44,168 nucleotides of DNA from Pseudomonadota bacterium (GTDB lineage: Bacteria > Pseudomonadota > Gammaproteobacteria > Burkholderiales > Rhodocyclaceae), in assembly GCA_018241725.1 (NCBI GenBank), contig JAFEDI010000034.1, positions 1 to 44,168 of the forward strand, given 5' to 3'. A program made the translations under genes and the position numbers. Positions 1 to 44,168 of the stretch are shown here, one piece after another (position 1 is the first letter of the stretch; each line of letters begins with the position of its first letter). The notes beneath the pieces were generated by a model. It made no database searches. It saw only the letters and a program-made list of their open reading frames with translations, and had not been told where the DNA came from.

Positions 1-1
1 C

Positions 2-295
2 GAGAACCAGGGCAAGACCGTTGAATGGCTGGTGGCGATGAAGCGCAGCGTGCGCAAGGCCCTGCCCGCCGATGCGTTGGGTCGGTTGCAGGAGCGCTTC
101 GAGAAGCTCAAGGCGAGCATCCGGGGGAAGGTGGAGCATCCCTTCCATGTGATTAAGAACCTCTTCCGGCATCGCAAGACCCGCTACCGCGGGCTGGCGA
201 AGAACGAGGCGCAACTCTTCTCGCTGTTTGGCTTCGCCAATCTGCTGCTCGCCAACAGGCGCATGCCGGCGATGCATGGCCGAGGTGCGTCCTGA
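2..295 (+). mobile_element. IS5-family transposase, C-terminal fragment cut by window edge
   Basis: The reading frame is open from base 2 to a TGA at 293-295 and enters the window without a start codon, so only the last ~97 residues of the protein are visible. The segment HPFHVIKNLFRHRKTRYRG followed by KNEAQLFSLFGFANLLLANR is typical of the C-terminal end of IS5-family DDE transposases, just after the catalytic glutamate region. The catalytic residues lie off the window, so activity cannot be judged. I could not identify the right terminal inverted repeat with confidence; it should lie between 296 and about 415. The element borders a lower-GC accessory pair (449-2607), which fits an insertion or rearrangement boundary. 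Confidence 0.85.
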
Positions 296-416
296 GGGAG
301 GAAATCCGGGGATGCATGCCCTCAAAAATCGAGCTTTATGCCTGAAAGAGGCAGAAAAGGGATTTGTTCATCTCCCTAACGGCTTTATATCCCCCTGCGA
401 TGTTGAAAAGACTGGA

Positions 417-442
417 GCGGCCGAGCCCATTGGCTCGGCCGT
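417..442 (-). terminator. Stem-loop terminator after the PEP-CTERM gene
   Basis: A 10-bp perfect stem (418-427 with 432-441, core GGCCGAGCC/GGCTCGGCC, loop CATT) lies seven bases beyond the stop codon of the minus-strand gene at 449. On the minus strand it is followed by a modest T-rich run (CTTTTCAA). A rho-independent terminator is likely. Confidence 0.7.
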
Positions 443-448
443 TAGCCG

Positions 449-1348
449 TCAGAAGGGCATCACGCGGCGACGACGCGCCCACAAGAGCGGAAGCCCGGCC
501 GCCAGCAGTGCCAGACTTGTTGGCTCGGGCACCGCCGTTACCGTCGCCGCCACGACGTCGATCGTCCCAGGCGTCCCGCTGAAGACGCCCGGGTCCATCA
601 GGCCGCTACGGGCCGCCCCGCCATAGAGGCTGAAAGTGTCAGCCAGATAATTGCCGTTAGAGGTGAAATCGGAACTTGCCGCATAACTCAACTCGTAGTC
701 GAGTTCCAGCGTCTGCGCGGGAGCCAGCACGCCCAGATCAAGGACGACCGTGGTTGCATCCCAGGAGTACGAAAAGCCCACTCCCTCGAAAGTAGTGATC
801 GGACTCGCATTCGCGCCGGCAAGGGTGGCACCAGTATGAGTAAGCGCCCCACTCTCATCGAGACTCGCATAGGTCGAGTACAACGTCCCCATACCCGCAC
901 CGCTTACCGTCACACCAAACGAGGCTTGTCCATTCCCCTGCACATTTCCCCCCATCACGACGGATAGGAAAGAGCCATTGATCACAAAGGAATAGGTGTA
1001 ATGCTGAGCAGTCGCCGAAGTATTCGTCAGCACCATATTCCAGTCGACCGTGGCGCTACCGCTTACCGGATTGTAGCCACGTGTGCTTGCGCCGGCCACA
1101 AACCCCGAATCATCGGCCTGGAGCCGTACCAGCGCTTCGTCCACAGAACGGTACAGTGCAAATCTGCCGTCGGACGACTGGATCGTGTCGCCCTGCTGCT
1201 GCCACCCATTATCCAGCGAATAAGTCGCTTGGCCCGTTGTCACAAGCTCTGCGTAGGAAGGCGTGGCCCAGAAGACACCAACCCCCGCAAGCATCGTCAG
1301 CCACGGGCTCAAAACTCGATTCTTCTGCATCAACTTCATCTCCATCAT
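449..1348 (-). CDS. PEP-CTERM sorting-domain surface protein
   Basis: This 299-residue protein has an N-terminal signal peptide (hydrophobic stretch about residues 14-31, cleavage probably after PSYA) and a C-terminal PEP-CTERM tripartite signal: VPEPTSLALL, a hydrophobic segment, then ARRRR. By family knowledge such proteins are processed by an exosortase at the PEP motif and delivered to the cell surface or exopolysaccharide matrix. The middle is Ser/Thr/Gly-rich, predicted beta-rich, and has no catalytic motif I recognise. Several ATGs crowd the start; the one at codon 7 (1330) has a GGAG about nine bases upstream and may be the real start. It lies 14 bases after a glycosyltransferase gene on the same strand, so the two are probably co-transcribed. 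No exosortase gene is in the window. Confidence 0.88.
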   Translation of the reverse strand: MMEMKLMQKNRVLSPWLTMLAGVGVFWATPSYAELVTTGQATYSLDNGWQQQGDTIQSSDGRFALYRSVDEALVRLQADDSGFVAGASTRGYNPVSGSATVDWNMVLTNTSATAQHYTYSFVINGSFLSVVMGGNVQGNGQASFGVTVSGAGMGTLYSTYASLDESGALTHTGATLAGANASPITTFEGVGFSYSWDATTVVLDLGVLAPAQTLELDYELSYAASSDFTSNGNYLADTFSLYGGAARSGLMDPGVFSGTPGTIDVVAATVTAVPEPTSLALLAAGLPLLWARRRRVMPF

Positions 1349-1362
1349 CAGTCAAGATCAGT

Positions 1363-2607
1363 TCAGGACGGCACGATCAACCGCTCGCAGGCGGTCACAA
1401 ATCGTTCCAGCGCGTCACGTTCGGAATACGTTGCATTGCGTGCGGCATAGGCACGCGCCTGCCGCGCAAATTCAGGTCCTTCGAGTACATGGGACAACAC
1501 CCTGTCGAACGCCGCGGAAGACTGCGTAGCGGTCACCCATGCCCCGCAACCTGCCTCGGCCACGCGTCGGGAGGTCATGACCTGTTCCATCTGGAGCGGC
1601 AGGAGTACCAAGGGTTTTCCCGCCCCAAGTATCAGATCGACCATGCCGGCTCCGCCGTGCCCGACTGCCAGATCGCACTCTTCCCGTACGCAGTCCATGC
1701 GCAACGCTTGCTGCGCAAACCTGAGATTCGGACGCGTAAATGACTGGATCTGGCGCGAAGACAGGCCGGGAGCGACGACGAGCGTCGCAGCATTAAGCCG
1801 GGCAAGTGCTGCCAACATGTCATCTAGGTTCGGCGAATGCGCTTTGAGGTAGGCGAAGATCCGACGGCGCCCCACAGATGGCCAAACCGGGGCGCAGCCC
1901 TTGTCCAGAATTCCGATCGGTCCAATGAACCGTTCGGGCATTCCCCGGCCGTATACATCGAGTTCCGGGGTTCCGGCGATTAGCGTCTCCTCTGCGGCAA
2001 ACAGTTCGCAGACATGTTCGATCGGCGGTGCGCCGAGCGCCATGAGCACCTCGTTCGCGTTACGCACGCAGCGCGCCTCCGTTTCAAGTTCCCGTGGCCC
2101 CGGCACCGCGACGCCGCTGCTTTGCTCATAGGGTGGCAACGGACTGACCTGCGGCGGAACCGCAAAGCTGTTGCCCGTCACGAGGCTCGGGATGCCAAGC
2201 CCTCTTGCTGCCAGCATTGCGGTCGGGGCACTGTCGAAAACCAGCAGGTCGGGCGCGATCAGGCGGAACAGATTGCGCCAGGCCTGAACCACGGAAAGCA
2301 ACCCTGCGGGACTCAGGAACCCAAACAGGAAAAGGGTCTCGGTAAAATTGAGGGCATCGGGTAGCCCCTTCCGCGGAGCCAGCCACATGGGTGCCTGAGT
2401 GAATTCGATTGCCGCACCGTCCCCTGCGCAACTTGCCACCCCACCACCGAGGCCGAAAGGCCCGAACATGTCGAGGACACGGGATGTATCGCGCAGAACC
2501 AAAACAGGCCGCAAGCCGCGCGCGCGCAAGCCCTACGCCATGACCAGGGCGCGGGCCACATGCCCGAAATCACTTCCTAACTCCCACACGATGGCGACGG
2601 TTCTCAT
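1363..2607 (-). pseudogene. GT-B (MGT-type) glycosyltransferase interrupted by an amber codon
   Basis: The frame from ATG 2607 reads MRTVAIVWELGSDFGHVARA, the usual N-terminal WELG...GH motif of UDP-glycosyltransferase-like GT-B enzymes, and then meets TAG at 2535-2533 (codon 25). The frame stays open from there to 1363 (about 388 residues more), including the acceptor-side Rossmann region and the C-terminal nucleotide-sugar signature DLAVGHGGAGMVDLILGAGKP (split here: residues DLAVGHGG then AGMVDLILGAGKP). A CAG-to-TAG transition would explain the stop. Restart at TTG 2529 would give a protein lacking the first beta-strand and the GH motif, so loss of function is likely unless the stop is read through or is a sequencing error. 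The substrate is unknown; the PEP-CTERM gene immediately downstream suggests a role in envelope or exopolysaccharide glycosylation (inference). Confidence 0.75.
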
Positions 2608-2609
2608 AC

Positions 2610-2622
2610 GTCATATTATGAC
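2610..2622. promoter_or_regulatory. 13-bp palindrome between divergent genes
   Basis: GTCATA-T-TATGAC is a perfect inverted repeat located directly upstream of the glycosyltransferase ATG (2607) in the gap that separates it from the divergent rsuA-like gene. It could be an operator; no binding protein is evident. Confidence 0.35.
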
Positions 2623-2711
2623 ATCAATATTCACCCCCTCACAATGGTGCAGTTGCCATCGCCGCCGCCTGGCACGACAATGAAAAGTTATTTCGCCCTA
2701 TCGCAACTCCC

Positions 2712-3440
2712 GTGAAACTCGAACGCATTCTCCAGAACCAGGGCTTTGGCAGCCGCCGCCAGTGCCGCCAGTGGGTGGAACTCGGCGAAGTCCGCATCAA
2801 CGGCGAGGTCGTAGACGACCCCGGCGCCGAGATCGACACCGCTGGCCTCGTCTTCGAAGTCGAAGGCCACAGCTGGACCTTCCGCGACAAGACCTACGTC
2901 GCCCTGTACAAACCGGCCGGCTACGAGTGCTCCCACGAACCCAAGCACCACCGCAGCGTGTACTCCCTGCTGCCGCAGCAACTGGTGGCCCGCAACGTGC
3001 AGAGCGTCGGACGCCTCGACCAGGACACCACCGGCCTGCTGCTGTTCTCCGACGACGGCGCCTTCATCCACAATCTATCGTCGCCGAAGAAGCACGTGCC
3101 AAAGGTCTATCGGGCTGAGCTGGCCGAAGCCGGCACGGATGCCCTCGTGCAGCGCCTGCTCGACGGCGTCGATCTGATCGACGAGCCCCAGCTGGTGCCG
3201 GCCCTGCATGCGCACCTGCTGGCCGAGAAGACGCTGGAAATGAGCATCGATCTGGGCAAGTACCACGTCGTCAAACGCATGATCGCCGCTGCCGGCAACC
3301 ATGTAGAACAACTCCATCGCAGCGGCTTCGGTGGCCTCCACCTCGGAGAGGGGCCGCTGAGCGGCCTGACCGAAGGCCAGTGGGTCTATCTTGAAGAGGC
3401 CGACCTCCAGCAACTGCATTCCGCCGCCAGAAAGGCCTGA
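2712..3440 (+). CDS. rsuA: RsuA-like 16S rRNA pseudouridine synthase
   Basis: The 242-residue protein has an N-terminal S4 RNA-binding domain (about residues 1-50, [15 protein letters not shown]...) followed by a pseudouridine synthase domain. The catalytic aspartate is D103 in [12 protein letters not shown], and the RsuA-type motif [16 protein letters not shown] is present near residue 180. By family knowledge RsuA isomerises U516 of 16S rRNA. Length matches the family. Translation begins at GTG 2712; no good ribosome binding site is visible, but an 11-codon frame (ATG 2680 to TGA 2713-2715) overlaps the GTG by two bases and may couple translation. The next gene, another pseudouridine synthase, starts two bases after the stop. 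Confidence 0.85.
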
Positions 3441-3442
3441 TC

Positions 3443-4678
3443 ATGACCGACACGCTCCGCCGCCGCGCCCCGCTGCCCACCCGCGATGGCACACTTAAAC
3501 TGAAGCCGCGCACGGCCGGCGCCGCCGAAGCCGCCCCGCTGGCATCCGACAGCCCCAAGCCCAACAAGGACTGGCGCAAGCCGGTCGCCGGCAGCACCGG
3601 CCGCAACCGCGCCAAGGCCTCCTTCCCCGAACAGGCCAACGCGGAACCCGAACGCCGCAGCCCGCGCGTGCCCCGCGACGGGGATGCGCCGCGCCAGGGC
3701 GGCGAGCGCTTCCGCGACGAACGCCCGCGTAGCGATCGTCCCCGCGACGATCGCCCCCCCCGCCCAGCCGGCGACCGCCCACCCCGCCGTCGTGACGACA
3801 GCAGCAACGACGGCAGCGCACCGCAACCGGCCAGTCGCCCGCGCGGCGAGTTCGGCAAGGCCGCGGAGGCTCGTCCGCCGCGTCACGAGCGCAAGCAGTG
3901 GAGCGGCGAGCCGCGCCCGGCGCCCACCCCTTCCCCGCTACGCGACGACGGCTCGATCCGCCTGTCCAAGCGGATGACCGAACTGGGCCTGTGCTCGCGC
4001 CGGGAAGCCGACGAATACATCGAGAAGGGCTGGGTTCGCGTAGACGGCCGCGTGGTCAGCGAGCTCGGCTCCCGCGTCAAGCCCGGCCAGAAGGTCGAAC
4101 TCGACCGCCGTGGCCAGACCGCCCAGGACAGCCGCGTCACCATCCTCCTCAACAAGCCTGTCGGCTATGTGTCCGGCCAGGCCGAGGACGGCTACGAGCC
4201 AGCCAGCGTGCTGATCACCGCCGAGAACCGCTGGGCCGAGGATCCGTCCGAAAACCGCTACCTGCGCACCCACCACCGCGGCCTCGCGCCGGCCGGGCGG
4301 CTCGACATCGACTCCATCGGCCTGCTGGTGTTTACCCAGGACGGGCGCATCGCCCGCGCCCTGATCGGCGACGACTCGTCCATCGAGAAGGAATACCACG
4401 TGCGCGTCGAGGGCAGCCTCACCGACGAAGGCCTCAAGCTGCTCAACCACGGCCTGTCCCTCGACGGCGAAGCGCTGCGCCCGGCCAAGGTCAGCTGGCT
4501 AAACGAAGACCAGTTGCGTTTTGTGCTGCGCGAAGGCAAAAAACGCCAGATTCGCCGCATGTGCGAACTGGTCGGCCTGAAGGTCGTCGGCCTCAAGCGT
4601 GTACGCATCGGCCGCGTGATGCTCGGCAACCTGCCACCTGGCCAGTGGCGCTACCTCGGGCAGGACGAGCTGTTCTGA
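3443..4678 (+). CDS. rluF: RluF-like pseudouridine synthase with disordered N-terminal extension
   Basis: Of 411 residues, the first ~168 are low-complexity and rich in Arg, Pro, Asp and Ala (repeated RPRDDR/RPPR-like units), predicted disordered and highly basic. From residue ~171 there is an S4 domain ([20 protein letters not shown]) and then a catalytic domain with D288 in [11 protein letters not shown] and the conserved [16 protein letters not shown]. The S4 start, the QIRRMCE motif and the GEW/GQWR-like end resemble E. coli RluF, which modifies U2604 of 23S rRNA; RluB is the alternative. In E. coli RluF the basic tail is C-terminal, so here the RNA-binding extension is at the other end. 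Two-base spacing to the rsuA-like gene implies one operon. Confidence 0.8.
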
Positions 4679-4683
4679 GGCCG

Positions 4684-4717
4684 CCGCAGGCACGCACATG
4701 ACATACCGTGCCTGCGG
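4684..4717 (+). terminator. Stem-loop after the rluF-like gene
   Basis: An 11-bp perfect stem, CCGCAGGCACG (4684-4694) with CGTGCCTGCGG (4707-4717), loop of 12 bases, begins five bases after the stop codon. It lacks a T-tract, so it may be a weak terminator or a 3'-end stabiliser. A second, weaker CACCCACC/GGTGGGTG dyad follows at about 4773-4795. Confidence 0.55.
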
Positions 4718-4834
4718 GGCTCCGGAGCCGGGTTAGAATCATCCGCCACGGCTGCCCCACAAGGAGGCTCCACCACCCACCGCGGGTGGTGGGTGCCGCA
4801 TACCACGCAGCCCCCACCCGCGACGTGACCGACG

Positions 4835-5485
4835 ATGCTTCTGTCCTTGCTGTACCGCGTAGCTTTCCTGCTTCTGGCTGGCCTGGCCTGCAGCCCAGCG
4901 TTGGCGGAACTCGACGAGACATATGGGGGGCTGCTGATCCCCGAGAGCTTCGAGGCCTCCATACCGATCACGATTCAGCTGAAGGAACAGGGCGGGCGGC
5001 TCACGGGCACAGTCTCCGTTGGCTCCCCCTTCAATACATCAGCCCCCATCGTGGCCGGCGAAAACCGGTATGGGCAATGCACCCTGCGACTCATCCTGCC
5101 CTCTTCCGTCACGCTACGGATGTCCGGCGGCTGTCAAGCGAGCATGTTCGAGGGGCGTTACACGATTTCCTCCGCCAAAGACAACAACAGATCCAAAGGC
5201 ACCTTTCGCCTGATGCGCAAGGACGTCAGAGACAGCGACGAGGACAAGAACGCCCGCTCCCCCTTTACGCCACCAGCTGGCAGCGTCACCGACTGCATCA
5301 AGGCCAACACCCGCTGCCTGCTCTCCTGCCCGCAGGGCGATTACAACACCGAGTTCCTGTGCTCCAACCGGTGCCGCCACAAGTATCAGGCCTGCAAGGC
5401 AAAGTTCTCGGCGACACCCTCTCCACGCAGCTTCGGCAACATCACCTCGCCCGACGCTGGCATGCTCCCCGCTCCATCGCGTTGA
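4835..5485 (+). CDS. Secreted protein of unknown function with twin CX3C cysteine motif
   Basis: The 216-residue protein starts with a clear signal peptide (LLYRVAFLLLAGLACSPALA, cleavage likely after ALA-24), so it acts in the periplasm or outside. The middle (30-130) looks beta-rich. The C-terminal part carries six cysteines in mirror order: C154-x6-C161-x3-C165-x10-C176-x3-C180-x6-C187. The twin CX3C core is the pattern of disulfide-stapled helical hairpins (alpha-hairpinin-like). Two further cysteines (82, 100) could form one more disulfide. I recognise no catalytic motif and assign no function. It is flanked by the rluF-like gene and prfB on the same strand, apparently as an independent unit. 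Confidence 0.7.
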   Translation: MLLSLLYRVAFLLLAGLACSPALAELDETYGGLLIPESFEASIPITIQLKEQGGRLTGTVSVGSPFNTSAPIVAGENRYGQCTLRLILPSSVTLRMSGGCQASMFEGRYTISSAKDNNRSKGTFRLMRKDVRDSDEDKNARSPFTPPAGSVTDCIKANTRCLLSCPQGDYNTEFLCSNRCRHKYQACKAKFSATPSPRSFGNITSPDAGMLPAPSR

Positions 5486-5530
5486 GCACCCCACACAGGC
5501 AGCCAAGCTGCAGCGCCCCCTGCGTGAAGG

Positions 5531-5536
5531 TATAAT
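5531..5536 (+). promoter_or_regulatory. Candidate -10 element of prfB
   Basis: A perfect TATAAT lies 35 bases upstream of the prfB start codon. No good -35 hexamer is seen at 16-18 bases upstream (CTGCAG at 5508), so the assignment rests on the -10 alone. Confidence 0.45.
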
Positions 5537-5570
5537 GCCCGGTTTTCCCGCACCAGCCAGGGCCCCGATC

Positions 5571-6675
5571 ATGGAAGCAGAACGTCTCAACGCCATCTCC
5601 AACAAGCTCGCCGACCTGAAGGCCCGGGAGCTCGAACTTCGGAGGTATCTTTGACTACGACTCCAAGGCTGAGAAGCTGATCGAGGTCAGCAAGCAACTC
5701 GAAGATCCGGACATCTGGAACGACGCCAAGCACGCCCAGGAACTCGGCAAGGAAAAGAAGACTCTCGAAGGCGTCGTTCTGACGCTGCAGGAAATCGAGC
5801 AAGGCATCGCCGACGGCAAAGACCTGTTCGAGCTCGCCTCGATGGAAGAGGACGAGGACACCATGCAGGCCGTCGAGGCCGACGTCGCCAGCGTCGAAGC
5901 CCGTGTCAGCGAACTCGAATTCCGCCGCATGTTCAGCAACCCGATGGACGGCAACGCCTGCTTCATCGAAATCCAGGCTGGCGCCGGCGGCACCGAGGCC
6001 CAGGACTGGGCAGGCATGCTCGAGCGCATGTACCTGCGCTACGCCGAACGCAAGGGCTTCCAGGTCGAACTGCTGGAAGAATCCGAAGGCGAAGTAGCCG
6101 GCATCAAGAGCTGCACGATCAAGGTCGGCGGCGAATACGCCTACGGCTTCCTGCGCACGGAAACCGGCATCCACCGCCTGGTCCGCAAGAGCCCCTTCGA
6201 CTCCAACGCGCGCCGCCACACCAGCTTTACGTCGGTGTTCGTCTTCCCCGAGGTGGACGACTCCATCGAGATCGACATCAACCCGGCCGATGTGCGCACG
6301 GACACCTACCGCGCTTCCGGCGCCGGCGGTCAGCACATCAACAAGACCGACTCCGCTGTCCGTCTGACCCACATCCCGACGGGCATCGTCGTGCAGTGCC
6401 AGAACGACCGTTCCCAGCACCGCAACAAGGACGAAGCCTGGTCGATGCTGCGCGCACGTCTCTACGAAGCCGAACTGCGCAAGCGTCAGAGTGAGCAGCA
6501 GAAGCTCGAGGACGCCAAGAGCGACATCGGCTGGGGCCACCAGATCCGCTCCTACGTGCTCGATCAGAGCCGCATCAAGGATCTGCGCACCAACTATGAA
6601 GTCGGCAACACCCAGGCAGTGCTCGACGGCGACCTGGACGGCTTCATCCAGGCCAGCCTGAAGCAAGGCGTGTAA
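5571..6675 (+). CDS. prfB: Peptide chain release factor 2 (RF2), programmed +1 frameshift
   Basis: The coding sequence is join(5571..5651, 5653..6675), 367 residues. The first 27 codons end at an in-frame TGA (5652-5654) in the conserved context CGG AGG TAT CTT TGA C; the GGAGG acts as an internal Shine-Dalgarno and CTT is the slippery codon, so translation continues at GAC 5653. This is the classical RF2 autoregulatory frameshift: low RF2 favours slippage. The downstream protein has the stop-recognition tripeptide SPF ([12 protein letters not shown]) and the peptidyl-hydrolysis motif [11 protein letters not shown]2 terminates at UGA and UAA. Length matches the family. A GC-rich terminator follows the stop. 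Confidence 0.97.
5640..5655 (+). promoter_or_regulatory. RF2 programmed +1 frameshift site
   Basis: CGGAGGTATCTTTGAC contains an SD-like GGAGG three bases before the slippery CTT and an in-frame TGA followed by C, the weak termination context found at RF2 frameshift sites. It decides how much full-length prfB product is made. Confidence 0.95.
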
Positions 6676-6680
6676 CGCGC

Positions 6681-6708
6681 CGCGGGGGCCTGCTGACCGG
6701 CCCCCGCG
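6681..6708 (+). terminator. Terminator after prfB
   Basis: A 10-bp perfect stem, CGCGGGGGCC (6681-6690) with GGCCCCCGCG (6699-6708), is followed by CTCTTATTCC. It sits only 31 bases before the next start codon, so it either ends prfB transcription or acts as an attenuator for the following four genes. Confidence 0.65.
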
Positions 6709-6739
6709 CTCTTATTCCTCTCCTGATCGAACCGCTACC

Positions 6740-7990
6740 ATGCTGCGAATCCTTGTCTGGCTGAGCGGCACCATCGTGCTGCTGGCGGTGGCTGCTGTCG
6801 TTCTTGCATTCCAGGTGGTGGAAGACAAGCCGCTGGTCACCACCGGCAGCGCCCCCGCACCCGCAGCACTGATGCGTGCCAAAGCGATCCTCCGCAAGAA
6901 CGATCCACGCCGACTGACCCGCGACGAGCGGCGCGAGATCAACATTGCCGCGCCGGACCTGGAAGCGCTGGTCGCCCTCGCCGCCCGCCGCGGCCTCCAG
7001 GCCGACACCCGCGTCGAGTTGCACCAGGGGGGCGCCAAGATCAGCTACTCCGCCCAATTGCCACGCAACCCGCTCGGCCGTTACCTCAACGTCAGCACCC
7101 AGCTCGGCGCCGGCACCGACGGTCTCAAGTTCGAACAGGTGCGCGTCGGCCGCGTGCCCGTGCCCCCGGCCCTGTTCCAGGCTGCGCTCGAGCACTACCT
7201 CAAACGCACCCAGTACGCATCCAATCTCAGCTTGCTGGCGCGCAGCATCGACCGGGTCTCCGTCACACCGGATGGCGTTCGCGTCGCCTACACCTGGCAG
7301 CCCGAACTGCTCGACTCAGCCCGCTCGCTGGCCATCGATCCTGCCCGACGCGACGGCCTGGCCGACGCCCAGCGGCGCTTGGTAGCACGCATCGACAGCC
7401 TCGGCACGCGGCCGAGCGCGCCGCTGGCCGCGGTGCTCGGCCCACTGCTGCAGGAAGCCGGCGAACGCACCCGCTCCGGCGAGCGCAGCAGTGCTTACCG
7501 GGACATCCTGCTGGTCACCGCCGCCCAGTTGTCCGGCCACGACATCGCCCTGCTGATTCCCGAGGCCCGCCAGTGGCCGCGCCCCCGCCCGGTGACGCTG
7601 ACGCTACGCGGCCGTGAGGACCTCGCCCAGCATTTCACCGTCTCCGCCGCGCTCGCCGCGTGGGCTGGCGAACCGCTGGCCAACGCCATCGGGCTCGACA
7701 AGGAAGTCAGCGACTCCCGCGGCGGCAGCGGCTTCTCCTTCGTCGACCTGGCCGCCGACCGGGCCGGCACGCGCCTCGGCGAACTCGCTGCTCGCGACCC
7801 CGAGCGTCTCGCCGCGGCGGTCTCCGCCGGCCTGCGCGATGCGTCCCTGCTGCCACCGATCGACGGCCTGCCCGAATCCATGATGGCGGACGAGTTCCAG
7901 CGCCGCTTCGGCGGCGTCGATGCGCCGGCCTACAAACGGATGGCCGACGAAGTCGAACGCCGCGTCGCCGCCCTAGCCCTGTTCCACTAA
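6740..7990 (+). CDS. Membrane-anchored protein of unknown function, first gene of the SMC block
   Basis: The 416-residue protein has one N-terminal membrane segment (about residues 3-25, LVWLSGTIVLLAVAAVVLAF) and a large remainder that should be periplasmic, alpha/beta and without cysteines or a motif I know. No enzyme signature is visible. Its stop is seven bases before the start of the kleisin-like gene, and the three following genes overlap in turn, so it is very likely transcribed with the SMC complex. A membrane partner for that complex is an inference from position only. The 31-base gap after the prfB terminator leaves little room for its own promoter. Confidence 0.75.
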   Translation: MLRILVWLSGTIVLLAVAAVVLAFQVVEDKPLVTTGSAPAPAALMRAKAILRKNDPRRLTRDERREINIAAPDLEALVALAARRGLQADTRVELHQGGAKISYSAQLPRNPLGRYLNVSTQLGAGTDGLKFEQVRVGRVPVPPALFQAALEHYLKRTQYASNLSLLARSIDRVSVTPDGVRVAYTWQPELLDSARSLAIDPARRDGLADAQRRLVARIDSLGTRPSAPLAAVLGPLLQEAGERTRSGERSSAYRDILLVTAAQLSGHDIALLIPEARQWPRPRPVTLTLRGREDLAQHFTVSAALAAWAGEPLANAIGLDKEVSDSRGGSGFSFVDLAADRAGTRLGELAARDPERLAAAVSAGLRDASLLPPIDGLPESMMADEFQRRFGGVDAPAYKRMADEVERRVAALALFH

Positions 7991-7997
7991 GCCCCGC

Positions 7998-9353
7998 ATG
8001 AACGAAGTCCGCCTGGAAGAACTGCTGGCCCCCGGCGTCGCCGCCGACGACGTCCCCGAACTTGCCCCGCTGATCCAAGCCCGCCCACTGCTGTCCGCCT
8101 TCAGCACGCTGTTCCACGGTAGCGAGGCCGAAGTGCTGATGCGCCTGCTGGTGCTGCGCGAGATCGGCAAGGAGACCGACGCCCCGCGCTGGGAGCCGGA
8201 ACAACTCCGCCAGCGCTTCTCCTTCCTCGACCACGTCAAGCTCGAAACGGTATTGCGCCGCCTGCGCGGCAACGGCCTCCTGGAGATCGGCGACGACAGC
8301 CTGTACGCGCTGTCCGACCTCGGCCGCAACGCCGTGGCGGCAATCGGCATGATGGTCAGCTTCAGTGCCGAAGACGATCTGGAGCTGGGCTTCCTCACTG
8401 CCCAGCTGGCCGGTCTGCAGGCCGTCGGCAGCGTCACGCCGGAAGCCCTCGGCCACCTGCTCGGCAAGCTCAACGACCTGGCCTGGCATTTCGAGGAGGC
8501 CATCGCATCCGGCTCCGAGTTCCGCATCGCCGATGCCCGCCGCCGCCTGTCCGCCAACACCCGCTGGATCGAGAAGGGCACCGAAGTCCTGCACGAACTG
8601 CTGGCCGACCCCGAGGTGTCCTTCGATCTGGCCCGCATCGCCCAGCGCATCGGCCTCGCCCAGTCGCGCCTGGCCCGCGTGGATGCGGCCTTCCAGCGGG
8701 CGGTGAACAAGATCGAGGCCCAGCGCGTGACCCTCGGCGGCTCCGGCATCTCGTCCAGCGACGTTGCCGCCTGGCTGCGCAGCCTGGACGCCCGCAAACT
8801 GGCCGGCCTGGCCGGCGGCTGCCTCGCCCCGGCACCCGAACTGACCTTGCTGGCTGGCGGCCACGAACTGCTCGACCGCGCCGAGCTGGCGCTGTCGGAA
8901 GAGGCCCGCCAGATGGAAGCCGACATCGCACTACCGACGGCCGAAGAGGCACCGAGCCGCAACCAGCCGGAACAGGAAGACCTGCGCCTGCTGCAGCACT
9001 TCAGCCAGCGCCTGGCGCGTCTCGCCGAACCCGGCCAGGCGCCGGCCAGCCTGGCCAAGGTGGTCACTGGCGGCGGTTTCCCGGCCGCCTCCTACCGCTT
9101 GTCCCTGCTGGCCCTGCTCGCCGACGGCGGCGGCGAAGGCGGCGCAACGCCGGCCGACGGCCCGATAGGCGAGTTCATGCGCCTGCCCCTCGAAGTGCGC
9201 TTCGATGCCACTACCGTAAAGGTTGGCGAAGACGAGATCGCCGCCATGTCCGCCGGCCTAGTCGGCGCCCACGGCAGCCTGCCGGCCCCCGAAGTGGTGC
9301 CTGTCCTAGACGCCGCCACCAAATCCTCCGCATCCCTTTCCGACCCAGCCTGA
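7998..9353 (+). CDS. Kleisin / MksF (JetA)-like condensin subunit
   Basis: This 451-residue protein shows an N-terminal winged-helix region (about residues 45-120; RRLRGNGLLEIGDDSLYALS is a typical recognition-helix/wing segment), a long helical middle, and an acidic, low-complexity C-terminal end. No membrane segment or enzyme motif is present. Its place as first of three overlapping genes, before a small double-winged-helix protein and an SMC ATPase, is the MukF/MksF/JetA position. By family knowledge a kleisin bridges the two SMC heads and binds KITE proteins. Similarity is at the level of architecture and order rather than clear sequence identity. Its TGA overlaps the next ATG (TGATG at 9351-9355). 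Confidence 0.65.
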   Translation: MNEVRLEELLAPGVAADDVPELAPLIQARPLLSAFSTLFHGSEAEVLMRLLVLREIGKETDAPRWEPEQLRQRFSFLDHVKLETVLRRLRGNGLLEIGDDSLYALSDLGRNAVAAIGMMVSFSAEDDLELGFLTAQLAGLQAVGSVTPEALGHLLGKLNDLAWHFEEAIASGSEFRIADARRRLSANTRWIEKGTEVLHELLADPEVSFDLARIAQRIGLAQSRLARVDAAFQRAVNKIEAQRVTLGGSGISSSDVAAWLRSLDARKLAGLAGGCLAPAPELTLLAGGHELLDRAELALSEEARQMEADIALPTAEEAPSRNQPEQEDLRLLQHFSQRLARLAEPGQAPASLAKVVTGGGFPAASYRLSLLALLADGGGEGGATPADGPIGEFMRLPLEVRFDATTVKVGEDEIAAMSAGLVGAHGSLPAPEVVPVLDAATKSSASLSDPA

Positions 9354-10063
9354 TGGAACAACAGATCCGGACCCTCACCGCGCGCCTGCTGGCCAGCCGC
9401 AGCCTCCCGCGTACCGACCCGCTGGTGCGCCGTGCGCTGGTGGACGAGACCTTCCGCGTGGAGCTCGACGCCCGTCTCGCCGCCGTTGGCCTGCAGCTCA
9501 TCGACAACCCCTACGCCGAGCACGTCGCCACCGCCCTCACCGAGGACATGCACGAGCCGGTGTTCGGCGCCACCCGCGAGTACGCCGCCAGCAACATCGG
9601 CCTGACCCGCGACCAGCTGGCGCTGCTGGTGGTCATCTGGGCGCTGATCATCCTGCCCAAGCGCGAACGCCAGGTGAATCGCCAGAAGCTCGGCGACGAC
9701 GGCCAGGGCGACATGTTCAGCAAGGATGCCCCGGTGGAGCGTGGCGACGCCGTCTCCAGCCCCATCGTCGAAGCCTCCCTACTGGCCGACTTCGCCAACA
9801 CCCTGGGCCACAAGACCTACGTGCAGGGCAAGCTGCTGTCCCGCCTGGCCCAGCTCGGCTTTATCGAACGCAAGGCCGGCATGATCCACGAAGGCCCGCT
9901 GCTCGACGTACTGCTCGACTACCGCACCCTCGCCGACCGCATCGTGCACGGCACCCTCGGCGAAGTGCTGGCCCAGGCCGGTCACCCGCTGCCCAGCCTC
10001 GAGGCCTTTGCCGACGATGACGTCGCCCATGTCGAAGAAGCCGACGCGGAGGACGACTACTAA
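9353..10063 (+). CDS. KITE / MksE (JetB)-like condensin subunit
   Basis: The 236-residue acidic protein contains two segments that look like winged helices (about 70-110 and 150-185, e.g. LLSRLAQLGFIERKAG) and ends in a strongly acidic tail. KITE proteins (MukE, MksE, ScpB, JetB) are tandem winged-helix dimers that bind the kleisin; size, order and features fit. It overlaps both neighbours by one base (TGATG at the start, TAATG at the end), which implies translational coupling and fixed stoichiometry. I cannot exclude a more distant winged-helix adaptor. Confidence 0.65.
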   Translation: MEQQIRTLTARLLASRSLPRTDPLVRRALVDETFRVELDARLAAVGLQLIDNPYAEHVATALTEDMHEPVFGATREYAASNIGLTRDQLALLVVIWALIILPKRERQVNRQKLGDDGQGDMFSKDAPVERGDAVSSPIVEASLLADFANTLGHKTYVQGKLLSRLAQLGFIERKAGMIHEGPLLDVLLDYRTLADRIVHGTLGEVLAQAGHPLPSLEAFADDDVAHVEEADAEDDY

Positions 10064-12864
10064 TGTTCCACATCAAGCAACTCGAACTGGTCCACTGGGA
10101 CTACTGGCGCCGATTCAGCCTGCCGCTGGACGCCCAGATCATCACCATCGTCGGCCCCAACGGCTCCGGCAAGACCACCCTCCTCGACGCCCTGCGCACC
10201 CTGTTCGGCCTGCGCTGCTCCGGCAAGCGCGACTTCCGCCGCTATGTGCGCCGCGCCAACCGCAGCTTCGCATGGATCCGCGCGGTGGTCGCCAACAAGC
10301 CCGGCAGCACCGGCAAGCGACCATTCTTCCCATGCCTGAAGGACGAGGTCACCCTGGCCTGCCGTATCCGCCGCGCCGGCGGCGACTGGACCCGCGACTA
10401 CGCCATCGCCGACGGCGACGTGCCCATCGAGGCGCTGGAAGCCAACGAGAACAAGGCCATCGAATGGGTCGGCTACCGGGACTACCAGAGCCGCCTGGCC
10501 TGGGGCGGCCTGACGCCGGCCATCGCCAAGGTGCTGGCGCTGGAGCAGGGCGACACCGACAAGCTTTGCGAATACTCGCCGAAGGCGCTGCTCGAACTGG
10601 TCTTCGACGTGTTCGGCGACAAGGAGGTGCTCGACAACTACGCCGCCGCCCGCGAAGAGCAGAGCAACGCCGAGAAGGAGCTCGAAGCCCTCGGCCTCGA
10701 CCTCGACCGCCTGCGCGCCCAGGCAGAAGCCAAGCGCCTGGAAGCCGACCGCTTCCTTGAATGGAAGCAGCTCAACGACGAAGCCGGCGCCCTCTCCACT
10801 GAGATCGTGCCACGCCTGGAAGCCGCCGAGCTGATGCGCGACATCGAGCAGGCCCGCGCCGACATCGCCCGCGGCCGCCTCGACTTCCAGAAAGGCGACG
10901 AGGAGCTGGCCGGCCACAAGGCCCGCACCGCCGAGGTGGAAGCCGAGAAGGCCGCCGCCGAAACGGAACGCAAGGCCGCCCGCAGCCGCGAGCTGGAAGC
11001 CGAGAAAGCCCACCTCACCGCCCACGATGAAGTCCGCGACTTCGACAAGCTGCTCGCCGAGCGCTCGGCCCTGCGCGCCCGCCTGGCCCGCGAAGCCGGC
11101 GACGGCGCGGTGGACCTGGAGGCCGCCTACGCCAAGGCCGATGCCCGCCTGCTCACGTTGCAGCGCCAGGAGCGGGCCGCCATCGCCGCCTTCGAGGAAA
11201 AGACCACCCAGCTGCGTGCCACCCGCGAGCATCGCGGCCCGCCGCCCGACGGCGAGGTCAGCCGCTTCCGCAAGCGCCTCGGCGACGCCGGCATCGCCCA
11301 CCGGGCCCTGTCCGAAATCATCGAGGTCACCGACCCGGACTGGCAGGGTGCCGTCGAAGCCGTACTGCGCCCTTACCGCAACGTGATCCTGCTCGAACGG
11401 GAACAGGACCGCCACGCCGCCTGGGCGCTGGGCGAGCAGGAACGCTTCCGCCACTTCATCGTGCCGGAGCTGGAGCCCGCGCCGCCGGCCGTCGACGGCT
11501 CCCTAGCCGAAGTCATCCGCTTCGCCGACGACGTGCCGCGCTGGCTGGCCGACCTGCTCAACCGCATCCAGCGCGTCGAGGACGCCGACTCCGCCCGCCA
11601 CCTGCCCAAGGAGACCGAGTGGATCACCCGCGACGGCTACCACCGGGAACGCCGCGGTGCCCGCCACCTTGGCAAACCGACCGAATTCCATTTCGGTGAG
11701 CTGGCCCGCAGCGCCCGCCTCAAACAGCTCGACGCCGACATGCACAGCATCGACGCCCGCCTGCGCGAGCTGCGCCCCGAACTGGATGCCGCCAAGGAAG
11801 AAGCCGACGCCCTGCGCGCCCGCCTGCACGGCATCGAAGCCGCCCAGCTGCTGGCCGCCCGCGCAGAAGCATTTGAGCGGGCCGAAGCTGCACTGCCCGG
11901 TGCCAGGGCACGCCTCACCGCAGCCATCGCCGCCCGCGCCGAAGCCAAGGGCGACGTGGACAAGATCGACCAGCGCCTGCGCGGCATCGACATCGAACTC
12001 GACCGCCGCAAGCGCGAGATCTCCTCCCTGGCCCGCAAGGCCCAGGAGCTCGCCGAGACCGCAGCTCCCCGCCGCCGCGAACAGGCACGCCGCATCCAGC
12101 GCCTGCGCCAGCTGCGCCGTGGGATGCCGGCCGACTGGCGCGAGCCGCAACAAACCGCACTGCTGGTGGACAAGTACGGCGATGCCCGCGGCGCACGCGC
12201 CGACCTCGAACGCCTGCGCCAGCGCCTCAACGACGGCGACTGGATCACCGACGACACGGTGTTGACCCTGGCCGGCCGCCTGAAGACCGATCTGCAGCAG
12301 CGCGAACGGGACTACGCCGAGCGGGAAGCCTATTTCGCGACGACCCGCCGCCTCACCTCCGACGCCCGCGCCGCCTACATCGCCAAGCTGCGCATTACGG
12401 TCCGCCAGTACGGCAAGAACCTGCGCGCCCTCGGCGACCTTGCCAACGTGGACGTGGACTGCCCGGTACCGATGCTCGAGAACGACGACCGGGCACTGGC
12501 CTCCGCCGGCCTCGAGGTGCGTTTCGACTTCGACCGCAAGGGCGCCGTCGGCCTCAACGACGGCGAGGCCTCCGGCGGCCAGCAGGTCATGAAGTCACTG
12601 ATCCTGTTGATCGCCCTGTTGATGGACGAAGCCCGCCCCGGCGGCTTCGTGTTCATCGACGAGCCGTTTGCGCACCTGGACATCGCCAACATCGACCGCG
12701 TCGGCACCTTCCTGCGCGCCACCCGCGCCCAGTACCTGATCACCACACCGGTCACCCACAACGCCAACGTTTTTGCGCCGGCCCAGCTCACGCTGGTCAC
12801 CCGCAAGAAGAAGCCTGGCGACGACTGGGCGCCGCCGATCGGCTTGATCCAACGAAACGTCTGA
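10063..12864 (+). CDS. SMC-family ATPase (MksB/JetC-like)
   Basis: A 933-residue SMC protein: Walker A GPNGSGKT at residues 31-38, a Q-loop-containing head half, a long coiled coil (about 190-380), a compact hinge-like domain (about 395-545, containing DPDWQGAVEAVLRPYRNVIL), a returning coiled coil (about 560-750), and the C-terminal head half with signature ASGGQQ (836-841) and Walker B FVFIDEP (D866, E867) followed by the D-loop HLD. The signature is SGGQQ rather than the usual SGGE. It is shorter than canonical SMC or MukB (about 1,150-1,480 residues). With the two upstream genes it should form an SMC-kleisin-KITE complex that extrudes or compacts DNA. A perfect terminator follows. Confidence 0.85.
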   Translation: MFHIKQLELVHWDYWRRFSLPLDAQIITIVGPNGSGKTTLLDALRTLFGLRCSGKRDFRRYVRRANRSFAWIRAVVANKPGSTGKRPFFPCLKDEVTLACRIRRAGGDWTRDYAIADGDVPIEALEANENKAIEWVGYRDYQSRLAWGGLTPAIAKVLALEQGDTDKLCEYSPKALLELVFDVFGDKEVLDNYAAAREEQSNAEKELEALGLDLDRLRAQAEAKRLEADRFLEWKQLNDEAGALSTEIVPRLEAAELMRDIEQARADIARGRLDFQKGDEELAGHKARTAEVEAEKAAAETERKAARSRELEAEKAHLTAHDEVRDFDKLLAERSALRARLAREAGDGAVDLEAAYAKADARLLTLQRQERAAIAAFEEKTTQLRATREHRGPPPDGEVSRFRKRLGDAGIAHRALSEIIEVTDPDWQGAVEAVLRPYRNVILLEREQDRHAAWALGEQERFRHFIVPELEPAPPAVDGSLAEVIRFADDVPRWLADLLNRIQRVEDADSARHLPKETEWITRDGYHRERRGARHLGKPTEFHFGELARSARLKQLDADMHSIDARLRELRPELDAAKEEADALRARLHGIEAAQLLAARAEAFERAEAALPGARARLTAAIAARAEAKGDVDKIDQRLRGIDIELDRRKREISSLARKAQELAETAAPRRREQARRIQRLRQLRRGMPADWREPQQTALLVDKYGDARGARADLERLRQRLNDGDWITDDTVLTLAGRLKTDLQQRERDYAEREAYFATTRRLTSDARAAYIAKLRITVRQYGKNLRALGDLANVDVDCPVPMLENDDRALASAGLEVRFDFDRKGAVGLNDGEASGGQQVMKSLILLIALLMDEARPGGFVFIDEPFAHLDIANIDRVGTFLRATRAQYLITTPVTHNANVFAPAQLTLVTRKKKPGDDWAPPIGLIQRNV

Positions 12865-12868
12865 GCGG

Positions 12869-12890
12869 GGCGGCGGAACAATCCGCCGCC
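12869..12890 (+). terminator. Terminator after the SMC gene
   Basis: A 9-bp perfect stem GGCGGCGGA (12869-12877) with TCCGCCGCC (12882-12890), loop ACAA, lies five bases after the SMC stop codon. There is no long T-tract. It closes the four-gene block and separates it from the GGDEF gene. Confidence 0.65.
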
Positions 12891-13027
12891 TCATAATGAC
12901 AAAAACATGCTACAAAGGAAAAAAACGTGCGATAAGCACTGCACCACCCGCTCGCTGCCTATTTTGGGCTTCAGAATTCACCGCGACGGACGTTAATCGG
13001 CCCTCAAGACCCAGACCCGACCCATTC

Positions 13028-14128
13028 ATGCGCCAGCCCCCGGCGGCTCCGCCCGATCCCTCCCGCACTCTCGCGCTTCTTGCCGGCGCCGAAGCCCTTT
13101 CGCGCATCCGGGATCTGCGCGAGATCTACCGCCACACCGCCGAGACAGCCATGCGCTTTCTCGAAGGCAGCTACGGCCTGCTCTTCGCCGTGCGCTTCAC
13201 GCCGCCGGAGCTCACCGTAGGGCTGCTCGGCTACTGCGTCGCCGACAGCACCGCCACCTACTGGGACGACGTCTGCGACGGCCAGTCCTGGCTGCCGGTA
13301 GATCCGCTGCTGTCCAGCTGCCTGCACGCCGATTTCGGCCATGCAGCGGTTCGCGAAGGCGACACCTGGCGCCTGGCCTTTGCCGTCGGCGCCCTCGGCC
13401 AGGCCCGCTGGGTGCTGGAGATCCATAGCCCCAAGGAACCCACCGAGGCCGACTGCGCCGCCCTCGGCCTGTTCCTGCGCTGCTTCGACAACCAGCACCA
13501 CGGCTGGGAATACGCCAACCTCGACACCCTCACGCGACTCCTCAACCGGCGTACCTTCGACGACGATTTCGAACGCCTCATCGCCGCCGCCGAGCAGGCT
13601 GAACAAGCCCGCCTCGATGCCAGTGATCGCCGCGAGTACGGCCTCACAGTCAGCCAGCCATGCTGGCTCGCCGTGGCCGACATCGACCACTTCAAGAGCA
13701 TCAACGACAACTACGGCCACCTGTTCGGCGACGAAGTGCTGCTGCGCATTGCAGACCTGATGCGCCAGAGCTTCCGCAACCACGACAAGCTGTTCCGCTT
13801 CGGCGGCGAGGAGTTCGTGGTGATGCTGCGCAATGTCACCGAAGACAACGTGCAGGGCATCTTCGACCGCTTTCGCGAAGCCGTCGCCCAGCACGAGTTC
13901 CCGCGTGTCGGGCGCGTGGCCTGCTCAGTGGGCTTCGCGCGCATCGATCCACGCCTATCGCCGGCCGAACTCCTCGGCCGCGCCGACGAAGCCCTTTACT
14001 ACTCAAAAGAACACGGCCGCAACCAGGTCAATGGCTACGACGAGCTGGTGATGAGCGGCAAACTGCGCCTCACCATCCCGGCCGGTCAGGCAGAGATCCA
14101 GTCCGACATCGACGAGATCTTCCTGTAA
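13028..14128 (+). CDS. Diguanylate cyclase with GAF-like sensor
   Basis: The 366-residue protein has an N-terminal region (about 10-165) that resembles a GAF-type sensor and a C-terminal GGDEF domain. The active-site motif is GGEEF at residues 259-263, preceded by DIDHFKSINDNYGH, and an intact allosteric I-site RNHD lies five residues before GGEEF, so product-inhibited synthesis of cyclic di-GMP is expected. There are no membrane segments: a cytoplasmic sensor. I prefer ATG 13028; the frame is open upstream to ATG 12896, but that extension is low-complexity, unlike the family and lacks a ribosome binding site. It is transcribed after the SMC block terminator and before lysS; I see no functional link to either. 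Confidence 0.88.
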   Translation: MRQPPAAPPDPSRTLALLAGAEALSRIRDLREIYRHTAETAMRFLEGSYGLLFAVRFTPPELTVGLLGYCVADSTATYWDDVCDGQSWLPVDPLLSSCLHADFGHAAVREGDTWRLAFAVGALGQARWVLEIHSPKEPTEADCAALGLFLRCFDNQHHGWEYANLDTLTRLLNRRTFDDDFERLIAAAEQAEQARLDASDRREYGLTVSQPCWLAVADIDHFKSINDNYGHLFGDEVLLRIADLMRQSFRNHDKLFRFGGEEFVVMLRNVTEDNVQGIFDRFREAVAQHEFPRVGRVACSVGFARIDPRLSPAELLGRADEALYYSKEHGRNQVNGYDELVMSGKLRLTIPAGQAEIQSDIDEIFL

Positions 14129-14243
14129 TCCCCTCCATCTTGAGCCCAGCCGCGACGGGCGGGCCAGAATATGTCAAAATTCAGGGCTTTGCGGCATTCC
14201 GCGCATCTCGCCGCGCCCATTTCGTTGATTTGAAGAGCCCATC

Positions 14244-15743
14244 ATGTCCGACCAGACCTCCTCGCCCGCCCAGGATGAAAACCACCTGATCGCCGAGCGC
14301 CGGCAAAAACTCGCCGAATGGCGTGCCACCGGCAAGGCGTATCCGAACGACTTCTCCCGGGAAAACACCGCCGGCAAGCTCGACGAGGTCTATGGCGAGA
14401 AATCCGCCGAAGAACTCGAAGCCATCCCGGTCGAGGTCAAGGTCGCCGGCCGCATCATGCTCAAGCGCGTGATGGGCAAGGCCAGCTTCATCACCATCCA
14501 GGACCTGTCCGGGCGCATCCAGCTGTACGTCACCCGCGATGGCATCGGCGAGGACGTCTACGCCGACTTCAAGCACTGGGACATCGGCGACATCGTCGGC
14601 ACCGTCGGCACCCTGTTCCGCACCAAGACCGGCGAACTGTCGATCAAGAGCAGCGAGCTGCGCCTCCTCACCAAGAGCCTGCGTCCGCTGCCCGACAAGT
14701 TCCACGGCCTCGCCGACGTCGAGACCAAGTACCGCCAGCGCTACGTGGACCTCATCATGAATGAGGAATCCCGCCACACCTTCGTAGCCCGCAGCCGCCT
14801 GATCCAGTCGATCCGCAACTACATGACCGGCCACGGCTTCCTCGAAGTCGAGACGCCGATGATGCACCCCATCCCCGGCGGCGCCGCGGCCAAGCCCTTC
14901 GTCACCCACCACAACGCCCTCGACATGCAGCAGTTCCTGCGCATCGCGCCGGAGCTCTACCTCAAGCGCCTGGTGGTCGGTGGCTTCGAGAAGGTCTTCG
15001 AGGTCAACCGCAACTTCCGCAACGAAGGCCTGTCGCCGCGCCACAACCCCGAATTCACGATGATGGAGTTCTACGAGGCCTACGCGGACTACCGCAGCCT
15101 CATGGACTTCACCGAAGGCCTTCTGCGCCACGCCGCCCGCGAGGCCTTGGGCACCGAGGTGTTCACCTATCAGGGCCGCGAGCTGGACCTGTCCAAGCCC
15201 TTCCATCGCCTGACCATCGTCGAGGCGATCCGCAAGCACCACCCCGGCTTCACCGACGCCCAACTGGGCGACGCCGAGTGGCTCAAGCAGAAAATCAAGG
15301 ACTTCGGCGAGAAGGTCAAGCCGGGCGGCCTCGGCAGCCTGCAACTGCAACTCTTCGAAGCCTGCGCCGAAGCCGAGACCTGGGAGCCGACCTTCATCAT
15401 CGACTACCCGGTCGAAGTCAGCCCGCTGGCCCGCGCCTCAGACAGCAACCCGGACATCACCGAGCGCTTCGAGCTGTTCATCGTCGGCCGCGAGATCGCC
15501 AACGGCTTCTCCGAGCTCAACGACCCCGAAGACCAGGCTGCCCGCTTCCAGGCCCAGGCCAAGGCCAAGGACGCCGGCGACGAGGAAGCCATGTACTACG
15601 ACGCCGATTACATCCGCGCACTGGAGTACGGCCTGCCCCCGACCGGCGGCTGCGGCATCGGCATCGACCGCCTGATCATGCTGCTGACCGACAGCCCGGC
15701 AATCCGCGACGTGATCCTGTTCCCGCAGATGCGTCCGGAGTAA
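14244..15743 (+). CDS. lysS: Lysyl-tRNA synthetase, class II
   Basis: The 499-residue protein has an N-terminal OB-fold anticodon-binding domain (about 65-145) and a class II catalytic core: motif 2 [18 protein letters not shown] and motif 3 [16 protein letters not shown] near the C-terminus. It charges tRNA-Lys in the cytoplasm. Length equals the usual bacterial enzyme (about 500). Many proteobacteria have lysS directly after prfB; here about 7.6 kb separates them. ATG 14244 fits the family N-terminus. A strong terminator follows at 15771. Confidence 0.97.
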
Positions 15744-15770
15744 ACCCTCGCGGCCTCCCGGCTCCATCGC

Positions 15771-15800
15771 AATGCCCGGTCACTCGAACCGGGCATTTTT
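15771..15800 (+). terminator. Rho-independent terminator of lysS
   Basis: AATGCCCGGT (15771-15780) pairs perfectly with ACCGGGCATT (15788-15797), loop of seven bases, and runs into TTTTT (15796-15800). It lies between convergent lysS and the flotillin gene. Confidence 0.88.
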
Positions 15801-15859
15801 CCGTCCACTCCCCGGCGCACCGCATTGGCATGAAGGTGCGGACGCATCACGCCGAAGGC

Positions 15860-17545
15860 TCAGGCCTGTACTTCAGGTGCCTTCAGTAGGGACGACAAGG
15901 CGGTGGCCACGCCGGTGATGCCTTCGTTGGAGAGACCCGCGTCCTTCATCACCGCGTCGACAATGGGTTTGGCGATCTGATACTGGAGCGCCGAATTCAT
16001 CACTTGCTCGGGGAAGGTTGCGCCACCCGGGGCTGATGCGGCGCCGTTGGCACCTGTGCCCGTCGCGCCGGGCATGCCAGCAACCTGGAAGATGCGGATC
16101 GAGTCGATCTTCTCCATCGGGCGCACAGCCTGTTCGAGTATCTGCGGGAGCTGCTGCAACAGCAGGGTACGAACCTGCAGGTCTACCTGCGCCGCCGACA
16201 GCGTGTTGAGCGCCTCGTTGATCGCCCGCTTGCCTTCCGCTTCTGCCAGCGAGGCGGCTTGCCGGGCGCGGGCCTCGATCGTGATCGCCTCAGCCCGATC
16301 CATGGCGGCCTCCTTCTCGGCCGATGCCGATACCTTCACCGCAATAGCGCTCTGTTCCGCTTCCTTCGACGCCTCGATCAGTTGGATGTCCTTGTCCCGT
16401 TCGGCAACGGCGACCTGACGGGCGGTGGTCACCGCTTCCTCGGCCTTTACGGCCTCAGCCCGCGCGCAGTTGGCCGCGGCGTCGGCGTCGGATTGCTCGC
16501 GGGACTTGTTGGCGATCGCGATCTGCGTGTCCTGGCGGGCGATCTCGACCTGTTTGCGTTGTTCGGCGCGCTGCATCTCGGTCTGGCGCTCGAGTTCGAT
16601 CTCGCGGGTCTGGATCACCAGGTTCTTCTCGATCTCCGCCGCCTTGATCTCGCGTTCGGCTTCGATGCGCTTCTGGCTGACCTGGCGCTCCGCCTCGATC
16701 TTGGCCGCTTCAGCCTCGCGGCTGCGTTCGGCTTGCTGGGAGGCGATCAGGGCCACCTGCTCGGCACGGCTCACCTCGATCTCGCGCTGCTGGGCGAGCG
16801 TCGCGAATTCCTGGTCCTTCTCGATGGTGAGCTTCTGGCGGGTTGCGTCCAGGTTCTTGGTGCGAACCTGCACCTCGGTGTCCTGCTCGACGTCGTTGCG
16901 CTGCTTGCGCCGGGCTTCCGTCTGCTCGGTCAGACGGGTGAGGCCTTCGGCATCGAAGGCGTTGTTCGGATTGAAGAACTGTTTGTCTGTCTGGTCCAGG
17001 CTGGTCAGCGAAACCGACTCAAGCTCCAGCCCGTTCTTTTCCAGGTCTTCGGCGACGGCGTTCTGGACGGCCTGAACGAAATCGCGCCGCTTGTCCTGCA
17101 GTTCCTGGATGGTCATGGTTGCCGCGGTCGCACGCAGGGAATCCACGAACTTATCCTCGACCAAGGCCTTCAGTTCGTCCGGGCTCATGGTCCGCGCGCC
17201 GAGGGTCTGGGCCGCAATGCTGACGGCCTCCTCCGTCTGCTTGACCCGCACGAAGAAAGCCGCGGTGACGTCCACCCGCATCCGGTCGCGGGTGATCAGG
17301 CTTTCACGCTCTCGCCGCACGACCTCGAGCTTGAGGGTGTTCATGTTGACCAGGACCCGCTCATGGAAGACCGGCAGCACGATCGCCCCGCCGTCCATGA
17401 TGACGCGCTGGCCGCCGAGGCCGGTGCGGACAAAGGCGGTCTCCTTCGTAGAGCGCTTGTACAGCCGGGCAAAGACAATGCCGACCGCGAGTAACGAGAT
17501 AAGCAGGATGGCTGCGAGGATCAGCAGTTCGAACAGGTTGCTCAT
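15860..17545 (-). CDS. yqiK: YqiK-type flotillin
   Basis: The 561-residue protein has one N-terminal membrane segment (about 5-27), an SPFH/PHB domain (about 30-190), a long Glu/Ala-rich coiled coil (about 200-440) full of EAEAA/RQ repeats, and a C-terminal region with a Gly/Ala-rich patch. This is the bacterial flotillin (YqiK) architecture; such proteins oligomerise in membrane microdomains and influence fluidity and stress tolerance. It is the last gene of an operon of RHH-like protein, PspA and YqiJ-like protein, 46 bases after the latter. In other bacteria flotillins pair with NfeD/YqiJ proteins, as here. Confidence 0.9.
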
Positions 17546-17591
17546 GAATGGGTTTTCCTTGTATTTGCTTCGGGAGCGCCGCCGTGGGCGC

Positions 17592-18218
17592 CTAGATCAG
17601 GTCGGGATGGGGGTTCGCGATGCAGCGGTAGAAGGCGCCGGTCTTGCTGACGATAAGTACCTGGGTTCCTTCGGCAAAAACGTCAGCGTCCAGGTCTGGC
17701 TCCACCATCAGGTAGTGGCTGCGGCCGTGGGCGTCCCGCACCCGGGCCTGCGCGGCAAGGCCCTTCCGTGCGGAGCCGCCGATCACCACGCCGGTGCGTC
17801 CGAGCAGGCTTTGTTCGCTGACGGCGCTCGTTTCGTCCCGCGGGACGATGTGGGCAATGAGGGTGCCGAGGGCACGCACCGTCGCCAGCCCTGCCGGTAT
17901 GGCCAGCAGGGCTGCCGGGAGTGCCGGCACATAACCGCCGAGCAGTCCATGGGCCAGCATCTGCAGGCTGTAGCCGAAGAGCGCGTAACCGGCCAGGAAG
18001 AGCAGCAGCACCACGAGCGCCGGCACCTTGCCGATGTGCAGCCAGCCGAGCACGCGATCCAACCCGGTGTCGCCGTCGATATCGGGCTGCAGGTCGTTCA
18101 ACCAATCGCTGGGGCTCATCGACAGCAGCATGCCCAAGCCTTCGAGCAGCGCGATACCGACGATCAGCGCGAATCCGACGCCGAAGGGCAGGGTCTCGGG
18201 CGCACTGAGCAGGCTCAT
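17592..18218 (-). CDS. yqiJ: YqiJ-like membrane protein with OB-fold (NfeD-related)
   Basis: The 208-residue protein has about three or four membrane segments (near 10-32, 66-88, 95-125) and a C-terminal domain (about 140-200) with the small beta-barrel look of NfeD/YqiJ OB-folds (LLGRTGVVIGGSARKGLAAQ). The family is a dedicated partner of flotillins and is thought to help place them in the membrane. Its ATG overlaps the stop of the upstream pspA-like gene by four bases (ATGA), so the two are translationally coupled. Confidence 0.82.
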   Translation of the reverse strand: MSLLSAPETLPFGVGFALIVGIALLEGLGMLLSMSPSDWLNDLQPDIDGDTGLDRVLGWLHIGKVPALVVLLLFLAGYALFGYSLQMLAHGLLGGYVPALPAALLAIPAGLATVRALGTLIAHIVPRDETSAVSEQSLLGRTGVVIGGSARKGLAAQARVRDAHGRSHYLMVEPDLDADVFAEGTQVLIVSKTGAFYRCIANPHPDLI

Positions 18219-18889
18219 GCCTTGCCCGCCTTCAGTTGGGCGATCCGCTCGGCGATGCGGTTTTCCCGCACCAATTCATCCAGAGCCTGGAGCTGAACGG
18301 CCTGCTCCAGACCATCGCTGCGGGTGAGCCCGTCAAGACCGGTCTGGCGTTCAAAGACCCGGTCGAAGGCTTCAGTGACGGCATCGATGCGCCTCGCGGC
18401 GGAAGTCCCGGCACCGGCGGCAACGGGCACCGCCGGGCTTCCCGCGGCCCGGCTCTTGCGGAACTGGGATAGGGCTTCCTGCATCTCGCGCTTCTTGGCC
18501 AGCAAGGCGGCTACGTAGCCCTGCAGTTCGCCCTCCTGCAGCAGATAGTCGCCGAGGGTGGCTTCAAGTACGGGCAACTGGGCTTCGATATCCAGCAAGC
18601 GGGCCACCGCGGCCTTCGCCAGGTCTTCCCGCCCGCTGGCCAGCGCCTCGTGACTTTGCGCCGTGAGTGCCGTGTGCTGGGCGTTGAGGCCGGTATGTCG
18701 CTGCTGGGAGAGATGGCGGTTGGCGGATACCACCCCGAGTTCGTGGCGCACGTCGTCGATCACCGCATCGGCATCGCGGATCGACTGCTCCATCATCGCT
18801 TCGGGCGCCTTGTCTTCGATCCTGTCGAGAATCGCGTGCGCGCCGCCGGCAATCACCCGGCCGACCCGGGTTTTGAGGGAATCAGACAT
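18215..18889 (-). CDS. pspA: PspA/IM30-family membrane-stress protein
   Basis: The 224-residue protein is almost entirely helical with long heptad-like stretches (about 25-155), the hallmark of PspA/Vipp1 (ESCRT-III-like) membrane-remodelling proteins. The N-terminus (SLKTRVGRVIAGGAHAILD) is amphipathic and could insert into membrane, and DRIEDKAPEAMMEQSIRD matches the PspA N-terminal region. A Pro/Ala/Gly-rich linker at about 160-175 precedes a C-terminal helical hairpin. It overlaps the upstream gene by eight bases and the downstream gene by four. No pspF, pspB or pspC is nearby and no sigma54 site is seen, so control differs from the E. coli psp system. Confidence 0.85.
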   Translation of the reverse strand: MSDSLKTRVGRVIAGGAHAILDRIEDKAPEAMMEQSIRDADAVIDDVRHELGVVSANRHLSQQRHTGLNAQHTALTAQSHEALASGREDLAKAAVARLLDIEAQLPVLEATLGDYLLQEGELQGYVAALLAKKREMQEALSQFRKSRAAGSPAVPVAAGAGTSAARRIDAVTEAFDRVFERQTGLDGLTRSDGLEQAVQLQALDELVRENRIAERIAQLKAGKA

Positions 18890-19400
18890 CGGTGAATCCT
18901 TTCAGAAGCTGGAGGTTGGTGACTAACTCGACTGTCTTGCCCAGGTGGCGCCGGACGACCGCAGGGTCATAGGCGGCGGCCTCAGGCATGACCCCTTGCC
19001 GGAGCAGCGTTTCGCCCAGCCCGAAGACCCGGCGCACAAGTGCGTCTTCGAACTTTCTGGCATCCGCTTCTGTAGCCGGGGACTGGCTCATGACAAGCGC
19101 CAGCAAGGCGGTGAGGTGTTCCAGGAGCAGGCTCACGACTTCGGAGCGCGCTTCCATCTCGCTTTCGAGACGTACCAGCCCCTCGCGCAGACGCGTCGTC
19201 AGATCACGCGCCCAGGTATGCGCCGCCATGTAGTCGAGCGCGCCGTCATGCTGACGTTTGAGCTGGCCGAGCAGGACCCGCAACTTGTCGCTGTTGGTCG
19301 TTGCCCCGTCGATCTGCAGCTGAGCAAGCCAGACATACAGATCGCCGGGAATCCGAGCCGAAAGCGGCTCCATTGAAACTACCGATGCTTGACTCGCCAT
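18882..19400 (-). CDS. RHH-like helical protein, first gene of the pspA-flotillin operon
   Basis: From ATG 19400 the product is 172 residues (a TTG at 19415 would add five). Residues about 9-45 (SARIPGDLYVWLAQLQ then a basic helix) resemble the strand-helix-helix of ribbon-helix-helix DNA-binding proteins; the rest is helical, with no membrane segment. I do not recognise the full-length family. It overlaps pspA by eight bases. If the N-terminal part does bind DNA, the dyad at 19421-19450, just upstream, is the obvious site, which would make it an autoregulator of the membrane-stress operon (inference). Confidence 0.65.
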   Translation of the reverse strand: MASQASVVSMEPLSARIPGDLYVWLAQLQIDGATTNSDKLRVLLGQLKRQHDGALDYMAAHTWARDLTTRLREGLVRLESEMEARSEVVSLLLEHLTALLALVMSQSPATEADARKFEDALVRRVFGLGETLLRQGVMPEAAAYDPAVVRRHLGKTVELVTNLQLLKGFTDV

Positions 19401-19420
19401 GGTGTTCGTCTTCAAGCGAT

Positions 19421-19463
19421 TTCATATGCATACATATTCATGCAAATGAACTTTATTAGTCAA
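19421..19463 (-). promoter_or_regulatory. Promoter and operator-like dyad of the pspA-flotillin operon
   Basis: TTCATATGCAT (19421-19431) and ATGCAAATGAA (19440-19450) form an inverted repeat with one mismatch in 11, spacer of eight. On the minus strand a -35-like TTGACT is at 19463-19458; 17 bases on, TGAATA is only a poor -10. The stretch is clearly AT-rich against its surroundings. Confidence 0.5.
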
Positions 19464-19660
19464 CAAGCATATCCATTTCGGGATTGGACTATGCGTACTG
19501 CACCGGCTTCGTCGATGCAGTAATGACTGAGGCCCACACAGCAGCCTTCGGAACGCCGTAGGTCACGAGCGACTTCGTCTCTAAGCACGCCGGTGTCAAT
19601 CGGGGTGTCCAGACATTCCTGCCCTTCTTCGTTGCCCGTACGGCAGCATGCGGAGAGCAC
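19460..19660 (-). CDS. Possible small cysteine-rich protein
   Basis: A 66-codon frame starts at GTG 19660 and contains seven cysteines, including two CC pairs (SACCRTG and EGCCVGLSHYC). It fills most of the 326-base gap between the RHH-like gene and tetR. There is no recognisable family, no clear ribosome binding site, and codon use is less GC-biased than in neighbouring genes. It may be a real small protein, a decayed gene fragment or chance. Confidence 0.25.
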   Translation of the reverse strand: MLSACCRTGNEEGQECLDTPIDTGVLRDEVARDLRRSEGCCVGLSHYCIDEAGAVRIVQSRNGYAC

Positions 19661-19690
19661 CCGAAAGACCGATGCCGCGCTTGCGCTTGC

Positions 19691-19726
19691 TTGGTAGTCC
19701 TACCAAGAACTTGGTAACCTTACCAA
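19691..19726 (+). promoter_or_regulatory. Tandem TetR operators at the export operon promoter
   Basis: Two palindromes with identical arms, TTGGTAGTCCTACCAA (19691-19706) and TTGGTAACCTTACCAA (19711-19726), are spaced 20 bases start to start, about two helical turns. The second ends at the base before the tetR ATG (19727). There is no Shine-Dalgarno between operator and ATG, so a leaderless transcript is plausible, with TTGGTA (19691) and TAACCT (19715) as weak -35 and -10 elements 18 bases apart. The first gene of the operon is the obvious repressor. Confidence 0.85.
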
Positions 19727-20293
19727 ATGCAGGATTCCAACCCCTCATCAACCGGCATCCGCCGCCGCATCCTCGACGCAGGTCTTGCCCTGCTGCGTGG
19801 GGAAGGCCTGTTCGCGCTGACGCAGCCGCGCATCGCCAAAGCGGCCGGTGTCAGCCAGAGTCATCTAACCTATTACTTTCCGACCCGTGACCGGCTGATG
19901 CTGGCAATCGCCGAGCACTCCGTCGAACAGGAACTCGGCCAGCTCGGCGGCGCTGCGGGCACCGACCCCAAGCTGGCGCTGGCGACGGCCATGCGCTTCC
20001 TGCCGCGGGTCAGGATGATGCTCGGCCTACTGGCTTCGGGCGACCGGGACCCGGACATCCGCCCCGAGTTCGCTCGCCTCGTCGCCTTCATGCGCAATGC
20101 CCTCGGCCAGGTTCTGATCCGCCTGGGCTACCGCCCGGACGCCCCCCAGGTGCTGGTCTTCCATGCCGCAGTGATCGGGCTGGCAATGATGAACCTGGGT
20201 CGCCAGAGCGCCGAGTCGGAGCAGGAGATCGACATCGGCCTCACTCAACTGCTGGCCCTCCTGCCCAGGCCGGACGAAGGAGACACCCCATGA
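19727..20293 (+). CDS. TetR-family repressor of the ABC export operon
   Basis: The 188-residue protein has an N-terminal TetR helix-turn-helix (about 10-60; TQPRIAKAAGVSQSHLTYYFPTR is split as TQPRIAKAAGVSQ then SHLTYYFPTR) and a helical ligand-binding domain. It overlaps the next gene by four bases (ATGA), so repressor and exporter share one transcript, and twin operators sit against its start codon: simple negative autoregulation relieved by a small molecule is expected. The inducer is probably a substrate of the exporter (inference). Confidence 0.9.
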   Translation: MQDSNPSSTGIRRRILDAGLALLRGEGLFALTQPRIAKAAGVSQSHLTYYFPTRDRLMLAIAEHSVEQELGQLGGAAGTDPKLALATAMRFLPRVRMMLGLLASGDRDPDIRPEFARLVAFMRNALGQVLIRLGYRPDAPQVLVFHAAVIGLAMMNLGRQSAESEQEIDIGLTQLLALLPRPDEGDTP

Positions 20294-21246
20294 AGCTCAC
20301 CCGCAGCCCCCTGCTCCTCGCAATCCTCCTGTCCGCCTGCGGCAAAGCCCCCGACGCCGGCTTCCAGGGCTATGTGGAAGGCGAATACCTGTACCTGGCC
20401 GCACCGCAGGCCGGCTACCTGAAATCCCTCGACAGCCCGCGGGGTAGCCGGGTGAAGGCCGGGCAGCAGTTGTTCGCCGTCGCCACCGACCCGGACAGTC
20501 AGGCTCTCGCCGAGGCGGAAGCCCGCAGCGGCTCAGCGAAGGAAAAGCTGGAAAACCTCAAGGCGCCGCACCGGGCGCCGGAGGTCGCCGCCCTCGAAGC
20601 CCAGCTGGCCTCCGCCGTCGCCGCCCACCGCCTGGCCGACACCCAGCTCGCCCAGCAGGACGCCCTGTTCCGCCAGCGCTTCGTCGCCCAGGCCCGCGTG
20701 GACGAGGCCCGCGCCAATCGGGACCGTGCCGTCGCCGCCGTCGAGACGGCCCGCCAGCAGCTGGAAACCTATCGCCTGGCCCTGGGGCGCCAGGCCGAAC
20801 TGCGCGGCGCCGAAGCCGATGTACAGGCCGCAACCGCGCAGGCCGCCCAGCGGCGCTGGGCTGTCGAGCGCAAAACGGTCACCGCACCGGCCGTCGGCGA
20901 GATCGTCGAAACCTACTACCGCCCCGGCGAATGGGTGCCGGCCGGCGCGCCGGTGGCCAGCCTGCTGCCCGACACCCGGCGCCGGCTGCGCTTCTTCGTG
21001 CCGGAAACCGCGGTCGCCACGCTGAAGCCCGGCCAGGCCGTCGAAGCCCACTGCGACGCCTGCCCGGCGCCGATCCACGCCACCATCGACTTCATCGCGC
21101 CGCAAGCGGAATACACGCCGCCGGTCATCTACAGCCGCGGCAGCCGCGAGAAACTGGTGTTCCGCGTCGAGGCTGCCCCCACCGCCGAACAGGCCGCCAG
21201 CCTGCGGCCCGGCCTGCCGGTGGATGTCAGCCTGGCCGGACACTGA
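20290..21246 (+). CDS. HlyD-family membrane fusion lipoprotein
   Basis: The 318-residue protein has a lipoprotein signal with lipobox LSAC (C17), so it is probably lipid-anchored in the periplasm. It shows the barrel-sandwich/lipoyl halves (about 25-75 and 195-235), a coiled-coil hairpin between them (about 78-195, rich in ALEAQLASA-type repeats) and a beta-barrel end, as in the YhiI/YbhG subgroup. It bridges the ABC exporter to an outer-membrane channel such as TolC, which is not in this window. It lies between tetR (four-base overlap) and the ATPase (one base between stop and start). Confidence 0.88.
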   Translation: MKLTRSPLLLAILLSACGKAPDAGFQGYVEGEYLYLAAPQAGYLKSLDSPRGSRVKAGQQLFAVATDPDSQALAEAEARSGSAKEKLENLKAPHRAPEVAALEAQLASAVAAHRLADTQLAQQDALFRQRFVAQARVDEARANRDRAVAAVETARQQLETYRLALGRQAELRGAEADVQAATAQAAQRRWAVERKTVTAPAVGEIVETYYRPGEWVPAGAPVASLLPDTRRRLRFFVPETAVATLKPGQAVEAHCDACPAPIHATIDFIAPQAEYTPPVIYSRGSREKLVFRVEAAPTAEQAASLRPGLPVDVSLAGH

Positions 21247-21247
21247 C

Positions 21248-22174
21248 ATGGACGAACTGGTCATCGACGTCACCGGACTCAACAAGCATTTCGGCGACAA
21301 ACACGTGGTCCGCGACCTCGGCCTGCAGGTCCGCAAGGGCGAGATCTACGGCTTCCTCGGCCCCAACGGCAGCGGCAAGACCACCTCGATCCGCATGCTG
21401 TGCGGCCTGCTGACGCCGGACAGCGGCAGCGGCACCTGCCTGGGCCTCGACGTGCTGAAGGACAGCGCCGCCATCAAGCGCCAGGTCGGCTACATGACCC
21501 AGAAGTTCTCCCTGTGGGACGACCTCAGCATCGTCGAGAACCTGGACTTCGTCGCCCGGATGTTCGGCATGCCCGACCGGCGCGAGGCCGTGGACCGGGC
21601 CATCGACGAGTTGGGCCTTGGTGGGCGCCGCAAGCAGCTCGCCGGCACCCTGTCCGGCGGCTGGAAGCAGCGCCTGGCCCTGGCCAGCTGCCTGCTCCAC
21701 CGGCCACGCCTGCTGCTCCTCGACGAGCCCACCGCCGGCGTCGACCCGAAGGCCCGCCGCGACTTCTGGGAAGAGATCCATCGCCTGTCCGCCGCCGGCA
21801 TCACCATCCTGGTGTCCACCCACTACATGGACGAGGCCGAGCGCTGCCACCGCCTGGCCTACATCGCCTACGGCAACCTGCTCGCTTCCGGCACCGCCGA
21901 CGAGGTCGTCGCCAATTGCCGGCTCAACACCTGGGAGATTGCTGGCGACGGCATCCACGGACTTGCCGAACGCTTGCGCCAACTACCCGGCGTGGACCTG
22001 GTGGCCAGCTTCGGCACGGCCCTGCACGTTAGCGGCACGGATGCAGCACGGCTCGCCGCCAGCCTGGAGGCCATGCAGAAGGAAACGGGCCTGGCCGTCA
22101 CACCGGTCGCCCCGTCCCTCGAAGACGCCTTCATCCACCTGATGCAACACACCGCCGACCCGCTGGGGAGCTGA
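21248..22174 (+). CDS. ABC exporter ATPase subunit
   Basis: From ATG 21248 the product is 308 residues. It has Walker A GPNGSGKTT, the signature LSGGWKQRLALA, Walker B LLLLDEPTAGVD and the H-switch STHYMDEAERC, and a C-terminal extension of about 80 residues as in YbhF/YhiH-type drug exporters. The LSGGW form of the signature is typical of that subgroup. Unlike E. coli YbhF it holds one ATPase domain, so it should dimerise. A GTG at 21224 gives a longer frame that overlaps the previous gene; the ATG fits family starts better. It energises the permease encoded next. Confidence 0.92.
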   Translation: MDELVIDVTGLNKHFGDKHVVRDLGLQVRKGEIYGFLGPNGSGKTTSIRMLCGLLTPDSGSGTCLGLDVLKDSAAIKRQVGYMTQKFSLWDDLSIVENLDFVARMFGMPDRREAVDRAIDELGLGGRRKQLAGTLSGGWKQRLALASCLLHRPRLLLLDEPTAGVDPKARRDFWEEIHRLSAAGITILVSTHYMDEAERCHRLAYIAYGNLLASGTADEVVANCRLNTWEIAGDGIHGLAERLRQLPGVDLVASFGTALHVSGTDAARLAASLEAMQKETGLAVTPVAPSLEDAFIHLMQHTADPLGS

Positions 22175-22178
22175 CACC

Positions 22179-23300
22179 GTGGCCCGCTTCTCCTTCTCCC
22201 GCTGGCTTGGCATCCTGATCAAGGAATTCATCCAGCTCCGCCGCGACCGCCTGACCTTCGGCATGATCGTCGGCATCCCGATCATCCAGTTGATGCTGTT
22301 TGGCTTCGCGATCAACTCCGACCCCAAGCACCTGCCCACCGCGGTAGTGATGGCCGATCCCGGCCCCTTCTCCCGCGCCTGGGTGGCCGCCATGCGCAAC
22401 AGCGACTACTTCACCATCGTCGGCAGCGTAGACGAACGCCAGGCCACCGCCCTGCTGGATCGCAGCGAAGTACAGTTCGTCGTCACCTTCCCGCCCGGCT
22501 TCAACCGCGACCTGGTGCGTGGCAAGCCGCCCACGCTGCTCGTCGAGGCCGACGCTACCGACCCGATGGCCACCGGCGGCGCCATCTCGGTGCTCAACAA
22601 GCTCGGCGCCGAAGTCTTCGCCGCCGACCTGCCCGGCCTGCAGCCGCCTGCCAGTCAGCTCGTGGACCTGCGCATCCACCGCCGCTACAACCCGGAAGGC
22701 GTCACCGCCTACAACATCGTGCCCGGCCTGATGGGCGTGATCCTGACCATGACCATGGTGCTGATGACCGGCCTGGCGATGACCCGCGAGCGGGAACGGG
22801 GCACCTTCGAGAACCTGCTCGCCACCCCGGCAACGCCGCTGGAGGTGATGACTGGCAAGATCGTGCCCTACATACTGATCGGCCTGATTCAGGTCACCCT
22901 GATCCTGCTCGCCGCACGCTGGATCTTCGACGTGCCGATGCACGGCAACCTGCTGCTGCTCTACGGCGTGGTGCTGGTCTTCATCTGCGCCAATCTGACC
23001 CTCGGCATCACCTTCAGCTCCATTGCGCGCAACCAGTTGCAGGCGATGCAGATGACCTTCTTCTTCTTTCTGCCGTCGATGCTGCTGTCCGGCTTCATGT
23101 TCCCCTTCCGCGGCATGCCGGAATGGGCCCAGACCATCGGCAACGTCCTGCCGCTGACCCATTTCCTGATACTGGTGCGTGGCATTCTTCTCAAAGGCAA
23201 CGACATGAACATGCTGTGGACGCAGATCTGGCCTATTCTCGCCTTCATGGCGGGGATACTCACCATCGGCCTGAAAACTTTCCGCCGGACGCTGGACTGA
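22179..23300 (+). CDS. ABC-2 type exporter permease
   Basis: The 373-residue protein starts at GTG, four bases after the ATPase stop. It has one N-terminal membrane helix (about 28-47), a large periplasmic domain (about 50-180), and five C-terminal helices (about 185-365), as in YbhR/YbhS/YhhJ permeases. The conserved intracellular coupling sequence MTRERERGTFENLLATP is present. Only one permease gene is present, whereas YbhFSR has two, so a homodimer is expected. With the HlyD lipoprotein it forms a tripartite exporter, probably of a drug or toxic organic compound. Confidence 0.92.
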   Translation: MARFSFSRWLGILIKEFIQLRRDRLTFGMIVGIPIIQLMLFGFAINSDPKHLPTAVVMADPGPFSRAWVAAMRNSDYFTIVGSVDERQATALLDRSEVQFVVTFPPGFNRDLVRGKPPTLLVEADATDPMATGGAISVLNKLGAEVFAADLPGLQPPASQLVDLRIHRRYNPEGVTAYNIVPGLMGVILTMTMVLMTGLAMTRERERGTFENLLATPATPLEVMTGKIVPYILIGLIQVTLILLAARWIFDVPMHGNLLLLYGVVLVFICANLTLGITFSSIARNQLQAMQMTFFFFLPSMLLSGFMFPFRGMPEWAQTIGNVLPLTHFLILVRGILLKGNDMNMLWTQIWPILAFMAGILTIGLKTFRRTLD

Positions 23301-23352
23301 GAACGGGGCGTCAACAACCGCAAATCCGCATTAATGGATCGGATAAATGTTT

Positions 23353-23397
23353 CATAATGCTGAACTTGGCAGGATCACTGTGGCCTGCCCCGTTTTT
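23353..23397 (+). promoter_or_regulatory. Candidate -10 and leader hairpin before the H-NS-like gene
   Basis: CATAAT (23353-23358) could be a -10. It is followed by a 6-bp stem GGCAGG (23368-23373) / CCTGCC (23384-23389) and a TTTTT run (23393-23397), which could instead be the terminator of the exporter operon. The two readings are not exclusive. Confidence 0.4.
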
Positions 23398-23405
23398 GCC
23401 GAATC

Positions 23406-24005
23406 ATGACCACCCGCACCCGATCCGCCCCCGCAGAAGCCGCGTCGTCCTCCATGACAGAACTGAAGTCGTATTCGCTGCCCGAGCTCGAAGAACTCGC
23501 GGAGCAGATCAAAGCCGCAATCCTCAAGCGGGAACAGGAAGAACAGGAAGCCGCCCGGCGCCAAGCCGAAGAGGCTGAACGCGCCGCACGGGCCGCCGAG
23601 GAAGAAGTCGCCCGCCTGGCAGCGGAAGCCGCCGCAAAGGCCGCGGCCGAAGCGGAAGAAAAGGCCCGCGCCGCGGTCGCCGCCAGGGAGCGCAAGCAGG
23701 CCGCCGAAAAAGCCCGCCGCGAAGCCGCGGAAGCCAAGGCACAGGCCGAAGCGCAAAAAGCGAAAGAGGCTGCGCAGGCGGAAATCTCTTTTGTGGAGGC
23801 CACCCCGCCGGCTCAACCTGAAGTAGCAGTGCCGCAGGTGCGCTTCATGCATCCCTCCAACCGCGCCCTCACCTGGTCCGGCGATGGCCCCAAGCCCGAC
23901 TGGGTCAATGCCTGGCTGGCCACCGGCGGCACGCTGTACGCCCTCGAAGTCGCCGCCGAGAAACTCGCACCCAAGCCCATTCCGGCCAGCCTCCGACCGC
24001 GCTGA
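23406..24005 (+). CDS. H-NS-like protein with long Ala/Glu helix and altered DNA-contact motif
   Basis: The 199-residue protein begins with an H-NS/MvaT-like dimerisation segment (about 20-45, SYSLPELEELAEQIKAAIL), continues as an uninterrupted highly charged Ala/Glu/Lys/Arg helix (about 45-125, predicted coiled coil), and ends in an H-NS-type DNA-binding domain (about 145-185). That domain matches the family frame with TWSGDGPKPDW at residues 156-166, where H-NS proteins usually have TWSGRGRKPKW: the Arg that enters the AT minor groove is Asp160. The helix is far longer than the usual H-NS linker. Function as nucleoid protein, partner or antagonist of true H-NS is open. A second ATG at 23454 is an alternative start. 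Confidence 0.7.
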   Translation: MTTRTRSAPAEAASSSMTELKSYSLPELEELAEQIKAAILKREQEEQEAARRQAEEAERAARAAEEEVARLAAEAAAKAAAEAEEKARAAVAARERKQAAEKARREAAEAKAQAEAQKAKEAAQAEISFVEATPPAQPEVAVPQVRFMHPSNRALTWSGDGPKPDWVNAWLATGGTLYALEVAAEKLAPKPIPASLRPR

Positions 24006-24023
24006 GAACCGATCGCCGAGGCC

Positions 24024-24045
24024 GTGCCGGCCGCTGTGCCGGCAC
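24024..24045. terminator. Stem-loop between convergent genes
   Basis: GTGCCGG (24024-24030) pairs with CCGGCAC (24039-24045) in the 48-base gap between the H-NS-like gene and the nuclease gene. There is no T-tract on either strand, so it is only a weak candidate for a shared terminator. Confidence 0.4.
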
Positions 24046-24053
24046 CCGTGCCG

Positions 24054-25451
24054 TCAGGCCGACGGTAACTGCACGATGCGGGCGCGCTTGAGCGCCTTCT
24101 GCAGAATCTTGAACACGTCGCCGTCGAAGAGCGGCCGCGCGGTTTCGAGCAGCGCGAACACCTCTCCATCGTCCTTTGCCGTGCCCAGGTAGCACCAGTT
24201 GTCCACCACGTGCACCGCCGTGCCCTCGCGGATGCCTACCGGGCCCGAATACGGCCAGGCCTCTACCTTCAGTTTCTGCAAGGCCATCATCAGGCGGGCG
24301 GTGTGCATCGCCTGGCTTTCGCCCCCAACGCAGACGCCGCGGCAGCGCTTCAGCTGGTAGCCGAAACAGGGCTGACCGGGCGGCTGCTTCTCGAGGCCGA
24401 GGCAGACCTGGCACAGCTTGTGTTCTTCGGCCAAGCCGCGCAGCGTGCGCAGCGCCGTTGCGCGGCTGCCGAAAAAACCGAACAGGTCATCACCCCAGTT
24501 CTCCGCCAGGTCACGCGCGTACACCAGTTCGGGGCGCCGACCGCCCTCGCCCTCGCCGTCACCCACCAGCCGCCATGCGCACAGGTCGGACTGGCGGCGA
24601 AGGCGGCGGTTATGGAGAGGCTGGCGACTCTTCACCAGCGAAGCCTCAAGCAGCAGTGCCTCGATCTCGCCCGCCGTCTCTATCCACTCGATGCGCCGCA
24701 ACTGCTGGGACAGGGCCATCTCCTTGGCGTTGCGACGGTCGGCGCTGAAATGGGACAGCACCCGCGTGCGGATGTCCTTGCTCTTGCCCACGTACAGCGG
24801 CAGGTCGTTCTCGCCGAAAAAGAGATACACACCGGGCCGCTCAGGCAGCTCGTCAAGGACGGACTCGTCCAGCTGCGGCGGCACCGACGGCCGGCCGGTC
24901 AGCCGCGCGATCTCGGCGTCGATCCGCCCTTCGTCGAAATGCCCGTGGATGTGCTGCCAGAACTGCCAGATCAGCTGGGCATCGGCCAGCGCCCGATGGC
25001 GCTCGCCGACCCGCAGGCCGTGCCGCTCGATCAGGCTGTCGAGGCCATGGCGCTTGTGCTCCGGGTACAGGGCCCGCGACAGCTTGACGGTGCACAGCAC
25101 CGGCGGCCGCAGCGCCAGTCCGGCCCGCTCGAAGGCGTTGCGCAGATAACCGTGATCGAAGCGCGCGTTGTGGGCAATGAACAGGCGCCCGTCGAGACGC
25201 GCATGGATTTCCGCGGCCACATCGGCAAAGCGCGGCGCATCGGCCACCATCTCGTTGCTGATGCCGGTCAGGCGGGTGATGAACTCCGGGATGCGGCTGG
25301 CCGGGCGGATCAGCTGCGACCACTCCCGCACGCCGTCCTCGTCCACCTCGACGATCCCGACCTCGGTGATGCCTTCCTCGGTAGCCGCGCCGCCATTGGT
25401 CTCGATATCGACGAAGGCCAGCCCGCGCCAGCGTCCGTTGGCCAGCCGCAC
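24054..25451 (-). CDS. DnaQ-like exonuclease fused to GIY-YIG nuclease (Cho/UvrC-like)
   Basis: The 465-residue protein has an N-terminal DEDDh 3'-5' exonuclease domain (about 10-170: FVDIETNG, then AHNARFDHGYL, then HRALADAQL) and a UvrC/Cho-type GIY-YIG endonuclease domain (about 205-290: PGVYLFFGENDLPLYVGKSK), followed by a Cys-containing region (CQVCLGLEKQPPGQPCFGYQLKRCRGVC, shown by its spaced cysteines) that is typical of these fusions. All exonuclease acidic residues and the active-site His are visible. The family is thought to act in DNA repair alongside or instead of Cho. Translation starts at GTG 25451, five bases after the stop of the small upstream gene, so the two form an operon. 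Confidence 0.9.
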   Translation of the reverse strand: MRLANGRWRGLAFVDIETNGGAATEEGITEVGIVEVDEDGVREWSQLIRPASRIPEFITRLTGISNEMVADAPRFADVAAEIHARLDGRLFIAHNARFDHGYLRNAFERAGLALRPPVLCTVKLSRALYPEHKRHGLDSLIERHGLRVGERHRALADAQLIWQFWQHIHGHFDEGRIDAEIARLTGRPSVPPQLDESVLDELPERPGVYLFFGENDLPLYVGKSKDIRTRVLSHFSADRRNAKEMALSQQLRRIEWIETAGEIEALLLEASLVKSRQPLHNRRLRRQSDLCAWRLVGDGEGEGGRRPELVYARDLAENWGDDLFGFFGSRATALRTLRGLAEEHKLCQVCLGLEKQPPGQPCFGYQLKRCRGVCVGGESQAMHTARLMMALQKLKVEAWPYSGPVGIREGTAVHVVDNWCYLGTAKDDGEVFALLETARPLFDGDVFKILQKALKRARIVQLPSA

Positions 25452-25455
25452 GCGC

Positions 25456-25929
25456 TCAGCCCCGGCGCCAGCCGCCCGGGCGACGACGGGGCACCGCGTC
25501 CTCCTCGGTGGGCTTGGGCTTCGGCATCAGCAGGTTCTGGCCGCCGACGGACTTGGACGCCTGGTGGGCGCGCACGGCTTCGGCCACCTGCTCCTCCTGC
25601 ATGACGATGGACGGGGTCTTCTCCGCCGGCTCGTACTCGGAGAGCTTCTCCCGCAGCAGGAAGATCCGCTCGGCGGTGTCGGCCTTCTTCGGCAGACGGT
25701 GCACCAGTTGCAGGCCGGCCGCTGTCAGCGTGTAGCGGCCCTCCACCTCGACGATCAGGTCGTGGGTCGCGAAGCGGCGGAAGGCCTCGGCCCAGCGCGC
25801 CTCGGAGCCGACGCCGCCGTCGAGCAGATCCGCCGCCGCGACGATCTCGACCATGTCGGCCGGCCTCCGTTTGGTGGCAAGCAGCATGGACAACAGCAGG
25901 AGCGCATCGACATCTTGGACTGGATACAT
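25456..25929 (-). CDS. Small winged-helix-like protein upstream of the nuclease
   Basis: From ATG 25929 (preceded by CCAAGG) the product is 157 residues. Residues about 5-80 look like a winged helix (DLLDGGVGSEARWAEAFRRF then HDLIVEVEGRYTLTAAGLQL), followed by a charged helix and a Pro/Lys/Arg-rich tail. I do not recognise a named family. A longer frame runs upstream to 26247, but its extra part is Arg-rich, lacks a ribosome binding site and overlaps the phenol promoter region, so I reject it. Being co-transcribed with the nuclease, it may regulate it or help it bind DNA (inference). Confidence 0.65.
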   Translation of the reverse strand: MYPVQDVDALLLLSMLLATKRRPADMVEIVAAADLLDGGVGSEARWAEAFRRFATHDLIVEVEGRYTLTAAGLQLVHRLPKKADTAERIFLLREKLSEYEPAEKTPSIVMQEEQVAEAVRAHQASKSVGGQNLLMPKPKPTEEDAVPRRRPGGWRRG

Positions 25930-26131
25930 GGGTGACCTTGGAAAAAACGGCTCTGGAAGCCGGATGGAAACGGAAAACGCCGGCTGAACGCCGCCGCGGG
26001 CGTTGTCCGTTTCGGGAATGAATGGGATCGGCCCGCATTGTAGATCCCTACGGAGCGCAGAGGTGCCCGAAGACGCATCCCGGCCTCTCCTGCTATCCAC
26101 CGCCGCGGCGCCGGACGGCCCGGAGCGGCCC

Positions 26132-26195
26132 TTGCGCATTTCCTGAAAACCACCCCGGCGCAGGCCCCTGCCCGATTTGCGCAGTTGAGAAAACC
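26132..26195 (+). promoter_or_regulatory. Candidate upstream activator repeats for DmpR
   Basis: Two direct repeats of the form TTGCGCA-N5/6-GAAAACC occur at 26132-26151 and 26177-26195, 45 bases apart. They lie about 145-210 bases before the expected transcription start, where XylR/DmpR-type activators bind. They do not closely match the XylR palindrome consensus, so the call rests on repetition and position. Confidence 0.5.
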
Positions 26196-26260
26196 GCGCC
26201 CTCCCCAGCGTGGCCGAGGGCCTGCGGCACGCCATCGCGCCCTGCACACAGCCCTATATA

Positions 26261-26273
26261 AATCAATAACTTG
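26261..26273 (+). promoter_or_regulatory. IHF-like site in the phenol hydroxylase promoter
   Basis: AATCAATAACTTG fits the IHF consensus WATCAANNNNTTR exactly. It lies between the candidate activator repeats and the sigma54 promoter, as in the Pseudomonas Po promoter, where IHF bends the DNA. Confidence 0.65.
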
Positions 26274-26312
26274 AAATCGCGGCCAGCCCATTCCCGGCCG
26301 CCCCCAACGGGA

Positions 26313-26328
26313 TGGCACAGGCGTTGCA
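26313..26328 (+). promoter_or_regulatory. Sigma54 (-24/-12) promoter of the phenol hydroxylase operon
   Basis: TGGCAC-AGGCG-TTGCA is a full match to the sigma54 consensus with GG (26314-26315) and GC (26326-26327) at the correct spacing. Transcription should start near 26339, 35 bases before dmpK. The gap from 25930 to 26373 holds only this promoter architecture and the start region of the divergent minus-strand operon. Confidence 0.92.
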
Positions 26329-26373
26329 ATGGAGCTTCCCACGGCACCGGCAGAGTGCCTGACAGGAGACATC

Positions 26374-26670
26374 ATGCAAGACAGCCTTTCCCCACCCGTG
26401 GGCGGCTTCAACCCCGCCCGCCGCTTCGTCCGCGTCCGCCAGGAACGCGACGACGGTTTCGTCGAGTTCGACTTCGCCATCGGCGACGCCGAACTCAGCG
26501 TCGAACTCATCCTCCCCCGCGCGGCATTCGAGGCCTTCGCCGGCCTGCCGGGCACGGAGCGCATGAACGAGGACGCCGCCGCCCGGGCCTTCCGGCGGCA
26601 GCAGTCCTACCTCTACGGGACGCCGGACGGCGCGCCCGAATCCTTGCACAACAACAATCAGGAGACTTGA
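26374..26670 (+). CDS. dmpK: Phenol hydroxylase assembly subunit P0
   Basis: The 98-residue protein corresponds to the small P0/DmpK component that is needed to assemble active phenol hydroxylase. Recognised features are FNPARRFVRVRQERDDGFVEF and the ELSVELILPR segment, plus position as first gene. ATG 26374 has AGGAGA six bases upstream; an upstream in-frame ATG at 26329 would overlap the promoter start site. It is followed after three bases by dmpL. Confidence 0.88.
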   Translation: MQDSLSPPVGGFNPARRFVRVRQERDDGFVEFDFAIGDAELSVELILPRAAFEAFAGLPGTERMNEDAAARAFRRQQSYLYGTPDGAPESLHNNNQET

Positions 26671-26673
26671 ACC

Positions 26674-27675
26674 ATGAGCGTCGAGATCAGGGTCGCCAGC
26701 ATCGACCCGATACGCCAGACCTTCGCCCGCACGGCGCGCCGCTTCGGCGCCGACAAGCCGGCCAGCCGCTACCAGGAAGCCAGCTTCGACCTGCAGCCCC
26801 GCGACAACTTCCACTACCGCCCGGTGTGGGACCCGCAGCGCGACATCTACGACCGCCGCCGCACCGCCATCGAGATGCGCGACTGGGACGACTTCCGCGA
26901 CCCGCGCCAGTACTACTACGCCACCTACGTGCTCAACCGCGCCCGCATGCAGGAAGCGGCCGAGAAAAGCTTCGAATTCGTGGACAAGCACGGCCTGATG
27001 GCGACGCTGAGCGCCGCACAAGTGCAGGACATCGAGACCCTGCTGCTGCCCCTGCGCCACCTGGAATGGGCCGCCAACCTCAACAACTGCTTCATCAGCG
27101 CCTACTGCTTCGGCAGTCCGATGGCCCAGGGCGCCATCTACACCACCACCGACCGCCTCGGCATCGCCCAGTACCTGTCGCGGATCGGCCTGCTCCTCGA
27201 CGGCAACTCCGGCCAGTCGCTGACAGACGCCAAGGCCCGCTGGCTGGATGACCCGGCCTGGCAGCCGCTGCGCCGGCTGACCGAGCGCAGCCTGGTACAG
27301 AAAGACTGGTTCGAACTCTTCGTCGCCCAGAACCTGGTGCTGGACAGCCTCATCCATCCGCTGCTGTACGCCCCCTTCCACAGCGGCGTCGGCGATACCG
27401 GCGGCGCCTACCTGGCGATGCTCACCGAGTTCATCAAGGACTGGTCCGCCGACAACCAGAAGTGGGTGGATGCCTGCCTGAAGATCGCCACCGCCGAGTC
27501 GCCCGCCAACCGCGCCCGGCTGTCCGCGTGGACCGCCGAATGGAAGGCCCTGGCCCTCGACGCCCTCGCCCCGCTGGCCCAGCGCGCCGCCCACCTGGAC
27601 GGCCCGGAACGCCTGGCCGCCGCCGCGCGCGCGCTGGACCAGCGCATCGCCAAGCTCGGCTTTGAGGCCGCCTGA
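26674..27675 (+). CDS. dmpL: Phenol hydroxylase P1 oxygenase beta subunit
   Basis: The 333-residue protein is the non-catalytic ferritin-like beta subunit of the (alpha-beta-gamma)2 hydroxylase. The family pattern is seen in RYQEASFDLQPRDNFHYRP, DPRQYYYATYVLNRARMQEA and HLEWAANLNNCFISAYCFG. Like other beta subunits it has the four-helix fold but lacks the paired ExxH iron ligands. An AGGAGACTTGAACC leader precedes the ATG. It works with DmpN and DmpO to hydroxylate phenol to catechol. Confidence 0.93.
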   Translation: MSVEIRVASIDPIRQTFARTARRFGADKPASRYQEASFDLQPRDNFHYRPVWDPQRDIYDRRRTAIEMRDWDDFRDPRQYYYATYVLNRARMQEAAEKSFEFVDKHGLMATLSAAQVQDIETLLLPLRHLEWAANLNNCFISAYCFGSPMAQGAIYTTTDRLGIAQYLSRIGLLLDGNSGQSLTDAKARWLDDPAWQPLRRLTERSLVQKDWFELFVAQNLVLDSLIHPLLYAPFHSGVGDTGGAYLAMLTEFIKDWSADNQKWVDACLKIATAESPANRARLSAWTAEWKALALDALAPLAQRAAHLDGPERLAAAARALDQRIAKLGFEAA

Positions 27676-27685
27676 GGAGACACCG

Positions 27686-27967
27686 ATGAACACCATTCAA
27701 AGCACCGTCTTCATGGCCCTGCAGACCAATGACGACACCCGTCCGATCATCGAGGCGCTGCAGCGCGACAACCCCGACGCGGTGGTCCACCGCCTGCCGG
27801 CGATGGTCAAGATCGACGCCCCCGGCCGCCTGGTACTCAGGCGCAGCACCGTCGAGGAGATCCTCGGCACGGACTGGGACCTCCAGTCCATCAACCTCAA
27901 CCTCATCTCCCTGTCCGGCAACGTGGACGAGAGCGAGGACGAAATGATCCTGCACTGGAACCGCTGA
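27686..27967 (+). CDS. dmpM: Phenol hydroxylase P2 effector (coupling) protein
   Basis: The 93-residue protein is the cofactor-less regulatory component that binds the hydroxylase and couples NADH use to oxygenation. It contains the family core VFMALQTNDDTRPIIEAL and ends in DEMILHWNR. ATG 27686 follows a GAGGAGA site at the right distance; an upstream ATG at 27662 would overlap dmpL. Length is as in DmpM (about 90). Confidence 0.94.
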   Translation: MNTIQSTVFMALQTNDDTRPIIEALQRDNPDAVVHRLPAMVKIDAPGRLVLRRSTVEEILGTDWDLQSINLNLISLSGNVDESEDEMILHWNR

Positions 27968-27982
27968 GGAGGAGACGACACC

Positions 27983-29551
27983 ATGAACACCCAAGACACC
28001 CGCCGGCCGGCCGGCAAGAAGCTGAGCCTCAAGGAAAAGTACGCGCAGATGACCCGCGGCCTGGGCTGGGACACCAGCTACGAGCCGATGGACCAGGTCT
28101 TCGACCAGCTCGGCCTGGAAGGCATCAAGATCCACGACTGGGACAAGTGGGAAGACCCCTTCCGCCTGACCATGGACGCCTACTGGAAATACCAGGCCGA
28201 GAAGGAGCGCAAGCTCTACGCGGTGCTCGACGCCTTCCAGCAGAACAACGGGCACCTCAACATCTCCGACGCCCGCTACGTGAACACGCTGAAGCTGTTC
28301 TTTACCGGCATCACGCCGGCCGAGTACAACGCCCACCGCCTGTTCGCCATGCTCGGCCGCCAGTTCCCCGGCCCCGGCGCGGCAATCGCCTGCCAGATGC
28401 AGGCGGTGGACGAGTTGCGCCACGTGCAGACCCAGATCCACAGCATCAGCCAGTACAACAAGTACTTCAACGGCCTGCACGACCACACGGTGATGAACGA
28501 CCGCCTGTGGTATCTGTCGGTGCCCAAGTCCTTCTTCGAGGACGCCATCTCGTCGGGCCCCTTCGAGCAGATCATCGCGATCTCCTTCGCGCTGGAATAC
28601 CTGCTCACCAACCTGGTCTTCATGCCCTTCATGTCCGGCGCCGCCTACAACGGCGACATGGCCACGGTGACCTTCGGCTTCTCGTCCCAGTCGGACGAGG
28701 CCCGCCACATGACGCTCGGCCTGGAGTGCATCAAGTTCGTGCTGGAGCAGGACCCCGGCAACGCGGCGATCATCCAGCGCTACCTCGACAAGTGGTTCTG
28801 GCGCGGCTACAAGGTGCTCGGCCTGGTGTCGATGATGCTCGACTACATGCTGCCGAAGAAGGTCATGTCCTGGAAGGAAGCCTGGGACATCTACTTCGTG
28901 CAGAACGGCGGCTCTTTGTTCAACGACCTCAGCCGCTACGGCCTCTCCATGCCCAAATACTGGGAGCAGAGCGTCGCCGAGGCCGAACACCTGTCCCACC
29001 AGACCTGGAACGCCTTCTACAACTTCTCCGGCGCCGCTGCCTTCCACGTGTGGCTGCCGTCGGACGAGGACATGGCCTGGCTGGCCGAGAAGTACCCCAA
29101 CACCTTCGACCAGCACTACCGCCCGCGCATCGAGCACTACCGCAAGCTGCAGGCCGAGGGCAAGCGCTACTACAACCCCAGCCTGCCAATGCTGTGCCAG
29201 ACCTGCCAGACCCCGCTGATCTTCACCGAAATGGACGACCCCACGCGCACCAGCCACCGGCAGCTCGAGCACGACGGCGACACCTACCACTTCTGCTCCG
29301 ACGGCTGCCGGGACATCTTCGCGGAGCAGCCCGACAAATATGTGAGCGCCTGGCTGCCGGCCCACCAGATCCTGCAGGGCAACTGCGTCGAGCCCGGCAC
29401 CGAGGCCGCGGGCGATCCGGGTGCCGACGCGCTGCGCTATTTCCACGTGGTCGCCGGCCAGGACAACCTGGACTACGAAGGCTCCCCCGACGAAGCCAAC
29501 TGGCGGCGCTGGAAGGGCCTCGACAAGACCACGCCGGCCGCAGCGGCCTGA
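27983..29551 (+). CDS. dmpN: Phenol hydroxylase P3 catalytic oxygenase alpha subunit
   Basis: The 522-residue protein is the diiron alpha subunit that inserts oxygen into phenol. The iron-binding motifs are visible as AVDELRHVQTQIHS and QSDEARHMTLG (two ExxH-type pairs), with the additional ligand glutamates in the flanking helices. The C-terminal ~100 residues carry a YHS-like metal-binding domain with CQTC ... YHFCSDGC, normal for this family. A strong GAGGAGGAGA leader precedes ATG 27983. Length matches DmpN (about 517). Confidence 0.96.
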   Translation: MNTQDTRRPAGKKLSLKEKYAQMTRGLGWDTSYEPMDQVFDQLGLEGIKIHDWDKWEDPFRLTMDAYWKYQAEKERKLYAVLDAFQQNNGHLNISDARYVNTLKLFFTGITPAEYNAHRLFAMLGRQFPGPGAAIACQMQAVDELRHVQTQIHSISQYNKYFNGLHDHTVMNDRLWYLSVPKSFFEDAISSGPFEQIIAISFALEYLLTNLVFMPFMSGAAYNGDMATVTFGFSSQSDEARHMTLGLECIKFVLEQDPGNAAIIQRYLDKWFWRGYKVLGLVSMMLDYMLPKKVMSWKEAWDIYFVQNGGSLFNDLSRYGLSMPKYWEQSVAEAEHLSHQTWNAFYNFSGAAAFHVWLPSDEDMAWLAEKYPNTFDQHYRPRIEHYRKLQAEGKRYYNPSLPMLCQTCQTPLIFTEMDDPTRTSHRQLEHDGDTYHFCSDGCRDIFAEQPDKYVSAWLPAHQILQGNCVEPGTEAAGDPGADALRYFHVVAGQDNLDYEGSPDEANWRRWKGLDKTTPAAAA

Positions 29552-29555
29552 GCCT

Positions 29556-29581
29556 GGCGGGCGCCCTGGCGGCGCCCCGCC
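29556..29581 (+). other. Intra-operon stem-loop between dmpN and dmpO
   Basis: GGCGGGCGCC and GGCGCCCCGCC pair with a single bulged base, loop CTGGC, just after the dmpN stop. It has no T-tract and the operon continues, so it may protect the dmpKLMN part of the transcript or set relative expression. Confidence 0.45.
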
Positions 29582-29639
29582 TGCCCCCATAGATACCAAC
29601 AAGGTGCCGTGCCGACCGGCGCGGCCCATGGAGACACAC

Positions 29640-30005
29640 ATGCACACCCACGCTCAACAGACCTCCGTCCCGCCCCTGGTTCGCGATCGGGTCGACAATT
29701 TCCACGGCCAGCAATTGCTCTACGTCGGCTGGGACCACCACACGATGATCTGCGCCCCCATCGCGCTGCTCGTCTCCCCGGAACTGCACTTCGGCGAGCT
29801 GATCGACAGCCTGCTGCCCGCCAGCGCCTTCGCGCTGCACTCGGAGTGGCCGCAGATCGACTGGGCCCACGTCGAGTGGCTGCACGCCGACCGCCCCTTC
29901 ACGCCGGAACGGGATGCCACGCTGAAAGCCCAGGGCATCGGCCATAAGGCCTACCTGCGCCTGCGCACGCCGGCCCTGCGCGGCATTGCCGGCACCGGCG
30001 CCTGA
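29640..30005 (+). CDS. dmpO: Phenol hydroxylase P4 oxygenase gamma subunit
   Basis: The 121-residue protein is the small gamma subunit of the hydroxylase. Family features include YVGWDHHTMICAPIALLVSP and FALHSEWPQIDW. ATG 29640 is preceded by GGAGAC; longer frames upstream run into dmpN and are not needed. It is 13 bases before dmpP and about 88 bases after dmpN, the largest gap in the operon. Confidence 0.92.
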   Translation: MHTHAQQTSVPPLVRDRVDNFHGQQLLYVGWDHHTMICAPIALLVSPELHFGELIDSLLPASAFALHSEWPQIDWAHVEWLHADRPFTPERDATLKAQGIGHKAYLRLRTPALRGIAGTGA

Positions 30006-30018
30006 GTCGGGTGGCGCC

Positions 30019-31083
30019 ATGAGCTATACGGTCACGATCGAACCGCTCGGCGCCAGCTTCGACGTCGCGGAGGGGCAAACCCTCCTCGACGGCGCGCTGC
30101 GCCACGGCATCTACCTGCCCCACGCCTGCTGCCACGGCCTGTGCGGCACCTGCAAGGTCCGCGTGATGGACGGCGAGGTGAGTCACGGCGACGCCTCGCC
30201 CTTCGCGCTGATGGACCTGGAACGGGACGAAGGCCGCTGCCTTGCCTGTTGCGCCACGCCGGAAGGCGACGTCGTCATCGAGGCCGACATCGACGAGGAA
30301 CCCGACCAGCGCCCGATCCCGCTGCGCGACTTCAGCGGCCGGGTCGCCGCGCTGCACGACCTGACGCCCACCATCAAGGGCGTCACCATCGCCCTCGACG
30401 GCGACGGCCTCGACTTCCAGGCCGGGCAGTACGTCAACCTGGGCTGGCCGGGCCTCGCCCAGCCGCGGGCCTTCTCGCTGGCCAGCGCGCCGGCCGACGG
30501 GCGCCTGGTCGAGCTGAACATCCGCCGTGTGCCGGGCGGCGAGGCCACCGGCTACATCCACGAGCGCCTGCGGGTCGGCGACCCGGTCACCGTCAGCGGC
30601 CCCCTCGGGCGCTTCTTCGTGCGCAAGTCCGATCCCCAGCCGATCCTCTTCATGGCCGGCGGCTCCGGGCTGTCGAGCCCACGCTCGATGATCCTCGACC
30701 TGCTGCACACGGACGGCGACAGCCGCCCGATCACACTGGTGTACGGCGCCCGCAACCGCGCCGAGCTGTACTACCACGAGGACTTCGTCGAGCTGGCCGC
30801 CCGCCATCCCAACTTCCGCTACCTGCCGGTCCTCAGCGAACCCACCGCGGACTGCGCCTGGGATGGCGCCACCGGCTTCGTGCACGACACGGCGTGGGCC
30901 TTGTTCGACGGCGACTTCCGCGGCCACAAGGCCTATCTATGCGGCCCGCCGCCGATGATAGAGAGCGGCATCCGCACGCTGATGAAAGGCCGCCTGTTCG
31001 AGCGCGACATCCACACCGAGAAGTTCCTGTCCGCCGCCGACGCCGCCCAGCAGAGCCGCAGCCCGCTGTTCAGGAACCTCTGA
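30019..31083 (+). CDS. dmpP: Phenol hydroxylase P5 reductase (2Fe-2S, FAD, NADH)
   Basis: The 354-residue protein passes electrons from NADH to the oxygenase. A plant-type ferredoxin domain (about 1-95) holds the cluster cysteines C37-x4-C42-x2-C45-x31-C77; a FAD domain (about 105-205) has RAFSLASAP; the NAD domain (about 210-340) has GGSGLSSPRSMI and CGPPPMIESG. Length agrees with DmpP (353). The start at ATG 30019 fits the family N-terminus. The stop is three bases from the end of the convergent dmpR gene, with no terminator between, so the two transcripts must overlap. Confidence 0.96.
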   Translation: MSYTVTIEPLGASFDVAEGQTLLDGALRHGIYLPHACCHGLCGTCKVRVMDGEVSHGDASPFALMDLERDEGRCLACCATPEGDVVIEADIDEEPDQRPIPLRDFSGRVAALHDLTPTIKGVTIALDGDGLDFQAGQYVNLGWPGLAQPRAFSLASAPADGRLVELNIRRVPGGEATGYIHERLRVGDPVTVSGPLGRFFVRKSDPQPILFMAGGSGLSSPRSMILDLLHTDGDSRPITLVYGARNRAELYYHEDFVELAARHPNFRYLPVLSEPTADCAWDGATGFVHDTAWALFDGDFRGHKAYLCGPPPMIESGIRTLMKGRLFERDIHTEKFLSAADAAQQSRSPLFRNL

Positions 31084-31086
31084 GGC

Positions 31087-32859
31087 TCACGCCTCCTTAT
31101 CCCGCTCCAGCCGGTAGGCCAGCTGGGCGCGGGACATGCCGAGCAGGCGGGCGGCGTGGGACAGGTTGCCGTTGGCGCGCTTCACCGCCTCGCGCATCGC
31201 GCCGCGCTCCAGCGCCTTCAGCGGCATCGCCAGGTCCAGCGCCCGCTCGACGAGGTCCTGCACCTCGGCGCCGTCCGGCGCCTCCACGTCCTCCACCTGG
31301 CTGGCCGGCCGTACCGCACCGCGCGGGTCCATCGCCAGCAAGCCGTCGACCAGGGCCTCCTCGGGCTGGAACAGGTGGTGGCGGTCGATGGCGCGGTCTT
31401 CCTGGGCAAGGATCAGACCGCGCTCGATGAGGTTCTCCAGTTCGCGCACATTGCCCGGATAGTCGTAGCCCAGCAGCGCCGCGATGGCCCGGTGGGTGAA
31501 ACCGGACACCCGCTTGCCGTGGGCCGCCGAGAACTTGTTGATGAAGTGATTGACCAGCAGCGCGATGTCGTCGCGCCGCTCGCGCAGCGGCGGAATGCGG
31601 ATCGGGAAAACGTTGAGGCGGTAGTACAGGTCGGCGCGGAAACGCCCTTCCCGCACCGCGGCGGCCAGGTCCACATTGGTCGCCGCCACCACGCGCACGT
31701 CCACCGCCCGCGACGCCGAGCCGCCGACGCGCTCTATCTCCCGTTCCTGCAGCGCCCGCAGCAGCTTGGCTTGAGCCGGCTCGTTGAGGGTGCCGATCTC
31801 GTCGAGGAACAGGGTGCCCTTGTCGGCCCGCTCGAAGCGGCCCTTGCGCGCCTCGCCGGCGCCCGTGTAGGCGCCCCGCTCCACGCCGAACAGCTCGGCC
31901 TCCAGCAGGTTCTCGGGGATCGCCGCACAGTTCAGTGCGACGAAGGGCCCCTCCGCACGCTTGCTGAGGCGGTGCAGCATCTTGGCGAAGCGCTCCTTGC
32001 CGACGCCGGTCTCGCCGAGCAGCAGCGTCGCCGCGTTGGTGCCCGCCACCTGGCGCAGCTTGTGGCAGGCGGACAGGAAGCCGGACGAGGCGCCGACCAT
32101 GAAATCGCAGTCCGACGGGGCCACCGGCGCGCCGCTGGCGTCCTCGAAGGGCGAGCGGCGGCGCACCAGCGACGCATTGACGAAGTCCTCGGTGCGCAGG
32201 AAGCTCAGATCGGCCTCCACGTCGCCCCATTCGTCCACCGGCTTGCCGATGATGTGGCAATGGGCGTGGCCGGCACCGCGGCACTCCACCTCGCGGAACA
32301 GGATCGGGCGGCCGAACAGCGCGCTGTTGAAGCCCGACGCATAGCCGGCCTGCATCCAGCACACCGGCTCGGCGGCGACGCCAGCGGCCTCCATATGGGT
32401 GGTTGCCTCGACGGAGTCGTGCCAGAGCTGCTCCACGTAGTGCAAGCCCTGCTCCACGTCGATGTCGATGCGGATCGGCTCCACCGCGACGAAGCCCTCC
32501 AGCGCATGCAGTTGCGGCCCCACCGCAAACACGTCGGTCAGGCGGCGGCCACCGCGCAGCTTGATCGCCAGCGTCGCATCGCGGGCGCCGGCGGAATAGC
32601 CGATGCGCGTGAACAACGCCCGCGCCTTGTCCACGCCGAGGGTTTCCAGCAGCTCCCGGCGCAGGCCGGCGAAGACCGACGCACGCAGCAGCACGGTGCG
32701 TTCGTCGTCGAGCCAGATGCGCCCGTCCTCCGGCGCGAAGCGCAGGCGCGCGGCGATGTCGCGCAGGTCCGCCAGGCGCGGCACCGTGCCCTGCCCGTCC
32801 GCCTCGATGCGGATCGCAGCCCGCTCCAGGCGGGCATCCATGCAATGCTCCTTGCTCAT
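31087..32859 (-). CDS. dmpR: DmpR/MopR-type phenol-responsive sigma54 activator
   Basis: The 590-residue regulator has an N-terminal sensor with V4R domain (about 30-210), an AAA+ domain (about 255-490; Walker A GETGVGKE at 282-289, GAYTGA sigma54 loop at 329-334) and a C-terminal Fis-type HTH. By alignment offset (+12) with published MopR residues, the phenol contacts H106 and W134 correspond to H118 and W146 here, and the zinc ligands C155, E178, C181, C189 to C167, E190, C193, C201; all are conserved, so a phenol-type effector is expected. GGGGGAG precedes the ATG. It should activate the promoter at 26313; binding of phenol relieves N-domain repression. Confidence 0.95.
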
Positions 32860-32920
32860 GGGTCGTCTCCCCCGGTCTGTTCTTGTCGTCCGCCCATGTT
32901 AGGACAGGACCGCCGTGGAT

Positions 32921-32957
32921 AAAAAAATGCCCCGGGATGGCCGCAACATCCCGGGGC
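32921..32957 (-). terminator. Terminator of the transport / dmpE operon
   Basis: An 11-bp perfect stem (32929-32939 with 32947-32957, core CCCCGGGATG/CATCCCGGGG) is followed on the minus strand by ATTTTTTT. It lies between dmpE and dmpR, both on the minus strand, so dmpR needs its own promoter in the ~60 bases after it (32860-32920). The rest of the gap to 33054 holds nothing I recognise. Confidence 0.92.
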
Positions 32958-33054
32958 CAGGTCGACCGACCTGAGAGGAGAGGAAAGACTGAATCGGTCG
33001 AGGAAACTACGCCCCCGGCATCGGCCTGCGGCCGGGGTGCCCCACCGGACGTGA

Positions 33055-33144
33055 CTAGCCGGTGAAGCGCAGGGGCAATTCGCCGGGCCGCGGACAGCGC
33101 GCGACGGCGGCGCCATTGCGGGACGGGATCAGCCCGTCGTTCAT
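33055..33144 (-). CDS. Possible 29-residue peptide overlapping the dmpE stop
   Basis: An ATGA overlap at 33144-33141 links dmpE to a 29-codon frame (MNDGLIPSRNGAAVARCPRP...) that ends at TAG 33055, ahead of the operon terminator. The overlap is the same type that joins genes elsewhere in this operon. It could be a coupled small protein or the remnant of a deleted gene; there is no recognisable family. Confidence 0.3.
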   Translation of the reverse strand: MNDGLIPSRNGAAVARCPRPGELPLRFTG

Positions 33145-33938
33145 ACGGCGCTCTTGCCGGAAAACGTCACGCGGCAGCTGCCAAGGCCACCGATGGTGCA
33201 CACCAGTTCGTCGCCGTCCTGCACCGGCACCAGCGGAGACTGGGAGCCGGACAGGATCACCTCGCCGGCCTTGAACGGGATGCCCAGCGGGCCGAGGGTG
33301 TTGGCCAGCCAGGCGACAGCGTTGGCCGGCGAGCCCTGCACGGCGGCGCCGGTACTGGTGGAGTGCAGCTCGCCGTTGCGTTCGAGCACCATGCTGGCGC
33401 CGGCCAGGTCGAGCTCGCGCGGGTCGCCCTTGGCCTTGCCGAGCACGAAAACGCCGCAGGAGGCGTTGTCCGCCACGGTGTCCTGGATCTTGATCTTCCA
33501 GTCGCGGATGCGCGAATCGATGATCTCGAAGCACGGCACCACGTAGTCGGTGGCGCGGATCACGTCCGCCGCGGTGACGCCCGGCCCGACCAGGTCTTCC
33601 TTCAGCACGAAGGCCAGCTCGGCCTCGGCCTTGGGCTGGATCAGCTGGCCGAGGTCGATCGCGTCGCCTTCCTGGAACACCATGCCCGACGTGAGCTGGC
33701 CGAAGTCCGGCTGGAAGACGCCGAGCATGTCCTGCACGGCCTTGCTGGTGACGCCGATCTTCTTGCCGACGATGGTCTCGCCGGCGGCGAGTCGGCGGGC
33801 GATGAAGTCCAACTGGATGCGGTAAGCATCCTCGATGGACAGCTCCGGCTCCCGCTCCAGCAAGGGCGGCACCGTTTCCCGGCGCTGCCACGCGGCAAAG
33901 AGTTCGGCCCCGTATCGTTCAATGGTCTTGCCATCCAT
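33141..33938 (-). CDS. dmpE: 2-oxopent-4-enoate hydratase (2-hydroxypentadienoate hydratase)
   Basis: The 265-residue enzyme adds water to 2-hydroxypenta-2,4-dienoate to give 4-hydroxy-2-oxovalerate, a late step of catechol meta-cleavage. It carries the family sequences GKKIGVTSKAVQDMLGV, QPDFGQLTSGMVF, ECF-like CFEIIDSRIRDWKIK and QDTVADNASCGVFVLG, closest in memory to DmpE rather than the related decarboxylase DmpH. AGAGG precedes the ATG. Oddly it lies at the end of the minus-strand transport operon, not with dmpB and dmpF on the plus strand, although dmpE normally sits beside dmpF in meta-pathway operons. Confidence 0.9.
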   Translation of the reverse strand: MDGKTIERYGAELFAAWQRRETVPPLLEREPELSIEDAYRIQLDFIARRLAAGETIVGKKIGVTSKAVQDMLGVFQPDFGQLTSGMVFQEGDAIDLGQLIQPKAEAELAFVLKEDLVGPGVTAADVIRATDYVVPCFEIIDSRIRDWKIKIQDTVADNASCGVFVLGKAKGDPRELDLAGASMVLERNGELHSTSTGAAVQGSPANAVAWLANTLGPLGIPFKAGEVILSGSQSPLVPVQDGDELVCTIGGLGSCRVTFSGKSAV

Positions 33939-33962
33939 ATGTATTACCTCTGGTCTGATGAA

Positions 33963-34565
33963 TCAGGCGTTACCCAAGCCCACCGGCGGCGGGGCGAGGC
34001 GGACGATGCGCGAGAAGAGCTGCTGGTAGAGCGGGTCGAGGCCGCTCACGCCGGCGCCTGCCAGCAGGCGGCCGAGGGGGTCGTGGTTGGCCGCGAAGGC
34101 CTGGTCCATTTCCGCCCAGTCGGCCTCGCTCAGGCTGCGCTCGGCGGCCGGCAGCACGATCTCCTCTTCGAGGCGCATGTGCTCCTCGTAGAAGCGCAGG
34201 TAGTCGCCCACGCTGGCCTCGAAGACGCCGCGACGCTCATCGCCGAGCAGTTCCCAGGCGAGCAGCTCGTGCTGCAGGCGGCGCACGGTTTCTTCTCCAC
34301 GGGCGTGCTCCCGGTCGAGGCGCGCGACCACGTCGCCGATCTCCGGCGCCCGCGCCACCACGCGCGGGAAGAGCAGGCTGGACTCGATGGGGTGGTGCTG
34401 CTTCTCGGGGATCTCGTCGATGTAGAACAGCATCGCGCGGACCACCTCGAAGTAGGCGGCGCGATCCTCCGCCGGCCCCAGGCGGACCATCATTGCGAGG
34501 GATTGCAGCATGGCGGCCAGCGACGCGTGTTCGTCGCGGATGACCTGTTTCGTCAGCGTGCTCAT
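33963..34565 (-). CDS. Hemerythrin-domain (HHE) protein
   Basis: From ATG 34565 the product is 200 residues, four-helix and soluble. The hemerythrin-like ligand pattern is visible: RDEHASL, KQHHPIESSLLFP, LDREHARGEE and YEEHMRLEEEIVLP, enough His and Glu/Asp for a diiron (or diheme-free metal) centre. Such proteins bind oxygen or NO, or act in iron repair. Its ATG overlaps the livM-like stop by four bases (ATGA), and dmpE follows after 24 bases, so it belongs to the aromatic-uptake operon. A role in protecting or supplying diiron/ferrous oxygenases is an inference from context. Confidence 0.85.
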   Translation of the reverse strand: MSTLTKQVIRDEHASLAAMLQSLAMMVRLGPAEDRAAYFEVVRAMLFYIDEIPEKQHHPIESSLLFPRVVARAPEIGDVVARLDREHARGEETVRRLQHELLAWELLGDERRGVFEASVGDYLRFYEEHMRLEEEIVLPAAERSLSEADWAEMDQAFAANHDPLGRLLAGAGVSGLDPLYQQLFSRIVRLAPPPVGLGNA

Positions 34566-35614
34566 AGGCTCACCTTGGGCATCAGTCGGGAAGGCGCGGG
34601 AGCCGGCACATCGGCGGGGGCGGGCGCGGCGTCGAGCTTGAGGATGCGCCGCGTCGGCAGCATCTCGAAGCCCAGGCGGCGGTGCAGGAAGCCGCCGAGC
34701 CCCTCGCGGAAGAACAGGGTCATGGCGATGGCCAGCAGGCCGAGGCCCATCTGGTACCAGGTGCCGTAGTCGCTGAAGAACTTGTTGAGGGCCCAGAACA
34801 CCACCGCGCCGATCAGCGGCCCCTCGATGCGGCCGATGCCGCCGATCATCACGATGAAGATCGCGAAGGCCGTCCAGTTCACCCCGAAGGCGGCGTCCGG
34901 ACTGATGCGCAGGTTGCTGACAAAGTACAGCGCGCCAGCCATGCCGCAGCCGAAGGCGGCCACCACGTACACCGCCAGCTTCATGCGGGCCACGCCGACG
35001 CCCTGGCTCTCCGCCGCCACTTCGCTGTCGCGGATGGCCTGCAGAGCCAGCCCCTGCTTGCTGCGCAGGAACAGGTACACCAGCGCGATGGCCGCCACCA
35101 CGCAACCCAGCGCGACCCAGTAGGTGGTGTTCTCGCGGGTCGCCCGGCTGATCCCGCGCAGCGCCGTGAGGCTGGTGCCGGAACCGCCACCCACCGCCGA
35201 CACGTTGGCGATGCTGAGGCGGAACACCTCGGCGATCACCCACGTGCCGATCGAGAAGTAGCCGCCCTGCAGGCGGAAGGCCAGCCGCGATACCGGCAGC
35301 GCTGCCAGCGCAGACACCAGCGCCGCCAGCGGGATGGCCAGGAAGGGGTTGAGGCCGAGGAAGTTGCCGAGGCTCAGCATGACGTAGCCGCCGAGCCCGA
35401 AGAAGGCCTGCTGGCCCACCGACACCATGCCGCCGTAGCCGGCCAGCAGGTTCCACATCATCGCGAAGATGAAGTAGCAGGCGATCTCGACGAACTCCCG
35501 CATCCACGACGACTCGCCCCAGAACGGCAGCGTCGCGGCGGCGACGCACAGCGCAGCGCCGATCCCGATGGCCGTCTGGGAGGCCCGGGTGCTGCGAATG
35601 ACGGTTGCACTCAT
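34562..35614 (-). CDS. livM: Branched-chain-type ABC importer permease (LivM-like)
   Basis: The 350-residue protein has about nine or ten membrane helices and LivM-family features, including NLLAGYGGMVSVGQQAFFGLG (seen as GYGGMVSVGQQAFFGLG) and the loop AIRDSEVAAESQGV. ATG 35614 matches the family N-terminus. It has a Pro/Ala-rich cytoplasmic tail. It pairs with the LivH-like protein as the inner-membrane channel. Operon mates (MetA-pathway outer-membrane protein, dmpE) point to an aromatic acid or phenolic substrate rather than leucine. Confidence 0.9.
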   Translation of the reverse strand: MSATVIRSTRASQTAIGIGAALCVAAATLPFWGESSWMREFVEIACYFIFAMMWNLLAGYGGMVSVGQQAFFGLGGYVMLSLGNFLGLNPFLAIPLAALVSALAALPVSRLAFRLQGGYFSIGTWVIAEVFRLSIANVSAVGGGSGTSLTALRGISRATRENTTYWVALGCVVAAIALVYLFLRSKQGLALQAIRDSEVAAESQGVGVARMKLAVYVVAAFGCGMAGALYFVSNLRISPDAAFGVNWTAFAIFIVMIGGIGRIEGPLIGAVVFWALNKFFSDYGTWYQMGLGLLAIAMTLFFREGLGGFLHRRLGFEMLPTRRILKLDAAPAPADVPAPAPSRLMPKVSL

Positions 35615-35619
35615 GTCTC

Positions 35620-36480
35620 TCAACCCTTCGTTTTCGGAAAGAGGCCGTTCGGACGGACGAGCAGCACGGCCAGGAAGACCAGGTGCCCGAACCACACGCC
35701 CCAGCCCGGATCGAACTTGAAGCCCACCTGCTGGCTGACGCCGAGGACCAGCGCACCGACGAAAGTGCCCCAGAAGGAGCCCATGCCGCCGATGATCACC
35801 GACTCGAAAGCGAACAGCAGCAGCAGCGGGCCGTCGGCCGGCGACACCGTGGTGCGCAGGCCCTGGAACAGACCGGCCAGCGCGATCAATGCGAAAGCCA
35901 GGGCCGTCGCCAGCGAATAGACCTTGGCCGAGTCGAGCCCCATCAGCTCGGCCGCCTCCCGGTCGTCGGACACGGCGCGGAAAGCGCGGCCCAGGGACGT
36001 CGCCGAGAACAGCAGCTGCAGGCCGGCGGTGCAGGCCAGCGCCGCGACCAGGATCAGCAGCGGCAGCGTACCGACGTAGATGTCCCCGCCGAGGTTGAGG
36101 CTGCCGGTGGCCAGCTCGCCGGCGTCCAGCGAACGGGGGTCCGCCGAGTAGAGCTCCAGCAGCGCGTTCTGGATGACGATGGACAACCCGAAGGTGACGA
36201 CCAGCGACGGTAGCGGGTCCTTGCCGAGGGTGCGGTTGAGGACCGTGCGCTGCAGCGCGTAGCCGACCGCGAAGGCCACCGGCAGCAGCACCAGACCGGC
36301 CATCACGAAGTGGCCACCGACCAGCGGCGCGACGGAAATGGCGGCAAAGCCGCCGGCCACGATGAGGTCGCCCTGGGCGATGTTGGTGAGGCGCATCACG
36401 CCGAACATCAACGACAACCCGAGGGAGAACAGGCAGTACAGCCCCCCGAGCAGCAGCCCCTGAATGATTGTTTCAGTCAT
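35620..36480 (-). CDS. livH: Branched-chain-type ABC importer permease (LivH-like)
   Basis: The 286-residue protein has about eight membrane helices. LivH-family marks include LGLSLMFGVMRLTNIAQGD near the N-terminus and RAVSDDREAAELMGLD in the cytoplasmic coupling loop. It starts at ATG 36480, two bases after the livF-like stop, and ends five bases before livM. It forms the heterodimeric channel with LivM. Confidence 0.92.
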   Translation of the reverse strand: MTETIIQGLLLGGLYCLFSLGLSLMFGVMRLTNIAQGDLIVAGGFAAISVAPLVGGHFVMAGLVLLPVAFAVGYALQRTVLNRTLGKDPLPSLVVTFGLSIVIQNALLELYSADPRSLDAGELATGSLNLGGDIYVGTLPLLILVAALACTAGLQLLFSATSLGRAFRAVSDDREAAELMGLDSAKVYSLATALAFALIALAGLFQGLRTTVSPADGPLLLLFAFESVIIGGMGSFWGTFVGALVLGVSQQVGFKFDPGWGVWFGHLVFLAVLLVRPNGLFPKTKG

Positions 36481-36482
36481 GT

Positions 36483-37187
36483 CTAGATTCCAAAGTAGGC
36501 CTGGCTGATCTGCTCGCGGGTGAAGCCGTCGCTGGCCCCTTCGAGGGACACGCGCCCTTCCTGGAAGCAGTACAGGCGTTGCGACACCCGCTGGGCGACC
36601 ATCACGTCCTGCTCGACGATCACCACGCTCATGCCTTCGGCGGAGATGGCCGGCAGCGCGTCGTAGATCTCCTTGATGACGATGGGCGCGAGGCCCAGGG
36701 AGATCTCGTCGCACAGCAACAGGCGCGGGTTGCTCATCAGCGCGCGGCCGATGGCCACCATCTGCTGCTGCCCGCCCGACAGGGAGGTGGCCGGCGCCTT
36801 CCGCTTTTCCTTGAGGATCGGGAACATGCCGTACAGGCGCTGCAGGCTCCACGGCCCCGGCCGGCGGGCGTAGCCGCCCATCAGCAGGTTCTCCTCGACA
36901 CTCAGGCTGGGGAACAGCCGGCGGCCTTCCGGCACCAGCGCGACGCCCTGGCGCACGATGTCGCCGGGCACGCTGCCGCCACAGGGCTTGCCATCGATCA
37001 GCACCGACTCCGGCGCCACGCCGACGAGGCCGGTCACCGACTTGAGGAAGGTGCTCTTGCCGGCCCCGTTGGCGCCGATCACCGCCACCGTCTCGCCTTC
37101 GCCGATGCGGAAATCGATGCCGAACAAGGCCTGGGCATCGCCGTAATGGGCTTTCAGGCCCACCGTCTGCAGGAAATGTGCACTCAT
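36483..37187 (-). CDS. livF: ABC importer ATPase (LivF-like)
   Basis: The 234-residue ATPase has Walker A GANGAGKST, signature LSGGQQQMVAIGRAL and Walker B LLLCDEISLGLAP, the typical LivF form. It overlaps the livG-like stop by four bases (ATGA at 37187-37184). It powers uptake with LivG at the inner membrane. Confidence 0.94.
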   Translation of the reverse strand: MSAHFLQTVGLKAHYGDAQALFGIDFRIGEGETVAVIGANGAGKSTFLKSVTGLVGVAPESVLIDGKPCGGSVPGDIVRQGVALVPEGRRLFPSLSVEENLLMGGYARRPGPWSLQRLYGMFPILKEKRKAPATSLSGGQQQMVAIGRALMSNPRLLLCDEISLGLAPIVIKEIYDALPAISAEGMSVVIVEQDVMVAQRVSQRLYCFQEGRVSLEGASDGFTREQISQAYFGI

Positions 37188-37900
37188 GCTTCGAGCCCCA
37201 TGTAAACGCGCCGCACGTCCGGGTTGTTCATCACCGCCTCGGGCGCCCCTTCGGCCAGCTTCTCGCCGAAGTTGATGACCAGCAGGCGGTCGGCGATGGA
37301 CATCAGGGCGTGCACCACGTGCTCGATCCAGATCATCGTCGTGCCCTCGGCCTTGATGCGCTTCAGCTCCGCCACCAGCTCGGCGGCCTCATGTTCGGTG
37401 AGGCCGCCGGCAATCTCGTCGAGGAGCAGCAGCTTCGGCTTGGTGGCCAGCGCACGGGCCAGCTCCAGGCGCTTGCGGTTGAGCAGCGTGAGGCTGCCCG
37501 CCGGCTTGTTGGCGTGGGGCAGCAGGCCGGTCTTGTCGAGGATTTCGGCCGCGGTGTCCCAGGCCTGGCGCTCGCTCAGGCGGGCGCCGAAGCAGGCGGC
37601 GGTGACGAGGTTCTCGAAGACCGTCATGTTCCCGAAGGGATGGGGCACCTGGTAGCTGCGCCCGATGCCCGCCCGGCAGCGCTGGTGCGGCCGCAGGGCG
37701 GACACGTCCTGCCCCGCGAAGGTGACGCTGCCCGCATCGACGCGCACATCACCGGATATCAAATTGAACAACGTTGTCTTGCCGGCGCCGTTGGGCCCCA
37801 GGATGCCGAGCGTCTGCCCCTCCTCGACGGAGAAGGAGACATCCCGGGTCACCTTGAGGGTGCCGTAGCTCTTGCTGACGTTGTCGACCCGTAGCAGCAC
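37184..37900 (-). CDS. livG: ABC importer ATPase (LivG-like)
   Basis: From GTG 37900 (GGGAG seven bases upstream) the product is 238 residues. Walker A GPNGAGKTT and Walker B LLLLDEIAGGLT are normal. The signature region reads LTLLNRKRLELARAL, without the central glycines of LSGGQ; degenerate signatures of this type occur in LivG-like ATPases of aromatic-substrate importers. The frame stays open upstream into the outer-membrane protein gene, but that part is an out-of-frame shadow. Confidence 0.9.
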   Translation of the reverse strand: MLLRVDNVSKSYGTLKVTRDVSFSVEEGQTLGILGPNGAGKTTLFNLISGDVRVDAGSVTFAGQDVSALRPHQRCRAGIGRSYQVPHPFGNMTVFENLVTAACFGARLSERQAWDTAAEILDKTGLLPHANKPAGSLTLLNRKRLELARALATKPKLLLLDEIAGGLTEHEAAELVAELKRIKAEGTTMIWIEHVVHALMSIADRLLVINFGEKLAEGAPEAVMNNPDVRRVYMGLEA

Positions 37901-37920
37901 GTCGATCTCCCGGGCCGCGC

Positions 37921-38814
37921 TCAGAGCGGGAAAACGGCCTTGACCCAGAACGCGGCGCCGTCGGCGCGGTTGCGCACGGCCATCTCGTCCTGGTACTTGG
38001 CGGTGATGAACCAGCCCTTGCCGCTGTCGTAGCGCACCGACGGACCGAAGGCCACCGCGCGGCCCTTGTTGTTGTCGATGGTGGCGCCGTTCTGCGAATC
38101 GTTGGTGAGCTGCTGGTAGTAGTAGCCGCCGACGCCCAGCGTCCAGCCGCCGCCCACGCCCCAGCCGGCGGAGTAGTCGACGATCAGCTCCTTGCCGTCC
38201 TTGTAGTCGGTGTCGTCGTTCTTGAAGTTGTAGGTCCACATCGTCTTCAGGTCGGCGTTGAAGCCGTGGGGCTGGATGTAGCTGAAGCCGAGCACCGGCT
38301 GCAGCGCCCAGTGGTTGCGGCCGATGTTGGCCACGTCGCCCTTCTTGTAGGCGCCGGTCGGCGCGTAGATGTCGAGGGCCAGCACGCTGTGCAGCTTTTC
38401 GGAGTGGTGCCAGCCGAGCACCGGGCCGAAGGTCATGTCGCCGAAGCCGGTCTTGCTCTGCTGCACACCGGAGGCCACGTTCACATCGAGATTGACGATC
38501 GGCAGGATGGCCTGCACACCCAGCGAGGCGCCGGCCACCACCATCGGCGTCACATAGACGACCCGTGGCACGATGGCGTTGGCGGTGACCTTGAAGGTGG
38601 ACGGCGTGACCACTTCGCCGCCGTTGCCGCGCACGGCGTCGGCGCTGTAGTGCTGATACCACGCCATGCCGTACAGGCCCGGCGGCGGCAGCGCACAGCA
38701 GGTGTAGTTCTCGGCGCCCACCGGGTAGATCGTGCCGCCCCCTTCGGTGGCCCCGGCCGCGCCGGCCAGGGCTGCCAGCGCCAGTGCGAGTGCTGCGTTC
38801 GATTTATTGTTCAT
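37921..38814 (-). CDS. Outer-membrane transport protein of the 'MetA-pathway of phenol degradation' family
   Basis: The 297-residue protein has a signal peptide (about 1-22, ALALALAALAGAAGA) and a beta-barrel look: alternating amphipathic strands, many Gly/Tyr/Trp, and a C-terminal aromatic/hydrophobic end (FWVKAVFPL). Segments such as FGDMTFGPVLGWH and LDIYAPTGAYKKGDVANIGRN are characteristic of the Phenol_MetA_deg family found in aromatic catabolic clusters. It probably lets hydrophobic aromatic substrates cross the outer membrane. It lies between the binding-protein gene (101-base gap with a stem-loop) and livG (20 bases). Confidence 0.87.
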   Translation of the reverse strand: MNNKSNAALALALAALAGAAGATEGGGTIYPVGAENYTCCALPPPGLYGMAWYQHYSADAVRGNGGEVVTPSTFKVTANAIVPRVVYVTPMVVAGASLGVQAILPIVNLDVNVASGVQQSKTGFGDMTFGPVLGWHHSEKLHSVLALDIYAPTGAYKKGDVANIGRNHWALQPVLGFSYIQPHGFNADLKTMWTYNFKNDDTDYKDGKELIVDYSAGWGVGGGWTLGVGGYYYQQLTNDSQNGATIDNNKGRAVAFGPSVRYDSGKGWFITAKYQDEMAVRNRADGAAFWVKAVFPL

Positions 38815-38842
38815 GGTCCGACTCCTCCTTTTTATGGATGTG

Positions 38843-38861
38843 CGCGCCCCTGCGGGGCGCG
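38843..38861 (-). other. Stem-loop between the binding-protein gene and the outer-membrane protein gene
   Basis: CGCGCCCC (38843-38850) pairs with GGGGCGCG (38854-38861), triloop TGC. It lies just beyond the binding-protein stop and lacks a T-tract; AAAGGAGGAG for the next gene follows. A 3'-protecting or partially terminating hairpin would raise binding protein over the channel subunits, as in many ABC import operons. Confidence 0.55.
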
Positions 38862-38915
38862 ACCTATGTCGCCCGCATTGTCTCGATACGGGGTATGGGT
38901 GATGCCGGCTGGAGC

Positions 38916-40187
38916 TCAGCCGTATTTGATGGGCAGCAGTTCGGCCTGCACGGGGATCATCCTGGCCTGGCTGTTATCGACGATGACCAGTTCCAGGCCC
39001 TTGCCGCGCTTCTGCCACTGGCCGGCCACCAGCGGCGTCTTGCTGATGTTGGGGACCGGCCCCTTGCGGAAGTCGATATGGCCGACGACGGTGTCGAGAG
39101 CGGTGCCGCGGATCGCGTCGCGGATCGCCTCCGGATCCTTGCCGCCGGCGCGCTTGAGCACGTCGAGGGCAGTCTCGAAGAGGGAATGCTTGAGGCCCAG
39201 CGGCATGGTCCACGGCTTGCCGCTGGCGGCCATGTAGGCGTCGGCCAGCTGGCGCGCGCTCTGCCCGGTGAGGCTGGACTTGAACGGGTGCGCCGGACTC
39301 CACATCAGCTCGACGGTCAGCCCCTCGGCGCGGTCGCCGAAGGCCGCGATGGCCGCCGGGAACTCGGTCGCCTTGGCCACCGTGACGATCTTCGGGCGGA
39401 AGCCCTGCTGGCCGGCCTGGTTCCAGAAGTTGGCGAAATCCGGCGGCGGCACCACGCCAGTCACGATGTCTACACCGGCGCCCTTGAAGGCCGAGATGAA
39501 GGACGAGAAATTGTTGATCGGCGACTGGAAGCGGCCGCGATCCACCACCTTGAAACCCTTCGACGCCAGCACCGGCGGGAAGCCCAGCTTGCCGTCGCCC
39601 CACGCATTGCCGTCCTCGTCGTTGGGCCACAGGCCACCGACCGCCTTGGACGTGGGGATCTTGCCCCACAGGCTGGAGAAGGTGCCGATGATGTCTTCCA
39701 GGCCCCAGAAGAAGTGATAGGTCCACTCGAAGCCGACTTTCGGATCGCCCTTGCGACCGAAGAAATACGGCTGCCACGGCGCATCGTTGGTGATACAGGG
39801 CACGCCGTTGATCTCGCACTGGTCGGCCACCGGATTGGTGGTGGCCGGCGTGGAGGACGCGATGACCAGGTCCACCTTGTCGCGCAGGATCAATTCGGCC
39901 GCGGCGGCGCCGGCGCGGTTCGGATTGGACTGGGAGTCCTTATAGACGATCTCCACCGCGTATTTCTTGCCGCCGGACACGATGCCACCGACCACCGCCT
40001 TGCGCACCTGTTCGAGGGTGAAGGCATCGGGTTCCGCAAAGGCCGCCAGCGGGCCGGTCTGCGGGCTCACATAGCCGATCTTGAAGGTCGTCCCGCCGGC
40101 GGCGCGCACCCACGGAGCGGCCAGCGAGGTCGCCGCGGCAACAGCCCCGGATTTGAGGAGGGTGCGGCGAATATGGTTTACCGTCAT
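38916..40187 (-). CDS. Periplasmic substrate-binding protein of the aromatic-type ABC importer
   Basis: The 423-residue protein has an N-terminal export signal with a twin-arginine-like start (IRRTLLKSGAVAAATSLAAP) and a Peripla_BP_6 (LivK-like) two-lobed fold beginning FKIGYVSPQTGPLAAFAEPD. It captures the substrate for the LivHMGF-like channel. CAGGAGA precedes the ATG. It is the first gene of the minus-strand unit, divergent from the LysR gene, and is expected to be controlled by it. The substrate is probably aromatic or a ring-derived acid (inference from operon mates). Confidence 0.9.
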   Translation of the reverse strand: MTVNHIRRTLLKSGAVAAATSLAAPWVRAAGGTTFKIGYVSPQTGPLAAFAEPDAFTLEQVRKAVVGGIVSGGKKYAVEIVYKDSQSNPNRAGAAAAELILRDKVDLVIASSTPATTNPVADQCEINGVPCITNDAPWQPYFFGRKGDPKVGFEWTYHFFWGLEDIIGTFSSLWGKIPTSKAVGGLWPNDEDGNAWGDGKLGFPPVLASKGFKVVDRGRFQSPINNFSSFISAFKGAGVDIVTGVVPPPDFANFWNQAGQQGFRPKIVTVAKATEFPAAIAAFGDRAEGLTVELMWSPAHPFKSSLTGQSARQLADAYMAASGKPWTMPLGLKHSLFETALDVLKRAGGKDPEAIRDAIRGTALDTVVGHIDFRKGPVPNISKTPLVAGQWQKRGKGLELVIVDNSQARMIPVQAELLPIKYG

Positions 40188-40357
40188 TTTTGTCTCCTGA
40201 TATTTTTTCGTGTCTAATGTTCGCCCCGCCTGCGCCGGGTTTCGGCATTGCGAGTGAATCGACGCTTTTTATGGCGAATGGGCTGAACTGCCCGATGCCT
40301 GTGGCGAATTCTCGGCCGGGGGAAATGGCACGTCCAATATCGTTTTTGTCTTCAACT

Positions 40358-40372
40358 ATACCGGGGAGGTAT
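40358..40372 (+). promoter_or_regulatory. LysR-type operator ATAC-N7-GTAT at the lysR start
   Basis: ATAC (40358-40361), seven bases, GTAT (40369-40372) is the exact recognition form described for CatM/BenM, and extends to TATACC...GGTATA. It ends two bases before the lysR ATG and its centre contains the Shine-Dalgarno GGGGAGG, so bound repressor would block the transcription unit right at the start of the gene. Confidence 0.8.
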
Positions 40373-40374
40373 AA

Positions 40375-41271
40375 ATGGAGTTGCGCCAGCTCAGGTACTT
40401 CGAGGCCGTAGCAAGCACCCTCAATTTCAGCCGCGCCGCCGAACGTCTCCACATCGCGCAACCTCCCTTGTCACGCCAGATCCAGCAGCTCGAGGAAGAA
40501 CTTGGCGTACCACTACTAGACAGATCCAGCCGCCCGCTCAAGCTCACCAACGCCGGCAGCTTCTTCTACGACCAGACCGTGCAGGTGCTGGCCCGCCTCA
40601 AGGAGGTCCAGAAGGCCACGCGGCGAATCGGCGCCGGCAGCACGCGCTGGATGGGCATCGGCTTCGTGCCGTCCATCCTCTATGGCTTCCTGCCCACCGT
40701 GCTGCAGCGCTTCACCACCGAGAACGACAAGCTGGACATCTCCCTGTCCGAGCTGACCTCGGTGCAGCAGGCGGAGGCGCTGAAGGCCGGGCGCATTGAC
40801 GTGGGCTTCGGCCGCCTGGCGATCCAGGACGAGGGGCTGGAGAACATCGTCCTCACCGAAGAGGCGCTGGTCGTCGCGGTGCCGAGCAACAGCCCGCTGA
40901 CCCGCGAAGCTTCGATTCCGCTGAAGCGCCTCGCCAGCGAGGTGCTGGTGCTCTACCCCGCCTCGCCGCGTCCCAGCTTCGCCGACCAGGTGCTGAACCA
41001 GTTCAGCGTGCGCGGTTACGAGATCGGCAAGACCTACGAGACCAACGGTCTGCAGACCGCCATCGGCCTCGTTGCCGCCGGCATGGGCGTGACCCTGGTG
41101 CCGGAATCCGTGCAGCGCCTGCGCCGCGACGACGTGGCCTACCGCCCGCTCGTCGAGCAGGGCCTGACCTCGCCGCTGATCATGACGATCCGCACCGGCG
41201 ACACCTCGGCCCACGTGGCCACGTTCCGCGCGATGATCGAAGCCGCGCTGGCCTCGCCCGACGAAAGCTGA
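40375..41271 (+). CDS. LysR-family regulator, CatM/BenM-like
   Basis: The 298-residue protein has the LysR helix-turn-helix (about 1-60, LRQLRYFEAVASTLNFSRAA then AQPPLSRQIQQLEEELG) and a two-lobed effector domain. IGFVPSILYGFLP and VAVPSNSPL are typical of the CatM/BenM/CatR group, which senses ring-cleavage intermediates. It is divergent from the transport / dmpE operon and sits upstream of dmpB; matching operator boxes lie at its own start and 170 bases upstream of dmpB, so it likely controls all three units. The effector could be a muconate-like or semialdehyde intermediate (inference). Confidence 0.92.
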   Translation: MELRQLRYFEAVASTLNFSRAAERLHIAQPPLSRQIQQLEEELGVPLLDRSSRPLKLTNAGSFFYDQTVQVLARLKEVQKATRRIGAGSTRWMGIGFVPSILYGFLPTVLQRFTTENDKLDISLSELTSVQQAEALKAGRIDVGFGRLAIQDEGLENIVLTEEALVVAVPSNSPLTREASIPLKRLASEVLVLYPASPRPSFADQVLNQFSVRGYEIGKTYETNGLQTAIGLVAAGMGVTLVPESVQRLRRDDVAYRPLVEQGLTSPLIMTIRTGDTSAHVATFRAMIEAALASPDES

Positions 41272-41294
41272 GCCGCCAGCGGCACAGCCCTACT

Positions 41295-41309
41295 ATATCT
41301 TCCAGGTAT
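41295..41309 (+). promoter_or_regulatory. Second LysR-type box upstream of dmpB
   Basis: ATAT (41295-41298), seven bases, GTAT (41306-41309) differs from the box at the lysR start by one base; the shared form is ACTATAyC-N4-AGGTAT. A TTGACG at 41331-41336 may be the -35 of the dmpB promoter, although no good -10 follows at 17 bases. Confidence 0.65.
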
Positions 41310-41405
41310 GGAGAGCAACCCCATCAGTATTTGACGCGATCCTCCTTTGCTTTGACCATTGCAGCATGACGTGGTCGGAACGCCCGGCCCGCCAATAAGA
41401 AATAT

Positions 41406-41448
41406 GCGCATCAAATTGCGCGGACGATTTATTTAAGACAAATAAATC
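41406..41448 (+). promoter_or_regulatory. Tandem stem-loops in the dmpB leader
   Basis: GCGCA-TCAAAT-TGCGC (41406-41421) is followed by the 9-bp perfect dyad GATTTATTT-AAGAC-AAATAAATC (41426-41448), 30 bases before the dmpB start. The second dyad is strikingly AT-rich for this genome. They could be operators or mRNA structures. AAAGGAGG at 41465-41472 is the ribosome binding site. Confidence 0.5.
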
Positions 41449-41478
41449 TGCTGGTCGAACCATTAAAGGAGGATTCAA

Positions 41479-42405
41479 ATGTCAATGACGGGAGTATTGC
41501 GGCCGGGGCACTGCCAATTGCGCGTGCTGGACCTGGAGGAGTCGGTCAATTTCTATACCAACGTATTTGGCCTGGTCGAAACGGGACGGGACAAATCGGG
41601 CCGCGTCTATTTCAAATGCCATGACGAGCGCGACCACCACAGCTTCGTCATCCGCGAAGCCGACCGCGCCGGCATGGATTTCTACGCCTTCAAGGTGCGC
41701 GACAAGGCCACGCTGGAAAAGCTCAATTCGGACCTGCGCGCCTATGGCGTGCCGACCGAGCGCATCCCCGCCGGCGACCTGCTCGAAACCGGCGAGCGCG
41801 TGCGCTTCGAAGCACCCACCGGCCACCTGATCGAGCTCTACGCGGAAAAGACCGCGGTCGGCGACGGCCTCGGCTATGTGAATCCGGACGTGATCATCGA
41901 GAACCGCAAGGGCATCTCGCCTGTGCGCCTCGACCACTGGCAGATCCACGGCGCCGACCTGGACGGCAGCCGCGACCTGTTCGTCAATGTGCTCGGCTTC
42001 AGCCTGGTGGAGAAGATCGTCGGCGAGGACGGCAAGACCGACATGGCCGTGTGGCTGAGCTGCTCCACCAAGGCCCACGACATCGCCTTCGTGCGCGACG
42101 AACGCAACAACACGCTGCACCACGCCTCCTTCCTGCTGGAAACCTGGGAGCAGGTACTGCGCGCCGCCGACCTGATGGGCAAGCACCGCGTATCCATCGA
42201 CAACGGCCCGCTGCGCCACGGCATCACCCGCGGCACGACGATCTATTCCTTCGATCCGTCGGGCAACCGCCTGGAAACCTTCTGCGGCGGCTATGACTTC
42301 TACCCCGACATGCAGCCCTACACCTGGACCTGGGACGAACTGGGTTCGGCGATCTTCTATCACACCCGCGCCCTCAACGAGCGCTTCCTGACCGTCGTGA
42401 CCTGA
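41479..42405 (+). CDS. dmpB: Catechol 2,3-dioxygenase (extradiol)
   Basis: The 308-residue enzyme cleaves catechol next to the hydroxyls to give 2-hydroxymuconic semialdehyde. It has two vicinal-oxygen-chelate halves; the C-terminal half holds the Fe(II) ligands H153, H214 and E266, and the second-shell residues H200, H247 and Y256, all matching XylE (H153, H214, E265; H199, H246, Y255). It receives the product of the dmpKLMNOP hydroxylase. A strong AAAGGAGG site lies six bases before the ATG. No chloroplast-type ferredoxin (DmpQ/XylT reactivator) gene precedes it in this window. Confidence 0.96.
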   Translation: MSMTGVLRPGHCQLRVLDLEESVNFYTNVFGLVETGRDKSGRVYFKCHDERDHHSFVIREADRAGMDFYAFKVRDKATLEKLNSDLRAYGVPTERIPAGDLLETGERVRFEAPTGHLIELYAEKTAVGDGLGYVNPDVIIENRKGISPVRLDHWQIHGADLDGSRDLFVNVLGFSLVEKIVGEDGKTDMAVWLSCSTKAHDIAFVRDERNNTLHHASFLLETWEQVLRAADLMGKHRVSIDNGPLRHGITRGTTIYSFDPSGNRLETFCGGYDFYPDMQPYTWTWDELGSAIFYHTRALNERFLTVVT

Positions 42406-42416
42406 CGACGGCGCCG

Positions 42417-42444
42417 CGGACGGGCTGACGCCCCGGCCCGTCCG
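42417..42444 (+). other. Stem-loop between dmpB and the SDR gene
   Basis: CGGACGGGC (42417-42425) pairs perfectly with GCCCGTCCG (42436-42444), loop of ten, twelve bases after the dmpB stop. There is no T-tract; it may stabilise or partly terminate the dmpB message, leaving lower expression of the following genes. Confidence 0.55.
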
Positions 42445-42525
42445 GCCCTCCCCTCTGTCTGACCGAGCGACGTCCCCGCGCCCAGCGCGGAAGGCGAAGG
42501 GCCCGCTCACCCTCTGGAAACGCAA

Positions 42526-43320
42526 ATGGATCTTCAACTCCTTGGCAAACACGCACTGGTGACCGGCTCGACGGCGGGCATCGGTTTCGCCACCGCCCAG
42601 CGCCTCGCCGCCGAAGGCGTGGCAGTGACGCTCAACGGACGCAGCACAGCGGGTGTCGACGCCGCCGTCCGGCGCCTGCGCGCCCTTCTCCCAGACGCAC
42701 GGATAGACGGTATCGCCGCCGACCTCTCAGGCCCGGACGGCGCCGCCCTTCTGGCGGAGCGCTGCGAACACGTGGACATCCTGGTCAACAACCTCGGCAT
42801 CTACGAGCCAAAGCCTTTCGAGGACATCAGCGACGCCGACTGGCTGCGCTTCTTCGACGTGAACGTGATGAGCGGCGTGCGCCTGTCGCGCATCGCCTTC
42901 CCGGCCATGAAACAGCGCGGTTTCGGGCGGATCGTCTTCGTGTCCAGCGAATCCGGCCTCAATCCGCCGCCCGAGATGATCCATTACGGGATGACCAAGG
43001 CCGCCCAGCTGTCCATTGCCCGCGCCCTCGCCGAAGCGAGCAAGGGCAGCGCGGTCACCGTCAATGCGGTGCTCCCCGGCCCGACCCGCACGGAAGGCTC
43101 CCGCGCCTTCACCGAACGCCTGGCCCGCGAGCAAGGCATCGACGAGGCCCAGGTGGAGCGCAACTATTTCGCCGAAGAGCGCCCCGCCTCCCTGCTCGGC
43201 CGCTTCATCGACCCGGCCGAAGTGGCCGCCACCATCACCTACCTGTGCAGCCCCCTTGCCGCCGCGACCAACGGCTCGTCCGTGCGCGTGGATGGCGGCA
43301 TCGTGCGCAGCATCGTTTGA
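42526..43320 (+). CDS. Short-chain dehydrogenase/reductase (SDR)
   Basis: The 264-residue oxidoreductase has the cofactor motif TGSTAGIG (13-20), NNLG (88-91), and catalytic S140/S141, Y154 and K158 (HYGMTK). N-terminal NGRS suggests NADP(H) preference, as there is a basic residue after beta-2. It lies between dmpB and dmpF, where 2-hydroxymuconic semialdehyde dehydrogenase (dmpC, an ALDH) and hydrolase (dmpD) usually sit; it belongs to neither family. It may act on a diol, hydroxy-acid or semialdehyde in the pathway, but the substrate cannot be told from sequence. Confidence 0.88.
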
Positions 43321-43343
43321 GCAACTTTCCCGAGGACATTGCG

Positions 43344-44168
43344 ATGACCAAGAAAATCAAATGCGCCCTGATCGGCCCGGGCAACATCGGCACGGACCTG
43401 CTGGCCAAGCTGCAGCGCAGCCCGGTGCTGGAGCCGGTGTGGATGGTCGGCATCGACCCGGAATCGGACGGCCTGAAGCGCGCCCGTGAGATGGGCCTGA
43501 AGACCACCGCCGAGGGCGTGGACGGCCTCTTGCCCCACGTGATTGCCGATGGCGTGCAGATCGCCTTCGACGCCACCAGCGCCTACGTGCATGCCGAGAA
43601 CAGCCGCAAGCTCAACGAACTCGGCGTGCTGATGGTCGACCTCACCCCGGCCGCCATCGGCCCCTACTGCGTGCCGCCGGTGAATCTCAAGCAGCACGTC
43701 GGCCAACGGGAAATGAACGTCAACATGGTCACCTGTGGTGGCCAGGCGACGATCCCGATGGTCGCCGCAATCAGCCGCGTGCAGCCTGTCGAGTACGGCG
43801 AAATCATCGCCACCGTGTCCTCCAAGAGCGCCGGCCCCGGCACCCGCAAGAACATCGACGAATTCACCCGCACCACCGCCGGCGCGGTCGAGAAGGTCGG
43901 CGGCGCCAAGAAGGGCAAGGCCATCATCATCATCAACCCGGCCGAGCCCCCGCTGATGATGCGCGACACCGTGCATTGTCTCGTCGAAGGCGAACCCCAG
44001 CAGGACGCGATCCGCGAATCCATCGCCGCCATGATCCAGGAAGTCCAGAAATACGTGCCCGGCTACCGCCTGGTCAATGGCCCGGTCTTCGACGGCAAGC
44101 GCGTGTCCGTCTATCTCGAAGTCGAAGGCCTCGGCGACTACCTGCCGAAGTACGCCGGCAACCTCGAC
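43344..44168 (+). CDS. dmpF: Acetaldehyde dehydrogenase (acylating), C-terminus beyond window
   Basis: The frame is open from ATG 43344 (CGAGGAC upstream) to the window end, 275 codons of an expected ~310. It oxidises acetaldehyde to acetyl-CoA with NAD+ in the last meta-pathway step and normally channels substrate from the aldolase Dmp[11 protein letters not shown] (11-20) is the NAD-binding loop and C131 in [10 protein letters not shown] is the catalytic cysteine (C132 in DmpF). [17 protein letters not shown] is also characteristic. The aldolase gene is expected immediately to the right. Confidence 0.96.

Follow-up and report, generated by a model that had tools for sequence, protein, structure and literature searches.

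P. aeruginosa MksBEF is described as an SMC ATPase, a kleisin and a KITE protein without a nuclease, present beside Smc-ScpAB (PMC7485682, PMC10586767). One of these sources, a review, includes the suggestion that the MksBEF and MukBEF condensins descend from Wadjet-type defence systems, MksBEF via loss of JetD, and regards the relationships among these systems as unresolved (PMC10586767). The window investigated here, the whole analysed stretch of 44,168 nucleotides, derives from a Zoogloea-type bacterium and contains a kleisin, a KITE and an SMC gene (the trio), each neighbouring pair overlapping by one base. The features of the locus are as follows:

5842..6675, + strand: prfB (release factor 2), flank (TIGR00020, 458 bits)
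6740..7990, + strand: 416-aa protein with a signal anchor and, at its C-terminus, a YfiM-like motif; considered to lie outside the complex
7998..9353, + strand: putative kleisin subunit (MukF/JetA type), 451 aa
9353..10063, + strand: putative KITE subunit (JetB/MukE type), 236 aa, with two predicted winged-helix units
10063..12864, + strand: SMC ATPase subunit, 933 aa (PF02463, 62.2 bits)
12865..12895, + strand: SMC-to-GGDEF junction of 31 bases, the slot of a jetD-like gene in some Zoogloea
12896..14128, + strand: GGDEF protein, flank (PF00990, 123 bits)
14244..15743, + strand: lysS, flank (NF001756, 736 bits)

The stop codon of the 416-aa gene lies seven bases upstream of the kleisin gene; the four open reading frames, their positions, the overlaps and this gap were all as the first-pass annotation had given them. 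As only 31 bases separate the SMC stop from the next gene, a nuclease gene is absent at that spot.

The trio belongs to the MukBEF/MksBEF/Wadjet superfamily. Its third product had been read as an SMC ATPase from a Walker A motif, a hinge-like domain, coiled coils and a signature, and this reading was borne out by a PF02463 SMC_N match above the cut-off of 40 bits and by the occurrence of Walker A, ASGGQQ and Walker B patterns in all 125 distinct SMC family members, with the SMC_hinge match (residues 413–514) slightly below its cut-off (19.9 versus 22.5 bits). PADLOC JetC1 matched the window SMC at 1.8e-27, best over the coiled coils and hinge, which is weak compared with the 1648 bits that the genome's own type I JetC scored. 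The SMC family profile matched this type I JetC (E 5.6e-13), hhalign of the family against type I JetC gave 99.0 % over columns 369–588, and JetC was the best match of the SMC among solved SMC structures. The Pfam MukB model did not reach its threshold against the window SMC (E 0.12). The ATPase had also been described as compact; at 933 aa it is indeed short, approximately 200 residues shorter than that of Wadjet JetABCD and compared with 1486 aa for E. coli MukB, but this is not peculiar to the window, lengths of approximately 920–945 aa being the norm across the family.

The kleisin and KITE identities draw on synteny, on fold predictions and on a small number of weak matches to families, since profile searches and hhalign were unproductive for both. 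The predicted kleisin model has an N-terminal winged helix and a helical middle and matched MukF and Wadjet-II JetA, closely trailed by MarR proteins. Two winged-helix units were predicted for the KITE at low confidence (pLDDT 66.7), its JetB matches being tied with MarR and single winged-helix proteins. Structures of type I JetB and type II JetA aligned over most of the KITE and kleisin models, respectively. At the sequence level, the window kleisin and KITE did not match JetA or JetB models of known types at E 1, and PADLOC JetA matched none of 30 kleisins. Weak matches were obtained for DUF4194 (JetB) in five of 30 KITE relatives and for PADLOC JetB1 in two of 30 (0.0023 or weaker), the window KITE being in neither set, and for PADLOC JukB in seven of 30 kleisins (best 7.7e-5). 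No hhalign match was found between the kleisin and KITE and the type I JetA and JetB of 10 fetched loci from trio genomes, or between kleisin and E. coli MukF or KITE and MukE; Wadjet types II and III were compared by sequence through PADLOC and the PDB only. The kleisin, KITE and JetD-like profiles found nothing useful among the sequences of solved structures, the best match for the last being a kinesin-like protein (0.0026), taken as chance. The assignment of the 451-aa product as a kleisin is upheld by a model that aligns with JetA/MukF, and the 236-aa product is a probable KITE whose low-confidence model aligns with JetB.

In a survey covering the order and class of the source genome, the trio family was present in 48 of 300 genomes of the order and two of 370 across the class, the source genome being in both sets; 413 relatives are known, of which 80 were fetched in one retrieval. 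Judged by sequence, the family is divergent from known types and mainly found in Betaproteobacteria, in agreement with the suggestion of a distinct branch. The order kleisin-KITE-SMC on one strand, as in MksFEB and JetABC, was found in all 112 distinct loci with the three genes, which excludes chance. The arrangement prfB-trio-GGDEF-lysS was shared by nine of nine Zoogloea stretches. A phage origin was rejected, with no phage record matching at E 1e-15, as was a plasmid-borne family: two Variovorax plasmids gave matches of approximately 40 %, neither spanning 80 % of the query at a single site.

The first-pass annotation had further proposed that the 416-aa protein is a membrane-anchored partner. 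A membrane tether of this kind, with the protein as a fourth subunit, would fit the position of its gene directly upstream of the kleisin gene in Zoogloea and Methyloversatilis-type loci. However, the gene does not always accompany the trio, being present in only 18 of 101 family genomes; 10 of these 18 lack the KITE and 23 of 31 KITE genomes lack the 416-aa gene. The gene and that of the KITE lie approximately 29 and 340 kb apart in two genomes (G743 and G759), and within Zoogloea the protein is less conserved than the SMC (57–97 % versus 84–98 % identity). Because few residues precede its membrane segment, as read from the sequence, approximately 390 residues are predicted to be outside the cytoplasm, which would place most of the protein in the periplasm. 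The tether is therefore extremely improbable, and the protein was rejected as a subunit. Its family alignment comprised 13 sequences, and its match to the YfiM equivalog was weak (E 5.6e-5; 23 bits, where the cut-off is 117).

The reported absence of JetD was confirmed for the window operon but does not extend to the family, in which a JetD-type Toprim nuclease gene follows the SMC gene in 25 of 116 scorable relatives, among them other Zoogloea. In one Zoogloea locus (L048), the SMC gene ends at 11732, the jetD-like gene occupies 11716–12957 and the GGDEF gene starts at 12970. These nuclease-bearing relatives share the order kleisin-KITE-SMC-JetD with Wadjet JetABCD (MksBEFG). The best PADLOC match was JetD1 in five of five JetD-like proteins (E 9e-11 to 3e-22), and DUF2399 was matched in three of five. 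No JetD-like stretch was found in the window or, using profile A6, across the source genome (G000), and loci without the gene showed no remnant of JetD. Given its occurrence in relatives, the missing JetD of the window is most likely a secondary absence.

Presence and absence of JetD on the SMC tree required at least 14 changes, 10 of them forced by starred branches, although parsimony alone does not separate loss from gain. Within Zoogloea, neither JetD-bearing nor JetD-lacking sequences were monophyletic (AU p 0.007 and 0.0014, respectively). An ancestral nuclease-less condensin that became a defence system by several gains of JetD would account for the 91 of 116 scorable loci without the gene and for JetD and SMC placements that partly disagree. 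The JetDs of L096 and L090, placed unlike their SMCs, suggest some transfer between lineages, and the f192 JetD, which scores highest against PADLOC JetD1 and stands on a branch of 2.5, could have been acquired separately, as repeated gain would have it. Such an origin is nonetheless unlikely: the 11 JetDs from the wider clade around the window are monophyletic (99/95), JetD distances track SMC distances (Spearman 0.67 over 231 pairs; 0.82 for SMC versus KITE), and in 20 of 25 loci, distant families included, the gene is no more than 100 bases away from the end of the SMC gene. Furthermore, JetD-like sequence was found in 16 of 71 trio genomes searched, always within 1 kb of the trio SMC and never elsewhere (in G526 and G007 the rest of the gene sits on another contig). 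We infer loss rather than gain of JetD, and likewise a role on the chromosome.

Disappearance of the nuclease without trace could also mean that a defence system was lost and that the window trio is its decaying remainder. This is very improbable, since the window reading frames are intact, all 91 nuclease-less sequences have unbroken ATPase motifs, and dN/dS was low in all 13 nuclease-less pairs (0.02–0.13 for the SMC, compared with 0.035–0.12 in three nuclease-bearing pairs); for the KITE it reached 0.25 in some nuclease-less pairs. Nuclease-less trios also keep chromosomal housekeeping neighbourhoods.

A complete type I Wadjet (PADLOC JetA1, JetB1, JetC1 and JetD1) is encoded on contig 116 of the source genome, so the trio might still act in anti-plasmid or anti-phage defence with a nuclease supplied in trans, for example this JetD, or with an unrecognized effector. 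Relatives that keep a cognate JetD-like gene adjoining the trio would be consistent with this, as would the distribution of strong canonical JetD_C matches, seen in 12 of the 51 trio genomes that lack a cognate JetD and in none of the 12 that have one (Fisher p 0.10). Set against these points, the profile of the cognate JetD-like family did not match the fetched canonical type I JetDs, and a JetD_C match is wholly absent from 43 of 63 trio genomes. The inserts of 18 loci showed no recurrent effector; neighbours within 3 kb, a set rich in antisense frames, were identified in part. A conserved fourth operon gene was rejected for these loci, as the gap genes differ and none was seen recurring across lineages. 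Ten of the gap genes were searched against Pfam, giving tRNA U5-methyltransferase, glutamine amidotransferase, MFS, Asp/Glu racemase, PIN and GNAT acetyltransferase, with four unmatched. Recurrence inside a lineage was seen for the methyltransferase (L075, L096 and L099), a GNAT-like gene (L056 and L187) and a protein of approximately 220 aa between kleisin and KITE (L198, L199 and L200). Continued defence is quite unlikely.

The trio is probably an MksBEF-like condensin left after the loss of JetD and auxiliary to Smc-ScpAB. It would form an ATP-driven complex of SMC, kleisin and KITE that presumably extrudes DNA loops, and the ancestor of its family most likely had a Toprim nuclease of the JetD/MksG type. 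The window lineage would be one of many to have lost the nuclease, while purifying selection and a stable chromosomal site point to retention of the motor. The nuclease-less complex would most likely fold or segregate the chromosome beside Smc-ScpAB, with P. aeruginosa MksBEF as the analogue, so that chromosome organization, as first proposed, appears a likelier role than plasmid cleavage. The likeness to MksBEF is one of gene content: the source genome has no cognate JetD and has a separate SMC and ScpA besides the trio. Unlike MksBEF, the window family has nuclease-bearing members within one genus. Smc-ScpAB likewise unites an SMC ATPase, a kleisin and a KITE, but the 451-aa kleisin does not match ScpA (PF02616). 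ScpA is present in 61 of 63 trio genomes; the genus of G039 and G699 has the trio, and ScpA was not found there. A broader account, in which one SMC family repeatedly converted from plasmid defence to chromosome condensin, with a possible re-acquisition of a different JetD in f192 and perhaps replacement of Smc-ScpAB by the trio in the G039/G699 genus, is tentative and somewhat short of an even chance.

Among the members examined, PADLOC detects the SMC (as JetC1) and the JetD-like gene, and misses the kleisins and most KITEs, so defence annotation of nuclease-bearing members would be partial at best. The family offers many apparently independent, partly recent switches between nuclease-bearing and nuclease-less forms, which makes the proposed descent of MksBEF from Wadjet testable in sister species. 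Selection can apparently maintain a JetABC-like motor that has no nuclease, a point of relevance to the action of SMC motors on the host chromosome.

The prfB to lysS interval of the window encodes a 416-aa membrane protein, 451-, 236- and 933-aa products and a GGDEF protein, and the first four of these occupy the following positions:

6740-7990, plus strand: gene for the signal-anchored 416-aa protein
7998-12864, plus strand: trio of kleisin (451 aa), KITE (236 aa) and SMC (933 aa) genes

The open reading frame positions bear out the one-base overlaps that the first-pass annotation had claimed within the trio. The SMC and the operon can be assigned firmly to the MukBEF/MksBEF/Wadjet superfamily; for the kleisin this assignment is good, for the KITE subunit moderate. 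Weak matches to the PADLOC model JukB (best 7.7e-5), possibly caused by coiled-coil composition, were seen for 7 of the 30 kleisins in the alignment (A10). Zoogloea is among the closest named relatives of the 5.9 Mb window genome (loci L063-L073), and prfB and GGDEF-lysS flank the trio operon in all nine Zoogloea stretches. Neighbour clustering placed an Obg-type GTPase gene (PF01018 match, checked in L056 and L057) within 3 kb of the trio in 26 other loci, all nuclease-less. The window genome also contains an SMC of canonical size (1253-aa frame) and, separate from the trio, a complete type I Wadjet (L222 5156-11894, contig 116) with JetA1, JetB1, JetC1 and JetD1 by PADLOC, 57-70 % identical to the set of genome G604.

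Of the 22 other genus members searched, 20 yielded a whole or partial SMC; the remaining two assemblies were 72 % and 80 % complete. With the window's own genome counted, 31 of 101 family genomes contained KITE and at least 48 of 300 genomes in the order contained SMC; each was found in at least two of 370 across the class, the widest rank surveyed, where the sample held five genomes of the window's order including its own. Misses are possible because few candidates were scored per genome (two in the order and class SMC surveys, at most seven in the class KITE survey). A search of genome contigs confirmed 413 relatives, and among the best 80 of these 413, which were retained, the named relatives were nearly all betaproteobacterial, with one MAG labelled Moraxellaceae. 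Two Variovorax plasmids carry SMC relatives (NZ_LR594690.1 543090-544502 and NZ_LR594663.1 180832-182163) with about 40 % identity across half of the query.

The SMC loci collected numbered 139 with duplicates and 125 when distinct. All three trio genes were present in 112 distinct loci, invariably as kleisin-KITE-SMC on a single strand, with both gaps below 200 bases in 74 and one wider in 38. In Thauera and its kin (L075, L076, L088, L090, L096, L099 and others) the KITE-SMC gap is about 0.9-6 kb and, where inspected, holds unrelated genes in either orientation. The operon is therefore interrupted there, although none of kleisin, KITE and SMC is missing. Pseudothauera nasutitermitis (L111, SMC 8001-10790) has no kleisin or KITE gene in the 8 kb upstream. 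Three loci of family f5 (L198 6603-7271, L199 6263-6946 and L200 5884-6540, from G675, G497 and G532) encode a protein of about 220 aa without a Pfam match between kleisin and KITE.

JetD_C matches directly after the SMC in three genomes led to the recognition of a gene of about 390-430 aa at this position in further relatives. An alignment of 21 sequences showed invariant E281, N282, D330, P333 and K406-x-EQE (408-410) and a nearly invariant D332, which we take to be Toprim and C-terminal JetD elements. For all five proteins compared with PADLOC the best matches were JetD1 models (9e-11 to 3e-22); three of five matched DUF2399 and one JetD_C. To the question of whether such a gene ever accompanies the trio the answer is yes: it was present in 25 of the 125 distinct SMC loci and absent from 91, the downstream sequence being too short to score in nine. 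In 20 of these 25 loci the gene begins no more than 100 bases from the end of the SMC, in four it does so at 0.3-0.9 kb and in L108 at 5.5 kb; three copies are truncated at contig ends (L069, L135 and L178). Among Zoogloea it occurs in L048, L049, L068 and L069, sitting between SMC and GGDEF in the first two. The window and its nearest kin lack it; the absence of a nuclease claimed for the window operon held. Among 71 trio genomes searched, 16 had the gene, in each case no more than 1 kb from the SMC of the trio and, in G526 and G007, with the remainder on a separate contig; none was found in the window's genome. tblastn of the 100 loci that lacked a called gene revealed no JetD-like stretch. 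In G448, whose trio has its own JetD, a JetD-like gene also follows another, distant SMC with a 1151-aa frame (L234 5429-10053, contig 28).

On the 125-row SMC tree, a quick search with long-branch warnings, JetD presence requires at least 14 changes, of which starred branches force 10; shuffling gave a mean of 23. Vertical loss alone with a midpoint root implies 30 losses, 23 in the window's 76-row clade and three in Zoogloea. A careful 20-row tree rejected a single Zoogloea clade for JetD-bearing (AU P=0.007) and JetD-less (P=0.0014) rows, the groups having been picked with knowledge of the first tree. JetD and SMC distances were correlated (Spearman 0.67 over 231 pairs; SMC versus KITE 0.82), and all 11 JetDs from the 76-row clade grouped as a single clade (99/95). 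Against a loss-only history, the JetDs of L096 and L090 are placed differently from their own SMCs, and the JetD of family f192 (L186, L208 and L211), nearer the JetD1 models than other JetDs, lies on a branch of length 2.5, scores best with PADLOC and may therefore be a different JetD, newly and separately acquired. For the window, a secondary absence of JetD has good, if not conclusive, support.

The membrane segment of the 416-aa protein begins nearly at residue 1, and nearly all of the protein should therefore be periplasmic; its C-terminal part is YfiM-like (E 5.6e-5, far below the cut-off). Of 101 family genomes, 18 encode the protein and 10 of these 18 lack KITE; it was absent from 23 of 31 KITE genomes, both counts being from the same genome draw going by the listed handles. 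The gene does not always accompany the trio, and the proposal of a membrane-anchored partner is not supported, given the predicted location and uncoupled occurrence. A tether for the cytoplasmic SMC is unlikely on the same grounds. Family genomes without the trio can carry the protein.

According to published work (PMC7485682, PMC10512200, PMC10123090, PMC10586767), Pseudomonas aeruginosa MksBEF is a condensin alongside Smc-ScpAB, several distant MksBEF families and Wadjet types I-III are described, and JetD loss has been proposed as the origin of MksBEF. Among the literature matches listed, titles and abstract openings mentioned no betaproteobacterial MksBEF/Wadjet family with recurrent JetD loss; the trio's branch may already be listed in the 2011 paper that defined the MksBEF families.

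Nei-Gojobori dN/dS for the SMC ranged from 0.02 to 0.13 across 13 nuclease-less pairs and from 0.035 to 0.12 across three nuclease-bearing pairs, with values of at most 0.17 for kleisin and 0.25 for KITE, and the ATPase motifs were unbroken in all 91 nuclease-less SMC rows. As judged from sequence, the trio appears to be still functional despite the missing nuclease. Of 63 trio genomes, 61 have ScpA; no match was found in the other two, G039 and G699, both of genus g18, where the trio might substitute for Smc-ScpAB. A chromosome role is the best inference for the trio.
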